Assembly: GCF_002831685.1 (NCBI RefSeq)
Contig: NZ_CP025119.1
Span: 903,001-967,000, forward strand
From: Polaribacter sp. ALD11
GTDB taxonomy: Bacteria; Bacteroidota; Bacteroidia; Flavobacteriales; Flavobacteriaceae
Reading direction: 5' to 3'
DNA: 64,000 bases
The notes under the pieces were generated by a model. It was not told where the DNA came from, made no database searches, and was given only the letters and a program-made list of their open reading frames with translations. Position numbers and translations under genes: made by a program. Below, piece after piece: positions 1 to 64,000 of the stretch. Every line of letters starts with the position of its first letter. Within the stretch, counting starts at the first letter, position 1.

Positions 1-1
1 A

Positions 2-610
2 ATTTTTGAAAACTTAGAATTAGACCTAGAAAAATATACTCTTCATTATTTAAAATGGATAAAACCTCTTGCTCTAGAAGAGGATATCGATAATTACGCC
101 TGTAGGCTAAGTGATGAAATCAAAGAAAAAAACCCTGTATTAGTAGGTGTTTCTTTTGGCGGAATTTTAGCACAAGAATTGGCTAAATTTGTACACCCTA
201 AAAAAGTGATTATTATTTCTAGTGTTAAAAACCAAAACGAATTACCAAAAAGATTCAAATTTGCGAAATTCACAAAGGTTTACAAATTTTTTCCTACCAA
301 AGTTATAGAAAACTTTGAAGATTACACTGTATATTTTTTAGGTAAATCTCTAACAAAAAAAGCAAATTTGTATAAAAAATATCTTTCCGTTAGAGGAAAA
401 AAATACCTAAAGTGGTCTATTTATAACGTTATCAAATGGGAACAATTAAGGCCAATTGAAAATATTGTTCATATTCATGGAACAAAAGACACTGTTTTTC
501 CTATTAAAAATATTAAAAATGCAATAGAAATTAAAGGAGGAACACATGTTATGATTTTAACAAAAGCTAAAAAAATATCAAAAATTATTGATGAAGTTTT
601 AACTTGTTAA
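2..610 (+). CDS. alpha/beta hydrolase, 5'-truncated by the window edge
   Basis: The frame is open from base 2, so the true start lies outside the window; a TTG at 179 is internal and not the start. The visible part carries the nucleophile elbow G-V-S-F-G-G (about residues 49-54), a late Asp in HGTKD and a C-terminal His in GGTHVM, giving a plausible Ser-Asp-His triad. No signal peptide can be judged. Substrate unknown. It is followed 43 bp later by the lytic transglycosylase on the same strand. Confidence 0.75.
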   Translation: MFENLELDLEKYTLHYLKWIKPLALEEDIDNYACRLSDEIKEKNPVLVGVSFGGILAQELAKFVHPKKVIIISSVKNQNELPKRFKFAKFTKVYKFFPTKVIENFEDYTVYFLGKSLTKKANLYKKYLSVRGKKYLKWSIYNVIKWEQLRPIENIVHIHGTKDTVFPIKNIKNAIEIKGGTHVMILTKAKKISKIIDEVLTC

Positions 611-653
611 AACAAAGCCATTTCCTTACATTTATATTATAAAATTGCAAAAC

Positions 654-1556
654 ATGAAATCATCTCAACGTATTCTATCATTATTAAGTGTAACTATTAT
701 AACAGTACTTTTTTATAATGGTGTTCATAAATCGGACTCAGATCCTGAAACACAGACACATAAAACCTATAAAATAAAAACATTAAAACTACCAAACGGG
801 CTTAATTTAGCTGGAGAAAGGGTTCCCGTAGAAATTAATGATGTAAAGGAAAGAATGGAAAGAGAATTGTTGGTAAACACCTATTGGCAATCTAACGGAA
901 TTTTACTTATAAAAAGAGCGAACAAATATTTTCCTATTTTAGAACCTCTATTAAAAAAACATAATTTACCAGATGATTTTAAATTTTTAGCCCTAGCCGA
1001 AAGCGGTTTTACAGATGAAACATCTTCTGTAGGTGCAGCAGGAATGTGGCATTTTATGAAAACAACTGGTAAAGAATATGGTTTAGAAATTAATGATAAT
1101 GTAGATGAACGCTATAATATTGAAAAATCTACTGAAGTAGCTGCTGAATATTTGAAAAAATCGAAAGAACGATTGGGTTCTTGGACCTTGGCTGCTGCTG
1201 CTTATAATGCAGGTAATTATGGTGTTTCTAGAAGGTTAGAAACTCAACAAGTAGATAATTATTATGATGCCTTACTACCAAATGAAACTGAAAGGTATAT
1301 TTTTAGAATATTGGCTCTAAAAGAAATTATTTCGAACCCTAAAAAATATGGTTTTGTTTTTGAAGAGGGAGATTTGTATACGCTTGAAGAAACTAAAATA
1401 GTAAAAGTAGATTCTGTTATTTCTAATTTAACATTATTTGCTAAGAAGTTTGGGATGAATTATAAAGAACTTAAAATTCACAATCCTTGGTTAAGAGAAA
1501 ATAAATTAAACAATAGGAGTCGAAAATTATATGAAATTAAAGTTCCTGTAAATTAA
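654..1556 (+). CDS. Lytic murein transglycosylase (SLT domain, MltD-like)
   Basis: About 300 residues. An N-terminal hydrophobic segment (LSLLSVTIITVLFY) should export it to the periplasm. The SLT fold is shown by the catalytic Glu in LALAESGF (about residue 116) followed by AAGMWHFM and AAAAYNAGNYG, the signature of goose-lysozyme-like transglycosylases that cleave the MurNAc-GlcNAc bond with 1,6-anhydro formation. The tail resembles a single degenerate LysM repeat. ATG 654 is chosen over an upstream in-frame TTG (645) because it starts the positively charged n-region directly. Confidence 0.85.
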   Translation: MKSSQRILSLLSVTIITVLFYNGVHKSDSDPETQTHKTYKIKTLKLPNGLNLAGERVPVEINDVKERMERELLVNTYWQSNGILLIKRANKYFPILEPLLKKHNLPDDFKFLALAESGFTDETSSVGAAGMWHFMKTTGKEYGLEINDNVDERYNIEKSTEVAAEYLKKSKERLGSWTLAAAAYNAGNYGVSRRLETQQVDNYYDALLPNETERYIFRILALKEIISNPKKYGFVFEEGDLYTLEETKIVKVDSVISNLTLFAKKFGMNYKELKIHNPWLRENKLNNRSRKLYEIKVPVN

Positions 1557-1557
1557 T

Positions 1558-1755
1558 TTATTCAATAACATTTTTAACCCTACCAACCAAGCCAGATTCT
1601 AGCTGAACTTTAATACCATAAGGGTGATTTAAAGATTTTGTTAGAATCTTACTTACTTTTCCTTCACTTAACTCACCAGATATTTGATGATGCTTTTGTA
1701 CGATTTCTACAAATAACCCTATTTGTATATTTTTTCTTTGTCTTCCATCAATCAT
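1558..1755 (-). CDS. YwbE family protein (DUF2196)
   Basis: A 65-residue protein matching the small YwbE family as I recall it: starts MIDGRQRKNI, has QIGLFVEIVQK and ends in GLVGRVKNVIE. The family has no established function; the short beta-rich sequence suggests a small nucleic-acid-binding barrel, which is inference. It is convergent with the transglycosylase, whose stop lies 2 bp away. A cold-shock-gene terminator lies just upstream. Confidence 0.8.
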   Translation of the reverse strand: MIDGRQRKNIQIGLFVEIVQKHHQISGELSEGKVSKILTKSLNHPYGIKVQLESGLVGRVKNVIE

Positions 1756-1781
1756 AATAATATTTTAAATTACAAAAATAA

Positions 1782-1810
1782 AAAAGCCTATCAATTATTG
1801 ATAGGCTTTT
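1782..1810 (-). terminator. Intrinsic terminator of cold-shock gene copy 1
   Basis: Perfect 13-bp inverted repeat AAAAGCCTATCAA / TTGATAGGCTTTT with a 3-nt loop and T/A tracts on both sides, so it can act on either strand. An identical hairpin ends the second copy at 2175-2203. Confidence 0.85.
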
Positions 1811-1841
1811 AGATAAAAAATTAACTAGTAATAATATATAA

Positions 1842-2033
1842 TTATATAACTCTTACGTTTACTGCGTTTAATCCTTTTTTACCATCTTGTAAGTCAAACT
1901 CAACTTCATCGTTTTCACGAATTTCGTCAACTAATCCTGACACATGTACAAAATGTTCTTTGTTGTTTCCTTCTTCAGTAATAAATCCGAATCCTTTAGA
2001 TTCATTGAAAAATTTTACGGTACCTTTATTCAT
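1842..2033 (-). CDS. Cold-shock domain protein, copy 1
   Basis: 63 residues, a complete CspA-type single-strand nucleic-acid-binding barrel: RNP1 is KGFGFITEE and RNP2 is HFVHVSGL. Such proteins bind mRNA/ssDNA and melt secondary structure. It differs from the neighbouring copy at one residue (Lys versus Arg in DG(K/R)KGLNAV). Both coding regions, 5' leaders and terminators are near-identical with a 393-bp period, so this is a recent tandem duplication. Confidence 0.95.
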   Translation of the reverse strand: MNKGTVKFFNESKGFGFITEEGNNKEHFVHVSGLVDEIRENDEVEFDLQDGKKGLNAVNVRVI

Positions 2034-2088
2034 AATAGTAATATTAAATGTGTTGCTTGTTTAATTACTAGCAACGTTAATTGAATTG

Positions 2089-2096
2089 CAAAGATA
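2089..2096 (-). promoter_or_regulatory. -7 promoter box (TATCTTTG) of cold-shock copy 1
   Basis: Read on the minus strand, TATCTTTG matches the Bacteroidetes TAnnTTTG box. It predicts a roughly 50-nt leader before the ATG at 2033. The same box and leader recur in front of copy 2. Confidence 0.65.
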
Positions 2097-2174
2097 ATGC
2101 CATTATTTGATAAAAGAAGTAAAAATTAAAAAAAACTTTATATTTTTTTTAAACATATTTAAATTGAAAATAAA

Positions 2175-2203
2175 AAAAGCCTATCAATTATTGATAGGCT
2201 TTT
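2175..2203 (-). terminator. Intrinsic terminator of cold-shock gene copy 2
   Basis: The same 13-bp inverted repeat as at 1782-1810, AAAAGCCTATCAA with TTGATAGGCTTTT, followed by the same 31-bp spacer to the stop codon. Confidence 0.85.
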
Positions 2204-2234
2204 AGATAAAAAATTAACTAGTAATAATATATAA

Positions 2235-2426
2235 TTATATAACTCTTACGTTTACTGCGTTTAATCCTTTTCTTCCATCTTGTAAGTCAAACTCAACTTC
2301 ATCGTTTTCACGAATTTCATCTACTAAACCTGACACATGTACAAAATGTTCTTTGTTGTTTCCTTCTTCAGTGATAAATCCGAATCCTTTAGATTCATTG
2401 AAAAATTTTACGGTACCTTTATTCAT
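2235..2426 (-). CDS. Cold-shock domain protein, copy 2
   Basis: 63 residues with RNP1 KGFGFITEE and RNP2 HFVHVSGL, one residue different from copy 1 downstream. It has its own promoter and terminator, so the two copies look like independent transcription units rather than an operon. Role as for CspA-family RNA chaperones (family knowledge). Confidence 0.95.
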   Translation of the reverse strand: MNKGTVKFFNESKGFGFITEEGNNKEHFVHVSGLVDEIRENDEVEFDLQDGRKGLNAVNVRVI

Positions 2427-2481
2427 TATAATAATATTAAATGTGTTGCTTGTTTAATTACAGACAACGTTAATTGAAATG

Positions 2482-2489
2482 CAAAGATA
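2482..2489 (-). promoter_or_regulatory. -7 promoter box (TATCTTTG) of cold-shock copy 2
   Basis: Minus-strand TATCTTTG at the same distance from the ATG as in copy 1. The leader between them is nearly identical in the two copies up to this box; similarity ends immediately upstream, marking the duplication edge. Confidence 0.65.
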
Positions 2490-2542
2490 ATGCCAAAAAA
2501 AAAATAATCCAAAAATATTTAATATTTCTCACACTTGCACTC

Positions 2543-3484
2543 TTAAAAACTACTAGTTAAAGCTTTAACAGTATTAAATTCTTCAATAATTTCTTCTAAA
2601 ACGATTTTTGCCGGTTTAATTTCATGAATTAACCCAGCAATTTGACCTATTTCTAACTCTCCATTATCTAAATCTCCTTCAAACATTCCTTTTTTTGCTC
2701 TAGCTCTTCCCAACAATTCTTTTAAATCGTCTATCGTTGGTTTCATTTTATATAATTCTTGTATTTCATTAAAAAACTTATTTTTCACCAAACGAACAGG
2801 TGCGAGTTCTTTTAAGGTCAGCTGTGTATCTCCATCTTTTACTGCTAGAATTCTATTTTTAAAATTCTGGTGCGCAGAAGATTCTTCCGTTGCAGCAAAC
2901 CTACTTCCTATCTGTACCCCATCTGCTCCTAAAACCATTGCAGCCAACATTCCTTTACCAGAACCAATGCCGCCTGCAGCAATTACAGGTATTTTAACCT
3001 GCTCCTTTACCATTGGTATTAATGTAAAAGTGGTCGTTTCTTCCCTCCCATTATGTCCGCCAGCTTCAAAACCTTCACAAACTACTGCGTCTACTCCTGC
3101 CAATTCTGCTTTTAATGCAAACTTTACTGAGCTCACAACATGCACAACCGTAATTCCTTTTTCTTTCAAGAAGGAAGTCCATGTTTTAGGGTTTCCTGCG
3201 GAAGTAAAAACAATCTTTACACCTTCTTCAACAATAATCTCCATTATTTTTTCGATATCAGGATATAACATTGGTACGTTTACTCCAAAAGGTTTATTTG
3301 TTGCTTTTTTACACTTCTGAATATGCTCTCTTAGAACTTCTGGGTACATAGAACCAGCGCCAATTAAACCTAAACCACCTGCATTAGATACTGCAGAAGC
3401 TAATTTGTAACCAGAAACCCAAATCATTCCTCCTTGGACAATTGGATATTTTATTCCGAATAAATCTATAATACTATTTTTCAT
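2543..3484 (-). CDS. Nitronate monooxygenase / FabK-like FMN enzyme
   Basis: 313 residues in the NMO/2-nitropropane dioxygenase/FabK TIM-barrel family: YPIVQGGMIWVSG at the N-terminus, NAGGLGLIGAGS, FGVNVPM, AGVDAVVCEGFEAGGHNG, and the phosphate-binding IPVIAAGGIGSGKG and GADGVQIGSRF. FMN-dependent oxidation of nitronates or reduction of enoyl-ACP are both possible; sequence reading alone does not decide. The start codon overlaps the stop of the upstream subtilase (TAATG), so the two are probably co-transcribed. Confidence 0.8.
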   Translation of the reverse strand: MKNSIIDLFGIKYPIVQGGMIWVSGYKLASAVSNAGGLGLIGAGSMYPEVLREHIQKCKKATNKPFGVNVPMLYPDIEKIMEIIVEEGVKIVFTSAGNPKTWTSFLKEKGITVVHVVSSVKFALKAELAGVDAVVCEGFEAGGHNGREETTTFTLIPMVKEQVKIPVIAAGGIGSGKGMLAAMVLGADGVQIGSRFAATEESSAHQNFKNRILAVKDGDTQLTLKELAPVRLVKNKFFNEIQELYKMKPTIDDLKELLGRARAKKGMFEGDLDNGELEIGQIAGLIHEIKPAKIVLEEIIEEFNTVKALTSSF

Positions 3485-5166
3485 TAATTTTTTATAACCT
3501 TAATTGTTTTGTTTTTATTTTCTTTGGAAACTTTAACAAAATACACGCCTTTTTCTAAGTAAGAAATATCAATTTCATTAGAAATTACGTTGTTTTGCTG
3601 AAAAACTTTTTTTCCTAGAATATCAAAAATTTGAATTTTATACTCTTTTATTTCACCTTGAACCCCATCAATATTAAAAATTGTAATAATTGGGTTTGGT
3701 AAGATTTTAATAGTTTGTAAATACTCTTCTTCTAATGAAGCGGTAGAGCCAATGTAATTATTTAAAGCTACTTCAAAATCGGGAATTCCATAACCATATT
3801 GATCGGTTGGATTTGCATATCTATCTGCAGATCTATAAACAGCCTCTTTTAAATAATTATTAAAGTTCTTTTGCCTTTTAGATTTATTGTCTGTAGAGAA
3901 TTTCAACAAAAAACCTTCATTACCATTTAAACAAGCTATTAAACCCGCCATAATTGGCGAAGAAAAGGAGGTTCCGTTAGAAGAAACAATTGCACCATTT
4001 GCATGATTAATAACAGCCACACTAGCTCCTTTAGCTAGAATTTCAGGTTTCACTCTATTATCTGAAGTCGGTCCGAAAGAGCTAAAACTAGCAATATTTT
4101 TGTTTATATCTACCGCACCAACTGTAATTACGGAAGGTGCATCTCCTGGTGCTGTAATGTATTTCCAAGTTTTATTGCCTTCATTTCCGGCAGAATTAAC
4201 TACCAAAATCCCTTTATTTGCTGCAATTTCTGCTCCTCTAGAAATAAAAGTAGTTTTTCCATTCATGTCTGCATACGAATAATTATAATCAGGATTGTCG
4301 AAAGTAGTATATCCTAAAGAAGTATTAATTACATCAACCCCTAAACTGTCTGCTCTTTCTGCTGCCTCTACCCATAACGTTTCTTCTAACGGAACTTCTA
4401 CGGGTGCATTTTCTGTTCTAAATAAATAGAAAAATGCATCTGGTGCAGTACCTACAAATTGATTCTCTAAATAGCCACCAATTGTAGACAAAACATTGGT
4501 TCCGTGATTATTTCCTGAGTAAAAATTAGCACTTCTTTCTACAAAATCGTAACCTCCAAGAATCTGGTTATTATCTCTTAATCTTTTGAAAGCTTCTAAA
4601 GTCTTTACATTCGGAAAACCGGCATCTATAACTGCAATTATTTGTCCCTTACCCGTTAAGCCTTGTGCATGCAAATAATCTCCTTTTAGCATTTTTATTT
4701 GATCATTTGTACTACCATAATTAAATTCAGTTTGATGATTATTGAATTTATTCTGATGATTCAAAACTAATTTTTTACTCGATTTTTGTGCTAAATTATT
4801 AAAGGTTTTATTGGCAAACTCTACTCTTTTTATAAATGGTAGATTTGAAAAAGAATCGTCAATAATTGTTTTGGTAGCTTGAATATGAACTGCGTTTAAC
4901 CATTTTGATTTCCCTAAAATAGTGATTCCGGAAACGGCTTTAATATTATCTACATAAGGCTGATGCATAGGAACGTCTGTTCCGTCTATTATAATTTGTA
5001 AATTGTTTCTTCGATCAATAGCTCTTTGAGAAAGCATTAATCTAGGGCTTGTTATATAAGACGTTGAATCTGGTTTGTCTCTTAAAAACAACCACGCATC
5101 TTCTTGTTGTTGAGAAAACAAAGAGAAAGTAACTAAAAAATAAAAAAGAAAGTATATTTTTTTCAT
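3484..5166 (-). CDS. Secreted S8 subtilisin-like protease with type IX secretion tail
   Basis: 560 residues. A signal peptide (MKKIYFLFYFLVTFSLFSQ) is followed by a pro-region, then the peptidase S8 domain with Asp181 (AVIDAGFP), His221 (NNHGTNV), oxyanion Asn (NSAGNEG, about 328) and Ser400 (NGTSFSSP). The last 70 residues (LPNPI...FDILGKKVF...KGVYFVKV) form a type A Por sorting domain, so it should cross the outer membrane by the type IX system. Likely extracellular nutrition or processing. It overlaps the next gene by TAATG. Confidence 0.92.
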   Translation of the reverse strand: MKKIYFLFYFLVTFSLFSQQQEDAWLFLRDKPDSTSYITSPRLMLSQRAIDRRNNLQIIIDGTDVPMHQPYVDNIKAVSGITILGKSKWLNAVHIQATKTIIDDSFSNLPFIKRVEFANKTFNNLAQKSSKKLVLNHQNKFNNHQTEFNYGSTNDQIKMLKGDYLHAQGLTGKGQIIAVIDAGFPNVKTLEAFKRLRDNNQILGGYDFVERSANFYSGNNHGTNVLSTIGGYLENQFVGTAPDAFFYLFRTENAPVEVPLEETLWVEAAERADSLGVDVINTSLGYTTFDNPDYNYSYADMNGKTTFISRGAEIAANKGILVVNSAGNEGNKTWKYITAPGDAPSVITVGAVDINKNIASFSSFGPTSDNRVKPEILAKGASVAVINHANGAIVSSNGTSFSSPIMAGLIACLNGNEGFLLKFSTDNKSKRQKNFNNYLKEAVYRSADRYANPTDQYGYGIPDFEVALNNYIGSTASLEEEYLQTIKILPNPIITIFNIDGVQGEIKEYKIQIFDILGKKVFQQNNVISNEIDISYLEKGVYFVKVSKENKNKTIKVIKN

Positions 5167-5219
5167 GGTTATATCTTAAACCATAAAAATACCAATTAAT
5201 AAACCCTAAAAAAAGTTTT

Positions 5220-6407
5220 TTACGAAATTACTCCAGAACCTAGCAACTCTTCATTCATATACCAAGCAACAAATTGCCCTTCTTGTATAGCAGATTGTTT
5301 ATTTTCAAATTCTACAAATAAACCAGTTTCTACCTTGTGTAAAGTGGCTGTTTCTAAAGCTTGTCTATATCTAATTCTAGCTTCAACTTGTAATGTTTCA
5401 CCTACTTTTAAAGTTAAATCTTTACGAATCCAATGAATTTCTTCATTAGAAACAAACAACACATTTCTATACAGACCTTGGTGATTTTTACCTTCACCTG
5501 TATAAATAGTATTTGTAGTTACGTCTGTTTCTATCACATACAAAGCTTCTTTTGTACCGCCAACATTTAAACCTTTACGTTGTCCTTTTGTAAAGTAGTG
5601 TGCGCCTTGATGTTTACCAACCACTTTACCATCCTCTTTATTGTAAGAAAATTTGGTTGCGAAATAGGCAAGTTCTGCTTCTTTATTTTCAAATTCTGGT
5701 GTAGATTTTACATACTGATAAAAATCTGAAGGAATTGTAACAATATTTCCTTCTTTTGGTTGTAATTTTTGTTGTAAAAATTCAGGCAATCTTACTTTAC
5801 CAATAAAACATAAACCTTGAGAATCTTTTTTATCGGCAGTAATTAAGTCTGCTTCTTTTGCTATTTCTCGAACCTCTGGCTTTGTTAATTCGCCAATAGG
5901 AAACAATGCTTTTGTTAATTGTTCTTGAGAAAGCTGACATAAAAAATAAGATTGATCTTTATTTACGTCTTTTCCTGCCAATAATTTATAAACGGGTTTT
6001 CCGTCTATAATTTCTTCTCCTTTTCTACAATAATGACCTGTAGCAACGTAATCTGCACCTAGTTTTAAAGCAATGTCCATAAAAACATCAAACTTTATTT
6101 CTCGGTTACAAAGTACATCTGGGTTTGGTGTTCTTCCTTTGCTATATTCATCAAACATATAATCTACAATACGTTCTTTGTATTGATTGCTTAAATCTAC
6201 CACTTGAAAAGGGATTCCTAATTTTTCTGCAACAATCATTGCATCATTACTATCTTCTAACCACGGACATTCATTAGAAATAGTTACAGAATCATCATGC
6301 CAATTTTTCATAAAAAGCCCAATAACCTCATACCCCTGTTCCTTTAATAAATGTGCAGTAACACTAGAATCTACACCACCAGAAAGACCAACAACAACTC
6401 GTTTCAT
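5220..6407 (-). CDS. mnmA: tRNA-specific 2-thiouridylase MnmA
   Basis: 395 residues. The PP-loop [10 protein letters not shown] (residues 8-17) binds ATP; catalytic cysteines lie in [11 protein letters not shown] (about 101) and GLCFIG (about 200). It adenylates and thiolates U34 of tRNA-Lys, -Glu and -Gln. The C-terminal part holds the usual [13 protein letters not shown] motif (here [11 protein letters not shown]). Length is slightly above the E. coli enzyme because of an insertion near residues 225-265. Its own promoter lies at 6426-6433. Confidence 0.96.
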
Positions 6408-6425
6408 TATCTATTTTTAAGGATG

Positions 6426-6433
6426 CAAAGATA
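6426..6433 (-). promoter_or_regulatory. -7 promoter box (TATCTTTG) of mnmA
   Basis: Minus-strand TATCTTTG 18 bp before the mnmA ATG, predicting a leader of about a dozen nucleotides. Confidence 0.6.
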
Positions 6434-6545
6434 CGAATTAGAAATGGTTTTCTAGATTGAAAGAATTGATAGATATATTGTTTTGATTTATGTTGAAAAC
6501 AGATTTTAGGTTTCAGAAAATTTTTAAACTTTGAAAATAAGACAA

Positions 6546-7259
6546 CTAATTATCTTTCTTACGAGTATAAGAACTTTTTTTCTTTTTTTCTTTATGGGAA
6601 GCGATTTCACCATCTAAATAATACTCCCACTTACCATCTCTTTTCCCTTCTTTATAAACACCCGTTTCTTTTAGATCTCCATTCAGTTCGAAATATTTTG
6701 CTAAGCCATTTGGCTTGTCATTTTTATAAGTAATCTCTTCTATTAAAGTTCCTTTACTAGAATATTTACTAGAAACACCATCTAGCAGTCCGTTTTTATA
6801 TTCTGAAAACTCGGTTACTTGTCCGTCTGGATAATACACCAATTGCTCTCCGTGAAGTGCTCCGTTTATATAATTTTCTTCCGACATTAGAGTACCATCT
6901 GGATAAAAATATTTCCAATTACCAACTCTTTTTCTTTTATTTAAAACACCTTCTGTTTTAATTTCACCTTTTAATGTGTAAAATTGAACAAATAAAGAAT
7001 CTGAGTCTTCAAAAAAAGTCTTAATAATTACAGGTTTTTCTGAAGTGGTGATGTCATAAAATTTGAATACACCTATTTCTTTACCGTCTTTAAACTGACC
7101 TGTATAGCGTATTCTTTTATTCGAGTAATACTTTTTCCAAACACCAGTCCGTTCTTTATTTGAATCGAATTTATTAATTCTTTGTGCAGTAGCCTCTTCA
7201 CTTATAAAATAACAAGCAAAAAAGGCGAAAATAAAAAGGAGTCTTTTTATATTTATCAT
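6546..7259 (-). CDS. MORN-like repeat protein (YwqK-type)
   Basis: 237 residues: an N-terminal signal segment (LLFIFAFFACYFI...ATAQ), then at least six repeats of the form G-W/K-Y-Y-x-DG-x-L-x-x-E-x-x-Y-x-N-G (for example NWKYFYPDGTLMSEENYING). These MORN-variant repeats are common in exported Bacteroidetes proteins and are often labelled YwqK antitoxin, a label not supported by context here because no toxin gene is adjacent. The C-terminus is Lys-rich. Function unknown. Confidence 0.8.
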   Translation of the reverse strand: MINIKRLLFIFAFFACYFISEEATAQRINKFDSNKERTGVWKKYYSNKRIRYTGQFKDGKEIGVFKFYDITTSEKPVIIKTFFEDSDSLFVQFYTLKGEIKTEGVLNKRKRVGNWKYFYPDGTLMSEENYINGALHGEQLVYYPDGQVTEFSEYKNGLLDGVSSKYSSKGTLIEEITYKNDKPNGLAKYFELNGDLKETGVYKEGKRDGKWEYYLDGEIASHKEKKKKSSYTRKKDN

Positions 7260-7277
7260 TTAATTCCTATTTTTAAA

Positions 7278-7285
7278 CAAATATA
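7278..7285 (-). promoter_or_regulatory. -7 promoter box (TATATTTG) of the MORN-repeat gene
   Basis: Minus-strand TATATTTG 19 bp upstream of the ATG at 7259, in the short divergent spacer shared with the gene at 7294. Confidence 0.55.
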
Positions 7286-7293
7286 CATTAATA

Positions 7294-7881
7294 GTGCCAG
7301 AAACAAAGCTGCTTTTCTTAACGGAACAACTCGATAACATGCAAAATCCTAAAAGGGAAAACCGACAAAAGGTTGCAAATATTGTGTTAGATAATCAAAA
7401 ATTATTTAAAGATTTAATTTCTATAACTTTCGATGTTGAAAACAAAGTTTCTATAAAAGCTGCGTGGATTTTAGAATGGATCTGCACACATCATCATTTA
7501 CATTGGATGACACCGCATTTAGATGAGTTTTCAGAAAAAATTATTACAGTTAAGTTTGATAGCGCCATAAGGCCTTGTGCAAAAATTTGTGAACATTTAG
7601 CAACTGCATATTATTCAAAAAAAGAGAACAACATTCATAAAAACCTAACAATTAAACAAATAGATGCCATTGTAGAGACTGGTTTCGATTGGTTAATTAC
7701 ACCGCAGAAAATTGCTGTAAGAGCATATTCAATGACTACTTTGTATTTATTCGGATTGGAAAAAGAGTGGATTCACCCAGAATTAAAACATCTTATTGAA
7801 ACAAAAATAATTCACGAAAGTAAAGGTTGTAGAGCGCGTGGAAAACAGATTATAAACTTGATAGAAAAACATACAAACTAG
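7294..7881 (+). CDS. Helical (HEAT-like) hypothetical protein
   Basis: 195 residues, no signal peptide, mostly alpha-helical. It resembles a flavobacterial family that I recall as often mislabelled adenylosuccinate lyase; it contains none of the lyase motifs (true purB is at 9378). Visible features are a conserved-looking core SIKAAWILEWIC, CAKICEHLA and AVRAYSMTTLYLFG, suggestive of HEAT-like helical pairs. The GTG at 7294 is kept as start because the residues after it (LLFLTEQLDNM) fit the family's N-terminus; ATG 7339 is the alternative. Confidence 0.65.
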   Translation: MPETKLLFLTEQLDNMQNPKRENRQKVANIVLDNQKLFKDLISITFDVENKVSIKAAWILEWICTHHHLHWMTPHLDEFSEKIITVKFDSAIRPCAKICEHLATAYYSKKENNIHKNLTIKQIDAIVETGFDWLITPQKIAVRAYSMTTLYLFGLEKEWIHPELKHLIETKIIHESKGCRARGKQIINLIEKHTN

Positions 7882-7890
7882 CTTTTTTTG

Positions 7891-7910
7891 TTTATGATTT
7901 CAATCATAAA
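7891..7910 (+). promoter_or_regulatory. Crp/Fnr-type operator upstream of small membrane protein gene
   Basis: Near-perfect palindrome TTTATGATTTCAATCATAAA (arms TTTATGA and TCATAAA). Its centre (7900.5) is 29.5 bp upstream of the -7 box at 7930. The globin promoter carries the same arms at exactly the same distance (8697-8714), so both are probably class-II sites of the adjacent Crp/Fnr regulator. Confidence 0.7.
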
Positions 7911-7929
7911 TTACTTTTTAAAAAGTATT

Positions 7930-7937
7930 TAACTTTG
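7930..7937 (+). promoter_or_regulatory. -7 promoter box (TAACTTTG) of small membrane protein gene
   Basis: TAACTTTG fits TAnnTTTG; predicted start of transcription near 7943, leaving a short leader before ATG 7956. The preceding -33 position is replaced by the palindromic operator. Confidence 0.65.
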
Positions 7938-7955
7938 ATTGTAAATTATAAAACA

Positions 7956-8261
7956 ATGAGCAATCAATATAACATCATTCAGAAAATCAATCAAAAAGTA
8001 GCACAGGAAAAGGAAAATACCATAGGTATTTCTATTGCAATGGTAATGTTTGGTACGGGAATTGGATCTATAAACGCAGCAATGGCAGTTCAAGGAAAAA
8101 TTTCTTTGTTTATTTTAATGACCGCTATTGTACTTGCAGTAGGAACTGCAGTTTTATCTATTAGTCAGCAACCTTTAAAAACTATTGCTTGGGCTTTTAT
8201 TGCAAGTATTATTATTAATGTGGCAATGCTAATTTATCAAATTTCTATTGCACTTTCTTAG
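7956..8261 (+). CDS. Small membrane protein, probable Crp/Fnr target
   Basis: 101 residues: a 25-residue polar N-terminus followed by three hydrophobic segments (IGISIAMVMFGTGIGSINAAMAV, LFILMTAIVLAVGTAVLSI, TIAWAFIASIIINVAMLIYQISI). Not recognised. ATG 7956 is chosen because an upstream in-frame TTG lies inside the promoter box. It converges with the haemoglobin gene, the stops overlapping, and shares its operator design, so a role in the same stress or oxygen response is inferred. Confidence 0.7.
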   Translation: MSNQYNIIQKINQKVAQEKENTIGISIAMVMFGTGIGSINAAMAVQGKISLFILMTAIVLAVGTAVLSISQQPLKTIAWAFIASIIINVAMLIYQISIALS

Positions 8262-8649
8262 GTTTTTCTTCAAACATTCGTAAAAAAAGAGACGCTGCAA
8301 TATTTCTTGCACGCTCTTTTGCCTGATGTGCTCTTGTTCCTTCAAAAAGCGCATCTACGGTTGTAAACCATAATTCTAACCATTTGCCAAAGTGTTTTTG
8401 AGTTATCGTATGGTTAAAATGAGCATCTACATCTTTATGCGCTTTCATTGGGTTTCCTTTAAATTTTCTAACAAAAAACAAATTGGTTTCCCAAAAATCT
8501 GTTAGTTTTTCTAAATGGCTTTCCCATTCATTTTCTGGTATTATTTCTAAAAAAATAGGACCTATAAAAGGGTCTTCTTTAATTTTATTATAAAAAGTTG
8601 TTACTAATAAAAAAATATCAGCCCTGTTTTCTATATCTCTTAACTCCAT
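8245..8649 (-). CDS. Truncated haemoglobin, group III
   Basis: 134 residues matching the group III truncated globins (Campylobacter Ctb type): DIENRADIFLLVTTFYNKI, DPFIGPIF, HLEKLTDFWETNLF and a later QKHFGKWLELW, which supplies the expected proximal His. These small haem proteins bind O2/NO, with roles in nitrosative stress or oxygen handling in the family. Start ATG 8649 (MELRD) is preferred; ATG 8658 is the alternative. The long upstream in-frame extension would run through the promoter and is rejected. Divergent from the Crp/Fnr gene. Confidence 0.88.
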   Translation of the reverse strand: MELRDIENRADIFLLVTTFYNKIKEDPFIGPIFLEIIPENEWESHLEKLTDFWETNLFFVRKFKGNPMKAHKDVDAHFNHTITQKHFGKWLELWFTTVDALFEGTRAHQAKERARNIAASLFLRMFEEKPKKVQ

Positions 8650-8668
8650 ATCTATCATTTTGAAAAAA

Positions 8669-8676
8669 CAAATGTA
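8669..8676 (-). promoter_or_regulatory. -7 promoter box (TACATTTG) of truncated haemoglobin
   Basis: Minus-strand TACATTTG. Predicted start near 8663, 5-14 nt before the candidate ATGs. No -33 TTG is present; the operator at 8697-8714 takes that position. Confidence 0.65.
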
Positions 8677-8696
8677 TATCTTTACATATGGTAATT

Positions 8697-8714
8697 TTAT
8701 GACCTGAATCATAA
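8697..8714 (-). promoter_or_regulatory. Crp/Fnr-type operator between globin and regulator genes
   Basis: Palindrome TTATGACCTGAATCATAA with perfect 6-bp arms. Centre 8705.5 is 29.5 bp upstream of the globin -7 box, matching the arrangement at 7891-7937. Its other edge reaches the first base of the regulator's ATG (8714), so binding here could also repress the regulator itself. Confidence 0.7.
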
Positions 8715-9310
8715 TGATAAACGAGCAGCTTCTTTTAGATTTTAATGCAGAAATATGTGAATATTCGAAAGGAAAAATAATATTTTCAGAAAATAATACT
8801 GCCAAATATTATTATCAAATAGTTAGTGGAGCCGTAAAAATGAATAACTATAATGACGATGGAAAAGAATTTATTCAAAATGTTTTTTATAAAGAGCAAA
8901 GTTTTGGAGAGCCACCACTTTTTATTGATGTAAAGTATCCCGCAAATGCCGTAGCTTTTTCCGATTGTAAAATATTAATATTAGAAAAGGAAAGTCTTTT
9001 TAAACTGTTATATCAATACCCAGAAATTCATTTAAATATTACAAAAAGTTTAGCGAACAGGTTATATTACAAGGCTATAATTGCTTCAGAAATTTCAAGT
9101 CAAGAACCAGAACATAGAGTGCTTCGTTTTTTTGATTATTTGAAAAAAGAAGTTGCAAAAACGGAAGGAGAATTCACCTATAAAATAGAATATACAAGGC
9201 AGCAAATAGCAGATACTCTAGGTCTTAGAGTAGAAACTGTTATTAGAGTTGTTAAAAATTTAGAGAAGAAAAAAAAGGTGAAAATTATTAAAAGAAAAGT
9301 TTTTAGATAA
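8714..9310 (+). CDS. Crp/Fnr family transcriptional regulator
   Basis: 198 residues: a cyclic-nucleotide-binding-like beta barrel (about 15-110, with SGAVKM and SFGEPPLF), a long dimerisation helix, and a winged helix-turn-helix at about 150-185 (TRQQIADTLGLRVETVIRVVKNLE). Only two cysteines (15 and 84) occur, so no Fnr-like iron-sulphur cluster is expected; the effector could be NO, haem or another ligand (inference). Divergent from the truncated globin with a palindromic operator between them, a layout like NssR-Ctb/Cgb of Campylobacter. Confidence 0.88.
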   Translation: MINEQLLLDFNAEICEYSKGKIIFSENNTAKYYYQIVSGAVKMNNYNDDGKEFIQNVFYKEQSFGEPPLFIDVKYPANAVAFSDCKILILEKESLFKLLYQYPEIHLNITKSLANRLYYKAIIASEISSQEPEHRVLRFFDYLKKEVAKTEGEFTYKIEYTRQQIADTLGLRVETVIRVVKNLEKKKKVKIIKRKVFR

Positions 9311-9348
9311 AACCTATTTAAATATACGTAAATCAGCTTAGTAATTTT

Positions 9349-9356
9349 TATTTTTG
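9349..9356 (+). promoter_or_regulatory. -7 promoter box (TATTTTTG) of purB
   Basis: TATTTTTG fits TAnnTTTG and lies 22 bp before ATG 9378; it also shows that the in-frame TTG at 9354 cannot be the translation start. Confidence 0.55.
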
Positions 9357-9377
9357 CAAATCACAACACTACAAAAA

Positions 9378-10721
9378 ATGAACTTAACAAAACTAAATGC
9401 CATCTCACCAATTGATGGACGATACAGAGGGAAGATTGAAAAATTAGCAGACTATTTTTCTGAAGAAGCTTTAATAAAATACCGTGTTAGAGTAGAAATT
9501 GAATATTTTATTGCTTTGTGCGAAATTCCTTTGCCACAATTAGTAGATTTTGACAATAATTTATTTGATGAATTACGTAAAATTTATATTGATTTTACAG
9601 CTGAAGATGCTCAGAAAATAAAAGACATCGAAAGCATTACAAATCATGATGTAAAAGCTGTTGAATATTTTATCAAAGAAAAATTTGATGCTTTAGGTTT
9701 GCAACAACACAAAGAGTTTATCCATTTCGGGTTAACTTCTCAAGACATAAACAATACTGCAATTCCGCTTTCTATTAAAGAAGCAATGAATGATGTCTAT
9801 GTACCTCAGTATTTTGAACTTTTAGAAAGATTACAAGAATTAGTTATTGAATGGAAAGATATTTCTATGTTGGCAAGAACTCACGGTCAGCCAGCTTCTC
9901 CTACTCGTTTAGGAAAAGAAATTGATGTTTTTGTAGTTCGTTTAAAAGAACAATTCAATTTATTAAATGACATACCAAGTGCTGCTAAATTTGGTGGAGC
10001 AACAGGTAATTTTAACGCTCATAAAGTTGCATATCCATCGATAGACTGGAAAGCTTTTGGAGGTAATTTTGTACAAGAAAAATTAGGTTTACACCATTCT
10101 TTTCCAACCACACAAATAGAACATTACGACCATATGGCTGCTTTGTTTGATACTTTAAAACGTATTAACAACATTATTATAGATTTAGATAGAGATTTCT
10201 GGACCTATGTTTCTATGGAGTATTTTAAGCAAAAAATTAAGGCAGGTGAAGTTGGTTCTTCTGCAATGCCACACAAAGTAAATCCTATTGATTTTGAAAA
10301 TTCTGAAGGGAATTTAGGACTTGCAAATGCTATTTTCGAACATCTTTCTGCAAAACTACCTATTTCTAGATTGCAAAGAGATTTAACAGATAGTACCGTT
10401 TTACGTAATGTTGGAGTTCCTTTCGGACACACAATTATTGCGTTTACATCAACCTTAAAAGGGTTGAACAAATTGTTGTTAAACAAAGCTAAGTTTGAAC
10501 AAGATTTAGAAAATAATTGGGCTGTTGTTGCAGAAGCTATTCAAACAATTTTAAGAAGAGAAGCATACCCAAATCCTTATGAAGCATTAAAAGGATTGAC
10601 AAGAACAAATGAAAAAATAAACCAAAATTCTATTGCTAATTTTATTGATACGTTAGAAGTTTCTACAGAAATTAAAGAAGAATTAAAGGCAATTACGCCA
10701 GCAAATTATACAGGTATTTAA
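9378..10721 (+). CDS. purB: Adenylosuccinate lyase
   Basis: 447 residues. Fumarase/aspartase superfamily signature GSSAMPHKVNPIDFEN (about 290) plus NLTKLNAISPIDGRY at the N-terminus, TSQDINNTA and ARTHGQPASPT. It cleaves SAICAR to AICAR and adenylosuccinate to AMP, both with fumarate release (purine biosynthesis, cytosol). Length is typical of the E. coli-type enzyme. ATG 9378 is used because it lies correctly behind the promoter box. Followed after 1 bp by the lipoprotein gene. Confidence 0.96.
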   Translation: MNLTKLNAISPIDGRYRGKIEKLADYFSEEALIKYRVRVEIEYFIALCEIPLPQLVDFDNNLFDELRKIYIDFTAEDAQKIKDIESITNHDVKAVEYFIKEKFDALGLQQHKEFIHFGLTSQDINNTAIPLSIKEAMNDVYVPQYFELLERLQELVIEWKDISMLARTHGQPASPTRLGKEIDVFVVRLKEQFNLLNDIPSAAKFGGATGNFNAHKVAYPSIDWKAFGGNFVQEKLGLHHSFPTTQIEHYDHMAALFDTLKRINNIIIDLDRDFWTYVSMEYFKQKIKAGEVGSSAMPHKVNPIDFENSEGNLGLANAIFEHLSAKLPISRLQRDLTDSTVLRNVGVPFGHTIIAFTSTLKGLNKLLLNKAKFEQDLENNWAVVAEAIQTILRREAYPNPYEALKGLTRTNEKINQNSIANFIDTLEVSTEIKEELKAITPANYTGI

Positions 10722-10722
10722 C

Positions 10723-11208
10723 ATGATAAAAGCAGAAAAAAGAGTCGAGAAAAAAGAGGTTTTAAAATTTATTTTAGAAAAAAGAAACACACTGTTCCTG
10801 TCTCTTTTTTCTTGTTTCTTTCTTCTAATTTTAACCTCTTGCTCTTCAGAAAAAGGAGATCCAGATAGATTTAGACAAGGTGTTTTTGAAATTCCTGCTG
10901 GAGACGGTTATAGTAAAACTATTATTACCAGAATAGATAGCCTTCAAATTGAAGAGTATGATAAAATTATCAGTATTTCTAACGATAGTTTATCCGAAGA
11001 AAAAAGAATAAAACATATTGATACCTTATATATCAAATGGAAAAATAATTTCTTTTATTCTTTAAAAATGAAATCACCTAAAAAACAGCTAGATAAAGAC
11101 GCTATTTATGTGCAAATAACCAAAATAACGGATGATTCTTATGATTTTTCAGCAAAAATAGGTTTTAGTAAATTTCTTACGGACGGTACAATTTATAAAG
11201 TAAAATAA
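10723..11208 (+). CDS. Putative lipoprotein with unusual N-terminal extension
   Basis: 161 residues. A lipobox LTSC (Cys about 40) follows a hydrophobic stretch SLFSCFFLLIL, but 23 highly charged residues (MIKAEKRVEKKEV...) precede it, longer than a normal n-region. No other ATG/GTG/TTG exists before the lipobox. The DNA coding this extension contains GAGAAAAAAGAGG, which recurs in the repeat-filled spacer near 48630, and pairs with CTCTTTTTTCT at 10802, so a repeat may have inserted into the gene start. The mature part is not recognised. One base separates it from the TerC gene. Confidence 0.65.
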   Translation: MIKAEKRVEKKEVLKFILEKRNTLFLSLFSCFFLLILTSCSSEKGDPDRFRQGVFEIPAGDGYSKTIITRIDSLQIEEYDKIISISNDSLSEEKRIKHIDTLYIKWKNNFFYSLKMKSPKKQLDKDAIYVQITKITDDSYDFSAKIGFSKFLTDGTIYKVK

Positions 11209-11209
11209 C

Positions 11210-11974
11210 ATGGAAATTTTTCTACATGCAGATACTTGGGTTGCGTTATTAACGCTAACTTTTTTAGAAATAATTTTAGGAATCGATAATATTATTTTTA
11301 TCTCTATTTCCGCAAATAAGTTACCCGAAAAGCAAGTAAGAAAAGCAACACTTTTAGGGTTGGCTTTGGCAATGATTACAAGAATTATACTACTATTTGG
11401 TGTTTCTTATTTAATCGCTTTAAAAGATCCTTTTTTTAGTATAGACATCGGTTGGTTTAAAACGGGTTTAACTGGGCAAAGTATTATTTTGTTTCTAGGT
11501 GGTCTTTTTCTTTTATACAAAAGTACCAAAGAAATTCGTCAGAAAGTAGAACACACCAACGAAGAAGAGGTCCTAAAATCGCCAAAAGTAATTTCATTTT
11601 CAAGTGTAATTATTCAAATTATATTAATTGACATTGTATTTTCTTTCGATAGTATATTAACTGCAGTTGGTATGACAAACGGAATTGAAGGTGCTTTAAT
11701 TATTATGATTATTGCAGTTATTATCTCCATTATAATCATGATGATTTTCTCTAAACCAATTAGTAATTTTGTAAATAAAAACCCAACAATACAAATGCTT
11801 GCGCTGTCTTTCTTAATTTTAATTGGCTTTATGTTAATTACAGAAGGCGCACATTTATCTCACACCGCATTTTTTAACAAAACTGTAGGAGCAATTCCAA
11901 AAGGTTATTTGTACTTTGCGATTGCATTTTCTTTAGGAGTAGAAATGCTGAATTTAAAAATTAGAAAAAAATAA
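11210..11974 (+). CDS. TerC family integral membrane protein
   Basis: 254 residues, about seven membrane segments. TerC family marks: LTFLEIILGIDNIIFISI near the N-terminus, the conserved acidic IDIVFSFDSILTAVGMT in the middle and GVEMLNLKIR at the end. TerC relatives export or handle metal ions (Mn in several bacteria) or confer tellurite resistance; the substrate here is unknown. Co-directional with the upstream lipoprotein (1-bp spacer). The next gene up is His-rich and the one after is a His-rich TonB receptor, so a metal theme is possible. Confidence 0.88.
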   Translation: MEIFLHADTWVALLTLTFLEIILGIDNIIFISISANKLPEKQVRKATLLGLALAMITRIILLFGVSYLIALKDPFFSIDIGWFKTGLTGQSIILFLGGLFLLYKSTKEIRQKVEHTNEEEVLKSPKVISFSSVIIQIILIDIVFSFDSILTAVGMTNGIEGALIIMIIAVIISIIIMMIFSKPISNFVNKNPTIQMLALSFLILIGFMLITEGAHLSHTAFFNKTVGAIPKGYLYFAIAFSLGVEMLNLKIRKK

Positions 11975-12025
11975 TTCATCAAACAATTTAAGATACATAT
12001 CAGCTTATTTTTCTTTTTATTATTG

Positions 12026-12298
12026 ATGATTCCTGCATCAATACAAATTGTGCATGCTTTTGAAAACCATGAGCATACTATTTGTACTTCATTAGTTGAA
12101 AATCATTTTCATCAAGATAATGCAGGCTGTGATGAATTTCACAAACAACTTACTATATTTTCTGTAGAATTCTCATCAAATTTTGATGTAATTCCTACTC
12201 ATTTTTATAGCACAACTTTCATCGATAAACCTCAAAGAATTAAAGAAGTTTATCATTCGAAAAAATCTTCTAGAGGTCCACCATTTTTTACTATTTAA
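12026..12298 (+). CDS. Small His-rich exported protein, start codon unclear
   Basis: Short protein with N-H-E-H, H-F-H and two Cys in the first 40 residues and a C-terminal KSSRGPPFFTI. The frame stays open upstream to the terC stop (11972-11974) and would encode a convincing signal peptide (FKIHISLFFFLLLMIPASIQIVHA), but there is no ATG, GTG or TTG before that hydrophobic stretch except the TTG/ATG in its middle (12023/12026). Either a rare start (ATT/ATA), coupling to terC or a lost start explains this. It precedes the His-rich TonB receptor, so a metal-binding periplasmic role is inferred. Confidence 0.5.
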   Translation: MIPASIQIVHAFENHEHTICTSLVENHFHQDNAGCDEFHKQLTIFSVEFSSNFDVIPTHFYSTTFIDKPQRIKEVYHSKKSSRGPPFFTI

Positions 12299-12423
12299 AA
12301 CAATCTCATCATTACGAATACTTCCATAATACCAGAGTAGAAATAAACTATTAAGCAATTTAAAGGTTCTTTCTTCCTATTTCGTATATCTCAAAATTTT
12401 TATTCAATAGTAAAATAACATCA

Positions 12424-14706
12424 ATGAAAACATATATAAAACTGCTATTTATAATGGCATTTATTTCTGTAAATGCACAAAATAGTATTTCAGGAAAAAT
12501 TACAGATACACAAAATAACGCATTAATTGGCGTAGAAATACATGCACAAGAACTTCATAAAGGAACCACAACAAAAGAAGATGGTTCTTATGAATTAAAA
12601 AATGTACCCAACGGAAAATTAAAATTAACCTTTAGATATTTAGGATATAAAACGATTTCTAAAACACTACTAATATCTTCTAAAAATAAAGTTCTTAACA
12701 TCAAATTAGAAGAGACTTTTTATGAGATAGATGAAATTATTGTTTCTACCCCTTTTAATAAATTACAATCAGAAAATGTAATGAAAGTGGAACGTCTTTC
12801 TGCAAAATCTATTCAAAAATTAGGAGCAACGACGTTGTCGGAAGGACTTGTAAATATCGCAGGTGTTTCTCAAGTTTCTACAGGAACTTCCATAGGAAAA
12901 CCCGTAATTAGAGGTTTAAGTGGCAATAGAGTTTTGGTGTACACGCAAGGCATTCGCTTAGAAAATCAGCAATTTGGTGGCGAGCATGGTTTAGGTATTA
13001 ATGATGCAGGAATTAGTTCTATAGAAGTTATAAAAGGGCCCGCTTCTCTACTCTATGGTTCTGACGCTTTGGGGGGTGTTTTATATCTGAATCCTGAAAA
13101 ATTTGCTTCAGAAAACGACACAGAAGCTACCATTAGTCAGCGTTATTTTGGCAATACATTAGGAACAAATACTTCCGTTGGCGTAAAATCTTCTTTAGAG
13201 AATTGGAAGTTTTTAGCTAGAGGTACGTATGCAAATCATGCCGATTATAAAATTCCTACGGATAAGAGAGTTACAAATACCCGTTTTAATGAGAAAGATT
13301 TTAAAACAGGAATTGCATATTCTAAAAATAAATTCACTTCTGAAGTTCGTTATAATTACAACAGATCTAATTTAGGACTTACTGAAGGAATTGGTGAGCA
13401 ATCTACAAGTAATTCCCTTTTAGAGCCTTTTCAAACAATAGATAATCATATTTTAAGTACTCATAATCATTTCTTTTTTGGGGATTCTAAATTAGACATC
13501 GACTTAGGATATACCTTTAATGATAGACAAGAATTTGAAGAACATGAAGAGCATGACGATCATGAAGAAGGTGAAACAGAAGAAGAGCATGAAGACCACG
13601 ATGCACATGAAGAGCACGAGGAAGCTGCATTAAGAATGAAACTAAAAACATTTTCTTACAATGTAAAATATCATTTTCCGAAAGTTGGGGCTATAGAAAT
13701 TTTAACTGGCGCACAAGGGTTGCATCAAACAAACACTAATTTTGGAGAAGAACTGCTAATTCCTGATGCTACTATAAATGACTTCGGAGTTTTTACAACT
13801 GCCAATTACTCTTGGAATAAAAATAGCTTACAAGCAGGAATTCGTTTCGACAATAGACAAATTACCACAGAAAGACATGAAATTACACATGAAGATGAAG
13901 TTTATGTTTTTGAAGCGATTGATAAATCTTATAATAGTTTTACTACTTCTTTAGGGCTTAAAACATCATTATCCGAAGAAATTACAACAAGAATTAATCT
14001 TGCTTCTGGTTTTAGAGCGCCTAATTTAGCAGAACTTTCTTCTAACGGAGTGCATCATGGAACCAACAGGTTTGAAAAAGGAAATAGCAATTTACAAAAT
14101 GAAAAAAATGTTCAAATTGATGTTTCTTTGGAATATAAAACAGAACACTTCGAACTATTTGCAAACGGGTTCTACAATCACATAAATGATTATATTTTTA
14201 TTTCACCAACTAATGAAGTTGAAGATGGTGAACAAGTGTTCTCTTATATTCAAGAAAATGCTAAATTATATGGTGGTGAATTCGGATTCCATTTACACCC
14301 ACATCCGCAAGATTGGTTGCATTTAGAAAGTACTTTTGAAACAGTTATTGGAAAGCAAGAAAATGGCGATTATTTACCATTAATTCCTGCAAATACATGG
14401 AGAAACACCTTTAGAACAGAATTTAATTTTAAAGATTGGTTAACACAAGGCTATTCTTCTTTGACATTAGAAAGTACCTTCTCACAAGATAACGTAAGTA
14501 CTTTTGAAACTTCTACAGATAATTACAACCTATTAAACATGGCTTTCGGAGGTGATATTCATCTAAAAAACATCACCTTCTCTACATCACTATCTGTTAA
14601 CAATTTACTGAACACCAAATATGTAAACCATTTATCTCGTTTAAAAAAAGATGGTATTTACAACCAGGGTAGAAATATTGTTTTAGGAGTAAATTTTACT
14701 ATTTAA
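12424..14706 (+). CDS. TonB-dependent outer-membrane receptor with His-rich loop (metal uptake suspected)
   Basis: 760 residues: signal peptide (MKTYIKLLFIMAFISVNAQ), CarboxypepD_reg-like domain (about 20-95), TonB box/plug (EIIVSTP ... VIRGLSGNRVLVYTQGIRLENQQFGGEHG ... GPASLLYGSDALGG, about 103-225) and a beta-barrel ending in an aromatic-poor but typical GVNFTI. Residues 371-400 form an extracellular-loop-like Asp/Glu/His block with seven His, as in zinc receptors such as ZnuD. Zinc or another divalent metal is the likely substrate (inference). Upstream lies the small His-rich protein. Confidence 0.9.
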   Translation: MKTYIKLLFIMAFISVNAQNSISGKITDTQNNALIGVEIHAQELHKGTTTKEDGSYELKNVPNGKLKLTFRYLGYKTISKTLLISSKNKVLNIKLEETFYEIDEIIVSTPFNKLQSENVMKVERLSAKSIQKLGATTLSEGLVNIAGVSQVSTGTSIGKPVIRGLSGNRVLVYTQGIRLENQQFGGEHGLGINDAGISSIEVIKGPASLLYGSDALGGVLYLNPEKFASENDTEATISQRYFGNTLGTNTSVGVKSSLENWKFLARGTYANHADYKIPTDKRVTNTRFNEKDFKTGIAYSKNKFTSEVRYNYNRSNLGLTEGIGEQSTSNSLLEPFQTIDNHILSTHNHFFFGDSKLDIDLGYTFNDRQEFEEHEEHDDHEEGETEEEHEDHDAHEEHEEAALRMKLKTFSYNVKYHFPKVGAIEILTGAQGLHQTNTNFGEELLIPDATINDFGVFTTANYSWNKNSLQAGIRFDNRQITTERHEITHEDEVYVFEAIDKSYNSFTTSLGLKTSLSEEITTRINLASGFRAPNLAELSSNGVHHGTNRFEKGNSNLQNEKNVQIDVSLEYKTEHFELFANGFYNHINDYIFISPTNEVEDGEQVFSYIQENAKLYGGEFGFHLHPHPQDWLHLESTFETVIGKQENGDYLPLIPANTWRNTFRTEFNFKDWLTQGYSSLTLESTFSQDNVSTFETSTDNYNLLNMAFGGDIHLKNITFSTSLSVNNLLNTKYVNHLSRLKKDGIYNQGRNIVLGVNFTI

Positions 14707-14761
14707 ATAGTATACTTTAAAAAATTGTAAAAAAAGTGTTACTTAATTGTAATGCTTTTTT

Positions 14762-14769
14762 TACTTTTG
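14762..14769 (+). promoter_or_regulatory. -7 promoter box (TACTTTTG) upstream of the CDP-alcohol phosphatidyltransferase
   Basis: TACTTTTG fits TAnnTTTG. It would give a leader of about 60 nt containing the start-codon hairpin at 14809-14839. Confidence 0.45.
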
Positions 14770-14808
14770 TGACTAATTAAACCGCGCTGTTTTAGAACTT
14801 GTAAAGTG

Positions 14809-14839
14809 ATAAAAATGCCCACCACAAAAGCATTTTTAT
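14809..14839 (+). promoter_or_regulatory. Start-codon-occluding hairpin
   Basis: Ten-base perfect inverted repeat ATAAAAATGC / GCATTTTTAT with an 11-nt loop. The right arm contains the first two bases of the ATG at 14838, so the folded RNA would bury the start. It also resembles a weak terminator (GC-poor stem followed by T-rich arm). Either role is possible. Confidence 0.5.
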
Positions 14840-15602
14840 GTCAAAATTACCTAAAGAACATCAGTTTTTAGACTTGTCAGATTATGGCAGACCCATTGCA
14901 AGAATTATTGCGAACTCACTAAAATCAACAAAATTTACACCTATAGATGTTACCATCGCTTTTGTTATTTCTGGTTTAATTGGTGTGTATTTTATTTTTG
15001 AAGGTTATTATTGGGCAGCTGCTTTCTTCTTAATTTTTAAATCTATTTTAGATGCTGCAGATGGCGAACTCGCTAGAATAAAAGAAACACCTTCTTACAC
15101 AGGCAGATTTTTAGATTCTGTTTCAGACTTCATTTTAAACTTCATTATTATAACTACTATTTGGAAATTAACAGATACAAGTTTAGCTTTAGCTTTTTTA
15201 GCGTTCTTTGGTCTTCAATTACAAGGAACTCTGTACAATTACTATTATGTAATTCTTAGAAATAGATTTGATGGTGATACTACTAGTAGGGTTTTTGAAG
15301 ATAAAACACCTATTGCTTTACCTGGTGAAAAACAAAAAAATGTAAACCTCTTATTTTTCCTATACAAATTATTTTACGGTCTTTTTGATAAAATAATATA
15401 TGCTTTAGATGAAAACGCATCTAAAGGAAAACCTTTTCCTAATTGGTTAATGACCTTAATTTCTACGTTTGGTTTAGGCTTTCAACTCTTAATTATAAGC
15501 GTTCTTTTAGTATTCAATTTAAAAGAATTCATCATTCCTTTTTTTATTGGCTATTCTGTATTCATTTTTGTTTTTATATTAGTTCGGAAAACTTTCTATT
15601 AA
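14838..15602 (+). CDS. CDP-alcohol phosphatidyltransferase
   Basis: 254 residues with five to six membrane segments. The full family motif DG-x2-AR-x8-G-x3-D-x3-D is visible as DGELARIKETPSYTGRFLD followed by SVSD (about residues 75-97). These enzymes transfer a phosphoalcohol from CDP-diacylglycerol or a CDP-alcohol to a hydroxyl acceptor in the inner membrane; the specific lipid product cannot be read. Converges with the MFS gene, stops 10 bp apart. Confidence 0.88.
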   Translation: MSKLPKEHQFLDLSDYGRPIARIIANSLKSTKFTPIDVTIAFVISGLIGVYFIFEGYYWAAAFFLIFKSILDAADGELARIKETPSYTGRFLDSVSDFILNFIIITTIWKLTDTSLALAFLAFFGLQLQGTLYNYYYVILRNRFDGDTTSRVFEDKTPIALPGEKQKNVNLLFFLYKLFYGLFDKIIYALDENASKGKPFPNWLMTLISTFGLGFQLLIISVLLVFNLKEFIIPFFIGYSVFIFVFILVRKTFY

Positions 15603-15611
15603 ATAAAGTTA

Positions 15612-16997
15612 TTAGTGTACATGTTCTGTACTTTTTAACCTACTTAAAACAACTAAAGCAGCTACAAAAAACACTCCTAAAGAAAGAACACTCCATTGCA
15701 TAGAATCTGTTAAATAGATTAAGAAACCAAACACAAAAGTACCTAATACGATGGCAATTTTCTCTGTAACATCATAAAAGCTAAAATAGGTTGCATTGTC
15801 TTGTGTTTTCGGTAATAATTTAGAGTATGTAGAACGTGTTAATGACTGTATTGCACCTAAAACCAAACCTAACAACCCGCCTAAAGCATAAAAATAGTTC
15901 TCTACATTTGGTAATTCTTTTTCTAGCATAAAAGCAGATAGGCATACTAAAATCCATATAAAAAGTGTAATTTTTATTGCCTTAAAGTTTCCGTATTTTT
16001 TAGAAACATTCGAAAAAACATACGCTCCTAAAATAGCTACAAATTGAATTAATAAAACGGTAACAATTAAATTAGTAGTACCTAAACCTAATTCTGACGA
16101 ACCAAAAATAGTGGCTAATAAAATAATGGTTTGCACACCAACACTTAATAAAAAGAAGGCTAATAAAAAGTTCTTTAACGTAGGATACTGTTTTAACTCA
16201 ATCCACACTTTTTTTAATTCTTTAAAACCTTTCCATATAAAATCTTTTTCTGGCTTTCTATTATAGCTATTATTAGGCAGTTTTTTAAAAGTTATTTGCG
16301 CAAAACCGATCCACCACAAACCAACCATCACAAAAGAAATCCTCATTGCTTTTAAAGATGCTGTGTTTTTAGCACTTTCTAATGCTTTTGCAATTTCGGC
16401 TTCACTACCATTTGTTAGAATTACATCAGAAATACTTAGGTCGAAACCAAATGTTGCTGGCGCTAAAATCATTCCTAAACAAAACAATAGTAATATAATA
16501 GAACCTATATACCCGTGAATAAAACCTTTGGCGCTTGCGGCATCTTGTTGTTCTGGATGCGCTACTTCTGGTAAATATGAGTTGTAAAAAACAATACTAG
16601 ACCAAAAACCGATACTTGCTAAAATTGTACAAATTATTCCAACCCAAGCGGTGTTTAAATCTTCAAAAAAATACATTGCCATAACAGACAAGCCACCTAA
16701 CCAACAGAAAAACTTCATAAATTTAAGTTTATTACCTGTATAATCTGCAATACCAGACAGAATTGGCGACATAAACGCAACTACCAAAAAAGAAAATGAA
16801 AGCGCATAACTGTATAAAGTGTCTGCATAATCCCATTTCATTCCTAAAAAAACAACCGTTTTACCCTCTGTTATGGCACTATAAAAGAGCGGAAAAACAG
16901 CGGTACTAATTACTAAAGAATATACTGAGTTTGCCCAATCGTAAAATGCCCAAGCGTTTATTAACTTTTTATCTCCAATTTTTAACATAGAATTCAT
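15612..16997 (-). CDS. MFS transporter (UMF1/Atg22-like)
   Basis: 461 residues, about twelve membrane segments. The N-terminal KKLINAWAFYDWANSVYSLVI is characteristic of the UMF1 family (family knowledge). GGLLGLVLGAIQSLTRSTYSKLLP is the conserved loop after segment 10. Substrate unknown; relatives include amino-acid effluxers. Starts at 16997 or 16988 (MLKIGDKK) are both possible. Separated from the M48 gene by a terminator hairpin. Confidence 0.85.
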   Translation of the reverse strand: MNSMLKIGDKKLINAWAFYDWANSVYSLVISTAVFPLFYSAITEGKTVVFLGMKWDYADTLYSYALSFSFLVVAFMSPILSGIADYTGNKLKFMKFFCWLGGLSVMAMYFFEDLNTAWVGIICTILASIGFWSSIVFYNSYLPEVAHPEQQDAASAKGFIHGYIGSIILLLFCLGMILAPATFGFDLSISDVILTNGSEAEIAKALESAKNTASLKAMRISFVMVGLWWIGFAQITFKKLPNNSYNRKPEKDFIWKGFKELKKVWIELKQYPTLKNFLLAFFLLSVGVQTIILLATIFGSSELGLGTTNLIVTVLLIQFVAILGAYVFSNVSKKYGNFKAIKITLFIWILVCLSAFMLEKELPNVENYFYALGGLLGLVLGAIQSLTRSTYSKLLPKTQDNATYFSFYDVTEKIAIVLGTFVFGFLIYLTDSMQWSVLSLGVFFVAALVVLSRLKSTEHVH

Positions 16998-17009
16998 TTA
17001 AATAAAAAT

Positions 17010-17033
17010 GCCGTTCAATTAGTATTGAACGGC
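17010..17033 (-). terminator. Intrinsic terminator after the M48 protease gene
   Basis: Ten-bp perfect inverted repeat GCCGTTCAAT / ATTGAACGGC with a 4-nt loop. On the minus strand it is followed by ATTTTTATTT, so it ends the M48 transcript just before the MFS gene. Confidence 0.8.
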
Positions 17034-17071
17034 ACACAATATAGTAAAAGTTTTTACTAATTATTTAACTT

Positions 17072-17881
17072 TTAGTTTGCTACTGCGTTAAATTTTGCAG
17101 CATATTTTTTTGCAGTTGGCAAATAACTTCTTAAGTCTTGAATTCTAGATGCATTAGAAGGGTGTGTGCTTAAAATTTCTGGCTGAGAACTTCCGCCAGA
17201 ATTTTGACTCATACGTACCCAAACTTCAGCAGCTTCTTTACCATCATAACCCGCCATAATCATAAAAACCAGACCTAATCTGTCTGCCTCCTGCTCATGT
17301 GTTCTACTAAATTTTAACATTCCTAAACCAGAACCTACACCAAAAGCAGTATTCCAAATTTGTTGTGTTTTAGGATCTTTACCAGAAGTACCTAAAGCTA
17401 CCAATAAACCACCAATTTGTTGACCATAAGAATTTGTCATTCTTTCTTGACCATGTTTTGCAAATGCATGTGCTACTTCATGCCCCATAACTGCGGCAAC
17501 ACCATCTTCATTTGCACAAATTGGCATAATTCCTGTATAAAAAACAACTTTTCCTCCTGGCATACACCAAGCATTTACTGTTTTATCATCTACTAAATTA
17601 AACTCCCATTTATAAGAATTTGCTTCAGAAGTCATATTATTTGCCCTCATAAACCTGTCTACTGCTGCAGAAATATTCTTACCAACACTTTTTACTTGGT
17701 TTGTCATTTCTCTATTTGTAGACAATTTATTTTCTGCTAAAAACCCTTTATATTGCGCAAAACTTGCCGGTAAAACTTGCGAATCGCTTACTAAATTCAC
17801 TCTACTTCTTCCTGTAATTGGCACTTTACTGCATTCAGAAAAAAGAAATACGGTCAATAATAAAATGGCTATTTTTTTCAT
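17072..17881 (-). CDS. M48 family metalloprotease lipoprotein
   Basis: 269 residues. The N-terminus (MKKIAILLLTVFLFSEC) with Cys17 and the following SKVPITGRSRVNL fit the exported M48 group (YcaL/LoiP-like), although Glu at -1 of the Cys is atypical for a lipobox. Zinc site HEVAH (134-138) and third ligand in HEQEADRLG (about 195-203). Probably a periplasmic quality-control protease. It stands alone, with a terminator downstream. Confidence 0.88.
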   Translation of the reverse strand: MKKIAILLLTVFLFSECSKVPITGRSRVNLVSDSQVLPASFAQYKGFLAENKLSTNREMTNQVKSVGKNISAAVDRFMRANNMTSEANSYKWEFNLVDDKTVNAWCMPGGKVVFYTGIMPICANEDGVAAVMGHEVAHAFAKHGQERMTNSYGQQIGGLLVALGTSGKDPKTQQIWNTAFGVGSGLGMLKFSRTHEQEADRLGLVFMIMAGYDGKEAAEVWVRMSQNSGGSSQPEILSTHPSNASRIQDLRSYLPTAKKYAAKFNAVAN

Positions 17882-18104
17882 ATTTATAAATTTTTAATAT
17901 TTTTTATTTTATTGGGAGCAATTTATAAATTTTATCAATAGTATTAGTACTCAATTCAACTTTAAAGTAGCTGATAAGGAAATAAGTAAAATTATTTATC
18001 TTATTTATGATGAATGATAGATCGCTTTCTGTAAGTATTAAAAAAATGATACGTCTAATTTAAAAAGGTACAAATTTTGGTACAAACTTTATAAAAATAT
18101 ACAC

Positions 18105-18584
18105 ATGCATAAAATATTCTCTTTTTTAATGATTTTTTTTTTGATAAGCTGTTCTAGTAAAGCACAAGATACATCCAAAGAAAATAAAAAATATAAAATT
18201 ACAAAAACGGATGCTCAGTGGAAAAAAGAGCTGACAGATAAACAATATAATGTACTTCGTAAATCTGGTACAGAAAGAGCTTTTTCGAGTCCGTTGAATG
18301 ACAATCACAATTCTGGTGTTTTTGTTTGTGCTGCCTGTAAAACACCTTTGTATAAATCTGAGCATAAATTTGAGTCAGGCTCTGGTTGGCCTTCTTTTGA
18401 TAGATCTATCAAAGAAAATGTAGAATTAGACGTAGATTATAAAATTGGCTATGCAAGAACAGAGTTAAAATGCAATACTTGTGGAGGCCATTTAGGGCAT
18501 TCTTTTGATGATGGCCCGAAAAGAACTACTGGAAAACGCCATTGTATAAATGGTGCTGCTTTAGAGTTTATTGCTAAAAAATAA
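18105..18584 (+). CDS. msrB: Peptide-methionine (R)-S-oxide reductase, exported
   Basis: 159 residues. A lipoprotein-type signal (FFLISCSSKAQ, Cys about 16) precedes a complete MsrB domain: FVCAACKTPLY and CNTCGGHLGH supply the four zinc cysteines, SGSGWPSF binds substrate, and RHCINGAAL holds the catalytic Cys. It reduces methionine-R-sulphoxide, here likely in the periplasm. The 223-bp gap upstream contains a short direct repeat GGTACAAAnTTT near 18067-18088 but no clear promoter. Confidence 0.95.
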   Translation: MHKIFSFLMIFFLISCSSKAQDTSKENKKYKITKTDAQWKKELTDKQYNVLRKSGTERAFSSPLNDNHNSGVFVCAACKTPLYKSEHKFESGSGWPSFDRSIKENVELDVDYKIGYARTELKCNTCGGHLGHSFDDGPKRTTGKRHCINGAALEFIAKK

Positions 18585-18642
18585 TCTAAAAAAATTAATG
18601 ATATAATAGATCATCTTTAAATTTAGGTGCTTAAATTTGCCG

Positions 18643-20139
18643 ATGAAAAATTTGAAATTTCCTAGCGCACAAACAGTCTTACTTTTAATTGCTGCTTTTG
18701 TTGCTATTTTAACGTGGTTAATTCCTTCTGGGCAATTTGATAGATTGGCTTATAATAAAGATGAAAATACTTTTGTAAAAACTAATAAAGAGAATTCTAT
18801 AACTTTAGAAGCAACTCAAAAAACATTAGATGATTTACAAATAAAAATTCCTTTAGAAAACTTTACTTCTGGGGCAATTTACAAGCCTATTAGTATTCCT
18901 AATACTTATAAAAAATTAGCAGCAAGACCACAAGGTTTTAAAGAATTTATTTTAGCACCATTAAAAGGAATTATTCAGGTTGCAGATATTATAATATTAG
19001 TCCTTTTTATAGGTGGTTTGGTTGCTATTGTAAATTACACAGGTGCTTTTGAAGCAGGTATTTCTAGGCTTTCTAAACTTCTAAAAGGGAAAGAATACAC
19101 ACTTATAATTATTGTAACTTCTTTAATAGCTGCTGGTGGTAGCACTTTTGGCTTGGCAGAAGAAACCATTGCCTTCTACCCTATTTTAATTCCGATATTT
19201 TTAGCCGCAAAATATGATGCAATTGTTGCTTTGGCTTGTATTTATATTGGTAGTTCTATAGGTACAATGGCATCAACAATAAATCCTTTTAGCACAATAA
19301 TAGCGTCTAATTCTGCAGGTATTAATTGGACAACAGGCATTTACGGAAGAATAACAATGCTTGTAATTGGTTTAATTATCTGTGTTTTATACATTATTAG
19401 ATATGCCCAAAGAGTAAAAAAAGATCCTACTAAATCTATTATTTTCAGTCAAAAAGAAATGATAGAGAAAATGTTCCTTTTCAACAATTCATCAGGAAAT
19501 ATCAATTTTACTTTTCAATTAAAAATGGTTTTATGCATTTTTATATTGTGCTTTATCATTATGGTGTATGGTGTAAGTAATTTAGATTGGTGGTTCTTAG
19601 AAATGACAGGTGTTTTCTTTGTTGGTGCTCTTTTAATAGGTTTTATCTGTAAAATAAATGAAACCGTTTTTGTAGAAACTTTTATAAAAGGAGCTAACGA
19701 TTTGCTAAGTGTTGCTTTTATAATTGGTATTGCTAGAGGTGTTACAATACTTATGGAAGATGGTTTAATAAGCGATACTTTATTGTATTATTCTAGCTCT
19801 GTAACCGAAGGAATGAATAAAGGCTTTTTTATAAATTCGATGCTATTTGTCTATAGCGGATTATCATTTTTTATACCGTCTTCTTCTGGAATGGCTGTTT
19901 TAACAATGCCCATTTTATCTCCACTTGCAGATGGCGTAAATATTGGTAGAGAATCTGTAGTAAATACCTATTTATTTGGAATGGGATTGTTCAACTTTAT
20001 AAACCCTACTGGGTTAATCTTAGCTTCTCTTGCAATTGTAAAAGTTGGTTATGATAAATGGTTAAAATTTGTAATGCCTTTAGTAATTATTTTAGCAGTA
20101 GTTTCTATGGTTTTCTTAACAATATCTGTCTATATTTAA
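18643..20139 (+). CDS. YfcC/DcuC-superfamily anaerobic C4-dicarboxylate-type transporter
   Basis: 498 residues, about twelve membrane segments. Family marks: LIAAFVAILTWLIPSGQFDR at the N-terminus, GGSTFGLAEETIAFYPILIP, and GSSIGTMASTINPFSTIIASN in the middle, then a second half with FFIPSSSGMAVLTMPILSPL and FNFINPTGLILASLAI. The family carries dicarboxylates or basic amino acids; substrate undetermined. ATG 18643 is used; an in-frame TTG at 18637 lies in a TAAATTTG box (18632-18639), which would make the message nearly leaderless. Confidence 0.85.
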   Translation: MKNLKFPSAQTVLLLIAAFVAILTWLIPSGQFDRLAYNKDENTFVKTNKENSITLEATQKTLDDLQIKIPLENFTSGAIYKPISIPNTYKKLAARPQGFKEFILAPLKGIIQVADIIILVLFIGGLVAIVNYTGAFEAGISRLSKLLKGKEYTLIIIVTSLIAAGGSTFGLAEETIAFYPILIPIFLAAKYDAIVALACIYIGSSIGTMASTINPFSTIIASNSAGINWTTGIYGRITMLVIGLIICVLYIIRYAQRVKKDPTKSIIFSQKEMIEKMFLFNNSSGNINFTFQLKMVLCIFILCFIIMVYGVSNLDWWFLEMTGVFFVGALLIGFICKINETVFVETFIKGANDLLSVAFIIGIARGVTILMEDGLISDTLLYYSSSVTEGMNKGFFINSMLFVYSGLSFFIPSSSGMAVLTMPILSPLADGVNIGRESVVNTYLFGMGLFNFINPTGLILASLAIVKVGYDKWLKFVMPLVIILAVVSMVFLTISVYI

Positions 20140-20357
20140 AATCGTATCCTTAAAAATAGTGTGTTGTACCTTGCTATTTTATACCGTTATTATTATTATT
20201 TATTTTTTCTAAAAAAAAAACAAGAAAATAACTTATATAATTGTATTTTAGCAGTTTAATATGGTTTATAGTTTAGAAATAAAATAGATTATATTGAAAC
20301 TTGTTATATGTAACGATGTCTAAATAATTAAAAATAAAACGGATTAAAAGTAAAGCG

Positions 20358-20882
20358 TTGAAAAAGACTATTTTTATATTTATATTTCTAAATTATTGTT
20401 TCGCGTTTTCACAGCAAACAACTAAAAAGAAACACTCTTTACTAAGAGCTACCCTAACTGCTGTAGGTTCTGCTACTGTTTACACAGAGAACAATAAATA
20501 CAGTATTCAACAAAGTATTGGACAATCTGGTATTATAGGGAAAAAGAGCGTGCAATCAATTACTGCACAGCAAGGTTTTCTTACCAACAACAGCTCTTTT
20601 AAAATAGATAATACAACAAAAGACTCTTTTAAAGAAACTTTAGACTTTGTAATATCTCCCAACCCTTTTATAGACCATATAAAAATAGACTTTTCCAAAA
20701 AAACAGTCTACGATGTTTATATTAAAATTTACGATATAAATGGTAAGGTTTATTCCTCCAAAAAATTCTTGCCATCAGATAAAATTATAATACCTATGAG
20801 AAGGCTTAGTATTGGTGCTTACCTCATACAAATAAAGAGTGGTAAAAATATAGCAACAAAAAAACTATTAAAAATAGAATAA
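20358..20882 (+). CDS. Secreted protein with type IX sorting domain (cluster gene A)
   Basis: 174 residues. TTG 20358 is the start because a signal peptide (MKKTIFIFIFLNYCFAFSQQ) begins exactly there and no ATG is near. The middle segment ATLTAVGSATVY..YSIQQSIGQSGIIG..QGFL is a motif seen in Bacteroidetes surface proteins; the C-terminus (VISPNPFIDHIKIDF ... IYDINGKVY ... GAYLIQIKSG) is a type A Por sorting domain. First of five co-directional genes; six bases to the next. About 220 bp upstream are AT-rich with no clear box. Confidence 0.8.
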   Translation: MKKTIFIFIFLNYCFAFSQQTTKKKHSLLRATLTAVGSATVYTENNKYSIQQSIGQSGIIGKKSVQSITAQQGFLTNNSSFKIDNTTKDSFKETLDFVISPNPFIDHIKIDFSKKTVYDVYIKIYDINGKVYSSKKFLPSDKIIIPMRRLSIGAYLIQIKSGKNIATKKLLKIE

Positions 20883-20887
20883 TTAGA

Positions 20888-21556
20888 ATGTTTATTAGTA
20901 AAACAAAATACTGCTTTTTATTATTTTCTCTACTTTTTGCAACTGTAGGAAATGCGCAAAAAGTTTATTTAGAAACAGGTTTCGAAAGTGCCTATTTTAA
21001 AGATTATGTTAATAATTTAGGAGAAGACTCTCTAGATGTAAAGTATTCGAAAACACCACAGCTTTTTTTAGAAGGCGGTTTTCTATTCGATTTATATAAA
21101 GAAAGACTAAAATGGGATCTAGGCGTAAGCTACAATAGCTACAAAATTAATACTGGTTTTTTTGCTGGAAAAGTAAGCATCCCCTTAACTTACGATTTAG
21201 CCTATGTTGCCCTAAAAGCAGGGCTTAATTACGCATTTGTAAATCAACCCACCTTTAAATTGCAAGTACACATGCACCTGTCTTATGATTTGCTAACTTC
21301 TGGGTCTAGCAAATACAAAAACGTAGTAAACAACCTTCTTACAGACAATACACTAGACAGGTCTTTAATACGTTATCATAGAGGTTTAAGCGGCACATAC
21401 ATCATCTCAGACAACCTCTCTATTTATTTAAATTACAATGTAGCAGATAGTTTTAAAGAAAAAAATAAAGATAGTAATGCAGAAGAAAAATACTCTTTGC
21501 ACACAAATGCAGTTTCATTTGGGCTATTATTTAACCTTCAACCCTTAAGACACTAA
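20888..21556 (+). CDS. Outer-membrane beta-barrel-like protein (cluster gene B)
   Basis: 222 residues: signal peptide (CFLLFSLLFATVGNAQ), then alternating strands (YLETGFESAYF, LKWDLGVSYNSYKI, YVALKAGLNYAF, LSIYLNYNVADSF, VSFGLLFNLQP), as in small outer-membrane barrels. Not recognised at family level. Tightly linked between gene A (5 bp) and gene C (3 bp), so it may anchor or help export its neighbours at the outer membrane (inference). Confidence 0.7.
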   Translation: MFISKTKYCFLLFSLLFATVGNAQKVYLETGFESAYFKDYVNNLGEDSLDVKYSKTPQLFLEGGFLFDLYKERLKWDLGVSYNSYKINTGFFAGKVSIPLTYDLAYVALKAGLNYAFVNQPTFKLQVHMHLSYDLLTSGSSKYKNVVNNLLTDNTLDRSLIRYHRGLSGTYIISDNLSIYLNYNVADSFKEKNKDSNAEEKYSLHTNAVSFGLLFNLQPLRH

Positions 21557-21559
21557 GCA

Positions 21560-22693
21560 ATGCTATTCATAAAAAAAATAGGGCTCCTTTTCATTTTACT
21601 TAGTACCACAATCTTCTGTGCACAAACACCAGGTTTTAATTATCAGGCGTTAATTTTAAATACGGAAGAAATTCAGATACCTGGTACCAATGTATTAGAA
21701 AACAATGTTCCGTTAGGGTTAGAAGATGTATTACTTCGCTTTACAATAACAAATAGCGTAGGCATAGAATACACCGAAGAACATGCAGTTACTACAGATG
21801 AAAACGGAATGATTTCTGTTATTGTAGGAGAAGGAACACCAACCAATTATATGTTTAGTGATATTATTTGGGACGGAAAACTAAAATATTTAAACGTAGA
21901 ACTAAACATTCTTAGCAATACAGAAGGCTTTGTCTTTTTAGACACTCAGAAAATATTATACATACCACACCCAACAAACGGAACCGCTAACATAAAAATT
22001 GTAAATGCTTTAGGAGATTTAACGCCACCTTATAACTTAGGAGATATTATTTGGCTTACAGACTTTGGCCCTAACAACAACACTACTTTAATGATTTGGA
22101 ATGGTACAAATTGGGTGCCAGTAAATGAAGATTATGATGCCACCAATGAGCTAGGGTTACTTGTGGTAGCAAATAACTCTGTTAGAGACACACAATTTAC
22201 AACCCCAGTAACAGGAGACCAAGTTTGGCACGAAGCCTGCGGATGCATACAAGTTTACAACGGCGTAACGTGGGTTTCTTTACCTGCAGATGCTGTAAAC
22301 GGATTGTACAAAGAAGGCAATATCCTAAAACTAGGCGGTGCCTTAACCGAGCCTACAACAATTACAGCAGATATTACAAATACATTGGCAATAAAAGGTT
22401 TGCAAATAAGTACCAATACAGAAGACCAAGTAGTGGTAGCAGATAAAAATACAGGTGTTTTAAAACAAAGACCCATCTCTTCTATTACACAAAAAGAACA
22501 AGTAGTTATCATTGCAATAGATGGGCAGTTAGAATTTAATACTCCTTTACCTATTACGAACGTTGGTAAAATTGATGTCTATAGAAATGGTGTTCGTATC
22601 GATTTTACAGCCGTTAACAATACCACTATAAAATTAGAACCAGAAGCCATTTGCTATGCTAATGATAAAATTAGAATTGTGCAATTATATTAA
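21560..22693 (+). CDS. Large exported protein with fibre-like modules (cluster gene C)
   Basis: 377 residues, signal peptide (KIGLLFILLSTTIFCAQ). N-terminal module PGFNYQALILN..VPLGLEDVLLRFTITN..TEEHAVTTDENGMISVIVGEG is the collagen/tail-fibre-like entry module common in Bacteroidetes surface proteins. Next come two G(x)3-W-x-(N/V)-G-x-x-W repeats (LMIWNGTNWVPV, IQVYNGVTWVSL). The last 70 residues (FNTPLPITNVGKIDVYRNGVRID ... DKIRIVQLY) match the end of cluster gene D. No Por sorting tail is obvious. Function unknown; surface adhesion or filament is inferred. Confidence 0.7.
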   Translation: MLFIKKIGLLFILLSTTIFCAQTPGFNYQALILNTEEIQIPGTNVLENNVPLGLEDVLLRFTITNSVGIEYTEEHAVTTDENGMISVIVGEGTPTNYMFSDIIWDGKLKYLNVELNILSNTEGFVFLDTQKILYIPHPTNGTANIKIVNALGDLTPPYNLGDIIWLTDFGPNNNTTLMIWNGTNWVPVNEDYDATNELGLLVVANNSVRDTQFTTPVTGDQVWHEACGCIQVYNGVTWVSLPADAVNGLYKEGNILKLGGALTEPTTITADITNTLAIKGLQISTNTEDQVVVADKNTGVLKQRPISSITQKEQVVIIAIDGQLEFNTPLPITNVGKIDVYRNGVRIDFTAVNNTTIKLEPEAICYANDKIRIVQLY

Positions 22694-22757
22694 CATATAG
22701 AAAACCAAACTTATAATAATAACCAAAACCAAATTAACAATAGTAAAATTAAAAAAA

Positions 22758-23495
22758 ATGAAAAAAATGAAAACAAATTATTTAAAATTAGGCGCATTGG
22801 GCCTTATGATGTTGGTAGGAACTGCCGTAAATGCGCAACAAACATCTGGAACTGATGCTCTTACAGGAAACGCAGTTGGAGCTTTTGAAAAAAAAGGTCA
22901 ATCTAGTGAGTTAAATGGTACAGTTAGAGTAATCGACAATAAAGGAACTAAAAAGTACCTACAGGTAAAAAATGGTTTAACACTATTAACAGATGTACAA
23001 CCAGATGGTGGTATTGTATCAACATGGCAACTAGGTGGTACTCTTACTGACGATACTAATATTGCAACTGGTGATAAAGAATTTAAAATTACATTGGATA
23101 CTGGTGGAACTTTTTTACTAAATGGTGCTGGTCTTCTACGAGAAACTGGAACTGCAGCAACTGCAACTACTTTGAATACAAGTGGATTTACGCTTTTAGT
23201 TAGAGATGAAGGTACAGGAGAAGTTAAAAAGATGCTAGCTACAGATTTTATAACAGCTGGACGTACGGAGTTTCCGATTCCAAGTGACGGAGCTGTTGCT
23301 GTAACAGCAACAGGCTTAGCGATGGGAACATCTATTAATAAAATTTCTGTTTATAGAAATGGAGCAAAATTGAGAGCTGGTGTAGATTATACTCTTACTG
23401 CTGATGATACAATTACTTTAGATATTTCGGCTGGTGTTCCTAATGACTGGACTACATATACTGGAGATATTATTGAAGTACAGTGGATTTACTAA
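22758..23495 (+). CDS. Gly/Thr-rich exported repeat-poor protein (cluster gene D)
   Basis: 245 residues, signal peptide (LGALGLMMLVGTAVNAQ). Compositionally rich in Thr, Gly and Asp with few aromatic residues. It contains [17 protein letters not shown], shared with gene E ([14 protein letters not shown]), and the C-terminal module INKISVYRNGAKLRAGVDY..DIIEVQWIY shared with gene C. ATG 22758 or 22767 may start. A terminator at 23536-23564 follows, so it could be made in higher amount than gene E. Looks like a structural subunit; not recognised. Confidence 0.65.
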   Translation: MKKMKTNYLKLGALGLMMLVGTAVNAQQTSGTDALTGNAVGAFEKKGQSSELNGTVRVIDNKGTKKYLQVKNGLTLLTDVQPDGGIVSTWQLGGTLTDDTNIATGDKEFKITLDTGGTFLLNGAGLLRETGTAATATTLNTSGFTLLVRDEGTGEVKKMLATDFITAGRTEFPIPSDGAVAVTATGLAMGTSINKISVYRNGAKLRAGVDYTLTADDTITLDISAGVPNDWTTYTGDIIEVQWIY

Positions 23496-23535
23496 TTACA
23501 ACATCCTATTAAATTATTTCTTGTTTAAATATTTG

Positions 23536-23564
23536 AAGCGTTGGTTCTTAAAGAGCCAACGCTT
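23536..23564 (+). terminator. Terminator after cluster gene D
   Basis: Nine-bp perfect stem AAGCGTTGG / CCAACGCTT with an 11-nt loop that can extend by partial pairing; followed by TTAAAAC rather than a long T run, so strength is uncertain. Confidence 0.6.
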
Positions 23565-23626
23565 TAAAACAAGATACTTATTACACAAACACCTTCTTTT
23601 TATTAAAAAGAATAACTTAAGAACAA

Positions 23627-24319
23627 ATGTTTTCTAAAATAATCTTAAAATCTTTATTATTTATAGTATGCGTAAACTTCGCACAAATAACTTATGCTCA
23701 AGAAATTAGGGTAATAGATAATAAAGGGACTTTAAAAAATGTAAACAATAATGTTGTTACTCATAGTAACACAGAGCCTACAACTCCTTTAGAGGGAGAT
23801 ATTTGGTTTGATACTACATTAGCAATTACAACTATTAAAATTAGAGACGGCAATCTCTGGAGAGTTCTACGTACTGGTAGATCTTTATTTTCGGTAGTTA
23901 CAACTCGAGCTACCCCGAATGTTAACGTCAAACCAACTGACATCACCAATTATTCCTTAAGGAGCGATGTATTACCGACAACAACTATTGCTGTACAGGC
24001 TGGTGATATAATAGACGTTAGAGTAAACATATCTGAAGAGTTTAATGTTGGTGTGTTAACATACGACAATATTGGAGATCTTTTAAGCATTTATGCAACA
24101 TTAAATGGTAACTCAATATTATCTCAACCAACAACTATAATATCAGGAGGAGATAATAGTTTTGAAATAGCTGAGGGATTTTTAAGCCGAGTATTTCCTA
24201 TTTCAGCAAATGGAACATTAAATATTGACATTCAGATAAAGTTTAAAACAACAGTTGAAAGAAATTTTTCAACAGATAATTCAGGTGTTGGTAGCTTACA
24301 AGCTATAATTTACAGATAA
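23627..24319 (+). CDS. Exported hypothetical protein (cluster gene E)
   Basis: 230 residues, signal peptide ([21 protein letters not shown]). Begins with [17 protein letters not shown], like gene D, then [28 protein letters not shown], a tail-fibre-like short repeat, and a beta-rich C-terminal half ([27 protein letters not shown] strands). Likely a beta-sandwich surface protein; not recognised. Last gene of the cluster; the 260 bp downstream contain nothing I can name. Confidence 0.65.
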
Positions 24320-24580
24320 CCATGTCTATAAATTATTACTTTTCTTCTTAAAAAAATATAGAATTATTTTAAACATTTAGTAGTATTCAAACATGCAGCT
24401 ACACAATATAATGAATAGAAAAGCAATAACAACTCTTGTAAATTAGACTTTCTACACCAATAGATGGCATAGCATTGCAAGTAATAAAATAATTAATTTT
24501 AATTAAAATACAATTAAGTAATTCTATTTTCAATTAAGGGTAATTTTTATTGTACATTTCTGCCTATATAGCAATTTCAA

Positions 24581-25117
24581 ATGACGAAAGAAGTAATTAT
24601 AGATTTATTAGAAGAAAAACATAAAACTTTATTTGATTGGTTAGAGCAACAGCCCAGAGAAAATTGGGAAAAAGGCCCAGAAGAAAAATGGACTACTGGC
24701 CAGCAAATACTACATTTAGTAACTAGTTTACAGCTATTAAATAACGCGCTAAGTTATCCTAGGTTTTTTCTTAAATACAAGTTTGGTCTTTGTAATAGAG
24801 AAATTAGAGATTATGAAACGGTTGTTAAAAATTATCAGGAAAAGTTAGAAGAAAATGAAGATAAGGCTAAATTATTTAATAAAAATTTAAAGAAACCTGT
24901 TTTAAAAAATAGAGAAAGGTTAATAAATAGACTTCATATTCAGAATAGAAAGCTACAATATAAAGTTAGAAAAATAAGTGACCTAAATTTAGATACTTTA
25001 ATAATTCCGCACCCTTTAATGGGAAAAATGACCATTAGAGAAATTATAATGTGGACTGCACATCACACAGAACATCATACCAACATTCTAATAAAAAAGT
25101 ATAGCAAAGACCTCTAA
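24581..25117 (+). CDS. DinB-family protein
   Basis: 178 residues. Four-helix DinB/YfiT type fold inferred from W-T-T-G-Q-Q-I-L-H-L-V near residue 45 and the closing IREIIMWTAHHTEHHTNIL, where His residues form the usual metal triad (about 48, 158-163). Family members are metal-dependent small-thiol-S-transferases or of unknown role. Its stop codon lies inside a small terminator hairpin. Confidence 0.8.
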   Translation: MTKEVIIDLLEEKHKTLFDWLEQQPRENWEKGPEEKWTTGQQILHLVTSLQLLNNALSYPRFFLKYKFGLCNREIRDYETVVKNYQEKLEENEDKAKLFNKNLKKPVLKNRERLINRLHIQNRKLQYKVRKISDLNLDTLIIPHPLMGKMTIREIIMWTAHHTEHHTNILIKKYSKDL

Positions 25118-25130
25118 GAGGCTTTTTTTT
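25106..25130 (+). terminator. Terminator overlapping the DinB gene stop
   Basis: CCTC-TAA-GAGG core flanked by AAAG and CTTTT, followed by eight T; the TAA in the loop is the stop codon itself. Confidence 0.6.
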
Positions 25131-25143
25131 GTATACAAGAAGT

Positions 25144-25584
25144 ATGAAAAAAATAATAACCAAACCACATCTTTTTTTCTTCGGATTAACGCTTTCTTTT
25201 ATAATTTTAGGTTTTATAAATAGAAATGAAAGTTTAGACTTTAACATAGGCGATACGTACTATATTTTTACGGTTGATTTTTGGTTCTATATTTCTGCTA
25301 TCTTTTTTACTTTAATCGGTTTTAACTACTTCTCTTTAATTTGGGCAGAAAAACCACCTAAGAAATGGTTAACAATTCTCCATCTTTCTCTTCAAATGCT
25401 ATCACTTTTATTATTGATGACAAAGCATCATTGGAACTGGGTTGGCAAGCAATACCCTAAAGAATTATCTCTTTTAAATGATAATTCAGAAATGGTAATT
25501 TTCATATCATTTGTGCTTTTTATGGCTTCAATTCTTATACATCTTATAAACTTCTTTGTTCCTTTATTCTTAAAGAAAAACTAA
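25144..25584 (+). CDS. Hypothetical membrane protein, four segments
   Basis: About 146 residues with four hydrophobic segments (FFFGLTLSFIILGFI, FWFYISAIFFTLIGFNYFSLIW, ILHLSLQMLSLLLLM, IFISFVLFMASILIHLINFFVPLFL). Between segments 3 and 4 lies TKHHWNWVG with paired His, possibly a metal or haem ligand. Not recognised. ATG 25144 is used over the TTG at 25129, which lies at the end of the terminator T run. Confidence 0.65.
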   Translation: MKKIITKPHLFFFGLTLSFIILGFINRNESLDFNIGDTYYIFTVDFWFYISAIFFTLIGFNYFSLIWAEKPPKKWLTILHLSLQMLSLLLLMTKHHWNWVGKQYPKELSLLNDNSEMVIFISFVLFMASILIHLINFFVPLFLKKN

Positions 25585-25630
25585 TCTAAAAAAGGCGATA
25601 ATAACTTTATAAAAATACTTGTTAATTTAT

Positions 25631-25638
25631 TATATTTG
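25631..25638 (+). promoter_or_regulatory. -7 promoter box (TATATTTG) of ffh
   Basis: TATATTTG fits TAnnTTTG, 25 bp before ATG 25663. It rules out the in-frame ATG-like extension beginning at 25636. Confidence 0.6.
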
Positions 25639-25662
25639 TGTTTCCAAAAAAAGACACAAATT

Positions 25663-26991
25663 ATGTTTAATAATTTAAGCGATAAATTAGATAAAGCCTT
25701 ACACACCTTAAAAGGACACGGTAAAATTACAGAAGTTAACGTTGCAGAAACTTTAAAAGAAGTTAGAAGAGCGTTGCTAGATGCCGATGTAAACTTTAAA
25801 ATTGCCAAAGATTTCACTAAAAAAGTACAAACTCAAGCACTTGGGCAAGATGTACTAACTACATTAAACCCTGGGCAATTAATGGTAAAGTTAGTTAAAG
25901 ACGAACTAACTTTATTAATGGGTGGCGAAACTGTTGGTGTTAATTTAGGTGGTTCTCCAACCATTATTTTAATGTCTGGTTTACAAGGTTCTGGTAAAAC
26001 CACTTTTTCTGGAAAATTAGCAAACTTCTTAAAAACTAAAAAATCGAAAGAGGTACTTTTGGTTGGTTGTGATGTCTATAGACCTGCAGCAATTAACCAA
26101 TTACAAGTAGTTGGAGAGCAGATTGGTGTAGAAGTATATGCCGAAGTTGGTAACAACAACCCTGTAGAAATTTCTGTAAATGCTATTAAACATGCCAAGG
26201 CAACTGGTAAAAATGTAGTTATTATTGATACTGCTGGTCGTTTGGCAGTAGATGAAGAAATGATGACTGAGATTTCTAACATTCATAAAACAATTAAACC
26301 ACAAGAAACATTATTTGTGGTAGATTCTATGACTGGGCAAGATGCTGTAAATACAGCAAAAGCTTTTAATGATATCTTAAATTTTGATGGAGTTGTTCTT
26401 ACAAAATTAGATGGAGATACTCGTGGTGGAGCTGCGCTATCTATTAAATCTGTAGTAGATAAACCAATAAAATTTATTGGTACAGGAGAGAAAATGGATG
26501 CGATTGATGTTTTTCATCCAGATAGAATGGCAGACAGAATTCTTGGAATGGGAGATGTTATTTCTCTTGTTGAAAGAGCGCAAGATCAATATGACGAAGA
26601 AGAAGCTAGAAAACTACAAAAGAAAATTGCTAAGAATCAGTTTGGTTTTGATGATTTCTTAACGCAAATTCAACAGATTAAGAAAATGGGAAGCATGAAA
26701 GACCTTATGGGCATGATTCCTGGTGCTGGTAAAGCAATGAAAGATGTAGATATTGATGATGATGCTTTTAAAGGTATTGAAGCAATAATTCAATCGATGA
26801 CGCCAGAGGAAAGAAGCACTCCTACAACAATAAATGCAAATAGAAAAAAGAGAATTGCTAAAGGCTCTGGAACTTCTGTTAATGAAGTAAACCAACTAAT
26901 GAAGCAATTTAATCAGATGAGCAAAATGATGAAGATGATGCAAGGTGGTGGTGGCAAAAAGATGATGCAAATGATGAAAGGAATGCAGTAA
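25663..26991 (+). CDS. ffh: Signal recognition particle protein Ffh
   Basis: 442 residues: N-domain four-helix bundle (1-95), NG GTPase with P-loop GLQGSGKTTFSGKLA (about 105-119), DVYRPAA, DTAGR and TKLDGD motifs, then a Met-rich M domain (QMSKMMKMMQ...KKMMQMMKGMQ) that binds signal sequences and 4.5S RNA. It targets membrane and exported proteins co-translationally with FtsY. A strong terminator follows, so it is monocistronic. Confidence 0.97.
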   Translation: MFNNLSDKLDKALHTLKGHGKITEVNVAETLKEVRRALLDADVNFKIAKDFTKKVQTQALGQDVLTTLNPGQLMVKLVKDELTLLMGGETVGVNLGGSPTIILMSGLQGSGKTTFSGKLANFLKTKKSKEVLLVGCDVYRPAAINQLQVVGEQIGVEVYAEVGNNNPVEISVNAIKHAKATGKNVVIIDTAGRLAVDEEMMTEISNIHKTIKPQETLFVVDSMTGQDAVNTAKAFNDILNFDGVVLTKLDGDTRGGAALSIKSVVDKPIKFIGTGEKMDAIDVFHPDRMADRILGMGDVISLVERAQDQYDEEEARKLQKKIAKNQFGFDDFLTQIQQIKKMGSMKDLMGMIPGAGKAMKDVDIDDDAFKGIEAIIQSMTPEERSTPTTINANRKKRIAKGSGTSVNEVNQLMKQFNQMSKMMKMMQGGGGKKMMQMMKGMQ

Positions 26992-26999
26992 ATATTTTA

Positions 27000-27028
27000 A
27001 AAAAGATAAACAATAGTTTATCTTTTTT
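27000..27028 (+). terminator. Terminator after ffh
   Basis: AAAAGATAAAC / GTTTATCTTTT perfect stem with AATA loop and a run of seven T. Confidence 0.85.
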
Positions 27029-27058
27029 TATATACAAAACACAACAACACAAACAAGA

Positions 27059-27934
27059 ATGATTTTACTAGACGGAAAAAAGACTGCAGCAGATATTAAA
27101 GAAGAAATTGCTCTCGAAGTTAGAGAGTTAAAAAATAATGGGCATGATACTCCGCATCTTGCTGCAATAATTGTAGGAAATGATGGGGCAAGTATTACGT
27201 ATGTGAACGCGAAAGTAAAGGCTTGTGAGCGTGTTGGTTTTGAATCTACTTTAATAAGACTACCAGAAGAAATTACAGAGGAAGAATTATTGAATGAAAT
27301 TGCCGTTTTAAATGTTGATAACGATATTGATGGTTTTATTGTACAGCTTCCATTACCAAAACATATAGATGAACAAAAGATTTTAATGGCTGTAGACCCT
27401 GACAAAGATGTAGATGGATTTCATCCTACAAATGTTGGAAAGATGGCATTAAACTTACCTACTTTTATTTCTGCAACTCCGTTTGGAATTTTAGAATTAC
27501 TAGAAAGATACAATGTAGAAACTTCTGGAAAACATGTTGTTGTTTTAGGAAGAAGTCATATTGTTGGTAGCCCAATGAGTATTTTACTATCACAAAAAAG
27601 AAAAGTGGGTAACGCAACTGTAACCATGTGTCATAGTAGAACAAGAAACTTAAAAGAAATTACTTTACAAGCAGATATTATTGTTGCTGCTATTGGAATT
27701 CCAGAGTTTTTAAAAGCAGATATGGTAAAAGACAATGTTACTGTTATAGATGTTGGTATTACCCGTTTAGCAGATTCTTCTAAAAAAAGTGGCTATAGAT
27801 TGGTTGGTGATGTAGCCTTCGAAGAGGTTTCTAAAAAATCTGAATTTATTACACCAGTTCCTGGCGGCGTGGGCCCAATGACAATTGCGATGCTACTAAA
27901 AAACACATTGTTAGCTTGTAAGAGAAAATATTAA
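27059..27934 (+). CDS. folD: Bifunctional methylene-THF dehydrogenase / methenyl-THF cyclohydrolase
   Basis: 291 residues. [14 protein letters not shown] with the catalytic Lys (about 54), [21 protein letters not shown], the Rossmann [18 protein letters not shown] and [17 protein letters not shown] are all present. It interconverts 5,10-methylene- and 10-formyl-tetrahydrofolate with NADP+, cytosolic. Followed by the YitT gene after 3 bp. Confidence 0.97.
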
Positions 27935-27937
27935 TTA

Positions 27938-28855
27938 ATGAGTAGTAAAAAAGGAATTAACTATTTTTCTGAATATTTTCAAATATTTATAGGAATTGTA
28001 TTAACTAGTTTAGGTTTAAAAGCTTTTCTATTACCTAATGGTTTTTTAGATGGTGGTGTAACTGGCATTGCGCTTTTAGTAAGAACACAAGTAGATATAA
28101 ACATGTCTTACCTACTTCTTATTTTTAGTATTCCTTTTTTAATTTTAGGGTATTATACTGTTTCTAAACGAATTGTAGTAAAATCAATTATTAGTATTTT
28201 GGGTTTGGCTATTTTTATTCATGTAGAGAACTTTCAAACAATAACAAACGATAAATTATTAATTTCAATTTTTGGAGGTTTATTAGTAGGTTCTGGTATA
28301 GGTATCGCAATAAGAAATGGTTCTGTTTTAGATGGTTCAGAAATTTTAGGTATATATTTAAATGATAAATTCGGAATTAGTATTGGCAAAATTGTACTTT
28401 TTTTTAATATTATCTTATTTAGCATTACTGCTTTTGTTGTTTCAGTTGAAGTTGCACTATACTCTATCTTAACCTATATTATCGCTGCAAAAGTTACAGA
28501 TACTGTTATAGAAGGTTTTGAAGATTTTATTGGTGTAACCATTGTTTCTAAAAAACATAACATCATAAAAAAAGCCATTTTAGAAGAATTAGGCGTTGGT
28601 TTAACCATTTATAAAGGCTCTTCTGGCTTTGGTCATAATGGCAAAGTTGAAGATTTTGATATTATTCACTCTATAGTAAATAGAATAGATATAAAAAAAA
28701 TGTATAGAGTTGTGCAAGAAATAGATACAGAAGCTTTTATTGTTGAGTTTGATGTTAATAGTGTAAAAGGTGGCGTTCTAAGACATTATATTGATAAAAA
28801 AAAGAACAAGAATCTAGTTAAATTTAATGCGACAACTAAAGAAACTAAATCTTAA
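27938..28855 (+). CDS. YitT family membrane protein (DUF161 + DUF2179)
   Basis: 305 residues. Five to six N-terminal membrane segments (IFIGIVLTSLGLKAFLLPNGFLDGGVTGIALL, SYLLLIFSIPFLILGYY, IGGLLVGSGIGIAIRNGS-like) form the DUF161 half; the soluble C-terminal DUF2179 domain (GVGLTIYKGSSGFGHNGK...YRVVQEIDTEAFIVEFDV) follows. Function not established in the family; transport is suspected. Close behind folD (3 bp). Confidence 0.85.
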   Translation: MSSKKGINYFSEYFQIFIGIVLTSLGLKAFLLPNGFLDGGVTGIALLVRTQVDINMSYLLLIFSIPFLILGYYTVSKRIVVKSIISILGLAIFIHVENFQTITNDKLLISIFGGLLVGSGIGIAIRNGSVLDGSEILGIYLNDKFGISIGKIVLFFNIILFSITAFVVSVEVALYSILTYIIAAKVTDTVIEGFEDFIGVTIVSKKHNIIKKAILEELGVGLTIYKGSSGFGHNGKVEDFDIIHSIVNRIDIKKMYRVVQEIDTEAFIVEFDVNSVKGGVLRHYIDKKKNKNLVKFNATTKETKS

Positions 28856-28865
28856 TAAAAAAAGT

Positions 28866-29897
28866 TTATAGAACAACTGTCTGTTCTTTCTTAGCACCAA
28901 ATTCTTTTTTATAAATTCTTACTATAATTAAAAACAAACTAATTAGTAAAGGCCCAAAAATTAGACCTATAAAACCAAATAATGGCACTCCAACAATAAC
29001 TCCAATTAATGTTATTAGAGGGTGAACATCATCTAATTTTTTCAAGACAAATAATCTAATAATATTGTCTGTAGAACCAACAACTACCAAACCATAAATT
29101 AAAATTCCCCAAGCAGAGAATTCACTTCCCGTTGAAAGCGTTAGAATAAAAACAGGTAAAATACCAATTAAAGTTCCTACAAAAGGAATCATAGAGCCTA
29201 CAGTAACAATAACAAACCAAAAAAACGGGTCTGTTACTCCGAAAATTAAAAAACCTATTAGAGCTATTATACCTTGAGCTATGGCAACCAAAGGAATTCC
29301 TATTGCATTTGAACGCACCATAGATTGAGATTCTGCTCCTATAACTTTTAAATTACTTTCACTAATAGGAATATAGTCATATAATGATTTTCTTAACTCA
29401 GAACGGTTTGTTAACATGTAATACAGCATAAAGTACATTAAACCTATTGCTATAAAAATATTAAAAGTACCACCTGCAAAGCCTTGTAAATTATCTGTAA
29501 CCCAGGTAGAAACTTCAGCTGTTTTTATATTCGATGCAAAGTCATATCCTATTTTTGCTTCAATAATTCCCATCTGGCTTTTAAAAGCTTCTACTACTTG
29601 CTCTGAATTTGTAACGGCTTCCCCTATTTTATTTCCTAACATTATAATAATTCCTGCAACAGGCAATAGAATGCAAATGAAAGAAAGAAACATTAAAAAT
29701 ACCGCTGCTAAATCTGGATTCCACTTTTTTTTCACTAAGAAAACCATCCACTTTCTTAATAGCACATAAATTGTAATAGCTCCCAAAACACCAGATAAAT
29801 AAGGCATTAGTTCTCTAAATATAAGAGTTGCAATAAATAAAATAAGTAATAAAACAAATATTTGTCTTATTGTTCTAGGAGCAATGGTCGCTTTCAT
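28866..29897 (-). CDS. AI-2E family transporter
   Basis: 343 residues with about eight membrane segments. The conserved C-terminal part GSMIPFVGTLIGILPVFILTL, LIGVIVGVPLFGFIGLIFGPLLISLF marks the AI-2E (PerM/YdiK) family, whose members export autoinducer-2 or Na+/H+; substrate here unknown. Converges with the YitT gene (10-bp gap). Confidence 0.88.
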   Translation of the reverse strand: MKATIAPRTIRQIFVLLLILFIATLIFRELMPYLSGVLGAITIYVLLRKWMVFLVKKKWNPDLAAVFLMFLSFICILLPVAGIIIMLGNKIGEAVTNSEQVVEAFKSQMGIIEAKIGYDFASNIKTAEVSTWVTDNLQGFAGGTFNIFIAIGLMYFMLYYMLTNRSELRKSLYDYIPISESNLKVIGAESQSMVRSNAIGIPLVAIAQGIIALIGFLIFGVTDPFFWFVIVTVGSMIPFVGTLIGILPVFILTLSTGSEFSAWGILIYGLVVVGSTDNIIRLFVLKKLDDVHPLITLIGVIVGVPLFGFIGLIFGPLLISLFLIIVRIYKKEFGAKKEQTVVL

Positions 29898-30294
29898 ATC
29901 AAATTTTATTGCAATTTATTAAAAAATATATCTAAATATTATAATAATCAATTATTTAATTAACTCATTTAGATACTTTTTAAAGATTAATTAGAAACAG
30001 AATCTCTGAAATTACTAATTAGAGGAAGTAAATATGATTATTTAAGCGCCTATATTTTAAAAGATAAAGTAGTAGATAAAAAATTAATCATTTTCATAGT
30101 CCATGTTAAATTCAGTTAGATTCCATTAGAGGTTTAACTAAACTAATTTATTAAGAATAAAAGTTATATACTCTAGATTTTATCAGGTGAAACTATTTTT
30201 ATGTAAATAACCAAATACAGCAATTTTATTAAACCTTTCTAATGATTAACCACCATATATTTGTTGTAGAACTAATGATGTTTTTTTTAATAAC
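29898..30294. other. Intergenic stretch without recognisable feature
   Basis: About 400 bp of very AT-rich sequence with stops in all frames. One isolated TATATTTG occurs at 30256-30263 on the plus strand but leads only into the antisense of the cupin gene. No RNA gene, repeat or clear terminator was seen. Confidence 0.6.
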
Positions 30295-30654
30295 TTATTC
30301 TCTATTTACTAGATCGATAGAAAATGCTGGCAAACAAACGGCTAAATACTCACAAGGTTCTATAAACGGATTTGAGTATTGAACGCGGGTATTTTTTTCT
30401 ATCTTAATAGATTCTCCTGCTTCTAAAACAACCGTTTCGTCATCTATAATAAACTGTTTTTTCCCTTTGATGATATACGTATATTCATCAAATTCTGGTG
30501 TTTGAAAAGGCTCGCTCCAATTAGACGGTGCAACCATATGTGCAATACTTACTTGAGAATTACCGTCGGTAGCTTTTCCAAAATGTTCTTTAATAACTTT
30601 GCCATCTGTTGTAGGTACTACAAATGGTGATTTCTGAATGGTATATTTTTTCAT
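30295..30654 (-). CDS. Cupin-domain protein
   Basis: 119 residues, single cupin barrel. Motif 1 is WSEPFQTPEFDEYTYIIKGKKQFII and motif 2 is LEAGESIKIEKNTRVQYSNPF; the usual metal-binding His residues of motif 1 are replaced by other side chains, so metal-dependent catalysis is doubtful and a sensor or binding role is possible. Last of three co-directional genes (lipoprotein, hypothetical, cupin), 4 bp after the one before. Confidence 0.75.
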   Translation of the reverse strand: MKKYTIQKSPFVVPTTDGKVIKEHFGKATDGNSQVSIAHMVAPSNWSEPFQTPEFDEYTYIIKGKKQFIIDDETVVLEAGESIKIEKNTRVQYSNPFIEPCEYLAVCLPAFSIDLVNRE

Positions 30655-30658
30655 CTTC

Positions 30659-31075
30659 TTAAGAATATATAGAGCTATACTCCATGATAATTCCGTTTTC
30701 TATATTTGAAATATCTTCTATAGCTGTTTCTATAAAATAATAAGAATCTGCACTTTCTAATTGTTCTGAATTAAATAACGTAGCAGACAATGCTGATAAC
30801 TTTTTATTAGATCTATTTTTTGCACCAATTGCTAACCTTAATATATTTAAATGGCTTTTATCATTTAATAAACAACCTATAATACCAATAGATTCTGGTT
30901 CTAGAACATGTGTTTCTAAAAGGATTTCTCGTTCAATTTTATTAATTGAAATGTTATTATCTAAATAATATTGAAAAATGACTCTTCGATCAAATTCTGA
31001 ATTTGGCTTTAAAATTGTTTCTTTATGATGTTCAATAGATAGATTTTTCAAAATAACTTTAATTAAACCAAACAA
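30659..31075 (-). CDS. Hypothetical protein
   Basis: 138 residues, no signal peptide or membrane segment, mostly helical with many Ser/Asn/Glu. Not recognised. Overlaps the 3' end of the lipoprotein gene by 17 bp, which suggests translational coupling; the cupin gene follows after 4 bp. The ATG at 31075 is the only canonical start before the conserved-looking body (LSIEHHKETILK). Confidence 0.55.
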   Translation of the reverse strand: MFGLIKVILKNLSIEHHKETILKPNSEFDRRVIFQYYLDNNISINKIEREILLETHVLEPESIGIIGCLLNDKSHLNILRLAIGAKNRSNKKLSALSATLFNSEQLESADSYYFIETAIEDISNIENGIIMEYSSIYS

Positions 31076-31625
31076 TAAAAGATTTCATTTTTGCTAAATC
31101 AGGAATTTGCTCTAAAGTTACCTTCTGAGTTGTAAAATCTTTTAACCCTAATTCTTCTTTGTCTATTGCTATAGTTGCATTCAGATCATCAATAAATAGC
31201 GTTGCAGTAGAAAAAGTAGATTCTACTCTATTAATGTTGTTATTTACATTAATTTCAGAAAAACTAGAATTTACATTAATAGCTGTTTCAGTTTTAAATC
31301 TAACATCGTGTATCTCTATACTTTTAATAGTAGAAACGGAATCTAATTGTTCTTTTGGTATAATCGTAAGCAAGTGCTTTCCTCCTTTCTCGAAGATCAA
31401 GTATTCATCATCATCTTGAAAATAATTATCTCCTAAAGCTCCTTCACTTAAATTTTTTACTATCGAATCATTTTTAAAAATATGATCTAATTCATCAATG
31501 GTAGTTTTTGGTGTTAAATGCCCTACTTTACCTTTTTCTATTTTAAATTTCCCTCCATCTCCACAGCTTACAATTAATAGAGAACATGCAATTAGTACTA
31601 TTGATAATATATTTTTTTTAATCAT
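31059..31625 (-). CDS. Putative lipoprotein
   Basis: 188 residues with a clear lipobox (LLIVSCGDGG, Cys about 21). The mature part is a mixed alpha/beta domain with ELDHIFKNDSIVKNLSEG and HLLTIIPKEQLDSVSTIKSIEIHD; no family recognised. First gene of a three-gene unit with a cytosolic hypothetical protein and a cupin. Confidence 0.75.
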   Translation of the reverse strand: MIKKNILSIVLIACSLLIVSCGDGGKFKIEKGKVGHLTPKTTIDELDHIFKNDSIVKNLSEGALGDNYFQDDDEYLIFEKGGKHLLTIIPKEQLDSVSTIKSIEIHDVRFKTETAINVNSSFSEINVNNNINRVESTFSTATLFIDDLNATIAIDKEELGLKDFTTQKVTLEQIPDLAKMKSFIVWFN

Positions 31626-31669
31626 TTTTGGTTGTTTATACGTTTTATAACGTTCTTTTATTGATTTTG

Positions 31670-33241
31670 TTATTTTAAAACTTTTTTTAATATACCGAAA
31701 GCTGCTCTTATAAAAGTAGCACTTGTTAATACTTTAATTAACGGATTTTGTGCGGTACTTCGTCTTCTAGAAGAACTTCTACTCGCTCTTTCTTCTCTTT
31801 GCCTCTCTTTTTCCTTTTCTTTTGCTACTTTTTCTCTTTCTTTTTCATCTGCTGCTGCTTTTATAGCCGCTGCTTCGGCAAGATTTACTTTGGCTATTTT
31901 AGCATTTAATAACTCATAAGCACTTTCTCTATCAAGATTTTCATTGTATTTATAAAACAATCTAGAGTTGTCTACAACTTGCTTTAACTCTTTGTCGGTT
32001 AACACGTCCATTCTACTCATTGGTGCACGCAACATGGTTCTTGCTAATGGCGTCGGAATTCCTTTTTCGTTTAAAACGGATACAAATGCTTCTCCAATTC
32101 CTAATTGTGTTAAGACTTCCTTTGTATCGTAATACTCTGAATTCGGATAATTCTCTGCTGCCAACTTAATTGCTTTTCTGTCTTTTGCAGTAAAAGCTCT
32201 TAATGCATGCTGAATTTTTAAACCTAGTTGCGCTAAAATATCTTCTGGCACATCTTTAGGATTCTGAGTTACGAAATACAAACCAATTCCTTTAGAACGA
32301 ATTAACTTTACAATACTTTCTATTTGATTCAATAAAGCTTTAGAAGCTTCTTCAAATACCAAATGAGCTTCATCTATAAAGATAATTAATTCTGGTCTAC
32401 CAGAATCTCCTTGCTCTGGGAACGTTTCATAAACCTCAGCTAGTAATTGCAACATAAATGTTGAAAATAACTTTGGTTTGTCTTGTATATCGGTTAATCT
32501 TAAAACAGAGATAATTCCTTTTCCATCTGCATCTACTCTAGTTAAATCTTCTACTTCAAAAGACTTTTCACCAAAGAATAAATCGCCACCTTGTTGTTCT
32601 ATTTCTACAATCTTACGTAAAATTGCACCTGTAGAAGATGATGAAATTCTCCCATACTCTGCTTGAATTTCTTCTTTTCCTTCATTGGTAACATATTGTA
32701 AAACTTTTTTAAAGTCTTTAATATCTAATAATGCAAACTTATTATCATCACAATATTTAAAAATGATAGAAACAATACCACTTTGCGTTTCTGTTAAATC
32801 TAAAATTCTTGATAATAAAACGGGTCCGAATTCTGAAACTGTTGCACGCATTCTTGTCCCTTCTTGCTCAGAAATTGTTAAAATTTCTATCGGGAATTTT
32901 TGTGCTGTAAACGGAAACCCAATTTTTGCATGACGTTCGTCTATTTTTGCGTGACCAGAACTTGCTTGTGCCAAACCAGAAAGATCTCCTTTGATGTCCA
33001 TTAACAACACAGGAACTCCTTTTTCTGATAAATTTTCAGCCAAAACTTGAAGTGTTTTTGTTTTCCCTGTTCCGGTTGCGCCAGCAATTAAACCATGTCT
33101 GTTTAAGGTTTTTAAAGGAACTTTTACAATGGCATCTGTAATTGTTTCTTCACCTAACATTGCAGCTCCTAATGCTATAAAATCGCCTTTGGTTTTGTAA
33201 CCGTTGTTTATGTACTCAAAAAATTCTTCCTTCTGACTCAT
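31670..33241 (-). CDS. HerA-like ATPase (DUF853)
   Basis: 523 residues. Walker A GATGTGKTKTLQVLAENL (about 53-70), Walker B LIIFIDEAHLVFEEAS (about 290), the YFVTQNPKDVP sensor segment and HALRAFTAKDRKAIKLAA are those of the HerA/DUF853 helicase-like group. The last 70 residues are a charged coiled coil (EKEREKVAKEKEKERQREER) plus a short hydrophobic tail. Role unproven; related ATPases act in DNA repair or as membrane-linked ATPases. No NurA nuclease gene is adjacent. Confidence 0.85.
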   Translation of the reverse strand: MSQKEEFFEYINNGYKTKGDFIALGAAMLGEETITDAIVKVPLKTLNRHGLIAGATGTGKTKTLQVLAENLSEKGVPVLLMDIKGDLSGLAQASSGHAKIDERHAKIGFPFTAQKFPIEILTISEQEGTRMRATVSEFGPVLLSRILDLTETQSGIVSIIFKYCDDNKFALLDIKDFKKVLQYVTNEGKEEIQAEYGRISSSSTGAILRKIVEIEQQGGDLFFGEKSFEVEDLTRVDADGKGIISVLRLTDIQDKPKLFSTFMLQLLAEVYETFPEQGDSGRPELIIFIDEAHLVFEEASKALLNQIESIVKLIRSKGIGLYFVTQNPKDVPEDILAQLGLKIQHALRAFTAKDRKAIKLAAENYPNSEYYDTKEVLTQLGIGEAFVSVLNEKGIPTPLARTMLRAPMSRMDVLTDKELKQVVDNSRLFYKYNENLDRESAYELLNAKIAKVNLAEAAAIKAAADEKEREKVAKEKEKERQREERASRSSSRRRSTAQNPLIKVLTSATFIRAAFGILKKVLK

Positions 33242-33350
33242 TTAAAATAAATATTCGATAAAAATAATCAAACTTTAATTGTTGTGAAATTATTTGAAGA
33301 TTTTGTTTGAAATAGTTTTAGACTAAAATTAAAAATTGAGCGCAATAAAA

Positions 33351-33381
33351 AGGTTCTAACTTTACTATAAAGCTAAAACCT
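33351..33381 (-). terminator. Terminator after the DHH phosphoesterase gene
   Basis: Fourteen-base arms AGGTTCTAACTTTA / TAAAGCTAAAACCT (two mismatches) with a 3-nt loop. On the minus strand the stem is followed by a T run. Confidence 0.65.
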
Positions 33382-33416
33382 CTTATTTTTTCAATATCTT
33401 TAAAAGAGAATTCTTC

Positions 33417-34418
33417 TTACTTCTGAAAATATTCAGGAATCAAGCCTCTTAATTTTTCTAACGTTTCTTTAACGGTTAAATCGCTCATTCCCCCAGAAGC
33501 ATTTGCATGACCTCCACCGTTAAAGTGTTCTTTTGCCAACACATTCACAGGGTTTTCTGCTCCTTTAGAACGGAAAGATATTTTCATAATTCCGTCTCTT
33601 TCTGTAAATACAATCGCAGCTTTCATTCCTTTTATAGATAAAACTAAGTTTGCCAAACTATCGGTATCTCCTTTTTTGTAATTGTATTTTGCCAATTCTT
33701 CTTTAGACAAAGAAATAATAGCGACATTATAATCGTATAGAATCTCTAATTTCTCGCTCATTGCGTACCCTTGTAAACGCAAACGAGATTCTGTATTATT
33801 GTCACTTAATTTTTCGTGAATTAAATGATGGGCTACTCCCGCTGCTAATAATTTTGCTAAAACCTCATGCGTTCTTGGTTTTACAGAATTGAATCTAAAA
33901 CTACCGGTATCAGTTAAGATTCCTAAGTATAAAGGTGTTCCCATTTTTTCATCTAACAATTCTAAATTGCCAGATTCTTCTATTAAATCTACAATTAATT
34001 GTGATGTTGATGATGCTGTTGTTTCAGAAACCGTAAGTGTAGGAAACTCTTCAGGATTCAAATGATGATCGATCATTATTTTCTTACAGGTTGCTGCTTC
34101 TAACAAAGCTTGCATTTCTGGTCCTACTCTATTGGTTGCATTGTAATCTAAACAGAAAATTAAATCTGCTTTTTGCATTTGTTCAGTTACCTCATCAGAA
34201 TTCTCTTCCATTAAAATAATAGACGAAGTATCTAACCAATCTAAAAAATCGGGTGCTTTATCTGGGTGACAAACAACCGCTTTTTTACCTAACTTTTCTA
34301 TAAAATGAAGCAACCCTAAAGAAGACCCAATCGAGTCTCCGTCTGCAGATTTGTGTGCTGTAATAACGATATGTGAAGCGGCTTGAATCTCTGCTTCAAT
34401 TTGTTTGTAAATATTCAT
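33417..34418 (-). CDS. DHH-family phosphoesterase (NrnA-like oligoribonuclease/pAp phosphatase)
   Basis: About 333 residues. N-terminal DHH domain: VITAHKSADGDSIGSSLGL, FCLDYNATNR and MIDHHLNPE; C-terminal DHHA1 with GGGHANASGG. NrnA relatives degrade 2-5-nt RNAs and convert 3'-phosphoadenosine 5'-phosphate to AMP. ATG 34418 (MNIYKQIEAE) is preferred; ATG 34442 would add eight residues. Both starts remain possible. Confidence 0.88.
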   Translation of the reverse strand: MNIYKQIEAEIQAASHIVITAHKSADGDSIGSSLGLLHFIEKLGKKAVVCHPDKAPDFLDWLDTSSIILMEENSDEVTEQMQKADLIFCLDYNATNRVGPEMQALLEAATCKKIMIDHHLNPEEFPTLTVSETTASSTSQLIVDLIEESGNLELLDEKMGTPLYLGILTDTGSFRFNSVKPRTHEVLAKLLAAGVAHHLIHEKLSDNNTESRLRLQGYAMSEKLEILYDYNVAIISLSKEELAKYNYKKGDTDSLANLVLSIKGMKAAIVFTERDGIMKISFRSKGAENPVNVLAKEHFNGGGHANASGGMSDLTVKETLEKLRGLIPEYFQK

Positions 34419-34593
34419 GTAGTGTATTTTTTCAATTGCCATTTATTATAGCAATGGTGTTTTTTTTGGAAGATGCGAAGTTAGGGTATTCACAAAGACA
34501 AGAAAAATGAATCAAATTTTAATTATTAATAACTTATTTTGATTCATTTTTAAATCTAGATTAGAGAAACAATTATTTATAAAACAAATAACT

Positions 34594-35802
34594 TTAATCA
34601 ATTAATTCATAAAAATCTCTTTTCCCTATTTTTACTTTCATACCATCCTTTAGTAAAATCTCAGCATAAACCTCTTTGTTTTTTATGGTATCAACTTGTA
34701 CGGCCCCACTTTCAATTAACCTTCTAAGAGCAGATTTAGAGAGTCCTTTTTTAAGATGAACGCATAAATCTATTAAACTAATTGCATTATTTTTATGTTG
34801 AGTATTTTTAATTAAAACAGCTTCAAATTCTTTTTCTTCAAATTTTTTACTTTGAAATTGGTTGATAAAGTATTCTTCTGCTTCTTGCGCTTGATTCTTG
34901 TTATGGTATTGGGTAATAATGTTTTTAGCAATTAGTTTTTTTATTTCCATTGGATTCTCTCCGCTAGCTAATCTATTTTTAATACCTTCTTTTTTACTTA
35001 AAGAAAAGTCCGTTGTTAACTGTAAGAACTCTTCTAGCAAACTATCTGGAATTGACATTGTTTTTCCAAACATTTCATTTGCTTCATCTGTAATCCCTAT
35101 AATATTGTGTAACGACTTACTCATTTTCTCTTTACCATCAAGCCCTTTTAATAACGGCATACACATTACTATTTGCGGACTCATTTCAAAAGTTTCTTGT
35201 AATTTTCTACCCATTGTACAATTAAAAAGTTGGTCTGTACCTCCCATTTCAATATCTGCTTTTATTTCTACAGAATCAAATCCTTGAAGTATCGGGTATA
35301 CTAATTCATGCATTGCAATTGGCGTATTTTCTGTAAACCTTTTATTAAAGTCGTTTCTATGCATTAATTGAGCAACAGTAACCTTAGATAAAATTTGAAT
35401 CACTTCTGTAAATGATAGTTTGTCTAACCATTCTGAGTTAAATACGATTTTAACCTTATCAACATCTATAACTTTAGATAATTGATTAATGTACGTCTCT
35501 GCATTATGCTGCACCTCCTCTAGAGATAATGGTTTTCTACTTTTGTTTTTTCCTGTAGGATCACCTATTCGAGCAGTAAAATTTCCAACTAGAATAACAA
35601 TCTGATGACCTAGATTTTGAAACTCTTTTAATTTCTTTAAAACAACAGCGTGTCCCAAATGTAAATCTGGTGCAGTCGGATCAAAACCAAGCTTAATTAT
35701 TAGTTTTCTGTTCTCTTTTTTAGCTAGTTCTAACTTTTCTTCTAGTCCATTTTGAGGAAGAATAATTTCTACATTCTCTTTTAATCTATTAATTGTTTCC
35801 AT
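34594..35802 (-). CDS. tyrS: Tyrosyl-tRNA synthetase
   Basis: 402 residues, class I synthetase of the TyrZ-like short type: FDPTAPDLHLGHAVVLKKL (HIGH motif variant HLGH), GGTDQLFNCTMGR, EKMSKSLHN (KMSKS), and a C-terminal S4 RNA-binding domain (LSKSALRRLIESGAVQVD). It charges tRNA-Tyr. A terminator ends only about 15 nt before the ATG and is preceded by a Tyr-codon-rich leader frame and a strong promoter, so its expression is almost certainly controlled by attenuation. Confidence 0.97.
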   Translation of the reverse strand: METINRLKENVEIILPQNGLEEKLELAKKENRKLIIKLGFDPTAPDLHLGHAVVLKKLKEFQNLGHQIVILVGNFTARIGDPTGKNKSRKPLSLEEVQHNAETYINQLSKVIDVDKVKIVFNSEWLDKLSFTEVIQILSKVTVAQLMHRNDFNKRFTENTPIAMHELVYPILQGFDSVEIKADIEMGGTDQLFNCTMGRKLQETFEMSPQIVMCMPLLKGLDGKEKMSKSLHNIIGITDEANEMFGKTMSIPDSLLEEFLQLTTDFSLSKKEGIKNRLASGENPMEIKKLIAKNIITQYHNKNQAQEAEEYFINQFQSKKFEEKEFEAVLIKNTQHKNNAISLIDLCVHLKKGLSKSALRRLIESGAVQVDTIKNKEVYAEILLKDGMKVKIGKRDFYELID

Positions 35803-35814
35803 TTTTTTTTAAAT

Positions 35815-35847
35815 AAAAAAAAGCCCGAGCAAATGCTCGGGCTTTTT
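35815..35847 (-). terminator. Attenuator terminator in the tyrS leader
   Basis: On the minus strand AAAAAGCCCGAGC / GCTCGGGCTTTTT forms a perfect 13-bp stem with an ATTT loop, followed by further T. The 5' arm (CCGAGCA, 35840-35834) is also complementary over 7 bp to TGCTCGG (35913-35907) inside the leader frame, giving a mutually exclusive antiterminator. Confidence 0.85.
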
Positions 35848-35873
35848 AGTTATGTTATATTTTTATTTTATTA

Positions 35874-35978
35874 TCAGATTTTACTTGAAGTATATACATA
35901 GCCATTCCGAGCAGTTATTATTTGATAATAATACGTGCTAAAAAAAGGAAGGCGTAATATGTTGTTTAATCTTTTCAT
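35874..35978 (-). CDS. Tyr-rich leader peptide controlling tyrS
   Basis: A 34-codon frame beginning ATG AAA AGA TTA and ending in TGA TAA. Residues 12-18 read FFSTYYY, with three consecutive TAT codons; two further Tyr follow at 27 and 29 (GYVY). The Tyr codons sit in the left arm of a hairpin (AGCA-TATTATT with AATAATA-TGCT, 35939-35910), whose right arm holds the antiterminator segment. Stalling at scarce Tyr-tRNA would break this hairpin, free TGCTCGG and prevent termination. Too short for routine gene calling. Confidence 0.82.
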   Translation of the reverse strand: MKRLNNILRLPFFSTYYYQIITARNGYVYTSSKI

Positions 35979-35986
35979 TTCTAGTG

Positions 35987-36017
35987 CAAATATATTTTTA
36001 AATATTTTAATGTGCAA
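35987..36017 (-). promoter_or_regulatory. Promoter of the tyrS leader transcript
   Basis: On the minus strand TTG (36017-36015), a 20-nt spacer and TATATTTG (35994-35987): the full -33/-7 Bacteroidetes pattern. Predicted start near 35981, two to four nt before the leader ATG, so the leader is read from an almost leaderless message. Confidence 0.75.
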
Positions 36018-36229
36018 TTTTCTATACATGTTTAAAATTTTCGTACAAAAATTGTAAACTAAAAATCTTTTCTAAACTTATCTGTTGTTTGCAAATAAGT
36101 TTTCTTAAAAATTTAGAAATCGTATCAAATGATCTCATTAAGGGAGCGCTCCATTTTAAAACAAAATATATTTTTATTTCAGTAATATTCCAAATAACAA
36201 TCGTTAGAATTCATCAACTTTAAAAAGCA

Positions 36230-36985
36230 CTAATCTATCCAACTCTTAAAATCTTTTACACGCTCTCTACTTACAATAATTTCAGTTTCGTTATACGAAT
36301 GTAAGATTAATTTTAAACGAGAATTGGAATAGGAAATAATGTCTTTAATGCCATTTATATGCACAATAAAAGTACGGTTTACTCTAAAAAATTGCTCTGG
36401 GTCTAATTGTTCTTGCCAATGCTCTAAAGAATTATCTAATAAATAATTTCTATTTTCTGAAGTATGAATATAAGTCGCTTTATTTTCACTGTAAAAACAG
36501 GCAACATCCTCAATATTTATAATCTTTATATGTTGCCCAACTTTTATAGAAATTCTTTTTTTAAACTTTCGATCTACAGGATTTACCAATAATTTTCTAA
36601 TATCATCTAAATTCACTTGCACATCCGATTGTATTGGTTGATGCTCTTTAAACTTATCTACAGCAACCTTAAGCTCATCTTCATCTAGAGGTTTTAATAA
36701 ATAATCAATGCTATTTAACTTAAACGCTTTTAACGCATATTCGTCATAGGCAGTGGTAAAAATAATAGCAGATTTCACTTCAATTTCTTCAAAAATCTCA
36801 AAAGAGATGCCGTCTGAAAGTTGAATGTCTAAAAATATTAAATCTGGGTGTTTGTTATTCTGCAACCAGTTTAAAGACTCTTCTACAGAATGCAACATTT
36901 GCTGCACTTCGATGTCTAAAATAGCCAACATTCTGTTTAATCTTCTTGCTGCTGGCTTTTCATCTTCAATTATTAATACGTTCAT
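36230..36985 (-). CDS. LytTR-type response regulator
   Basis: 251 residues: receiver domain (1-118) with acidic pocket EDE (7-9), phosphoacceptor Asp in LIFLDIQLSDG (about 54), and Lys in YLLKPLDEDE; then a LytTR DNA-binding domain (150-250) with FYSENKATYIHT, FFRVNRTFIVHINGI and RERVKDF. Partner of the sensor kinase at 38343. Last gene of the locus, behind four 2TM genes; a short dispersed repeat (37012-37044) lies between. Confidence 0.92.
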   Translation of the reverse strand: MNVLIIEDEKPAARRLNRMLAILDIEVQQMLHSVEESLNWLQNNKHPDLIFLDIQLSDGISFEIFEEIEVKSAIIFTTAYDEYALKAFKLNSIDYLLKPLDEDELKVAVDKFKEHQPIQSDVQVNLDDIRKLLVNPVDRKFKKRISIKVGQHIKIINIEDVACFYSENKATYIHTSENRNYLLDNSLEHWQEQLDPEQFFRVNRTFIVHINGIKDIISYSNSRLKLILHSYNETEIIVSRERVKDFKSWID

Positions 36986-37011
36986 ATTTTAAATTCATTT
37001 TTGGATTGTGA

Positions 37012-37044
37012 GATTCCTCCTCGTTCCTCCTTCGGAATGACAGA
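37012..37044. repeat. Half-copy of a TTCGnAATGACA dispersed repeat
   Basis: Contains TCCTCGTTCCTCCTTCGGAA then TGACAG, similar to the arms of the palindromic repeats at 46712 and 48784 (GATTGCTTCGTTCTTCGCAA-TGACA). Only one arm is visible here. Confidence 0.45.
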
Positions 37045-37067
37045 GATGCAACTTTCTTACTTTAGAA

Positions 37068-37385
37068 CTAATTTTCTTCTTTCATAAATTCATCAATCTT
37101 TTTTTCTTCCCAATCTTTACCAAATAAATTAGGGTATCCAAAGGTCTTAATTCCGTGAAGTGCTAAAAATATTCCCCAAATAAACCAAATAGGCAAATAG
37201 GTGTTTTCTCCTCCATTAAACTGATTGCTAACAATAAAATCTCCGAAGAGTTTAAAGGAAAAGTTCCACACAAATGCTAAAAACAAATTTACCAAAATAT
37301 ATGCAACCACATGTTTATAGAATTTCTTAATTTCTTCTACTCGGTGTCTGGCTCTAATTAATTTCTTATTCTCTTGGTTTTCCAT
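37068..37385 (-). CDS. 2TM domain protein 4 of the LytS/LytT locus
   Basis: 105 residues: a basic helix (RARHRVEEIKKFYKHVVAY), two membrane segments (ILVNLFLAFVWNFSF, LPIWFIWGIFLALHGI) and the closing signature DWEEKKIDEFM. This is the 2TM (pfam13239-type) unit repeated five times in the operon. Function unknown; association with LytTR two-component systems in flavobacteria suggests signal sensing or modulation. Confidence 0.82.
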   Translation of the reverse strand: MENQENKKLIRARHRVEEIKKFYKHVVAYILVNLFLAFVWNFSFKLFGDFIVSNQFNGGENTYLPIWFIWGIFLALHGIKTFGYPNLFGKDWEEKKIDEFMKEEN

Positions 37386-37389
37386 CTCT

Positions 37390-37725
37390 TTAAAATTTCC
37401 TGATTTTTTCGTCCTCTTTGTCCATCAACTCTTTAATTTTCTTTTCTTCCCAATCACTTCCTAAACCTAAAGATTTAAATCCGAAAACGCCTAACCAATG
37501 AAAAAACATTCCGATTCCCCAAAAAAGCCATGTAGAGTATACACCAAAATTAGAAAGAGTATCTTTAAAATTATCTCCGCTTTTTGTTAATCCAAAAATA
37601 ATAACACCGCTTATAAAAATGTTTACCAATATATAAACCATAAAGTGAACATAAAACCCTTTAATGGCTTTTACTCTCTTTTTTGCTCTTATAAAACTAG
37701 CTTCTTGTGTATAATCTTGTTCCAT
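37390..37725 (-). CDS. 2TM domain protein 3 of the LytS/LytT locus
   Basis: 111 residues, same build: RAKKRVKAIKGFYVHFMVY, two membrane segments (ILVNIFISGVIIFGL, WLFWGIGMFFHWLGVFGF) and DWEEKKIKELMDKEDEK. Four-base spacer to the next unit. Paralogue of the neighbouring 2TM genes; function unknown. Confidence 0.82.
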   Translation of the reverse strand: MEQDYTQEASFIRAKKRVKAIKGFYVHFMVYILVNIFISGVIIFGLTKSGDNFKDTLSNFGVYSTWLFWGIGMFFHWLGVFGFKSLGLGSDWEEKKIKELMDKEDEKIRKF

Positions 37726-37729
37726 GTTC

Positions 37730-38017
37730 TTATTTCTTTTCGTTCATAAACTCTTTAATTTTCTTTTCCTCCCAGTTTTTTCCAATTCCTATTAAATTGA
37801 ATCCGAAAACCGTTAACCAGTGAATAAAAAGACCTGTTCCCCAACCAAAAGCAGAAAACCAAAACCAATGAAAATGTGGTTCGAACTTTAAGTTAACAAA
37901 AATAATAACAGGTATAACAATACAATAAATAGTTAAATGTGTGTAAAACCCTTTAATATCTTTTACTCTTTTTTGAGCTTTAAAGTAGCGTTGTTTTTGT
38001 GTAAAATCTGATTCCAT
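37730..38017 (-). CDS. 2TM domain protein 2 of the LytS/LytT locus
   Basis: 95 residues: KAQKRVKDIKGFYTHLTIY, two membrane segments (IVIPVIIFVNLKF, FWFSAFGWGTGLFIHWLTVFGF) and NWEEKKIKEFMNEKK. It is the unit most similar to the one fused to the kinase (both have HFHWFWF / GFHWFWF before the second segment), pointing to local duplication. Confidence 0.82.
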   Translation of the reverse strand: MESDFTQKQRYFKAQKRVKDIKGFYTHLTIYCIVIPVIIFVNLKFEPHFHWFWFSAFGWGTGLFIHWLTVFGFNLIGIGKNWEEKKIKEFMNEKK

Positions 38018-38019
38018 TT

Positions 38020-38343
38020 TTATCTAATATTATTTTGTTCGTCCATATATTTCTGAATCTTTCTCTCCTCCCAGTCTTTATTCATAAATAAACTGAGTCC
38101 GAAAGTATTCAATGCCTGAAAAACAATTCCGATTCCCCAAAACAACCAAATTTTATAATTATGATAATCTGAAAAAGCTTCATAAAAAGTGTCTCCGTCA
38201 TTTATATCTCCAGCAATAAATATAGCACTCAAAAAAATATTTATAATAACATACGTTGCCAGATGTTTATAGAACTTGCTAATTTTTTCAACTCGTTTTT
38301 TTGCTAAAATAAATTGCTGTTCTTGTGTTCTGTTCGTTTCCAT
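38020..38343 (-). CDS. 2TM domain protein 1 of the LytS/LytT locus
   Basis: 107 residues: LAKKRVEKISKFYKHLATY, two membrane segments (VIINIFLSAIFIAG, WLFWGIGIVFQALNTFGLSLF) and DWEERKIQKYMDEQ. Its ATG shares one base with the kinase stop, so translation is likely coupled. Confidence 0.82.
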   Translation of the reverse strand: METNRTQEQQFILAKKRVEKISKFYKHLATYVIINIFLSAIFIAGDINDGDTFYEAFSDYHNYKIWLFWGIGIVFQALNTFGLSLFMNKDWEERKIQKYMDEQNNIR

Positions 38344-39713
38344 TATCTGTACTTTTTTTGCTGATTCTCTTTGTCCATTAAATCTTTAATCTTTCTGTCT
38401 TCCCAATTACTTCCTAAGAAAATATTGTAATTATTTACTTCTAAAAAGTGAAAAGTTAAGCCCATTCCCCACCCGAAGATTGGAAACCAAAACCAATGAA
38501 AACCTGGTGAAAATCTTAAATTTATGAATATTAAAAATGGAATTACTAAACAATAAGAAGCTAAATTCTGATAGAACTCTTTTAGTTTCTCTACTTTTTC
38601 TACTGCTTTTACATATTTACTATTTTCTAAATCGTCTGTGTACATCGTGTTGTTCATTTTATATAGGAGTGGTAAACTCACCTTAAAAGTTTTGTTATTA
38701 TTTTCTATTTTCACTCCTTTTTGAGTGATCAATCCATATCTATCAGCAATATTTTGCAAACCAACTTTTGTGCTTTTTCCTATTGCTTCTTTAGGGTTGA
38801 TGTTATTTTCTATAATTAAATAATTAGCTTCTTCATAAATATTTATGGTTAAGGGTTTAGAAGTAGAAACTACATTGTGTTTTACTGCATTTTCTAATAA
38901 AAGCTGTAATGATAATGGCACAATTTTTAATTCATTATTACTTATTTCATCAGGAATGTTAAATTGAACGGCATCTTCAAAACGCATTCCTAACAATTCC
39001 ATATACGTTTTTGCAAACTTTAATTCTTCTTCAATTGGTACTAAATCTTTATTTCTTTGCTCTAAAACATATCGATAAACCTTAGAGAGCTTTGTTGTAA
39101 ACCTTTCTGCTTGATGCGGATTTTCGCCAATTAAACTCGTTAATACATTTAAACTATTGAATAAAAAATGTGGATCTAATTGATTTTTTAAAGATTCGAA
39201 CTTGGCTGTTTCTGTTTTTGCTACAATCTGCTGCTGCGTAGTTTCTTGCGTCATTGCAGCTTTCCAGTTGATCATAAATCCTTTTGCATGAAAAAAAGTT
39301 GCCACTCCTAAAGAAAAAATAATGGCTATTACATGCACCCAAACTAAGTATCCTTTAAAAAAGGTATCAAAATTATGTCCAAAAATTAAGATGTATTGTA
39401 TATAATGAATTATTAAAACTGCAATAACGGTATACAAAACTGTAGCTACAGCACCAACCCAGACTCTTTTATTAGTTTCGTGAACCCAATCCCATTTGGT
39501 GTTTAGGTATTCATTAATTATTCCATTCCCTAACCCTAAAGTAAAAGAATACATGCTAGAAATTAAAAGCACCAAAGCCATTCCTTTTATACTAAATTGC
39601 TGATTTACAATTATAAAAATAACCCCTAGAATTACAGTAAGTTTTAAACAAACTATAAATTCGTTTCTTATTTTTTTTAAAATAATAGCGTTTGATGTTT
39701 TCATTTTCGACAT
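38343..39713 (-). CDS. LytS-like sensor histidine kinase fused to a C-terminal 2TM domain
   Basis: 456 residues. Four N-terminal membrane segments (20-165) replace a periplasmic sensor; then the His_kinase block with LDPHFLFNSLNVLTSLIG (phospho-His), the N-box LLENAVKHNV and a minimal ATP lid ending SLPLLYK (about 355). From about 360 a complete 2TM unit follows (KAVEKVEKLKEFYQNLASY ... NWEDRKIKDLMDKENQQ). The junction KMNNTMYTDDLENSKYV looks like a former separate start, so a gene fusion is likely. Signals to the LytTR regulator downstream. Confidence 0.88.
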   Translation of the reverse strand: MSKMKTSNAIILKKIRNEFIVCLKLTVILGVIFIIVNQQFSIKGMALVLLISSMYSFTLGLGNGIINEYLNTKWDWVHETNKRVWVGAVATVLYTVIAVLIIHYIQYILIFGHNFDTFFKGYLVWVHVIAIIFSLGVATFFHAKGFMINWKAAMTQETTQQQIVAKTETAKFESLKNQLDPHFLFNSLNVLTSLIGENPHQAERFTTKLSKVYRYVLEQRNKDLVPIEEELKFAKTYMELLGMRFEDAVQFNIPDEISNNELKIVPLSLQLLLENAVKHNVVSTSKPLTINIYEEANYLIIENNINPKEAIGKSTKVGLQNIADRYGLITQKGVKIENNNKTFKVSLPLLYKMNNTMYTDDLENSKYVKAVEKVEKLKEFYQNLASYCLVIPFLIFINLRFSPGFHWFWFPIFGWGMGLTFHFLEVNNYNIFLGSNWEDRKIKDLMDKENQQKKYR

Positions 39714-39734
39714 TGGTATTAAAAAATAAACTTA

Positions 39735-40148
39735 CTAAAATTTTATCTCTAAAGACACATTTTTATCGATAACAGTAAATTTAGCTCCTTCAAATGTTGG
39801 TGGTGCAAAGGCTATTACATTATTAGAAGCACCATAATCTTCTAAAGGCATTCTGTTTGCAGAGAAATCCATTTTACCATTGCTATTTTTATCATGATAG
39901 CAAGTAACTGCGTATGAACCTGGTTTTACATTTCCGAAAATAATAGTGGTTTTACCATTTTTAATTACACCTTCTTTACTTTCTATAGGTGTTCTCATAA
40001 AATTATCTTTATTATACAAGGCAAAACCAACCTTCCCTTCATCTGAATTAATATTTGAAATCGTTACAGTAATTGTTTTGTCCTGAGCTGTTAAGGTACT
40101 TGTTATTGATAAAATTGCTAAGACTAAAATAGATACTAAAATTTTCAT
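39735..40148 (-). CDS. DUF2141 exported protein
   Basis: 137 residues: signal peptide (ILVSILVLAILSITSTLTAQ), then the DUF2141 beta-sandwich with NSDEGKVGFALYN-like strands, PGSYAVTCYHDKNSNGKMDFS (an EF-hand-like D-x-N-x-N-G-x-x-D loop) and MPLEDYGASNNV. Function not known; periplasmic or outer-membrane-associated. First gene before the long regulatory gap preceding the arginine operon, divergent from it. Confidence 0.85.
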   Translation of the reverse strand: MKILVSILVLAILSITSTLTAQDKTITVTISNINSDEGKVGFALYNKDNFMRTPIESKEGVIKNGKTTIIFGNVKPGSYAVTCYHDKNSNGKMDFSANRMPLEDYGASNNVIAFAPPTFEGAKFTVIDKNVSLEIKF

Positions 40149-40457
40149 GTGGTTTGTTTTAAGTGTTATTGATGGTTCAAAGATGCAACACAGTCAACGT
40201 TTTTTAAATTAAAGAATACCCAACTGTATTATTTTTAGGATGAATTGTAAAAAATAAAGTTAGATAGGAAGATTTCCTTTAATTATAATAAGAATACAGC
40301 TATCTTGAATAAACACAATCAATAAAATTGATAGATCTAAAAAAGTCTTTACTAAAGATTTGATAATTAATAAATTGATTTATTACTAAATTAATAAAAA
40401 TTAAAAAAAAACCTTGTTTTTTCATCATCAATTGAAAAATTAATATACATTTACATC

Positions 40458-40526
40458 ATGTTTACTACAAAAAATAAAACAAATACTATGGTTCCCAGGT
40501 TGCGCTTTCGCAATGTAATTCGCTAA
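40458..40526 (+). CDS. Arg-rich leader peptide 1 of the arginine operon
   Basis: A 22-codon frame ATG TTT ACT ... ending VPRLRFRNVIR and TAA. Its four Arg codons are AGG, CGC, CGC and CGC, rare forms in this AT-rich genome. TTGCG-CTTT-CGCAA (40500-40513) forms a small hairpin across the first of them. CTAATTC over the stop (40523-40529) is complementary to GAATTAG in the later terminator-like stem. A TACATTTA box at 40446-40453 is a weak promoter candidate. Confidence 0.5.
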   Translation: MFTTKNKTNTMVPRLRFRNVIR

Positions 40527-40574
40527 TTCTAAATATTTAGCAATATACTGAATCCATAATTTTATTTTTTTATC

Positions 40575-40679
40575 ATGTACCAATCTAAAAAACTTCAAAG
40601 CTCACAAAACAATATTATTTTAATAAATAATAGGAATTCTGTACGCCGCTTTTTCTCTACTCGCCCTTTGGGTGTTTAA
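40575..40679 (+). CDS. Arg-rich leader peptide 2 of the arginine operon
   Basis: A 34-codon frame starting MYQSKKLQ and ending NNRNSVRRFFSTRPLGV. Arg codons are AGG, CGC-CGC and CGC. It shares the word FFST and the 34-residue length with the tyrS leader. ACTCGCC (659-665) can pair with GGGTG just downstream or with GGTGAGT in the following hairpin, a switch as in attenuators. It lies 80 bp before the first operon gene. Confidence 0.62.
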   Translation: MYQSKKLQSSQNNIILINNRNSVRRFFSTRPLGV

Positions 40680-40687
40680 ATTATTAT

Positions 40688-40715
40688 GGAATTAGGTGAG
40701 TCCAATTCCGCTTTT
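40688..40715 (+). terminator. Attenuator-like hairpin before the arginine operon
   Basis: GGAATT-A-GG / CC-AATTCC with a 5-nt loop, one bulged A, followed by GCTTTTC. The short T run makes it a weak terminator. The inner 5' arm plus loop (GGTGAGT) is complementary over 7 bp (one G-U) to ACTCGCC at the end of leader 2. Confidence 0.5.
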
Positions 40716-40759
40716 CAAAGCAAAAATTCAAATACATTCAACTTTAAAATATCAATACA

Positions 40760-41377
40760 ATGGAAATTGTAATTGCTAACAAATCGCATACTATTTACGC
40801 AGATATCATTTGCAAAACAATAGAAGATGCTGCTCAAGTAAGAGGAACTGGTATCGCAAAAAGAAAACCAGCATACGTTGCCACTAAAATGGAAAACGGA
40901 AATGCTGTAATTGCACTAGATAACGGTAATTTTGCTGGTTTCTGCTATATAGAAGCTTGGGGACATGGTAAATTTGTTGCCAACTCAGGTTTAATTGTAC
41001 ACCCAGACTTTAGAAATTTAGGATTGGCTAAACAAATTAAAGAGGTCATTTTTAAACACTCGAGAACAAAGTTTCCAGACGCTAAAGTTTTTAGTATTAC
41101 TACAGGTTTGGCGGTAATGAAACTAAACAGCGACTTGGGTTATAAACCAGTTACTTTCTCTGAACTTACAGACGACCAAAGTTTTTGGGATGGTTGCAAA
41201 ACGTGTAGAAATTTTGATGTTTTAACCAGAACAGAAAGAAAGATGTGTCTGTGTACAGGAATGTTGTTCGACCCAAAAAACAATAATAAGGAAGCGTCTA
41301 AAGAGGTTAAAGAAAACGTTTTTCAAAGATTAAAAAATATGAAACAGCACTTGTTTCTAAAAAAAGATAAAAAATGA
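40760..41377 (+). CDS. GNAT N-acetyltransferase, first gene of the arginine operon
   Basis: 205 residues. GNAT fold with the acetyl-CoA loop LIVHPDFRNLGLAKQIKEVIF (about 78-98). After the fold comes a Cys-rich tail GCKTCRNFD ... RKMCLCTGMLFDP with C-x2-C and C-x-C pairs. Position at the head of the operon and absence of argA/argJ suggest it acylates glutamate at the first step (N-acetyl- or N-succinylglutamate), which is inference from context. Overlaps argG by ATGA. Confidence 0.75.
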   Translation: MEIVIANKSHTIYADIICKTIEDAAQVRGTGIAKRKPAYVATKMENGNAVIALDNGNFAGFCYIEAWGHGKFVANSGLIVHPDFRNLGLAKQIKEVIFKHSRTKFPDAKVFSITTGLAVMKLNSDLGYKPVTFSELTDDQSFWDGCKTCRNFDVLTRTERKMCLCTGMLFDPKNNNKEASKEVKENVFQRLKNMKQHLFLKKDKK

Positions 41378-42549
41378 AAAAATTAGTAATTGCTTACAGT
41401 GGTGGTTTAGATACTTCTTACTGTGCCGTTAGCTTGTCAAAAGAATATGACGTACATGCTGTTAGTGTAAATACTGGCGGTTTTACTTCCGAAGAAATTA
41501 AACAGATAGAAAGTAATGCTTATAAAATGGGCATTTCTACTTATAAAAATATTGACGCTGTTTCAACATTTTACAATAAAGTAGTAAAGTATTTAATCTT
41601 CGGAAATGTATTAAAAAACAGTACCTATCCGCTTTCGGTTAGTGCAGAAAGAATTATACAAGCCATAGAAATTATTGAATACGCAAAAAGTATTGATGCA
41701 GAATATATTGCACACGGAAGTACGGGTGCAGGAAACGATCAAGTAAGATTTGATATGATTTTCCAAACCTTAGCTCCTAATATTAAAATTATCACGCCAA
41801 TTAGAGATGGAAAATTAACAAGACAAGAAGAAATAGATTATTTAAAAGTGGAAGGAATTGATATGCCTTGGGAAAAAACAAAATATTCTGTAAATAAAGG
41901 TCTTTGGGGAACAAGTGTTGGTGGCGTTGAGACTTTAAAGTCCGAATTACCTTTACCAAGCGAAGCATATCCTTCTCAATTAGAAAAAGAAGGCGAAGAA
42001 AAAGTAACATTGACTTTTAAAAATGGTGAATTTGTTGCCTTAAACGGACAAGAAAACAAGCCAGAAGTAAATATTGAAAATCTTAATAATATTGCATCAA
42101 AATACGCAATTGGTAGAGATATTCATGTTGGCGATACGATTGTTGGTACAAAAGGAAGAGTTGGTTTTGAAGCTGCTGCTGCTTTAATTACAGTAAAAGC
42201 GCATCACTTGTTAGAGAAACACACCTTAACAAAATGGCAATTACAACACAAAGAATATTTGTCTAGTTTCTACGGAATGCATTTGCATGAAGGACAATAT
42301 TTAGACCCTGTAATGAGAGATACGGAAGCTTTTTTACAAAGCTCACAAAAAATGGTTTCTGGTAATGTGGTGGTTTCTTTAAAGCCGTATCATTTTTCTT
42401 TAGACGGAATTATTTCTGACCACGATTTAATGTCTAGTGCATTTAGCACGTATGGTGAAGAAAATAAAGCTTGGACAGCCGATGATGCGAAAGGTTTTAT
42501 TAAGATTTTAGGAAACCAGAATAAAATATACAGACAAGTAAATAGTTAG
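41374..42549 (+). CDS. argG: Argininosuccinate synthase
   Basis: 391 residues. ATP pyrophosphatase motif AYSGGLDTSYCAVSL (about 7-21), HGSTGAGNDQVRFD, and WGTSVGG/ETL region of the family. It ligates citrulline and aspartate with ATP. Start overlaps the stop of the GNAT gene (ATGA), giving coupling. The palindromic repeat at 42555-42583 separates it from argC. Confidence 0.95.
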   Translation: MKKLVIAYSGGLDTSYCAVSLSKEYDVHAVSVNTGGFTSEEIKQIESNAYKMGISTYKNIDAVSTFYNKVVKYLIFGNVLKNSTYPLSVSAERIIQAIEIIEYAKSIDAEYIAHGSTGAGNDQVRFDMIFQTLAPNIKIITPIRDGKLTRQEEIDYLKVEGIDMPWEKTKYSVNKGLWGTSVGGVETLKSELPLPSEAYPSQLEKEGEEKVTLTFKNGEFVALNGQENKPEVNIENLNNIASKYAIGRDIHVGDTIVGTKGRVGFEAAAALITVKAHHLLEKHTLTKWQLQHKEYLSSFYGMHLHEGQYLDPVMRDTEAFLQSSQKMVSGNVVVSLKPYHFSLDGIISDHDLMSSAFSTYGEENKAWTADDAKGFIKILGNQNKIYRQVNS

Positions 42550-42554
42550 AAAAG

Positions 42555-42583
42555 ACCTCACAGGTTTTAAAAACCTGTGAGGT
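42555..42583. repeat. Perfect palindromic repeat between argG and argC
   Basis: ACCTCACAGGTTTT / AAAACCTGTGAGGT, 14-bp arms around a single A. From memory, palindromes of this ACCTCACAGGTTTT type are scattered in flavobacterial genomes; only one copy is in this window. In the mRNA it would form a very stable hairpin that could stabilise or attenuate the downstream part. Confidence 0.8.
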
Positions 42584-42599
42584 ATAAAACATTCTTAAC

Positions 42600-43583
42600 A
42601 TGAAAAAATTAGAAGTAGGAATTATAGGTGGCGCAGGCTATACAGCTGGTGAATTAATACGATTATTATTGAATCATCCAGAAACAAATATCAATTTTGT
42701 GTACAGTACTTCTAATGCTGGTAACAAATTGTATAAAGTACATCAAGATTTAATTGGTGATACAGAAATTGATTTTACAAGTGAAATAAATACAAGTGTT
42801 GATGTGTTATTTTTATGTTTAGGTCATGGGAATTCTAAAGCTTTTTTAGAAAAAACTACATTTTCAGGCAAGACCAAAATTATCGATTTAAGTAACGATT
42901 TTAGATTACTTGCTGATAAAAATTTCAAAGGAAAAGATTTTGTGTACGGTTTACCAGAATTAGACAAAGAATCTATTAAAAAAGCAAATTATATTGCAAA
43001 TCCTGGTTGTTTTGCAACCGCTTTACAATTGGCTATTTTACCTTTGGCTGCAAATGGTTTGTTACAAAACGATGTGCATGTTAATGCCGTAACGGGTGCA
43101 ACTGGTGCAGGAACGTCCTTATCTGCAACGACACATTTTACGTATCGAGATAATAATTTCTCTCATTATAAAGCTTTTAATCATCAACATTTGGGAGAAA
43201 TTAATCAGACGGTACATCAGTTACAATCTAATTTTAATTCTGAAATTAACTTTGTACCCAATAGAGGAAATTTTTCTAGAGGTATTTTTGCAACTACCTA
43301 CACAAAGTTTGATGGTACTTTTGAAGAAGCTACAGCAATGTATAAAGCCTATTATAAAGATGCTGCTTTCACATTTATTTCTGAAAACGATGTTCACATG
43401 AAGCAGGTAGTCAATACCAACAAATGCTTGATTCATCTAGAAAAACACGGTAATAAATTACTAATTACAAGTACCATAGATAATTTATTAAAAGGAGCTT
43501 CTGGAGCAGCAATTCAGAATCTAAATTTAATGTACGGTTTTGAAGAAACATTAGGTTTAAATTTAAAAGCAAACTACTTTTAA
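42600..43583 (+). CDS. argC: N-acetyl-gamma-glutamyl-phosphate reductase
   Basis: 327 residues: VGIIGGAGYTAGELIRLLLNHP (NADP Rossmann), the catalytic Cys in YIANPGCFATALQLAI (about 138), and the HQHLGEINQ segment. It reduces acyl-glutamyl phosphate to the semialdehyde. The 177-bp gap after it holds dispersed repeat elements. Confidence 0.95.
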   Translation: MKKLEVGIIGGAGYTAGELIRLLLNHPETNINFVYSTSNAGNKLYKVHQDLIGDTEIDFTSEINTSVDVLFLCLGHGNSKAFLEKTTFSGKTKIIDLSNDFRLLADKNFKGKDFVYGLPELDKESIKKANYIANPGCFATALQLAILPLAANGLLQNDVHVNAVTGATGAGTSLSATTHFTYRDNNFSHYKAFNHQHLGEINQTVHQLQSNFNSEINFVPNRGNFSRGIFATTYTKFDGTFEEATAMYKAYYKDAAFTFISENDVHMKQVVNTNKCLIHLEKHGNKLLITSTIDNLLKGASGAAIQNLNLMYGFEETLGLNLKANYF

Positions 43584-43661
43584 TCTCAGGGCGATAACCA
43601 AGGATTTATTTTCCAAAGGATTCCTCGTAATTATAATAAGAAGTATGTTGCTTATTATTTA

Positions 43662-43735
43662 CTAGCTCGCGTTAGCGATTGAAACGGCATCCTTTTTTGA
43701 GGTACGAAAAAAAGATATAGTGTAAAGCGCGACCC
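43662..43735 (+). repeat. Dispersed repeat element, copy 1 (argC-proC gap)
   Basis: TAGCTCGCGTTAGCGATTGA continuing with AACGGCATCCTTTTTT ... AAAAAAAGATATAGTGTAAAGCGCGACCC. The same core (GATTG-AA-CATCCTTTTT ... AAAAAGATATA-TG-AAAGC) lies inverted at 62221-62288. I recall this pattern as a frequent intergenic element of flavobacteria. A local hairpin ATAATAAG...CTTATTAT precedes it at about 43633-43658. Confidence 0.7.
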
Positions 43736-43760
43736 TTGGGTAACGCCAAAAAATAAAATT

Positions 43761-44561
43761 ATGAAAATAGCCATTATTGGAACAGGAAATCTAGGGAAGT
43801 CTATTGCAAAAGGTTTAATTATAAACAACGCAATTACATCTTTGTATTTAACAAAAAGAAATTTGGAAGGTATTGCTGAATTTGACGGTTATAAAAATGT
43901 CTTTTTAACAAGAGACAATTTAGAAGCTGTAAGAAATTCTGATATTTTAATTTTTGCGGTTCAACCAGCTCATTTTGAAGATATTTTAGGTGAAATAAAA
44001 CCTCTTTTAACAGAAAAACATGTATTAGTTTCTACCATAACAGGTTTTTTAATTCCGAAAATTGAAGAAATAGTTGGGGTTAATCAGTTTATTATTAGAG
44101 CAATGCCAAATACAGCCATTGCAGTAGGTAAATCGATGACCTGTCTATGTAGTAACCAACAAGGCGAAAAGCGCATACAGATTGCAGAAGCTATTTTTAA
44201 TCGATTAGGACATTCATTAACGATTCCTGAATCTCAAATGCAAGCAGCAACTGTTGTTTGTGCAAGTGGGGTCGCTTTTTGGATGCGCTTGATTCGTGCC
44301 ACAACCCAAGCTGCTATTCAGTTAGGTTTCGATGCAAAAGAAGCGCAAGAATTAGCCATGTATACAAGTGAAGGAGCTGCCAATTTGTTAATTACAAATG
44401 GCAATCATCCGGAAGAGGAAATAGATCGAGTTACCACACCGCAAGGTTGTACAATTACTGGTTTAAATGAAATGGAACATAAAGGTTTAAGTTCTTCATT
44501 AATACAAGGAATGGTGGCTTCTTTTAACAAAATTAATATGATTAAAAAAGAACAAATATGA
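43761..44561 (+). CDS. proC: Pyrroline-5-carboxylate reductase
   Basis: 266 residues: KIAIIGTGNLGKSIAKGL (NAD(P) Rossmann), RAMPNTAIAVGKSMT, and the C-terminal TPQGCTITGLNEMEHKGLSSSL signature region. It makes proline from pyrroline-5-carboxylate. Placement inside the arginine operon links both glutamate-family pathways. Overlaps argD by ATGA. Confidence 0.93.
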   Translation: MKIAIIGTGNLGKSIAKGLIINNAITSLYLTKRNLEGIAEFDGYKNVFLTRDNLEAVRNSDILIFAVQPAHFEDILGEIKPLLTEKHVLVSTITGFLIPKIEEIVGVNQFIIRAMPNTAIAVGKSMTCLCSNQQGEKRIQIAEAIFNRLGHSLTIPESQMQAATVVCASGVAFWMRLIRATTQAAIQLGFDAKEAQELAMYTSEGAANLLITNGNHPEEEIDRVTTPQGCTITGLNEMEHKGLSSSLIQGMVASFNKINMIKKEQI

Positions 44562-45685
44562 GTTTATTTAATGTGTATCCATTGTTCGACATCACTCCTT
44601 TAAAAGGAAAAGATGTTTTTATTTTTGAAGAAAACGGAACTAAATATTTAGATTTATATGGTGGTCATGCTGTAATTTCGATTGGACATTCGCATCCTAC
44701 TTATGTAAAAAATATTAGTAACCAAGTTGCTAAATTAGGTTTTTACAGTAATTCTATTCAGAATCCGTTACAGGCAGAATTGGCACATAAACTAGTAGAA
44801 ATATCTGGCTGTAAAGACTATGAATTATTTTTATGTAATTCGGGCGCAGAAGCAAATGAAAATGCTTTAAAACTAGCTTCTTTTCATACGAATAAGAAAA
44901 AAGTTATTGCCTTTAAAAATGGCTTTCACGGAAGAACTTCTGCCGCGGTTGCTGCTACAGATAATCCTAACATTATTGCGCCAATAAATGCACAACAGGA
45001 AGTTGAAATTTTAGAGTTGGGTAATTTAGAAAGTTTAGAAAAATCTTTAGCTAAAAATGATGTTTGTGCTGTAATTATAGAATTTATTCAAGGCGTTGGT
45101 GGTTTAGATGAAAGCACTACCGAGTTTTACGAAGGTGCAGACAAGTTATGTAAAAAATATAATGCGTGTTTTATTGCTGATGAAGTACAGTCTGGATTTG
45201 GTAGAACGGGTGATTTTTTCGCTTTTCAGAAATACAATGTTACTCCGACTATTATCTCTTTAGCAAAAGGAATGGGGAATGGTTTTCCTGTTGGTGGTAT
45301 TTTAATTCATCCGTCTATAAAGGCTTCTTTTGGTTTATTAGGAACCACTTTTGGTGGAAATAATTTGGCTTGTGTGGCTTCTCTTGCCGTTTTAGAGGTT
45401 ATTAAAGAAGAAAAGTTAATGGAAAATGCAAAATCTATTTCAGCCTATTTTATTGAGCAAGCCAAAACGATTCCTAATTTAAAAGCAGTTAAAGGAAGAG
45501 GTTTAATGCTGGGTTTAGAGTTTAACTTTCCAATTGCAGAAATTAGAAAAAACATGATTTATAAGCATAAAATTTTTACAGGAAGTGCTAAAAATCCGAA
45601 TGTAATTAGAATTCTACCTTCTTTAACGGTTAAAAAAGAACACATCGATGTCTTTTTGAATGCTTTGAAAAAGGAAATATCATAG
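44558..45685 (+). CDS. argD: Acetylornithine aminotransferase (class III, PLP)
   Basis: 375 residues. CNSGAEANENALKLA, FKNGFHGRTSAAVAATD, FIADEVQSGFGRTG and the PLP-binding Lys in TIISLAKGMGNGFPVGG (about 238) are present. It converts N-acylglutamate semialdehyde to N-acylornithine. Shares ATGA with proC. Confidence 0.94.
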   Translation: MSLFNVYPLFDITPLKGKDVFIFEENGTKYLDLYGGHAVISIGHSHPTYVKNISNQVAKLGFYSNSIQNPLQAELAHKLVEISGCKDYELFLCNSGAEANENALKLASFHTNKKKVIAFKNGFHGRTSAAVAATDNPNIIAPINAQQEVEILELGNLESLEKSLAKNDVCAVIIEFIQGVGGLDESTTEFYEGADKLCKKYNACFIADEVQSGFGRTGDFFAFQKYNVTPTIISLAKGMGNGFPVGGILIHPSIKASFGLLGTTFGGNNLACVASLAVLEVIKEEKLMENAKSISAYFIEQAKTIPNLKAVKGRGLMLGLEFNFPIAEIRKNMIYKHKIFTGSAKNPNVIRILPSLTVKKEHIDVFLNALKKEIS

Positions 45686-45730
45686 TCTTTTTGAAACTTA
45701 TCGCGCCTACTCAAGAGGACATTATAACCA

Positions 45731-45754
45731 TGTCTAATCGAATGCAGTCGAGAT
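45731..45754. repeat. GTCGAGA-type repeat fragment (argD-argF' gap)
   Basis: TGTCTAATCGAATGCAGTCG followed by AGATC. Similar TCGAGC-GTAGTCGAGAC wording occurs at 48712-48731; both resemble a short intergenic repeat known to me from Bacteroidetes. Confidence 0.4.
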
Positions 45755-45769
45755 CTAAAAAATAATAAA

Positions 45770-46708
45770 ATGAAAAATTACACCTCCATAAACGATATTG
45801 ATAACATTAATTCTTGGATTGAAGAAGCCAAAGAAATCAAAGCAGAACCTTTAAAAAATATTGAATTAGGAAAAAATAAAACCTTAGGATTGTTATTTTT
45901 TAACTCCAGTTTACGTACCCGTTTAAGTACACAAAAAGCAGCTTTAAATTTAGGAATGAACCCAATTGTAATGAATGTTTCTGGAGATACTTGGGGAATT
46001 GAATTTGGAGATGGAACCGTAATGGATGGCAATACCGCAGAACATATTAAAGAAGCGGCTGCGGTAATTTCTCAATATTGTGACATTATTGCTGTAAGAG
46101 CTTTTCCGAGTTTAACTGACAAGCAAAAAGACGAATCTGAACACGTTTTAAAATCGTTTGTTCAATTTGCTTCTGTGCCAATTGTAAGTATGGAAAGTGC
46201 AACCGGTCATCCGTTACAAGGACTAACAGATGCAATTACAATTGCTGAAAATTCTACAAAAAAAAGACCAAAAGTCGTTTTAAGTTGGGCGCCGCATGTA
46301 AAAGCTTTACCGCACGCTGTTGGAAATAGTTTTGTGCAAGCAATGCAAAAAATGGACGTTGAGTTTGTGATTGCAAATCCGGAAGGATATGATTTGAATC
46401 CAGAAATTACGAAAGACACGCCTATTTATCACAATCAGTCAGCCGCTTTTAAAGATGCTGATTTTGTCTACGCAAAAAACTGGAGTTCTTATAATAACTA
46501 CGGACAAATACTAAACGTAGATGCAGATTGGATGATAACAAAAGATAAATTAGCGAATGCTAAATTTATGCATTGTTTGCCTGTTAGAAGAAATCTTGTG
46601 GTGGAAGATGCCGTTTTAGATAGCGATGCTTCTTTAGTTATTGAACAAGCAAATAATAGAACTTTTGCTGCGCAATTGGTTTTGAAGAAGATTTTAGAAA
46701 ACAACTAA
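45770..46708 (+). CDS. argF': N-acylornithine carbamoyltransferase (ArgF')
   Basis: 312 residues, very close to the Bacteroides fragilis N-succinylornithine enzyme as I recall it (FFNSSLRTRLSTQKAALNLG, MDG-EHI, HPLQGLTDAI, FMHCLPVRRN). In that enzyme Pro90 confers succinyl, and Glu at the equivalent site of the Xanthomonas enzyme confers acetyl specificity; here residue 90 is Ala (MDGNTAEH). The acyl group used is therefore uncertain. It makes N-acylcitrulline, later deacylated by ArgE. Confidence 0.9.
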   Translation: MKNYTSINDIDNINSWIEEAKEIKAEPLKNIELGKNKTLGLLFFNSSLRTRLSTQKAALNLGMNPIVMNVSGDTWGIEFGDGTVMDGNTAEHIKEAAAVISQYCDIIAVRAFPSLTDKQKDESEHVLKSFVQFASVPIVSMESATGHPLQGLTDAITIAENSTKKRPKVVLSWAPHVKALPHAVGNSFVQAMQKMDVEFVIANPEGYDLNPEITKDTPIYHNQSAAFKDADFVYAKNWSSYNNYGQILNVDADWMITKDKLANAKFMHCLPVRRNLVVEDAVLDSDASLVIEQANNRTFAAQLVLKKILENN

Positions 46709-46711
46709 CAT

Positions 46712-46773
46712 CATTGTGAGAAACGAAGCAACCTGCTTATTAATAGACAGATTGCTTCGTGCCTCGCAATGAC
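46712..46773. repeat. Palindromic dispersed repeat between argF' and argB
   Basis: Inverted repeat CATTGTGAGAAACGAAGCAA / TTGCTTCGTGCCTCGCAATG (three mismatches) around a 23-nt centre. Related copy at 48784-48854 and a half-copy at 37012. Such CATTGCGAG-type palindromes are widespread intergenic elements. Confidence 0.75.
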
Positions 46774-46785
46774 AGATACACGAAA

Positions 46786-47562
46786 ATGGAAAAACTATCA
46801 ATCATAAAAATTGGCGGAAAAATTATTGAAGATGAAACTTCTTTACATGCTTTTCTAAAATTATTTTCTAACTTAGAAGGAAAGAAAATATTAGTTCATG
46901 GTGGAGGAAAACGTGCTACATATATCGCATCTAAATTAGGAGTTGAATCTAAAATGATCGCTGGTAGACGGATTACTGACAAAGAAACTTTGGATGTTAT
47001 TACTATGGTGTACGGCGGTTTGGTAAACAAGAATATAGTTGCCAAACTACAAGCTTTACAAATTAACGCAATTGGCTTAACGGGCGCAGACATCAACAGT
47101 GTAAAATCTGAAAGAAGACCGGTAAAAGAAGTTGATTTTGGCTTTGTGGGTGATGTAAAACAAGTAAATTCGAATGGAATTGATAAATTAATGAAAGCTG
47201 ATTTTACGCCTGTTTTTTGTGCCATTACGCACGATGGAAACGGACAACTATTAAACACAAATGCAGATACAATTGCAAGTACTATTGCAGTTGGAATGAG
47301 CGAAATCTATGAAACATCCATTTATTATTGTTTTGAATTGAATGGTGTTCTAAGAGATTTTAATGTTAAAGATTCAGTAGTAAAAGTGATCAATTCTAAA
47401 ACGTATAAAGAGTTATTAGATGCTAAAATTATTACTGACGGAATGATTCCTAAAATAGACAATTGTTTTGACGCTTTAAACAATGGCGTATCAAGAGTAC
47501 ATATTGGAAATACTTCTATGTTCACAAAAGAAAATGAGTTTTATACGACCATAACATTATAA
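46786..47562 (+). CDS. argB: Acetylglutamate kinase
   Basis: 258 residues: SIIKIGGKIIED, LVHGGGKRATYIASKLG (phosphate loop), DAD-type catalytic segment TNADTIASTIAVGM and a C-terminal GMIPKIDNCFDALNNGVSRVHI. It phosphorylates N-acylglutamate. ATG 46786 is used because an upstream in-frame GTG (46759) lies inside the palindromic repeat. Confidence 0.93.
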   Translation: MEKLSIIKIGGKIIEDETSLHAFLKLFSNLEGKKILVHGGGKRATYIASKLGVESKMIAGRRITDKETLDVITMVYGGLVNKNIVAKLQALQINAIGLTGADINSVKSERRPVKEVDFGFVGDVKQVNSNGIDKLMKADFTPVFCAITHDGNGQLLNTNADTIASTIAVGMSEIYETSIYYCFELNGVLRDFNVKDSVVKVINSKTYKELLDAKIITDGMIPKIDNCFDALNNGVSRVHIGNTSMFTKENEFYTTITL

Positions 47563-47564
47563 AT

Positions 47565-48632
47565 ATGACGTTACAAAAATTAACAGAAAACGCAATTTCT
47601 CTTTTAAAAAATTTGATTGAAACACAATCATTTTCTACTGAAGAAGAAAACACTGCGAAATTGATAGAAGGTTGGTTTATAGAAAATGAAATCCCTTTTA
47701 AAAGAACAAAAAACAATATTTGGGCAACCAACAAACATTTTGATGAAAGCAAACCTACTCTATTGCTAAACTCTCATCATGATACGGTTCACCCAAACTC
47801 TGCGTATACAAAAGATCCTTTAAAGGCAATTGTAGAAGATGGTAAATTATACGGTTTAGGTTCTAATGATGCTGGTGGGTGTTTGGTTTCCTTAATAGCA
47901 ACTTTCACCAATTTTTACGCACAAGAAAATCTAAAATACAATTTGGTTATTGTGGCTTCTGCCGAAGAGGAAAATTCTGGACCTGATGGTTTAAACTCTA
48001 TGCTTTCTATCATTCCGCATATTGATGTGGCCATTGTTGGTGAACCTACTTTAATGAATTTAGCCGTTGCAGAAAAAGGCTTAGTTGTTTTTGATGCTGT
48101 TGTAGCAGGAACTCCGAGTCATGCGGCGCATCCAAATAATAACAATTCAATTTATAATACAATTGAAGTTTTACAATGGTTTAAAGATTTTAAATTTGAC
48201 AAACCTTCTGTTGCTTTAGGTGATGTAAAAATGACAGTTACTCAAATTGCTGCAGGTTCTCAACATAATGTGGTGCCTGCACATGTAGATTTAGTGATAG
48301 ATGTTCGTGTAAATGACGCCTATTCTAATAAAGAAATTGCAGCTATTTTACAAGAAAAATCGCCTTGTACAACAATTACTCCTAGAAGTTTACGCTTAAA
48401 CTCCTCTTCTATTTCTACAGAACACGATTTAGTAAAAGCAGGTATTGCCATGGGAAGAGAAACGTATGGTTCCCCCACCTTATCAGATCAATCTGTACTA
48501 ACTTGTCAATCTTTAAAATTAGGCCCAGGCGACAGCACACGTTCACATTCTGCCGATGAATTTATTTATCTTGCAGAAATTGAAGAAGGAATACAGATTT
48601 ATATTGAACTCTTGAATAGAGTAATTAAATAG
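47565..48632 (+). CDS. argE: Acetylornithine deacetylase (M20 family)
   Basis: 355 residues. M20 zinc peptidase marks: LLLNSHHDTVHP (first His and catalytic Asp), GLGSNDAGGCLVSLIAT (bridging Asp), ASAEEENSGPDGLNS (catalytic Glu) and a dimerisation insert GTPSHAAHPNNNNS. In this pathway it should deacylate N-acylcitrulline. Two bases after argB. Confidence 0.9.
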   Translation: MTLQKLTENAISLLKNLIETQSFSTEEENTAKLIEGWFIENEIPFKRTKNNIWATNKHFDESKPTLLLNSHHDTVHPNSAYTKDPLKAIVEDGKLYGLGSNDAGGCLVSLIATFTNFYAQENLKYNLVIVASAEEENSGPDGLNSMLSIIPHIDVAIVGEPTLMNLAVAEKGLVVFDAVVAGTPSHAAHPNNNNSIYNTIEVLQWFKDFKFDKPSVALGDVKMTVTQIAAGSQHNVVPAHVDLVIDVRVNDAYSNKEIAAILQEKSPCTTITPRSLRLNSSSISTEHDLVKAGIAMGRETYGSPTLSDQSVLTCQSLKLGPGDSTRSHSADEFIYLAEIEEGIQIYIELLNRVIK

Positions 48633-48690
48633 AGAAAAAAGAGGATCGAGACAAGAAACAAGACTGACATATTTAGTCTTGATTCTAAAT
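48633..48690. repeat. GAGAAAAAAGAGG repeat and hairpin in the argE-argH gap
   Basis: GAGAAAAAAGAGGATCGAGA is followed by AAGACT-GACATATTT-AGTCTT hairpin. GAGAAAAAAGAGG also occurs at 10748 inside the lipoprotein start. The element is one of three stacked in this 239-bp gap. Confidence 0.45.
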
Positions 48691-48783
48691 AAGTTATTAT
48701 AATAAATGTCTGGTCGAGCGTAGTCGAGACCTAAATTTAACCTCTCGCCTGCGCTCGAGAAAATGTAAAAGGAATAAAATAAT

Positions 48784-48854
48784 CGTCATAACGAGGAAGT
48801 ACGACAAAGTTATCTTATAATTAATGATGAGATTGCTTCGTTCTTCGCAATGAC
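48784..48854. repeat. Palindromic dispersed repeat before argH
   Basis: Imperfect inverted repeat CGTCATAACGAGGAAGTACG ... GATTGCTTCGTTCTTCGCAA-TGAC, related to 46712-46773. A TCGAGCGTAGTCGAGAC fragment lies at 48712-48731 just upstream. Confidence 0.65.
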
Positions 48855-48871
48855 AACAAAATATAGAAATT

Positions 48872-50149
48872 ATGAAGTTATGGGATAAAGGATTTTCAAT
48901 AGATAAACAAATAGAAAAATTTACAGTAGGTAATGATAGAGAAATTGACATGCATATTGCAAAATATGATGTTCAGGCTTCTTTAGCTCATGCCATAATG
49001 TTAGCATCTATTGGTATTATTACTGCGGATGAATTGAAAGATTTAAAAAGAGGTTTGAAAGAATTGGCAGACGATATTGAAAACGGAACCTTCATAATAG
49101 AAGCTTCTTTTGAAGATGTACATTCTAAAATTGAATGGGAATTAACCAATAAATTAGGAGAAGTTGGTAAGAAAATTCATACGGCTCGTTCTAGAAATGA
49201 TCAAGTTTTGGTTGCTTTACAATTGTACTATAAAGAGAATTTAGCCATTATCAACGATAAAACAAAGACTCTTTTTGATACGCTTTTAGGTTTAGCTGAA
49301 ACACACAAAGAAAGTTTATTACCGGGTTACACACACTTACAGGTTGCAATGCCATCATCTTTCGGATTATGGTTTTCTGCCTATGCTGAATTATTGATTG
49401 ATGATGTCTATATGTTGAACGCGGTTTCTAGAGTTGTAGACCAAAATCCTTTGGGTTCTGCTGCTGGTTACGGAAGTTCATTCCCTATCGACAGAGAATT
49501 AACAACCAAAGAATTAGATTTTGCTACGTTAAAATACAATGTGGTTGCTGCACAATTAAGCAGAGGAAAAAGCGAGCGTTCTATTGCGTCCGCTTTAGGC
49601 GGATTGTGTAATACGATGGCTCGTTTTGCGATGGATGTTTGTTTGTATATGAGTCAGAATTTTAATTTTATTTCTTTTCCTGATGAATTAACAACAGGAA
49701 GTAGCATTATGCCACACAAGAAGAATCCTGATGTTTTTGAATTGATCCGTGGAAAATGTAATAAAATTCAGGCTTTACACACAGAGATGGTAATGATTAC
49801 CAACAATTTACCAACGGGTTATCACAGAGATTATCAATTGTTAAAAGAAAATATTATCAATGCTTTTGAAGATGTTAAAGATATTTTAGACATCTTTAAC
49901 TACTCTATTCAACAAGTAATTGTAAAAGATATTGATTTGAATGATGAAAAATATCAATATTTATTTACGGTAGATAGCATCAATAATTTAGTGGTTGAAG
50001 GCATGTCTTTTAGAGAAGCATATCAAAAAATTGGTGGACAAGTGCAAGCAGGAACTTACAAACCAGATTTAGGAAAACAACATTCTCACGTTGGAAGTAT
50101 TCATAATTTATCTTTGGATAAAATTAAAGAGAAATATCCAAAAAACTAA
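48872..50149 (+). CDS. argH: Argininosuccinate lyase
   Basis: 425 residues. Fumarase-superfamily signature GSSIMPHKKNPDVFELIRGK, ARSRNDQVLVALQLY and GYTHLQVAMPSSFGLW. It splits argininosuccinate to arginine and fumarate, ending the pathway. A strong terminator follows at 50171-50207, closing the operon. Confidence 0.95.
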   Translation: MKLWDKGFSIDKQIEKFTVGNDREIDMHIAKYDVQASLAHAIMLASIGIITADELKDLKRGLKELADDIENGTFIIEASFEDVHSKIEWELTNKLGEVGKKIHTARSRNDQVLVALQLYYKENLAIINDKTKTLFDTLLGLAETHKESLLPGYTHLQVAMPSSFGLWFSAYAELLIDDVYMLNAVSRVVDQNPLGSAAGYGSSFPIDRELTTKELDFATLKYNVVAAQLSRGKSERSIASALGGLCNTMARFAMDVCLYMSQNFNFISFPDELTTGSSIMPHKKNPDVFELIRGKCNKIQALHTEMVMITNNLPTGYHRDYQLLKENIINAFEDVKDILDIFNYSIQQVIVKDIDLNDEKYQYLFTVDSINNLVVEGMSFREAYQKIGGQVQAGTYKPDLGKQHSHVGSIHNLSLDKIKEKYPKN

Positions 50150-50170
50150 GAACTGTTCTAATAAGAAAAT

Positions 50171-50207
50171 AAAAGCCTTGTTTACTAATTCTAAACAAGG
50201 CTTTTTT
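50171..50207 (+). terminator. Terminator of the arginine operon
   Basis: AAAAGCCTTGTTT / AAACAAGGCTTTT, 13-bp perfect stem, 9-nt loop and six T. Confidence 0.9.
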
Positions 50208-50237
50208 AGTGGTATTAAATATTACTTAAAACTTACG

Positions 50238-50834
50238 TTAAAAGTAAAAATTGATTCCAATAGAGGTACTAAACACATCACTAAAACTAACTTCTTTAGA
50301 TGTAATTGTATACCATAAGTACGTTTCTACTGTACCTAGTTCTGCGTAAAAATCGATTCCTTTTACAATTTTTGAATCTGTAAAATTCTTATGAACCATA
50401 GCTCCACCAAATAACGTAAAATGGAAAGCATTGGGTACATAATAACCTTCTGGATATTTACTTGGTAGTGTAGTAAATGAATTTGTACCTATTTGATAAC
50501 TTGTTGTAAAACCTGCAATTGGCGTAATTGTTAAATTCTTTCCTATTTCTTTTCTATAAATAGGAAAAGAGTTTTTTATGGTAAGCAAGTGAATACGTTC
50601 TGCATTAGATATTGATGATGGTACGTACCCGTATAATAATTCTGAATATAATACTTTATTGAATATTTGATAACCGGCACCAACAGAAACAAGACCAATA
50701 TTTCCTGCAAATTGTACTTTTACATAATCTGGAATATACCAAGACTTATCTTTATTTAAATTAGATTCTTGAGCATAAGATTGTGTGAAAAAGAATAGTA
50801 CTATGGGTAATAAAAATATATTTTTAATCTTCAT
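50238..50834 (-). CDS. Outer-membrane barrel-like hypothetical protein
   Basis: About 198 residues: signal peptide (IFLLPIVLFFFTQSYAQ), then alternating hydrophobic/polar strands with NIGLVSVGAGYQIFNKVLYSELLYGY, ITPIAGFTTSYQIG, and a terminal SIGINFYF typical of a small barrel. Not recognised. ATG 50834 is used; an upstream ATG (50873) would overlap the phosphoesterase and delay the signal peptide. Downstream partner of the phosphoesterase gene. Confidence 0.7.
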   Translation of the reverse strand: MKIKNIFLLPIVLFFFTQSYAQESNLNKDKSWYIPDYVKVQFAGNIGLVSVGAGYQIFNKVLYSELLYGYVPSSISNAERIHLLTIKNSFPIYRKEIGKNLTITPIAGFTTSYQIGTNSFTTLPSKYPEGYYVPNAFHFTLFGGAMVHKNFTDSKIVKGIDFYAELGTVETYLWYTITSKEVSFSDVFSTSIGINFYF

Positions 50835-50838
50835 TTTT

Positions 50839-51642
50839 TTATAATTCAATAATTTCAAAATTAAAAGTTTCACCCTGTACGTCTATAATACCATATTCAG
50901 GATTTTTTAGAGCAGGCACAGTTAAATAACTAACCTTTCCATCAGCTTTTCCATCTTCATAGAAAAAACTATGATTATGTCCATTTACCGACAATGACAC
51001 ATTGTTATCTGTCATTATCGACTTATACGTTTCTCTCATTTCATCACTAAAATCTGTACTAGAAGGAGGAATGTGTGCAAACACAAATACTTGATTAAAT
51101 TTTGCATTATCACTTAATTCTAATGATAACCAATCAAAATCTGGGTCTTTATTACTTTCCCAAATTATATCATCAAAAAGAACAAACTTGTTATTATTAA
51201 ATTCAAAAGAGTAATTATAATCACCAAACATTTCTTTATAAATAATACTTCCATTTGAATTATAATCATGGTTTCCGATAACTGTTAAATAAGGTTTTTT
51301 AAGGGTACTCATTATGTCATGAAAAATTTCATATTCTTTTAAAAGTGCTTGATCTGCAATATCACCACCAAAGATCACAAATAAAATATCGTCTCTTTTA
51401 TTAATATCATCAATAACTGTTTTAAGATTATCATAATAATAATGTACATCTGTAATGAAAGCGAATTTAAAATCTTGAGAATCTACTTTTATATTCTCAA
51501 GTAATTTTAAATTTTTATCAGTCGTGTTTTTTTGTGCTGATTTAACACTTGCTTCATAAACACTATATTCAAAAAAATTATCACAGGTAGTGAATGTTAT
51601 TGTAATAGCAGTTAATACTATAATTTTTAAAAATTTCATCAA
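50839..51642 (-). CDS. Metallophosphoesterase, probable lipoprotein
   Basis: 267 residues. Lipobox-like ITFTTC (Cys about 20) then a calcineurin-like phosphoesterase: FAFITDVHYY (D-x-H), FVIFGGDIAD (GD), VIGNHDYNS (GNH[DE]), and NGHNHSFFY (GH-x-H). Two-metal hydrolase of phosphomono/diesters; exact substrate unknown. Upstream of the barrel gene (4-bp gap), with a -7 box at 51713-51720. Confidence 0.85.
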   Translation of the reverse strand: MMKFLKIIVLTAITITFTTCDNFFEYSVYEASVKSAQKNTTDKNLKLLENIKVDSQDFKFAFITDVHYYYDNLKTVIDDINKRDDILFVIFGGDIADQALLKEYEIFHDIMSTLKKPYLTVIGNHDYNSNGSIIYKEMFGDYNYSFEFNNNKFVLFDDIIWESNKDPDFDWLSLELSDNAKFNQVFVFAHIPPSSTDFSDEMRETYKSIMTDNNVSLSVNGHNHSFFYEDGKADGKVSYLTVPALKNPEYGIIDVQGETFNFEIIEL

Positions 51643-51994
51643 TTTTTTATTTCTATTATATAAGTTAAATAAGTTTTATTTACTGTGTAGACGAGTAAAA
51701 TATAAAAGCTTACAAAGATATCGAAAAATCAAAATTCATGGTAATTTTAATCTCATCAATCATAAAAAAAAAGTAATAAATACATTATTTACAGTGTTAC
51801 ATATTTTTGATAATCAATAAGGCAAAATCAACTCTAATTATTTATAAAAAGAATAAAATAACCTCTATATTATTGCAATTAAATGAATGCTTTAAGAAGA
51901 AATATGCACAAAGAGAAATTGAATTAAAAAATTAATAGCTAAACCTAACTAAACAACATTTTCAAACATATAGTGAGATAATTATGAAAACAAA
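51643..51994. other. Intergenic stretch, promoter only
   Basis: About 350 bp of AT-rich DNA. The minus-strand TATCTTTG at 51713-51720 is a likely promoter of the phosphoesterase operon (leader about 64 nt). Nothing else is recognised before the terminator at 51995. Confidence 0.6.
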
Positions 51995-52024
51995 AAAAGC
52001 AGTTATTTTAAAATAACTGCTTTT
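51995..52024 (-). terminator. Terminator of the crtI-crtB-crtZ operon
   Basis: AAAAGCAGTTATTT / AAATAACTGCTTTT, 14-bp perfect stem, with A/T tracts on both sides. Confidence 0.85.
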
Positions 52025-52041
52025 CCTAACTAAAAAAATAT

Positions 52042-52494
52042 CTAGTTTAATTTAGGTTTTCTAAAATACTTTAAAGGAACAAACAACATACCAAAACACT
52101 GGCTATCTTCTTTTCCCATATTTTTATGGTGAATTTTATGTGCTTTTCTCAATCCCTTTAAATAGCTATTATTGGTATTTTTAAACCATTTAAATCGTTG
52201 ATGAATTAAAATATCATGTACTAAAAAGTAAGCGATGCCATAAAACAAAATACCCAAACCAATAAAGAATAAATACGTGTGTTCTGTGTAGGTCCCGAAG
52301 TAAAATAAAGCCATACTTGGTATTGCAAATACTATAAAAAATGCATCATTTTTTTCAAATACGTGTGGATAACCAGGCTCGTGATGATCTTCATGTAAAA
52401 ACCAGCCAAAACCATGCATTACAAATTTGTGTGTACACCAAGTGACACATTCCATTAATAAAAATACTGCTAAAGTTATAAATGCGAAAATCAT
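52042..52494 (-). CDS. crtZ: Beta-carotene hydroxylase
   Basis: 150 residues with three to four membrane segments and the His clusters of the fatty-acid hydroxylase type: HKFVMHGFGWFLHEDHHEP, HDILIHQRF and KAHKIHHKNMG. It hydroxylates beta-ionone rings to give zeaxanthin. Starts inside the crtB stop (TAATG). No lycopene cyclase is in this cluster, so it must lie elsewhere. Confidence 0.92.
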   Translation of the reverse strand: MIFAFITLAVFLLMECVTWCTHKFVMHGFGWFLHEDHHEPGYPHVFEKNDAFFIVFAIPSMALFYFGTYTEHTYLFFIGLGILFYGIAYFLVHDILIHQRFKWFKNTNNSYLKGLRKAHKIHHKNMGKEDSQCFGMLFVPLKYFRKPKLN

Positions 52495-53336
52495 TAAATA
52501 ATATTTAATTTATATTTTACGTAGCTTCTTGCTAACAAATTTATTTTCATCGGATTAGATATTCGAACTCTAGAATCCATAATTTTTTCTGAAGGTACCA
52601 TTTTAAGCTTTTTAAGCAATCTTCTATAATATCGAAACGCTGTGTAGACTCCAAATTTTGCTTCCACTGGCAATTTCAAAATACCGTTTGAGTAAGCATA
52701 ATCAAAATCAGCTTCAATTTCATCAATAATTAGTTGTTTTGAAGTCGCATCTAATTTACCTAAATCTATGTTCGGAAAATAAGAACGATTCAATACTTCA
52801 AAATCGTCTTTTAAATCACGTAAAAAATTTACTTTTTGAAAAGCAGAACCCAAACGCATTGCTGCATCTTTTAATTCTTCGTACTTTTCGTTATCACCAT
52901 TAACAAAAACCTTTAAACACATTAAGCCCACAACATCTGCAGAACCATAAATATACGCATCATATTCTTCTTTCGTTTGATATTCTGTTTTGTATAAATC
53001 AGCTTTCATACTTTTTAAGAAAGCTTGCACCATTTCATCGGGAATTTGATACTTATTTACCGTTTGCTGAAAGGAATTTAAAATAGGATTTAAACTAATT
53101 CCTAGCTCTTTTGAAAGATAATAATCTCTTTCAAAATGATCCATTAATTGTTCCTTACTATAATCATGAAAGGTATCTACAATTTCATCCGCAAAGCGAA
53201 CAAAACCATAAATATTATAAATATCTGTTCTAATTTTTGGCGATAACATCTTTACTGCCATAGAAAAAGAAGTGCTGTATTTCTCAGTAACCAGCTTACT
53301 ACAATCATTAGAAACACTATCAAATAACTCTTTCAT
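52494..53336 (-). CDS. crtB: Phytoene synthase
   Basis: 280 residues. Trans-isoprenyl diphosphate synthase fold: YGFVRFADEIVDTFHD (first Asp-rich) and FQKVNFLRDLKDDFEVLNRSY (second). It condenses two geranylgeranyl diphosphates to phytoene. Four bases after crtI. Confidence 0.95.
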   Translation of the reverse strand: MKELFDSVSNDCSKLVTEKYSTSFSMAVKMLSPKIRTDIYNIYGFVRFADEIVDTFHDYSKEQLMDHFERDYYLSKELGISLNPILNSFQQTVNKYQIPDEMVQAFLKSMKADLYKTEYQTKEEYDAYIYGSADVVGLMCLKVFVNGDNEKYEELKDAAMRLGSAFQKVNFLRDLKDDFEVLNRSYFPNIDLGKLDATSKQLIIDEIEADFDYAYSNGILKLPVEAKFGVYTAFRYYRRLLKKLKMVPSEKIMDSRVRISNPMKINLLARSYVKYKLNII

Positions 53337-53340
53337 ATTA

Positions 53341-54804
53341 CTATTGGTTTTTAATGATTAATTCTGATGCAATTTTACCCGAAATTAATGCTGGTGGAAC
53401 TCCGGGACCTGGAACCGTTAATTGCCCTGTAAAATACAAATTATTTACTTTACTACTTTTTATTTTTGGTCTTAAAAATGCAGTTTGTAAAAGTGTATTT
53501 GCCATTCCGTAGGCATTTCCTTTATAAGAATTGTATTCTTCTTTAAAATCATTTACACAAAACGACCTATTAAACAATACGTGTTTTTTAACTTCTTGGT
53601 TTGTTAATTTCTCAAATCTATCTAAAATTTTATGAAAATAGGCTTCTCTTAAAGCTTCTGTATCTTCTATTCCTGGTGCTAGAGGTATTAAAAAGAAACC
53701 GGCTTCTTTACCTTCTGGTGCAGATGTCTTGTCTGTCATAGAAGTAAAATTTGCATAAAACAACGGATCTGTTGGCCATTTAGGTTTGTCGTAAATTTCT
53801 TCTGCATGCAGATCAAAATCTGTATCAAAAAACAATGTGTGATGACTTACGTTCTCTATTTTTTTATCAAAACCAACATAAAATAATAATGATGAAGGTG
53901 CAAAGGTCTTTTTGTCCCAATATTTTTCTGAATATTGTTTAAGATTATCTTCTAATAATGTTTCTGTATGATGATAATCTGCGCCACTTAAAACCAAACT
54001 CGTTTTAATTTCTTTTCCATTAACAACTAATCCTGTTACATTTTTATCTGAGTCTGTATTAATTTTTTCTACGTTTGCGTTTACCTCAAAATGAACACCT
54101 AAAGAAGTTGCCAAAGAAACCATGCCTTCAATTACTTTATACATTCCTCCTCTTGGGTGCCAAGTTCCTAAACCAAAATCTGCATAATTCATAAAATTAT
54201 AAAATGCAGGAGTATTGCTAGGTTTTGCCCCTAAAAACAAAACTGGGAATTCTAAAATTTTAATTAATTTATCGCTTTTTATATTCTTTCTAACTTGCTT
54301 TCTTATCGTAGAAAAAAACTGAGTAACTCTTGCTACTGTTGTTGTTGTAACTAATTCTAACGGAGAAACACCTGGCCTGTAAACTAAATCTAAAATAGCC
54401 GTTTCGTAATTTGACTTTGCAGAATCTAAAAAAGTTTTTAAGTGTTTCGCACTTCCCTTTTCTTCTGCTTCGAACATTTTATAAATGTCTTCTAAGTTTT
54501 CAGAAATTTTTAAGGAAGAATTTTCACCGAAATAGACTTCATAACCAGGACTTAATTTATCTAAAATGTAATAATCTGAAGGTTTCTTACCAAAATCTGC
54601 AAAAAAACGTTCGAAAACATCTGGCATCCAATACCAAGAAGGACCTAAATCAAACGTAAATCCGTCTTTTTTATATTGCCTTGCTCTTCCGCCTAATGTG
54701 TCGTTTTTCTCTAAAACAGTAACTTTATAACCTTCCTTAGCTAAATAACAAGAAGCTGATAAAGCTGAAAAACCAGAACCTATAATATATATTTCTTTAT
54801 TCAT
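53341..54804 (-). CDS. crtI: Phytoene desaturase
   Basis: 487 residues. N-terminal FAD motif YIIGSGFSALSASCYLAK plus LGGRARQYKKDGFTFDLGPSWY, and the C-terminal bacterial phytoene-desaturase signature NLYFTGQLTVPGPGVPPALISGKIASE. It desaturates phytoene to lycopene. First gene of crtI-crtB-crtZ; promoter TATATTTG at 54821-54828. Confidence 0.95.
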   Translation of the reverse strand: MNKEIYIIGSGFSALSASCYLAKEGYKVTVLEKNDTLGGRARQYKKDGFTFDLGPSWYWMPDVFERFFADFGKKPSDYYILDKLSPGYEVYFGENSSLKISENLEDIYKMFEAEEKGSAKHLKTFLDSAKSNYETAILDLVYRPGVSPLELVTTTTVARVTQFFSTIRKQVRKNIKSDKLIKILEFPVLFLGAKPSNTPAFYNFMNYADFGLGTWHPRGGMYKVIEGMVSLATSLGVHFEVNANVEKINTDSDKNVTGLVVNGKEIKTSLVLSGADYHHTETLLEDNLKQYSEKYWDKKTFAPSSLLFYVGFDKKIENVSHHTLFFDTDFDLHAEEIYDKPKWPTDPLFYANFTSMTDKTSAPEGKEAGFFLIPLAPGIEDTEALREAYFHKILDRFEKLTNQEVKKHVLFNRSFCVNDFKEEYNSYKGNAYGMANTLLQTAFLRPKIKSSKVNNLYFTGQLTVPGPGVPPALISGKIASELIIKNQ

Positions 54805-54820
54805 TTATTATTTTGTTTAA

Positions 54821-54828
54821 CAAATATA
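54821..54828 (-). promoter_or_regulatory. -7 promoter box (TATATTTG) of the crt operon
   Basis: Minus-strand TATATTTG 16 bp before crtI ATG, in the 62-bp gap after the MerR-type gene. Short leader of about ten nt. Confidence 0.6.
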
Positions 54829-54866
54829 CAATAATATTAAACATTCTTAAATATGCTAAATACAAT

Positions 54867-55760
54867 TTACAAAACTTTTAACAAATCTGAAACTGAAGAA
54901 TGAAAAGTTATTTGAGATGAAAAATTAGCTGCTCTTAGTAGATCTGTTTTTCTTCCTACAGCTATCAATTGATGTTTTGTGCCTTCTAAAATACTATTTA
55001 TTTCACTAAAATAGTCATCAATTTTATCATCAAAAGGCATAATTGTTAGCGAAGTAATAAAACACAATTCTCTATCATTTTTAAAAAAGTAATTTAAATT
55101 GTCTAATGGCAAACTCTGCCCTAAATAAATAGTATGCTTTCCTCTTAGAACTAGTTCATAATTTAGGTATAAGAGGCCTAATTCATGAATTTCATTTTCT
55201 GGTAAAAATAATACATAAGTTTTTTCGGTTGATTCTATTCCGTATTGTAAACTTTCTGTGCTCAAATGAATTTTCTGTGCAATTAAATTGGAAATAAAAT
55301 GCTCATGAGCGGGCAGTAAAGTATCCGTTTGCCACAACAAACCAATATGATTTAAAAACGGAATGAATACATCTTTAAAAATTTCTCTAAAACTTTTTTT
55401 ATGCAATAACTTGTTATAAGTAGTATTAAATAACACTTTATCAAACTGTAACATAGACAATTTAAAAGCATTAATTGCTTCATCATTTATAGCCATCGTA
55501 AAAGCAACTTCTCTAGAATGCTGTAAAATTTCTTCATCAGACATTTTTGCAATTTTAGAGATCTTGTAATTATTTTTACTTAATAAAACTACGTTTAGTA
55601 ATTTTTGTAAATTTTGATGAGAATAATATCTAATATTGGTATCTGTTCTTTGTGGCTCTAATAAATTATACCTTTTTTCCCATATACGTATGGTATGAGC
55701 TTTGATCCCTGATATGTTTTCAAGGTCTTTGATAGTGAAATCTTGCTTTATATTGTTCAA
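54867..55760 (-). CDS. MerR-family, cobalamin-binding-type regulator (CarH/LitR-like)
   Basis: About 297 residues. MerR helix-turn-helix near the N-terminus (FTIKDLENISGIKAHTIRIWEKRYNLL), then a helical bundle with W-x9-EH (LWQTDTLLPAHEHFIS) and a B12 Rossmann domain with E-x-H-x-x-G (EIHELG) and YLGQSLP. In CarH these bind adenosylcobalamin and sense light. TTG 55760 is taken as start because the longer TTG start (55784) overlaps the promoter -7 box. Same orientation as and just upstream of the carotenoid genes. Confidence 0.85.
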   Translation of the reverse strand: MNNIKQDFTIKDLENISGIKAHTIRIWEKRYNLLEPQRTDTNIRYYSHQNLQKLLNVVLLSKNNYKISKIAKMSDEEILQHSREVAFTMAINDEAINAFKLSMLQFDKVLFNTTYNKLLHKKSFREIFKDVFIPFLNHIGLLWQTDTLLPAHEHFISNLIAQKIHLSTESLQYGIESTEKTYVLFLPENEIHELGLLYLNYELVLRGKHTIYLGQSLPLDNLNYFFKNDRELCFITSLTIMPFDDKIDDYFSEINSILEGTKHQLIAVGRKTDLLRAANFSSQITFHSSVSDLLKVL

Positions 55761-55781
55761 TGTTTCTAATTTATTATTCAA

Positions 55782-55789
55782 CAAATGTA
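55782..55789 (-). promoter_or_regulatory. -7 promoter box (TACATTTG) of the CarH-like gene
   Basis: Minus-strand TACATTTG. It faces the sigma-factor promoter box (55839-55846) across about 50 bp, in a shared divergent control region. Confidence 0.6.
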
Positions 55790-55838
55790 AATATTTTTAA
55801 CTCAAAAAAATATTTTTTATAAAAATTGTAACATTTTA

Positions 55839-55846
55839 TACATTTG
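55839..55846 (+). promoter_or_regulatory. -7 promoter box (TACATTTG) of the ECF sigma gene
   Basis: TACATTTG identical to the opposite box. A perfect ACTTATAAGT palindrome follows at 55851-55860 between box and start codon. Confidence 0.6.
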
Positions 55847-55878
55847 TACTACTTATAAGTAACTAACCTATTTACAAA

Positions 55879-56373
55879 TTGCAGAAAGATTTAGAAACTA
55901 AATTTTTATCAGATTTTGAAACAAATCAAAACATAGCACATAAAATTTGTAGAATTTATACTACAAATAGAGATGCTCATAATGATTTGTTTCAAGAAAT
56001 AACCATACAAGTTTGGAAAAACTACCCAAAATTTAGGGGAGATTCTAAATTTAGTACATGGATGTATAGAGTAGCTTTAAACACGGCAATTTCATTATAT
56101 AGAAAATCGACTAGAAAAGTAAAGACGCAAGATTTTAGTGAGGTTGCATTTAAAATTAAAGCTACAGATTATGATGATACTGAAGAAGTGCAATTAAAAG
56201 CACTTTACAAAGCAATTCATAGGTTGAACGACATAGACAAAGCGTTAATTTTTTTATACTTAGAGGACAAGCCTTATAAAGAAATATCGGAAACATTGGG
56301 AATAACTAGTGTAAATGCAAGAGTGAAAATGAACAGAGCAAAAGAAAAGTTAAAAAACATTCTAAACCCATAA
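55879..56373 (+). CDS. ECF-type RNA polymerase sigma factor
   Basis: 164 residues. Region 2 (DLFQEITIQVWKNYPKFRGDSKFSTWMYRVALN) and region 4 (DKALIFLYLEDKPYKEISETLGITSVNARVKMNRAKEKL) are clear. TTG 55879 starts it; no ATG is near. Divergent from the CarH-like regulator, paralleling light-responsive sigma/CarH systems. Three bases before the membrane protein gene, a possible anti-sigma partner. Confidence 0.9.
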   Translation: MQKDLETKFLSDFETNQNIAHKICRIYTTNRDAHNDLFQEITIQVWKNYPKFRGDSKFSTWMYRVALNTAISLYRKSTRKVKTQDFSEVAFKIKATDYDDTEEVQLKALYKAIHRLNDIDKALIFLYLEDKPYKEISETLGITSVNARVKMNRAKEKLKNILNP

Positions 56374-56376
56374 ACT

Positions 56377-56991
56377 ATGGATTTATTAGATAATTATAAA
56401 AAAGCCTGGAAAAATCAGCCAGAAGAAGCAAGTAGATTTTCTGCAATAGAAATTTACAAACTCGCACAATCAAGGTCGTCATCTATTGTAAAGTGGATCT
56501 TTATTATTGGTATTTTAGAATTTGTAGCTTTAAATTCTCTATACTTTATTATTGATGCAGATGAAGCTTATGAAGAGTATAAAAAAATAGGATTGGAAAA
56601 TTTTATATACGTTTCACAAACTATATTTTATATTATTATTTTCTTTTTTTTAATAAAATTTTACTTAAATTATAAGAAAATTTCTTCTTCAGATTCGACA
56701 AGAGTTTTAATGAAAAAAATTATTAGAACTAGAAGAACAGTAAGAAACTATGTGTTATTCAACTTGGTATATATTGCATTATTCACAATAATTGTAATGG
56801 TTGCTGAAATAAATATAAATTTTGAAGATTTAAGTACAAAACAAATTTTATTATTTTGTTTAATAACATTTTTACTTATCACTGTTATATTAGTAGTTCT
56901 ATGGCTTTTTTACCAACTACTTTATGGTTTTTTATTGAAAAAATTGAATAGAAATTACAAAGAATTGGCTAAATTAGATAGCGTAAACTAA
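56377..56991 (+). CDS. Four-segment membrane protein, possible anti-sigma partner
   Basis: 204 residues. N-terminal 35 residues are soluble (NYKKAWKNQPEEASRFSAIEIYKLAQ), then four membrane segments (WIFIIGILEFVALNSLYFII, FIYVSQTIFYIIIFFFLIKF, YVLFNLVYIALFTIIVMVAE, ILLFCLITFLLITVILVVLWLF). No known anti-sigma motif is seen, but position directly behind the sigma gene suggests one. Confidence 0.65.
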   Translation: MDLLDNYKKAWKNQPEEASRFSAIEIYKLAQSRSSSIVKWIFIIGILEFVALNSLYFIIDADEAYEEYKKIGLENFIYVSQTIFYIIIFFFLIKFYLNYKKISSSDSTRVLMKKIIRTRRTVRNYVLFNLVYIALFTIIVMVAEININFEDLSTKQILLFCLITFLLITVILVVLWLFYQLLYGFLLKKLNRNYKELAKLDSVN

Positions 56992-57003
56992 ATAGACTAT
57001 TTT

Positions 57004-57483
57004 ATGAAAAAGGTACTATTCTTTATTTTTCTAAGTTTTACATTGGTTTCATTTTCTCAAAAATCAGACTTTTGGAATAACGTGCAATTCGGAGGTGGTT
57101 TTACTGTAGGTTTTGGGAACCAAACTACTATTGGTATCTCACCAAGTGCTATCTATAATTTTAACAATGGTTTTTCTTTAGGAACCGGCTTAAACTATTT
57201 ATATTCAGAAATTAACGATTTTTCTACCAGCGTTTATGGCGCTAGTTTAATCTCCTTATACCAAACCAATTTCGGAATTCAGTTTTCTGGAGATTTCGAT
57301 TACAACTTCGCAAAACAAAAAGATCAATTTGGGTCAATAAACACCAACTTCCCTGCACTACATTTTGGTATTGCATATAACCAAGGTAGGTTTGCAGTTG
57401 GTGTTCGTTATGACGTTTTGTATGACAAGAATAAAAGTATTTTCGCTTCACCTATTTCACCAATTGTCCGTTTTTATTTCTAA
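57004..57483 (+). CDS. Small outer-membrane barrel protein
   Basis: 159 residues: signal peptide ([16 protein letters not shown]), then alternating strands such as [52 protein letters not shown] and the C-terminal [14 protein letters not shown] recall relatives mislabelled alpha-ketoglutarate decarboxylase; no such catalytic motif exists. The stop overlaps that of the aldolase gene by 4 bp. Function unknown. Confidence 0.7.
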
Positions 57484-58499
57484 AAGTTTTTTAGTTCCAT
57501 TAGTAATTTTTCTAACATTTTATTCGTAAAATCTAAGTGCGTAACAATTCTAATTCTACCTTCTCCCATAGAAGTTAGTAGAATATTTTTCACCCTCATT
57601 TTCTCAATAAAATTACCGGCACCTACTTTTTCATCCACATAAAAAATAACAATATTTGTTTCTATTGGTGCTACTTTTGTAACATAGCTACAAGAATTTA
57701 AAACATCCCCTATAATTTTTGCTTTTTGATGATCTTCGTCCAATCTTTCTATATGATTGTCTAATGCATAAATTCCTGCTGCTGCTAAAAACCCAACTTG
57801 TCTCATGGCACCACCTAATAATTTACGAATACGCAATGCTTTTGCAATATCTTCTTTAGAACCCAATAAAATAGAGCCAATTGGCGCTCCTAAACCTTTA
57901 GAAAGACAAATTGAAATGGTATCAAATAATTTTCCATATTGTTTCGGAGTTTCTTTTTTAGCAACCAAAGCATTAAATAAACGTGCGCCATCTAGATGAA
58001 AAGCTAAGTTATTCTCTTTTGATATTTTTTGAAGTTTCTCTAATTCAGAAAAGTCCCAACAAGCGCCTCCTCCTTTGTTCGTGGTATTTTCGATACAAAC
58101 CAGTCTTGAAAACGGAACATGAATATCTGATCGTCCTGCAACTGCTTCTTGCAACTGTGCTGCTGTAAACATTCCCCTATCTCCGTCTATTAATTTACAG
58201 GTTACACCAGAATTAAATGCGGCTCCTCCGCCTTCGTAATTATACACGTGCGCATATTTATCGCAAATTAATTTGTCTCCTGGTTGCGTGTGTAATTTTA
58301 TGGCAGTTTGATTCGCCATGGTTCCTGATGGAAAAAACAACGCATCTTCCATTCCGAATAATTTTGCCGCTTTTTCTTGTAATTTATTTACAGTCGGGTC
58401 CATTTTAAAAACATCATCACCAACTTTGGCGTTCATCATTGCTTCCAACATTTCTGCTGTTGGTTTGGTTACTGTATCTGAAATTAGGTCTATTATCAT
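57480..58499 (-). CDS. Low-specificity L-threonine (allo-threonine) aldolase
   Basis: 339 residues, fold-type I PLP enzyme: [17 protein letters not shown] at the N-terminus, [14 protein letters not shown], the PLP Lys in [18 protein letters not shown] (about 202) and [15 protein letters not shown]. It cleaves threonine/allo-threonine to glycine and acetaldehyde. Monocistronic as far as visible. Confidence 0.92.
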
Positions 58500-58581
58500 T
58501 TTATATTTTGTTGAAACTAATTTTACTTATTACATCAAAAAATGTAACAAATAAAAGTAGTGAAATTCGTTTAATTTATGT

Positions 58582-60996
58582 CTAATCATCACTTCCAATT
58601 GGCGAACCATCAGGAATTTGTGGTGCTTTTGATTTCTTAAATGAAATCGGATTTTTAATAAAATCATCAATCATTTTTACCATTGCATTGTCATATATTT
58701 TCTGGATTCCTTTTGAATTTTTATTTTTTAAGGTTGATTTGATTTCATCCAACTGAAACAAGACAATTGCATTTACTTGTTTGTACTGATTCTTATATGC
58801 AGCCAAATAAAATAATTGCTCTAAAACAGCTGTATTTATTACGTTTTGTAATTCTTGATAATAGGTATCTTTATGTGTTTTGTTGATGGTTTTCGCAATT
58901 AATTCATCCAATAATTCAACCAAACCTAATTGATTTTTATTCAAACTTTTATGCGCAATTAACCTGGATGCTCTTTGCGGATTCAATAATAAATTCAACG
59001 TCATTTCACTAGCAGTTTCTACTGCCCCAAAAGCATCAAATTCTACACCTAAATCACTTTTAAAAGATTCTCTACTTCTTCCGTAGCCCATTGCTCTTGG
59101 GGGAAATAAGGCTAATTTTTCTTTCGGAATTGCTATTTCATCAACATTTATGGTTTGCAAAACGGCTTGCAAAGCAATTCTTTCTGTTGCACCAGAAACA
59201 CGTTTTACAATGGTTTGGTTATCACCTTTTACAGCATACGAATACTCTAATCCTCCAATGAGTTTTACAGTTGCTTCTGTTTGAAATCTATGGAAAAAAT
59301 ACAACGGCACAAAAACATCTTCTAATACAGAATACGGTTGATTCGTTTTTATATTGTCCGAAGAGAAATTAGCAATCGCTTTTTTTCTAATCTTTAAAAG
59401 GTTGTATAATTCATCATAAATATTGCCGCCATTGTCCCATAAATGTGCAGAAGCACTTGCACTTCCTTGAGACCTTGCATCTGAATCGGACAAGTATTTT
59501 AATCCGTTGGCAGCGGCATCTTCTAAAATTTTATTCAATTCATTTTCTTCTTCATCCTTAAAATCCTGATAAAAATAAGCAACCGTTACTTTATCCCAAG
59601 GTCCTATTTTGGTATCATACGCATCAGAAAAATCAATTTTACCGTCTTTTAAAGTAAATTTCGGATGCGGATAATCCATCACAGAAGACCTTCCGTTTGT
59701 ACTTGCTGCAAAATTATGTGCAAAACCTAACGTATGGCCTATTTCATGTGCAGACAATTGTCTAATTCTTGCAATTGCCATTTGCAAAGCAAAATCATCA
59801 TCTACAGAGTTATTTTTATAGGGCGCTTGCAAAGCTTGTGCTATTAAAAAATCTTGACGAATACGTAAACTTCCTAAACTTACATGCCCTTTTAAAATTT
59901 CGCCAGTTCTTGGGTCAGAAATACTGCCACCATAACTCCAACCACGCGTAGATCGATGCACCCATTGCACCATATTGTAACGAATGTCTAAAGGATCTGC
60001 GCCTTCTGGCAGCATTTTCATCTGAAAAGCATCTTTGTAACCAATCGCTTCAAAAGCCTGATTCCACCAACGTCCGCCTTCTAATAACGCAGAACGAACT
60101 GGTTCTGGCGTTCCTCTGTCTAAATAATAAATAATTGGTTTCTTAGCTTCAGAAATTACAGCATTCGGATTTTTCTTTTCTAAACGATGTCTAAAAATAA
60201 AACGTTTTGTAATTGATTCATTTACGGGTGTTGCATAATCTAAATAAGACATTGCATAACCTCCAGAACGGGTATCAAATTTTCTAGGTTTGTAGTTATT
60301 ATCTGGTAATTTTACAAAAGAATGATGCTGATGTACAGTAACCAAACTTGCATCTGGCGTTACACTTCTTATATTATATCCTTTCGGTGAACCTTTAAAA
60401 GTTAGCATTACATCGAATTCTACATTTTTAGGAAATGCTTTTGTTCTTTCTAAATTAAAAGCCGATTTACTTTTGTCTAAACTATAATTTCCTTGATTAT
60501 TTCTAGCTAAAGTACTTGCAACGCCATGTGCATCTCTCATAAAAAAATCGGTTGCATCTACTAAAAAGCTGCCATTTTTTTCTTCTTTAATTACAAAACC
60601 ATGTAAAACCGATTTTGCAAACGCTTCTTTTACAGATTGTTTTTCTTCCTCGTTATCTGTAATTGCTCTGTAATCTAAGTTGGGTTGCATCAACATTAAC
60701 TTATTACCTGCTTTTTTAAAATGAACGACTACTCCGCCACCTAATTGACCTCTATCTAAACCTAAATCATTAGAGCCAACACCTTCAGAAAGTGAACGTG
60801 CATAAAGAAATTCTGAAGTTAAATCATCAACTTGAAGAAATAATTTATCAGAAGTATCATCATAATAAAAGGTAAAATACCCTTCATATTTAGTAATTCC
60901 TTTTTGTAATTTGTTTCCAGTTTTCTCTATAAAAAACTGTGAAAATCCATCCACAGAAACGGTAATAAAAAATAGAATAAGTAGTAATTTTTTCAT
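58582..60996 (-). CDS. Large zinc-dependent metalloprotease (DUF5117/DUF4953)
   Basis: 804 residues, signal peptide (MKKLLLILFFITVSVDGFSQ). The zinc site is LSAHEIGHTLGFAHNFAAS, the metzincin-like HExxHxxGxxH. A Met-containing turn SVMDYPHPKF follows. Such proteins are frequent exported enzymes in Bacteroidetes with DUF5117 before and DUF4953 around the site; substrates are unknown. ATG 60996 is used because the signal peptide begins there; ATG 61032 would add 12 residues. Confidence 0.87.
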   Translation of the reverse strand: MKKLLLILFFITVSVDGFSQFFIEKTGNKLQKGITKYEGYFTFYYDDTSDKLFLQVDDLTSEFLYARSLSEGVGSNDLGLDRGQLGGGVVVHFKKAGNKLMLMQPNLDYRAITDNEEEKQSVKEAFAKSVLHGFVIKEEKNGSFLVDATDFFMRDAHGVASTLARNNQGNYSLDKSKSAFNLERTKAFPKNVEFDVMLTFKGSPKGYNIRSVTPDASLVTVHQHHSFVKLPDNNYKPRKFDTRSGGYAMSYLDYATPVNESITKRFIFRHRLEKKNPNAVISEAKKPIIYYLDRGTPEPVRSALLEGGRWWNQAFEAIGYKDAFQMKMLPEGADPLDIRYNMVQWVHRSTRGWSYGGSISDPRTGEILKGHVSLGSLRIRQDFLIAQALQAPYKNNSVDDDFALQMAIARIRQLSAHEIGHTLGFAHNFAASTNGRSSVMDYPHPKFTLKDGKIDFSDAYDTKIGPWDKVTVAYFYQDFKDEEENELNKILEDAAANGLKYLSDSDARSQGSASASAHLWDNGGNIYDELYNLLKIRKKAIANFSSDNIKTNQPYSVLEDVFVPLYFFHRFQTEATVKLIGGLEYSYAVKGDNQTIVKRVSGATERIALQAVLQTINVDEIAIPKEKLALFPPRAMGYGRSRESFKSDLGVEFDAFGAVETASEMTLNLLLNPQRASRLIAHKSLNKNQLGLVELLDELIAKTINKTHKDTYYQELQNVINTAVLEQLFYLAAYKNQYKQVNAIVLFQLDEIKSTLKNKNSKGIQKIYDNAMVKMIDDFIKNPISFKKSKAPQIPDGSPIGSDD

Positions 60997-61067
60997 GTTT
61001 GGTAAATTTTCTATAAATCTATACAATAACAATCAGCTTTTAAAACAAGAAATCTTAAAATTTCATT

Positions 61068-61075
61068 TATTTTTG
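61068..61075 (+). promoter_or_regulatory. -7 promoter box (TATTTTTG) of prfB
   Basis: TATTTTTG 9 bp before the prfB ATG (61084), which would make the mRNA almost leaderless. Confidence 0.45.
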
Positions 61076-61083
61076 TTCAACTT

Positions 61084-62178
61084 ATGATTACACAAGACCA
61101 ACTTAAAGATATTGCCGAAAGAATTGAAAAGTTAAAATCTTATTTAGAGATTGATAAGAAACTTATTGAAATTGCCAATGAGGAAGAGAAAACGGTAGAT
61201 CCAGATTTTTGGAACGACCCAAAAGCTGCAGAAATCTTCATGAAAGAATTACGTTTCAAGAAAAAATGGGTAGAAGATTATAACAAAACCATCACTTTAA
61301 ATGAAGATGTTACTATTTTGTATGATTTTTACAAAGAAGGTGAAGTTGAAGAAACTGAAGTTACCGAACAGTTTGAAAAAACAGTTACTTTTTTAGAAGA
61401 TTTAGAATTTAGAAATATGCTTTCTGAAGAAGGAGATGCTTTGTCTGCAACTGTACAGATTAATGCTGGCGCTGGTGGAACAGAAAGTTGCGATTGGGTA
61501 GAAATGTTGTCTAGAATGTACACAATGTGGGCAGAAAAGCATGGTTTTAAGTTAAAAACGCTTAATTACCAAGCTGGTGATGTTGTTGGAATTAAAACGA
61601 TTACCATAGAAATTGAAGGCGATTATGCTTTTGGATGGTTAAAAGGAGAAAATGGTGTGCATCGTTTGGTACGAATTTCACCTTTCGATTCTAACGGAAA
61701 ACGTCACACAACCTTTGGTTCTGTATATGTTTTTCCTGTGGTAGATGATTCTATAGAAATAGAAATTAATCCTGCAGATATAGAAATTGTAACCGCGCGT
61801 TCTAGTGGTGCTGGTGGACAAAATGTGAATAAAGTGGAAACGAAAGTCCAACTAACGCATAAACCAACCGGAATTCAAATTTCTTGTTCTAATTCGCGTT
61901 CTCAGCACGATAATAGGGCAACTGCAATGAAAATGCTAAAGTCGCAATTATATGAAATTGAGTTGCAAAAACAACAAGCAACAAGAGATGAAATTGAATC
62001 TGGAAAGTTAAAAACAGAATGGGGAAGCCAGATAAGAAATTACGTTATGCATCCTTATAAATTAGTAAAAGACGTAAGAACTGCGCATGAAACAGGAAAT
62101 GTAGACAACGTAATGAACGGAGATATAGATCCGTTTTTAAAATCTTATTTAATGTTAAATGGACAAAAAAGTGATTAA
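61084..62178 (+). CDS. prfB: Peptide chain release factor 2
   Basis: 364 residues. Class I release factor with GGQ ([13 protein letters not shown], about 243-245) and the RF2 tripeptide region [11 protein letters not shown] (SPF, the RF2 form), reading UGA/UAA. The frame is uninterrupted: where many bacteria have the programmed +1 shift after TAT CTT TGA, this gene has TAT TTA GAG ATT (KSYLEID, residues 19-25), so autoregulation by frameshifting is absent. Confidence 0.95.
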
Positions 62179-62220
62179 ATTTTAACATATCTAAGAATAT
62201 CCAATAGAATAATAATTAGA

Positions 62221-62288
62221 AGCTATTTCCTGCTTTCCATTATATCTTTTTGTGAAAAACAAAAAGGATGTCATTCCAATCAGGGCTA
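62221..62288 (-). repeat. Dispersed repeat element, copy 2 (inverted)
   Basis: Read on the minus strand: TAGCCCTGATTGGAATGACA, then TCCTTTTTGTTTTTCACAAA, then AAGATATAATGGAAAGCAGG, matching the copy at 43662-43735. It fills most of the prfB-ArsC gap. Confidence 0.7.
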
Positions 62289-62329
62289 AAATTTTTTGCT
62301 AACATATAACAACACTAAAAACATAAAAC

Positions 62330-62671
62330 ATGATTAAAATATACCACAATCCGCGTTGTTCTAAATCGAGACAAGGTTTAGAGATTTTAGAAAATTCAAA
62401 AAAAGAATTTGAAATCGTAAAATATTTAGAAGAAATTCCATCAGAAGAAGCATTAAAAGAAATTATCAAATTACTAGGTATCACTCCTATTCAATTAGTT
62501 CGTAAAACAGAAAAGGTTTGGAAAGAAGAATTTAAAGGAAAAGAATTGTCTGATACTGAAATAATAAAAGCGATGCTAAACCATCCGAAGTTAATAGAAC
62601 GCCCAATTGTTATCAATAATAACAAAGCAGTTATAGGTAGACCTCCAGAAGCTATTTTGTCGATTATATAG
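62330..62671 (+). CDS. ArsC-family (Spx/ArsC) reductase-like protein
   Basis: 113 residues, thioredoxin-like ArsC fold. IYHNPRCSKSRQGLEIL carries the catalytic Cys (about 9), and IERPIVI with GRPPEAIL provide the two Arg-Pro motifs of glutaredoxin-dependent arsenate reductases. No ars operon genes surround it; housekeeping redox role possible. Confidence 0.85.
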   Translation: MIKIYHNPRCSKSRQGLEILENSKKEFEIVKYLEEIPSEEALKEIIKLLGITPIQLVRKTEKVWKEEFKGKELSDTEIIKAMLNHPKLIERPIVINNNKAVIGRPPEAILSII

Positions 62672-62764
62672 CTTTAACTTTTTAATATTTTCTTTAACTT
62701 TTCTTTAACTGAATGTAATTAAACTAAGAGGCAACTTTGCAGTCTAAAACTAAAAAACAAGGTC

Positions 62765-64000
62765 TTGACTCAAAAAATTACTCTCTTTATTTGTTGCTTA
62801 TTTACAATAACAACATTGTTTTCTCAAAATTCAAAAGGTACCAATACTATTAAAATCTATGGTAAAGTTATCGATGCAAACAGCAATCAGCCTTTAGAAT
62901 ACGCTACCATAATTATAAAAAATACTGAAAATCAGAAAATTTCTGGTGGTATTACAGACTTAAATGGTCTGTTTTCAATTGATGCACCAGCGGCAACTTA
63001 TGAAATAAGCATAGAATTTATTTCTTTTAAATCTATAAAATATCCTTCAGAAAAAATCACTTCAAACAAGAATCTAGGGACTTTAAAATTGGCCGAAGAC
63101 ACTAATAGTTTGAATGAAATTGTAATTGTTGCAGAAAAATCTACAGTAGACATTCGTTTAGATAAAAAAATCTACAATGTTGGTAAAGACATGACGGTAA
63201 AAGGTGGTACCGCATCAGATGTTTTAGATAATGTACCTTCTGTAGATGTTGATCCACAAGGAATCGTTAGTTTAAGAGGAAGTGAAAATGTACGAATTTT
63301 AATTAACGGAAAACCATCTGCTTTGGTTGGTTTAAATGGTGCAGATGCATTAAAACAATTACCTTCAGATGCAATAGAGCGTGTAGAAGTAATTACTTCT
63401 CCGTCTGCAAGATATGACGCAGAAGGAACCGCAGGAATCTTAAATATTATTCTTAGAAAAGGAAAAGCTACGGGCTTTAATGGTTCTGTAAACGTAACCG
63501 TTGCAGATCCTAGAAATTACCAAGGTGCTGTTAACTTAAATATGCGTTCAGAAAAAATTAACCTCTTTTCTAATATTGGTTATAATGATAGTCGTAGTCC
63601 TGGAAATTACGTTTCAGACATTACCTACCTTTCTAGCGGCAGTATTGATAGTTTAAGAACAGAAAATAGAAATTTCGACAGGTCTAGAAAAGGGTACAAT
63701 GCAAATATAGGGTTAGAATATTTTTTAGATGATAAAAGCTCTCTTACAGGTACTATCTTTGTAAGAGACTCAGATAACAAGAATCTATCTACAAATAAGA
63801 TTAGTTCTTTTGATCCTTCTGGAAACAATTTGTACAATTCTACAAGAATACAAGATGAAGATGAAAAAGATGAATCTTTACAATTCTCCTTAAATTATAC
63901 GAATAATTTTAATGACAAGGGGCACAAATTAACGTTAGACTACCAATACAATGCTAGTAATGAAAATGAAGCTGCAACTATTAAAGATATAAATTCTGAA
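62765..64000 (+). CDS. TonB-dependent receptor-like outer-membrane protein, 3'-truncated
   Basis: Open frame of 412 codons to the window end, missed by length-limited callers because no stop is reached. TTG 62765 starts a signal peptide (TQKITLFICCLFTITTLFSQ); then a CarboxypepD_reg domain (IYGKVIDANSNQPLEYATII), plug (VLDNVPSVDVDPQGIVSLRG, ILINGKPSALVG, IERVEVITSPSARYDAEGTA) and the first barrel strands. It fits the outer-membrane beta-barrel family lacking a clear TonB box. Substrate unknown. Confidence 0.85.
   Translation, partial: MTQKITLFICCLFTITTLFSQNSKGTNTIKIYGKVIDANSNQPLEYATIIIKNTENQKISGGITDLNGLFSIDAPAATYEISIEFISFKSIKYPSEKITSNKNLGTLKLAEDTNSLNEIVIVAEKSTVDIRLDKKIYNVGKDMTVKGGTASDVLDNVPSVDVDPQGIVSLRGSENVRILINGKPSALVGLNGADALKQLPSDAIERVEVITSPSARYDAEGTAGILNIILRKGKATGFNGSVNVTVADPRNYQGAVNLNMRSEKINLFSNIGYNDSRSPGNYVSDITYLSSGSIDSLRTENRNFDRSRKGYNANIGLEYFLDDKSSLTGTIFVRDSDNKNLSTNKISSFDPSGNNLYNSTRIQDEDEKDESLQFSLNYTNNFNDKGHKLTLDYQYNASNENEAATIKDINSE

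Follow-up and report, generated by a model that had tools for sequence, protein, structure and literature searches.

A predicted Tyr-codon attenuator, with a selected leader peptide, upstream of an accessory tyrosyl-tRNA synthetase gene in Polaribacter

Organization of the tyrS leader

The window analyzed here is a 64,000-nucleotide stretch of Polaribacter sp. ALD11 DNA (contig NZ_CP025119.1, positions 903,001 to 967,000); positions below are counted from its first letter, and all features of the locus lie on its minus strand. The tyrS gene (34594..35802) encodes a tyrosyl-tRNA synthetase (TyrRS) of 402 amino acids with HLGH and KMSKS signatures, which is an accessory enzyme (see below); its product scores 342.7 bits against TIGR00234, for which the cut-off is 113.8, and also matches PF00579. 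Upstream of it lies a leader open reading frame of 34 codons plus stop (35874..35978; ATG at 35978, stop at 35876-35874; sequence MKRLNNILRLPFFSTYYYQIITARNGYVYTSSKI). Codons 16, 17, 18, 27 and 29 of this frame specify Tyr, with codons 16–18 (UAU UAU UAU) at 35925..35933. An initial annotation, made from the sequence of the window without database searches, had described this Tyr-rich frame, and its length of 34 codons and its five Tyr codons proved correct.

Codons 2–17 of the leader (KRLNNILRLPFFSTYY; 35928..35975) are conserved as peptide and constitute a proposed nascent-chain element. Segment 1 (GCCUUCC, 35947..35953) lies inside the Arg-Leu-Pro codons 9–11. Segment 2 (35901..35913) contains the antiterminator sequence UGCUCGG (35913-35907), extends to GGAAUGGC and is able to pair with segment 1; in the window sequence GCCTTCC of codons 9–11 pairs with GGAATGGC via one bulge. 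Segment 3 (GCCCGAGCA, 35834..35842) is the 5' arm of an intrinsic terminator (35815..35847), which has a 13-bp stem (35847-35818) and a T run to 35815. Both the stem and the T run had been recognized before, but the gap between them and the tyrS ATG (35802) is 12 nt rather than the earlier estimate of about 15. The 231-nt leader folds with a z-score of -4.15, and none of 200 shuffles was equally stable. This stability, together with the recurrence of the arrangement in every locus that was chosen by its TyrRS (below), exceeds what is expected by chance.

The leader is preceded by a Bacteroidota-type promoter (35987..36017) made up of TTG at 36017-36015, 20 nt and then TATATTTG at 35994-35987, as first described. 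Among 82 distinct stretches upstream of the leader in relatives, 74 have a box of the form TAnnTTTG/A whose end lies 4–9 nt from the start codon; seven others have no such box, and in one it is 15 nt away. The strict TAnnTTTG form occurs in 55 of the 82, compared with a mean of 0.9 and a maximum of 4 in shuffles. The flavobacterial promoter has its TAnnTTTG box at -12 to -5 (PMC9723704), so transcription would be expected to start near 35982, which leaves about 4 nt ahead of the leader ATG. Across the relatives the box position implies a 5' untranslated region of 0–5 nt, and thus a nearly leaderless leader mRNA. Ten promoter-like sites were found in a generic sigma-70 scan, fewer than the 16.1 in shuffles, as is expected since the model behind the scan does not cover the Bacteroidota promoter. 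Bacteroidota make little use of Shine-Dalgarno sequences, and the locus would add a nearly leaderless leader mRNA in this phylum.

Linkage of the leader to a second synthetase gene

We examined 84 loci chosen by TyrRS alone, namely the best 80 of 176 relatives in named genomes, the window and three congeneric genomes. A leader ORF and a GG...TTTT terminator tail were present in all 84, and the tail follows all 86 leaders; genera among the best 80 of 176 relatives include Arenibacter, Gelidibacter, Flavobacterium, Chryseobacterium, Aequorivita, Weeksella, Vaginella, Sphingobacterium and Rufibacter. Among the 395 genomes of an order sample, those with a window-type TyrRS (E <= 1e-60) and those with the leader (E <= 1e-11) are the same 22. 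The Fisher P of 3.5e-35 for this co-occurrence overstates independence, because 21 of the 22 carriers fall in one genus and kinship is ignored. Four weak leader matches in the order sample (E 0.004–0.008) look like chance on inspection. In the phylum sample only 3 of 296 genomes gave a leader match with E < 0.01, and in each of them the gene that follows is tyrS. One genome without a window-type tyrS (G840) contains an apparent decayed tyrS leader with a broken or truncated terminator (L193, around locus position 1500, minus strand). Comparison across genomes shows the leader to be obligately linked to window-type tyrS.

A housekeeping TyrRS paralogue of 430 aa, 30% identical to the window TyrRS, is encoded elsewhere in the same genome (G000:C1:2555359-2556204). 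Both enzymes exceed the TIGR00234 cut-off, and no such leader is present in the stretch upstream of the housekeeping gene. All 41 carriers checked (this genome and 40 others) also match the housekeeping type; in G767 the housekeeping-type open frame is only 267 aa. Some TyrRS match is found in 92 of 97 genomes of the genus sample and the window type in only 4, and the genome analyzed here is the only one of 395 in the class sample with a window-type TyrRS (E <= 1e-80). The window tyrS is an accessory, patchily distributed second synthetase gene, a point that the initial annotation overlooked.

The leader and tyrS lie within the 1745 nt (36231 to 34485) that separate a response-regulator gene from a DHH gene. 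At locus L221 (positions 1386-1445) response-regulator and DHH genes are 58 nt apart with neither leader nor tyrS, and at L220 other sequence lies between them. Among the best 80 of 176 relatives and the genus sample, a homologue from Lutibacter and one from Sphingobacterium share 84% and 78% identity with the window TyrRS, but one from its own genus only 72%. This identity pattern and the site that lacks leader and tyrS suggest that leader and gene may have spread horizontally as one unit. Inspection by eye of 16 loci revealed neither conserved operon partners, the neighbors of tyrS being different, nor resistance-type hints among them. Phage and plasmid carriage were considered and set aside: no relative was present in viral_contigs, and the 13 plasmid records that matched were all below 60% identity.

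Conservation of the RNA pairings and of the leader peptide

Pairings and covariation were counted in an alignment of 53 sequences (A2). Pairing reaches 98.6% of cells in the terminator (3:4), which has 44 double-change cells. It reaches 99.7% in the 7-bp antiterminator of TGCTCGG with CCGAGCA (2:3), which had been noticed in the window and is indeed there; the antiterminator has 22 double-change cells. All 86 leaders have Tyr at both codon 16 and codon 17. The initial annotation had predicted that Tyr codons and pairing arms would be conserved in relatives, and the upstream regions bear this out; of the TAT triplet that it singled out, however, the third Tyr codon is kept in only 35 of 86. The antiterminator covariation score of 0.269 (0.183 when shuffled) exceeds all 500 shuffles, while the number of antiterminator pairs having a double change (2) is not above shuffles (223/500). 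Moreover, the 2:3 duplex formed by a sequence's own arms averages -13.3 kcal/mol, versus -12.1 kcal/mol when partners are swapped, and none of 2000 swaps was as stable. Comparison among the aligned relatives, then, shows covariation of terminator and antiterminator. In the Chryseobacterium group a 2-nt shift moves the frame of the antiterminator and turns Ala-Arg into Arg-Ser-Gly with the pairing retained; at that point selection acts on RNA and not on peptide. The consensus fold of A2 yields the terminator only, because the alternative pairings and the terminator exclude one another.

The remaining pairings are less well conserved. The 1:2 duplex averages -8.8 kcal/mol with its own partner and -8.0 kcal/mol when swapped (1/2000), the helix as written is paired in 86.3% of cells versus 84.8% in shuffles, and several sequences lie above -6 kcal/mol. 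Since this is close to the shuffled level, 1:2 is the least secure element and is weak in some clades. Thus, of the four classical segments claimed at the outset, 2:3 and 3:4 stand firmly and the 1:2 pairing is only moderately conserved. The hairpin drawn over the Tyr codons can be found in the window (arms 35939-35927 and 35922-35910, 85% complementary), but it was dropped as a conserved part because Chryseobacterium-type rows of A2 do not have its 3' side.

Between the end of the Tyr17 codon and the antiterminator lie 15 nt in 27 of the 53 sequences, 13 nt in another 25 and 12 nt in the remaining one; the spacing from antiterminator to terminator drifts between 49 and 72 nt, and the leader is 24–37 aa long. 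A ribosome with Tyr16 or Tyr17 in its P site would cover the RNA to about nt 62–65. Its front would therefore lie just short of segment 2, and the spacing fits a stalled ribosome. We also folded each RNA as it would be before segment 4 is made, with the nucleotides up to a given position blocked as by a ribosome. A block to nt 62 or 65 leaves 2:3 above 0.5 in 53 of 53 sequences, compared with 25 of 53 when unblocked. A block of nt 1–40 only is nearly as effective (52 of 53), so this test does not single out the Tyr codons. With the ribosome at the stop codon, mean 2:3 is 0.43 and mean 1:2 is 0.32; because 2:3 persists, equilibrium folding explains the off state poorly.

Codon changes in the leader were counted by parsimony on a TyrRS tree of 86 loci. 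The conserved peptide in the region of codons 2–17 is MKxLNxILRLPFFSxYY. Codons 2–15 have undergone 147 synonymous and 74 nonsynonymous changes (omega 0.12); the corresponding counts are 38 and 4 for codons 9–11 (omega 0.05), 26 and 12 for codons 12–14 (omega 0.06), and 10 and 0 for codons 16–17. No amino-acid change has occurred at codons 8, 11, 16 or 17, and codons 3 and 6 are freely variable. Past this point omega is 0.98/0.83 for codons 18–22 and 0.70/0.80 for codons 25–30 (in two frame groups), and the second half of the peptide is free in sequence and length. Pairwise counts give pN 0.07 and pS 0.58 for codons 4–13, a pS no lower than the range of 0.45–0.61 in codons 18–30, and ratios of 0.86 for codons 18–22 and 1.11 for codons 25–30. 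At TyrRS identities of 60–70%, leader residues 2–17, at 81% identity, surpass the enzyme, and residues 18–30 are 13% identical (ungapped). In clades in which 1:2 is nearly lost (such as L019, L025, L031, L058 and L079; -3.6 to -5.5 kcal/mol), Arg-Leu-Pro is retained. All 86 leaders have UAU as codon 16, which has undergone no synonymous change, while codon 17 has undergone 10, as if decoding of codon 16 were the sensed step. The N-terminal part of the leader peptide is thus itself under selection that ends at Tyr17, which a plain trp-type attenuator would not need. The constraint ceases at the very codon on which the ribosome has to halt if the antiterminator is to form, as predicted by an arrest-like chain and not by a disposable leader peptide; peptide conservation does not prove arrest.

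The His leaders of the same genus served as a control. A classical His leader (MTFIQFHHHHFYNCNQAI) precedes hisG in the ALD11 genome (L153, G000:C1 near 558694), and 29 of 30 hisG loci (L142-L171, this genome included) have a leader of the form M-x-F-I-Q-x-HHHH with a terminator. In 22 such leaders from one genus Phe-Ile-Gln shows 0 synonymous and 3 nonsynonymous changes, i.e. conservation at the nucleotide level, and codons 2 and 6 vary. In these 22, omega is 0.28 for codons 2–6 and 0.13 for the His codons, and it is 0.40 beyond the His run. Because these values are also below 1 and the sample is small and from a single genus, what sets the tyrS leader apart is mainly the pattern of synonymous changes and the sharpness of its boundary.

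A model for tyrS attenuation and its relatives

From the leader, Tyr codons, covarying 2:3 and 3:4 helices, fixed spacing, peptide selection and second TyrRS seen by comparison, we infer a stall, a regulatory outcome, a signal and a role of the nascent chain, as follows. The near-leaderless transcript would begin at the leader ATG. With Tyr-tRNA in good supply, the ribosome would pass Tyr16-Tyr17, and segment 2 would be barred from segment 3 either by segment 1 pairing or by the ribosome itself; the terminator (3:4) would then form and tyrS would remain untranscribed. When Tyr-tRNA is short, through tyrosine starvation or through failure or inhibition of the housekeeping TyrRS, a ribosome holding the conserved chain MKxLNxILRLPFFSx(Y) would halt with UAU16 or UAY17 in the A site. 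With its front edge just before segment 2 and segment 1 covered, the halted ribosome would allow 2:3 to pair, RNA polymerase would read through, and the spare TyrRS would be produced. At its core this model has an accessory TyrRS governed by ribosome-mediated attenuation at Tyr codons, which in our judgment is very likely. The trp-type tyrosine attenuator originally proposed has the same core and holds with corrections, among them that tyrS is not the sole TyrRS gene and that the N-terminal peptide is selected as well. That the nascent chain adds help to stalling is probable on the pattern of codon substitution, and the full proposal, in which the attenuator governs a horizontally spread accessory tyrS and the leader peptide aids the stall, is somewhat likely. 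Whether an arrest-type chain (LNxILRLPFFSx) would make UAU-UAY decoding highly sensitive to Tyr-tRNA, within a self-contained mobile cassette of promoter, arrest-assisted attenuator and spare TyrRS that would rescue cells with a failed or inhibited housekeeping TyrRS, seems to us about evenly balanced.

In textbook accounts of amino-acid attenuators nothing but codons and RNA matters. The leader could be a plain trp-type attenuator, in which the stall results from Tyr-tRNA shortage alone and the peptide is irrelevant, having been conserved through RNA or codon constraints. Every pairing that such a device requires is present, the fixed UAU at codon 16 next to 10 synonymous changes at codon 17 fits decoding as the sensed step, and two tandem control codons are enough in uORFC-8-2 upstream of cysS (PMC8632094). 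We nevertheless consider it rather unlikely, since codons 4–14 change synonymously while their amino acids stay (see pS and pN for codons 4–13, above), and an RNA constraint would fix wobble bases too, as in Phe-Ile-Gln of the His leader. The conserved chain with its fixed end, where omega goes from near 0.1 to near 1, would also suit a TnaC- or Erm-like peptide, with a small drug or metabolite in the ribosome, rather than a lack of Tyr-tRNA, triggering the Tyr-Tyr stall, and known arrest peptides of this kind are under small-molecule control. But the regulated gene makes Tyr-tRNA, which is then the obvious signal, and both invariant final residues are Tyr, so we regard this as improbable. Most improbable of all is a constitutive arrangement without attenuation, in which the terminator closes an upstream transcript or the ORF encodes a stable microprotein. 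Intergenic intrinsic terminators are common and the first half of the ORF is conserved as protein, but the promoter box that 74 of 82 stretches have close in front of the leader, the covariation of antiterminator with terminator and the freely varying second half of the peptide (24–37 aa) all speak against it.

The predicted attenuator resembles the trp, his, leu, thr and phe leaders (Rfam Trp_leader and His_leader) in its control-codon ORF, its competing antiterminator and terminator and its linked gene. It differs from attenuators of amino-acid operons in that its target is an accessory TyrRS, it is nearly leaderless and the first half of its peptide is conserved as peptide. Vecchione and Sello reportedly found in 2010 that an auxiliary, indolmycin-resistant TrpRS of Streptomyces is under ribosome-mediated attenuation; there, too, an auxiliary synthetase is joined to a leader attenuator, but the amino acid is Trp, the organisms are Actinobacteria, and the window TyrRS has no known drug or resistance phenotype. 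With TnaC, SecM and Erm leaders the tyrS leader shares a selected nascent chain that ends at a fixed codon, arrest being a proposal here, and to our knowledge its peptide resembles none of their arrest sequences.

Like the tyrS leader, uORFC-8-2 of Rhodobacterales precedes an aminoacyl-tRNA synthetase gene (cysS) and has tandem cognate codons (Cys 14-15; here Tyr 16-17) and a terminator (PMC8632094); the tyrS leader differs from it in phylum, amino acid and sequence. Bacillus subtilis TyrZ, which is under T box and MarR control (PMC9437257), is likewise a second, specialized TyrRS under attenuation, but by a T-box riboswitch and not a leader peptide. His leaders of hisS paralogues are described in bacilli (PMC2965389), and for Flavobacterium psychrophilum there is mention both of leader peptides that attenuate amino-acid operons from upstream and of structured 5' UTRs in the mRNAs of aminoacyl-tRNA synthetases (PMC9723704). 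Within the full-text literature searched, in which subscription journals are thinly represented and Table S7 of PMC9723704, which may list a tyrS leader, is not included, we found no tyrS leader-peptide attenuator and no such peptide. As a correction to the suggestion that a trp-type attenuator of tyrS is non-standard in Bacteroidetes, attenuation of amino-acid operons by leader peptides was already on record for a flavobacterium (PMC9723704). The locus would add to the Bacteroidota an accessory TyrRS under leader-peptide control, which could serve as a backup induced when tyrosine is short or TyrRS is inhibited. Because strong selection on the peptide stops precisely at the second Tyr codon, help from the nascent chain in attenuation is an idea open to direct test.

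At the leader no match to an Rfam family attains the gathering score, which sets it apart from the Rfam leader families, and a T-box riboswitch was rejected, with no match at gathering and none among 46 matches with E <= 1 in 35780-36040. Elsewhere in the window two Flavo-1 RNAs (RF01705) are above the gathering score, at 62222-62291 (minus strand) and 43660-43738 (plus strand). Finally, window positions 37068-39713 contain several small proteins of about 95–111 aa in tandem that are similar by eye, and a sensor-like protein (38343-39713) apparently carries a further copy as a C-terminal fusion.
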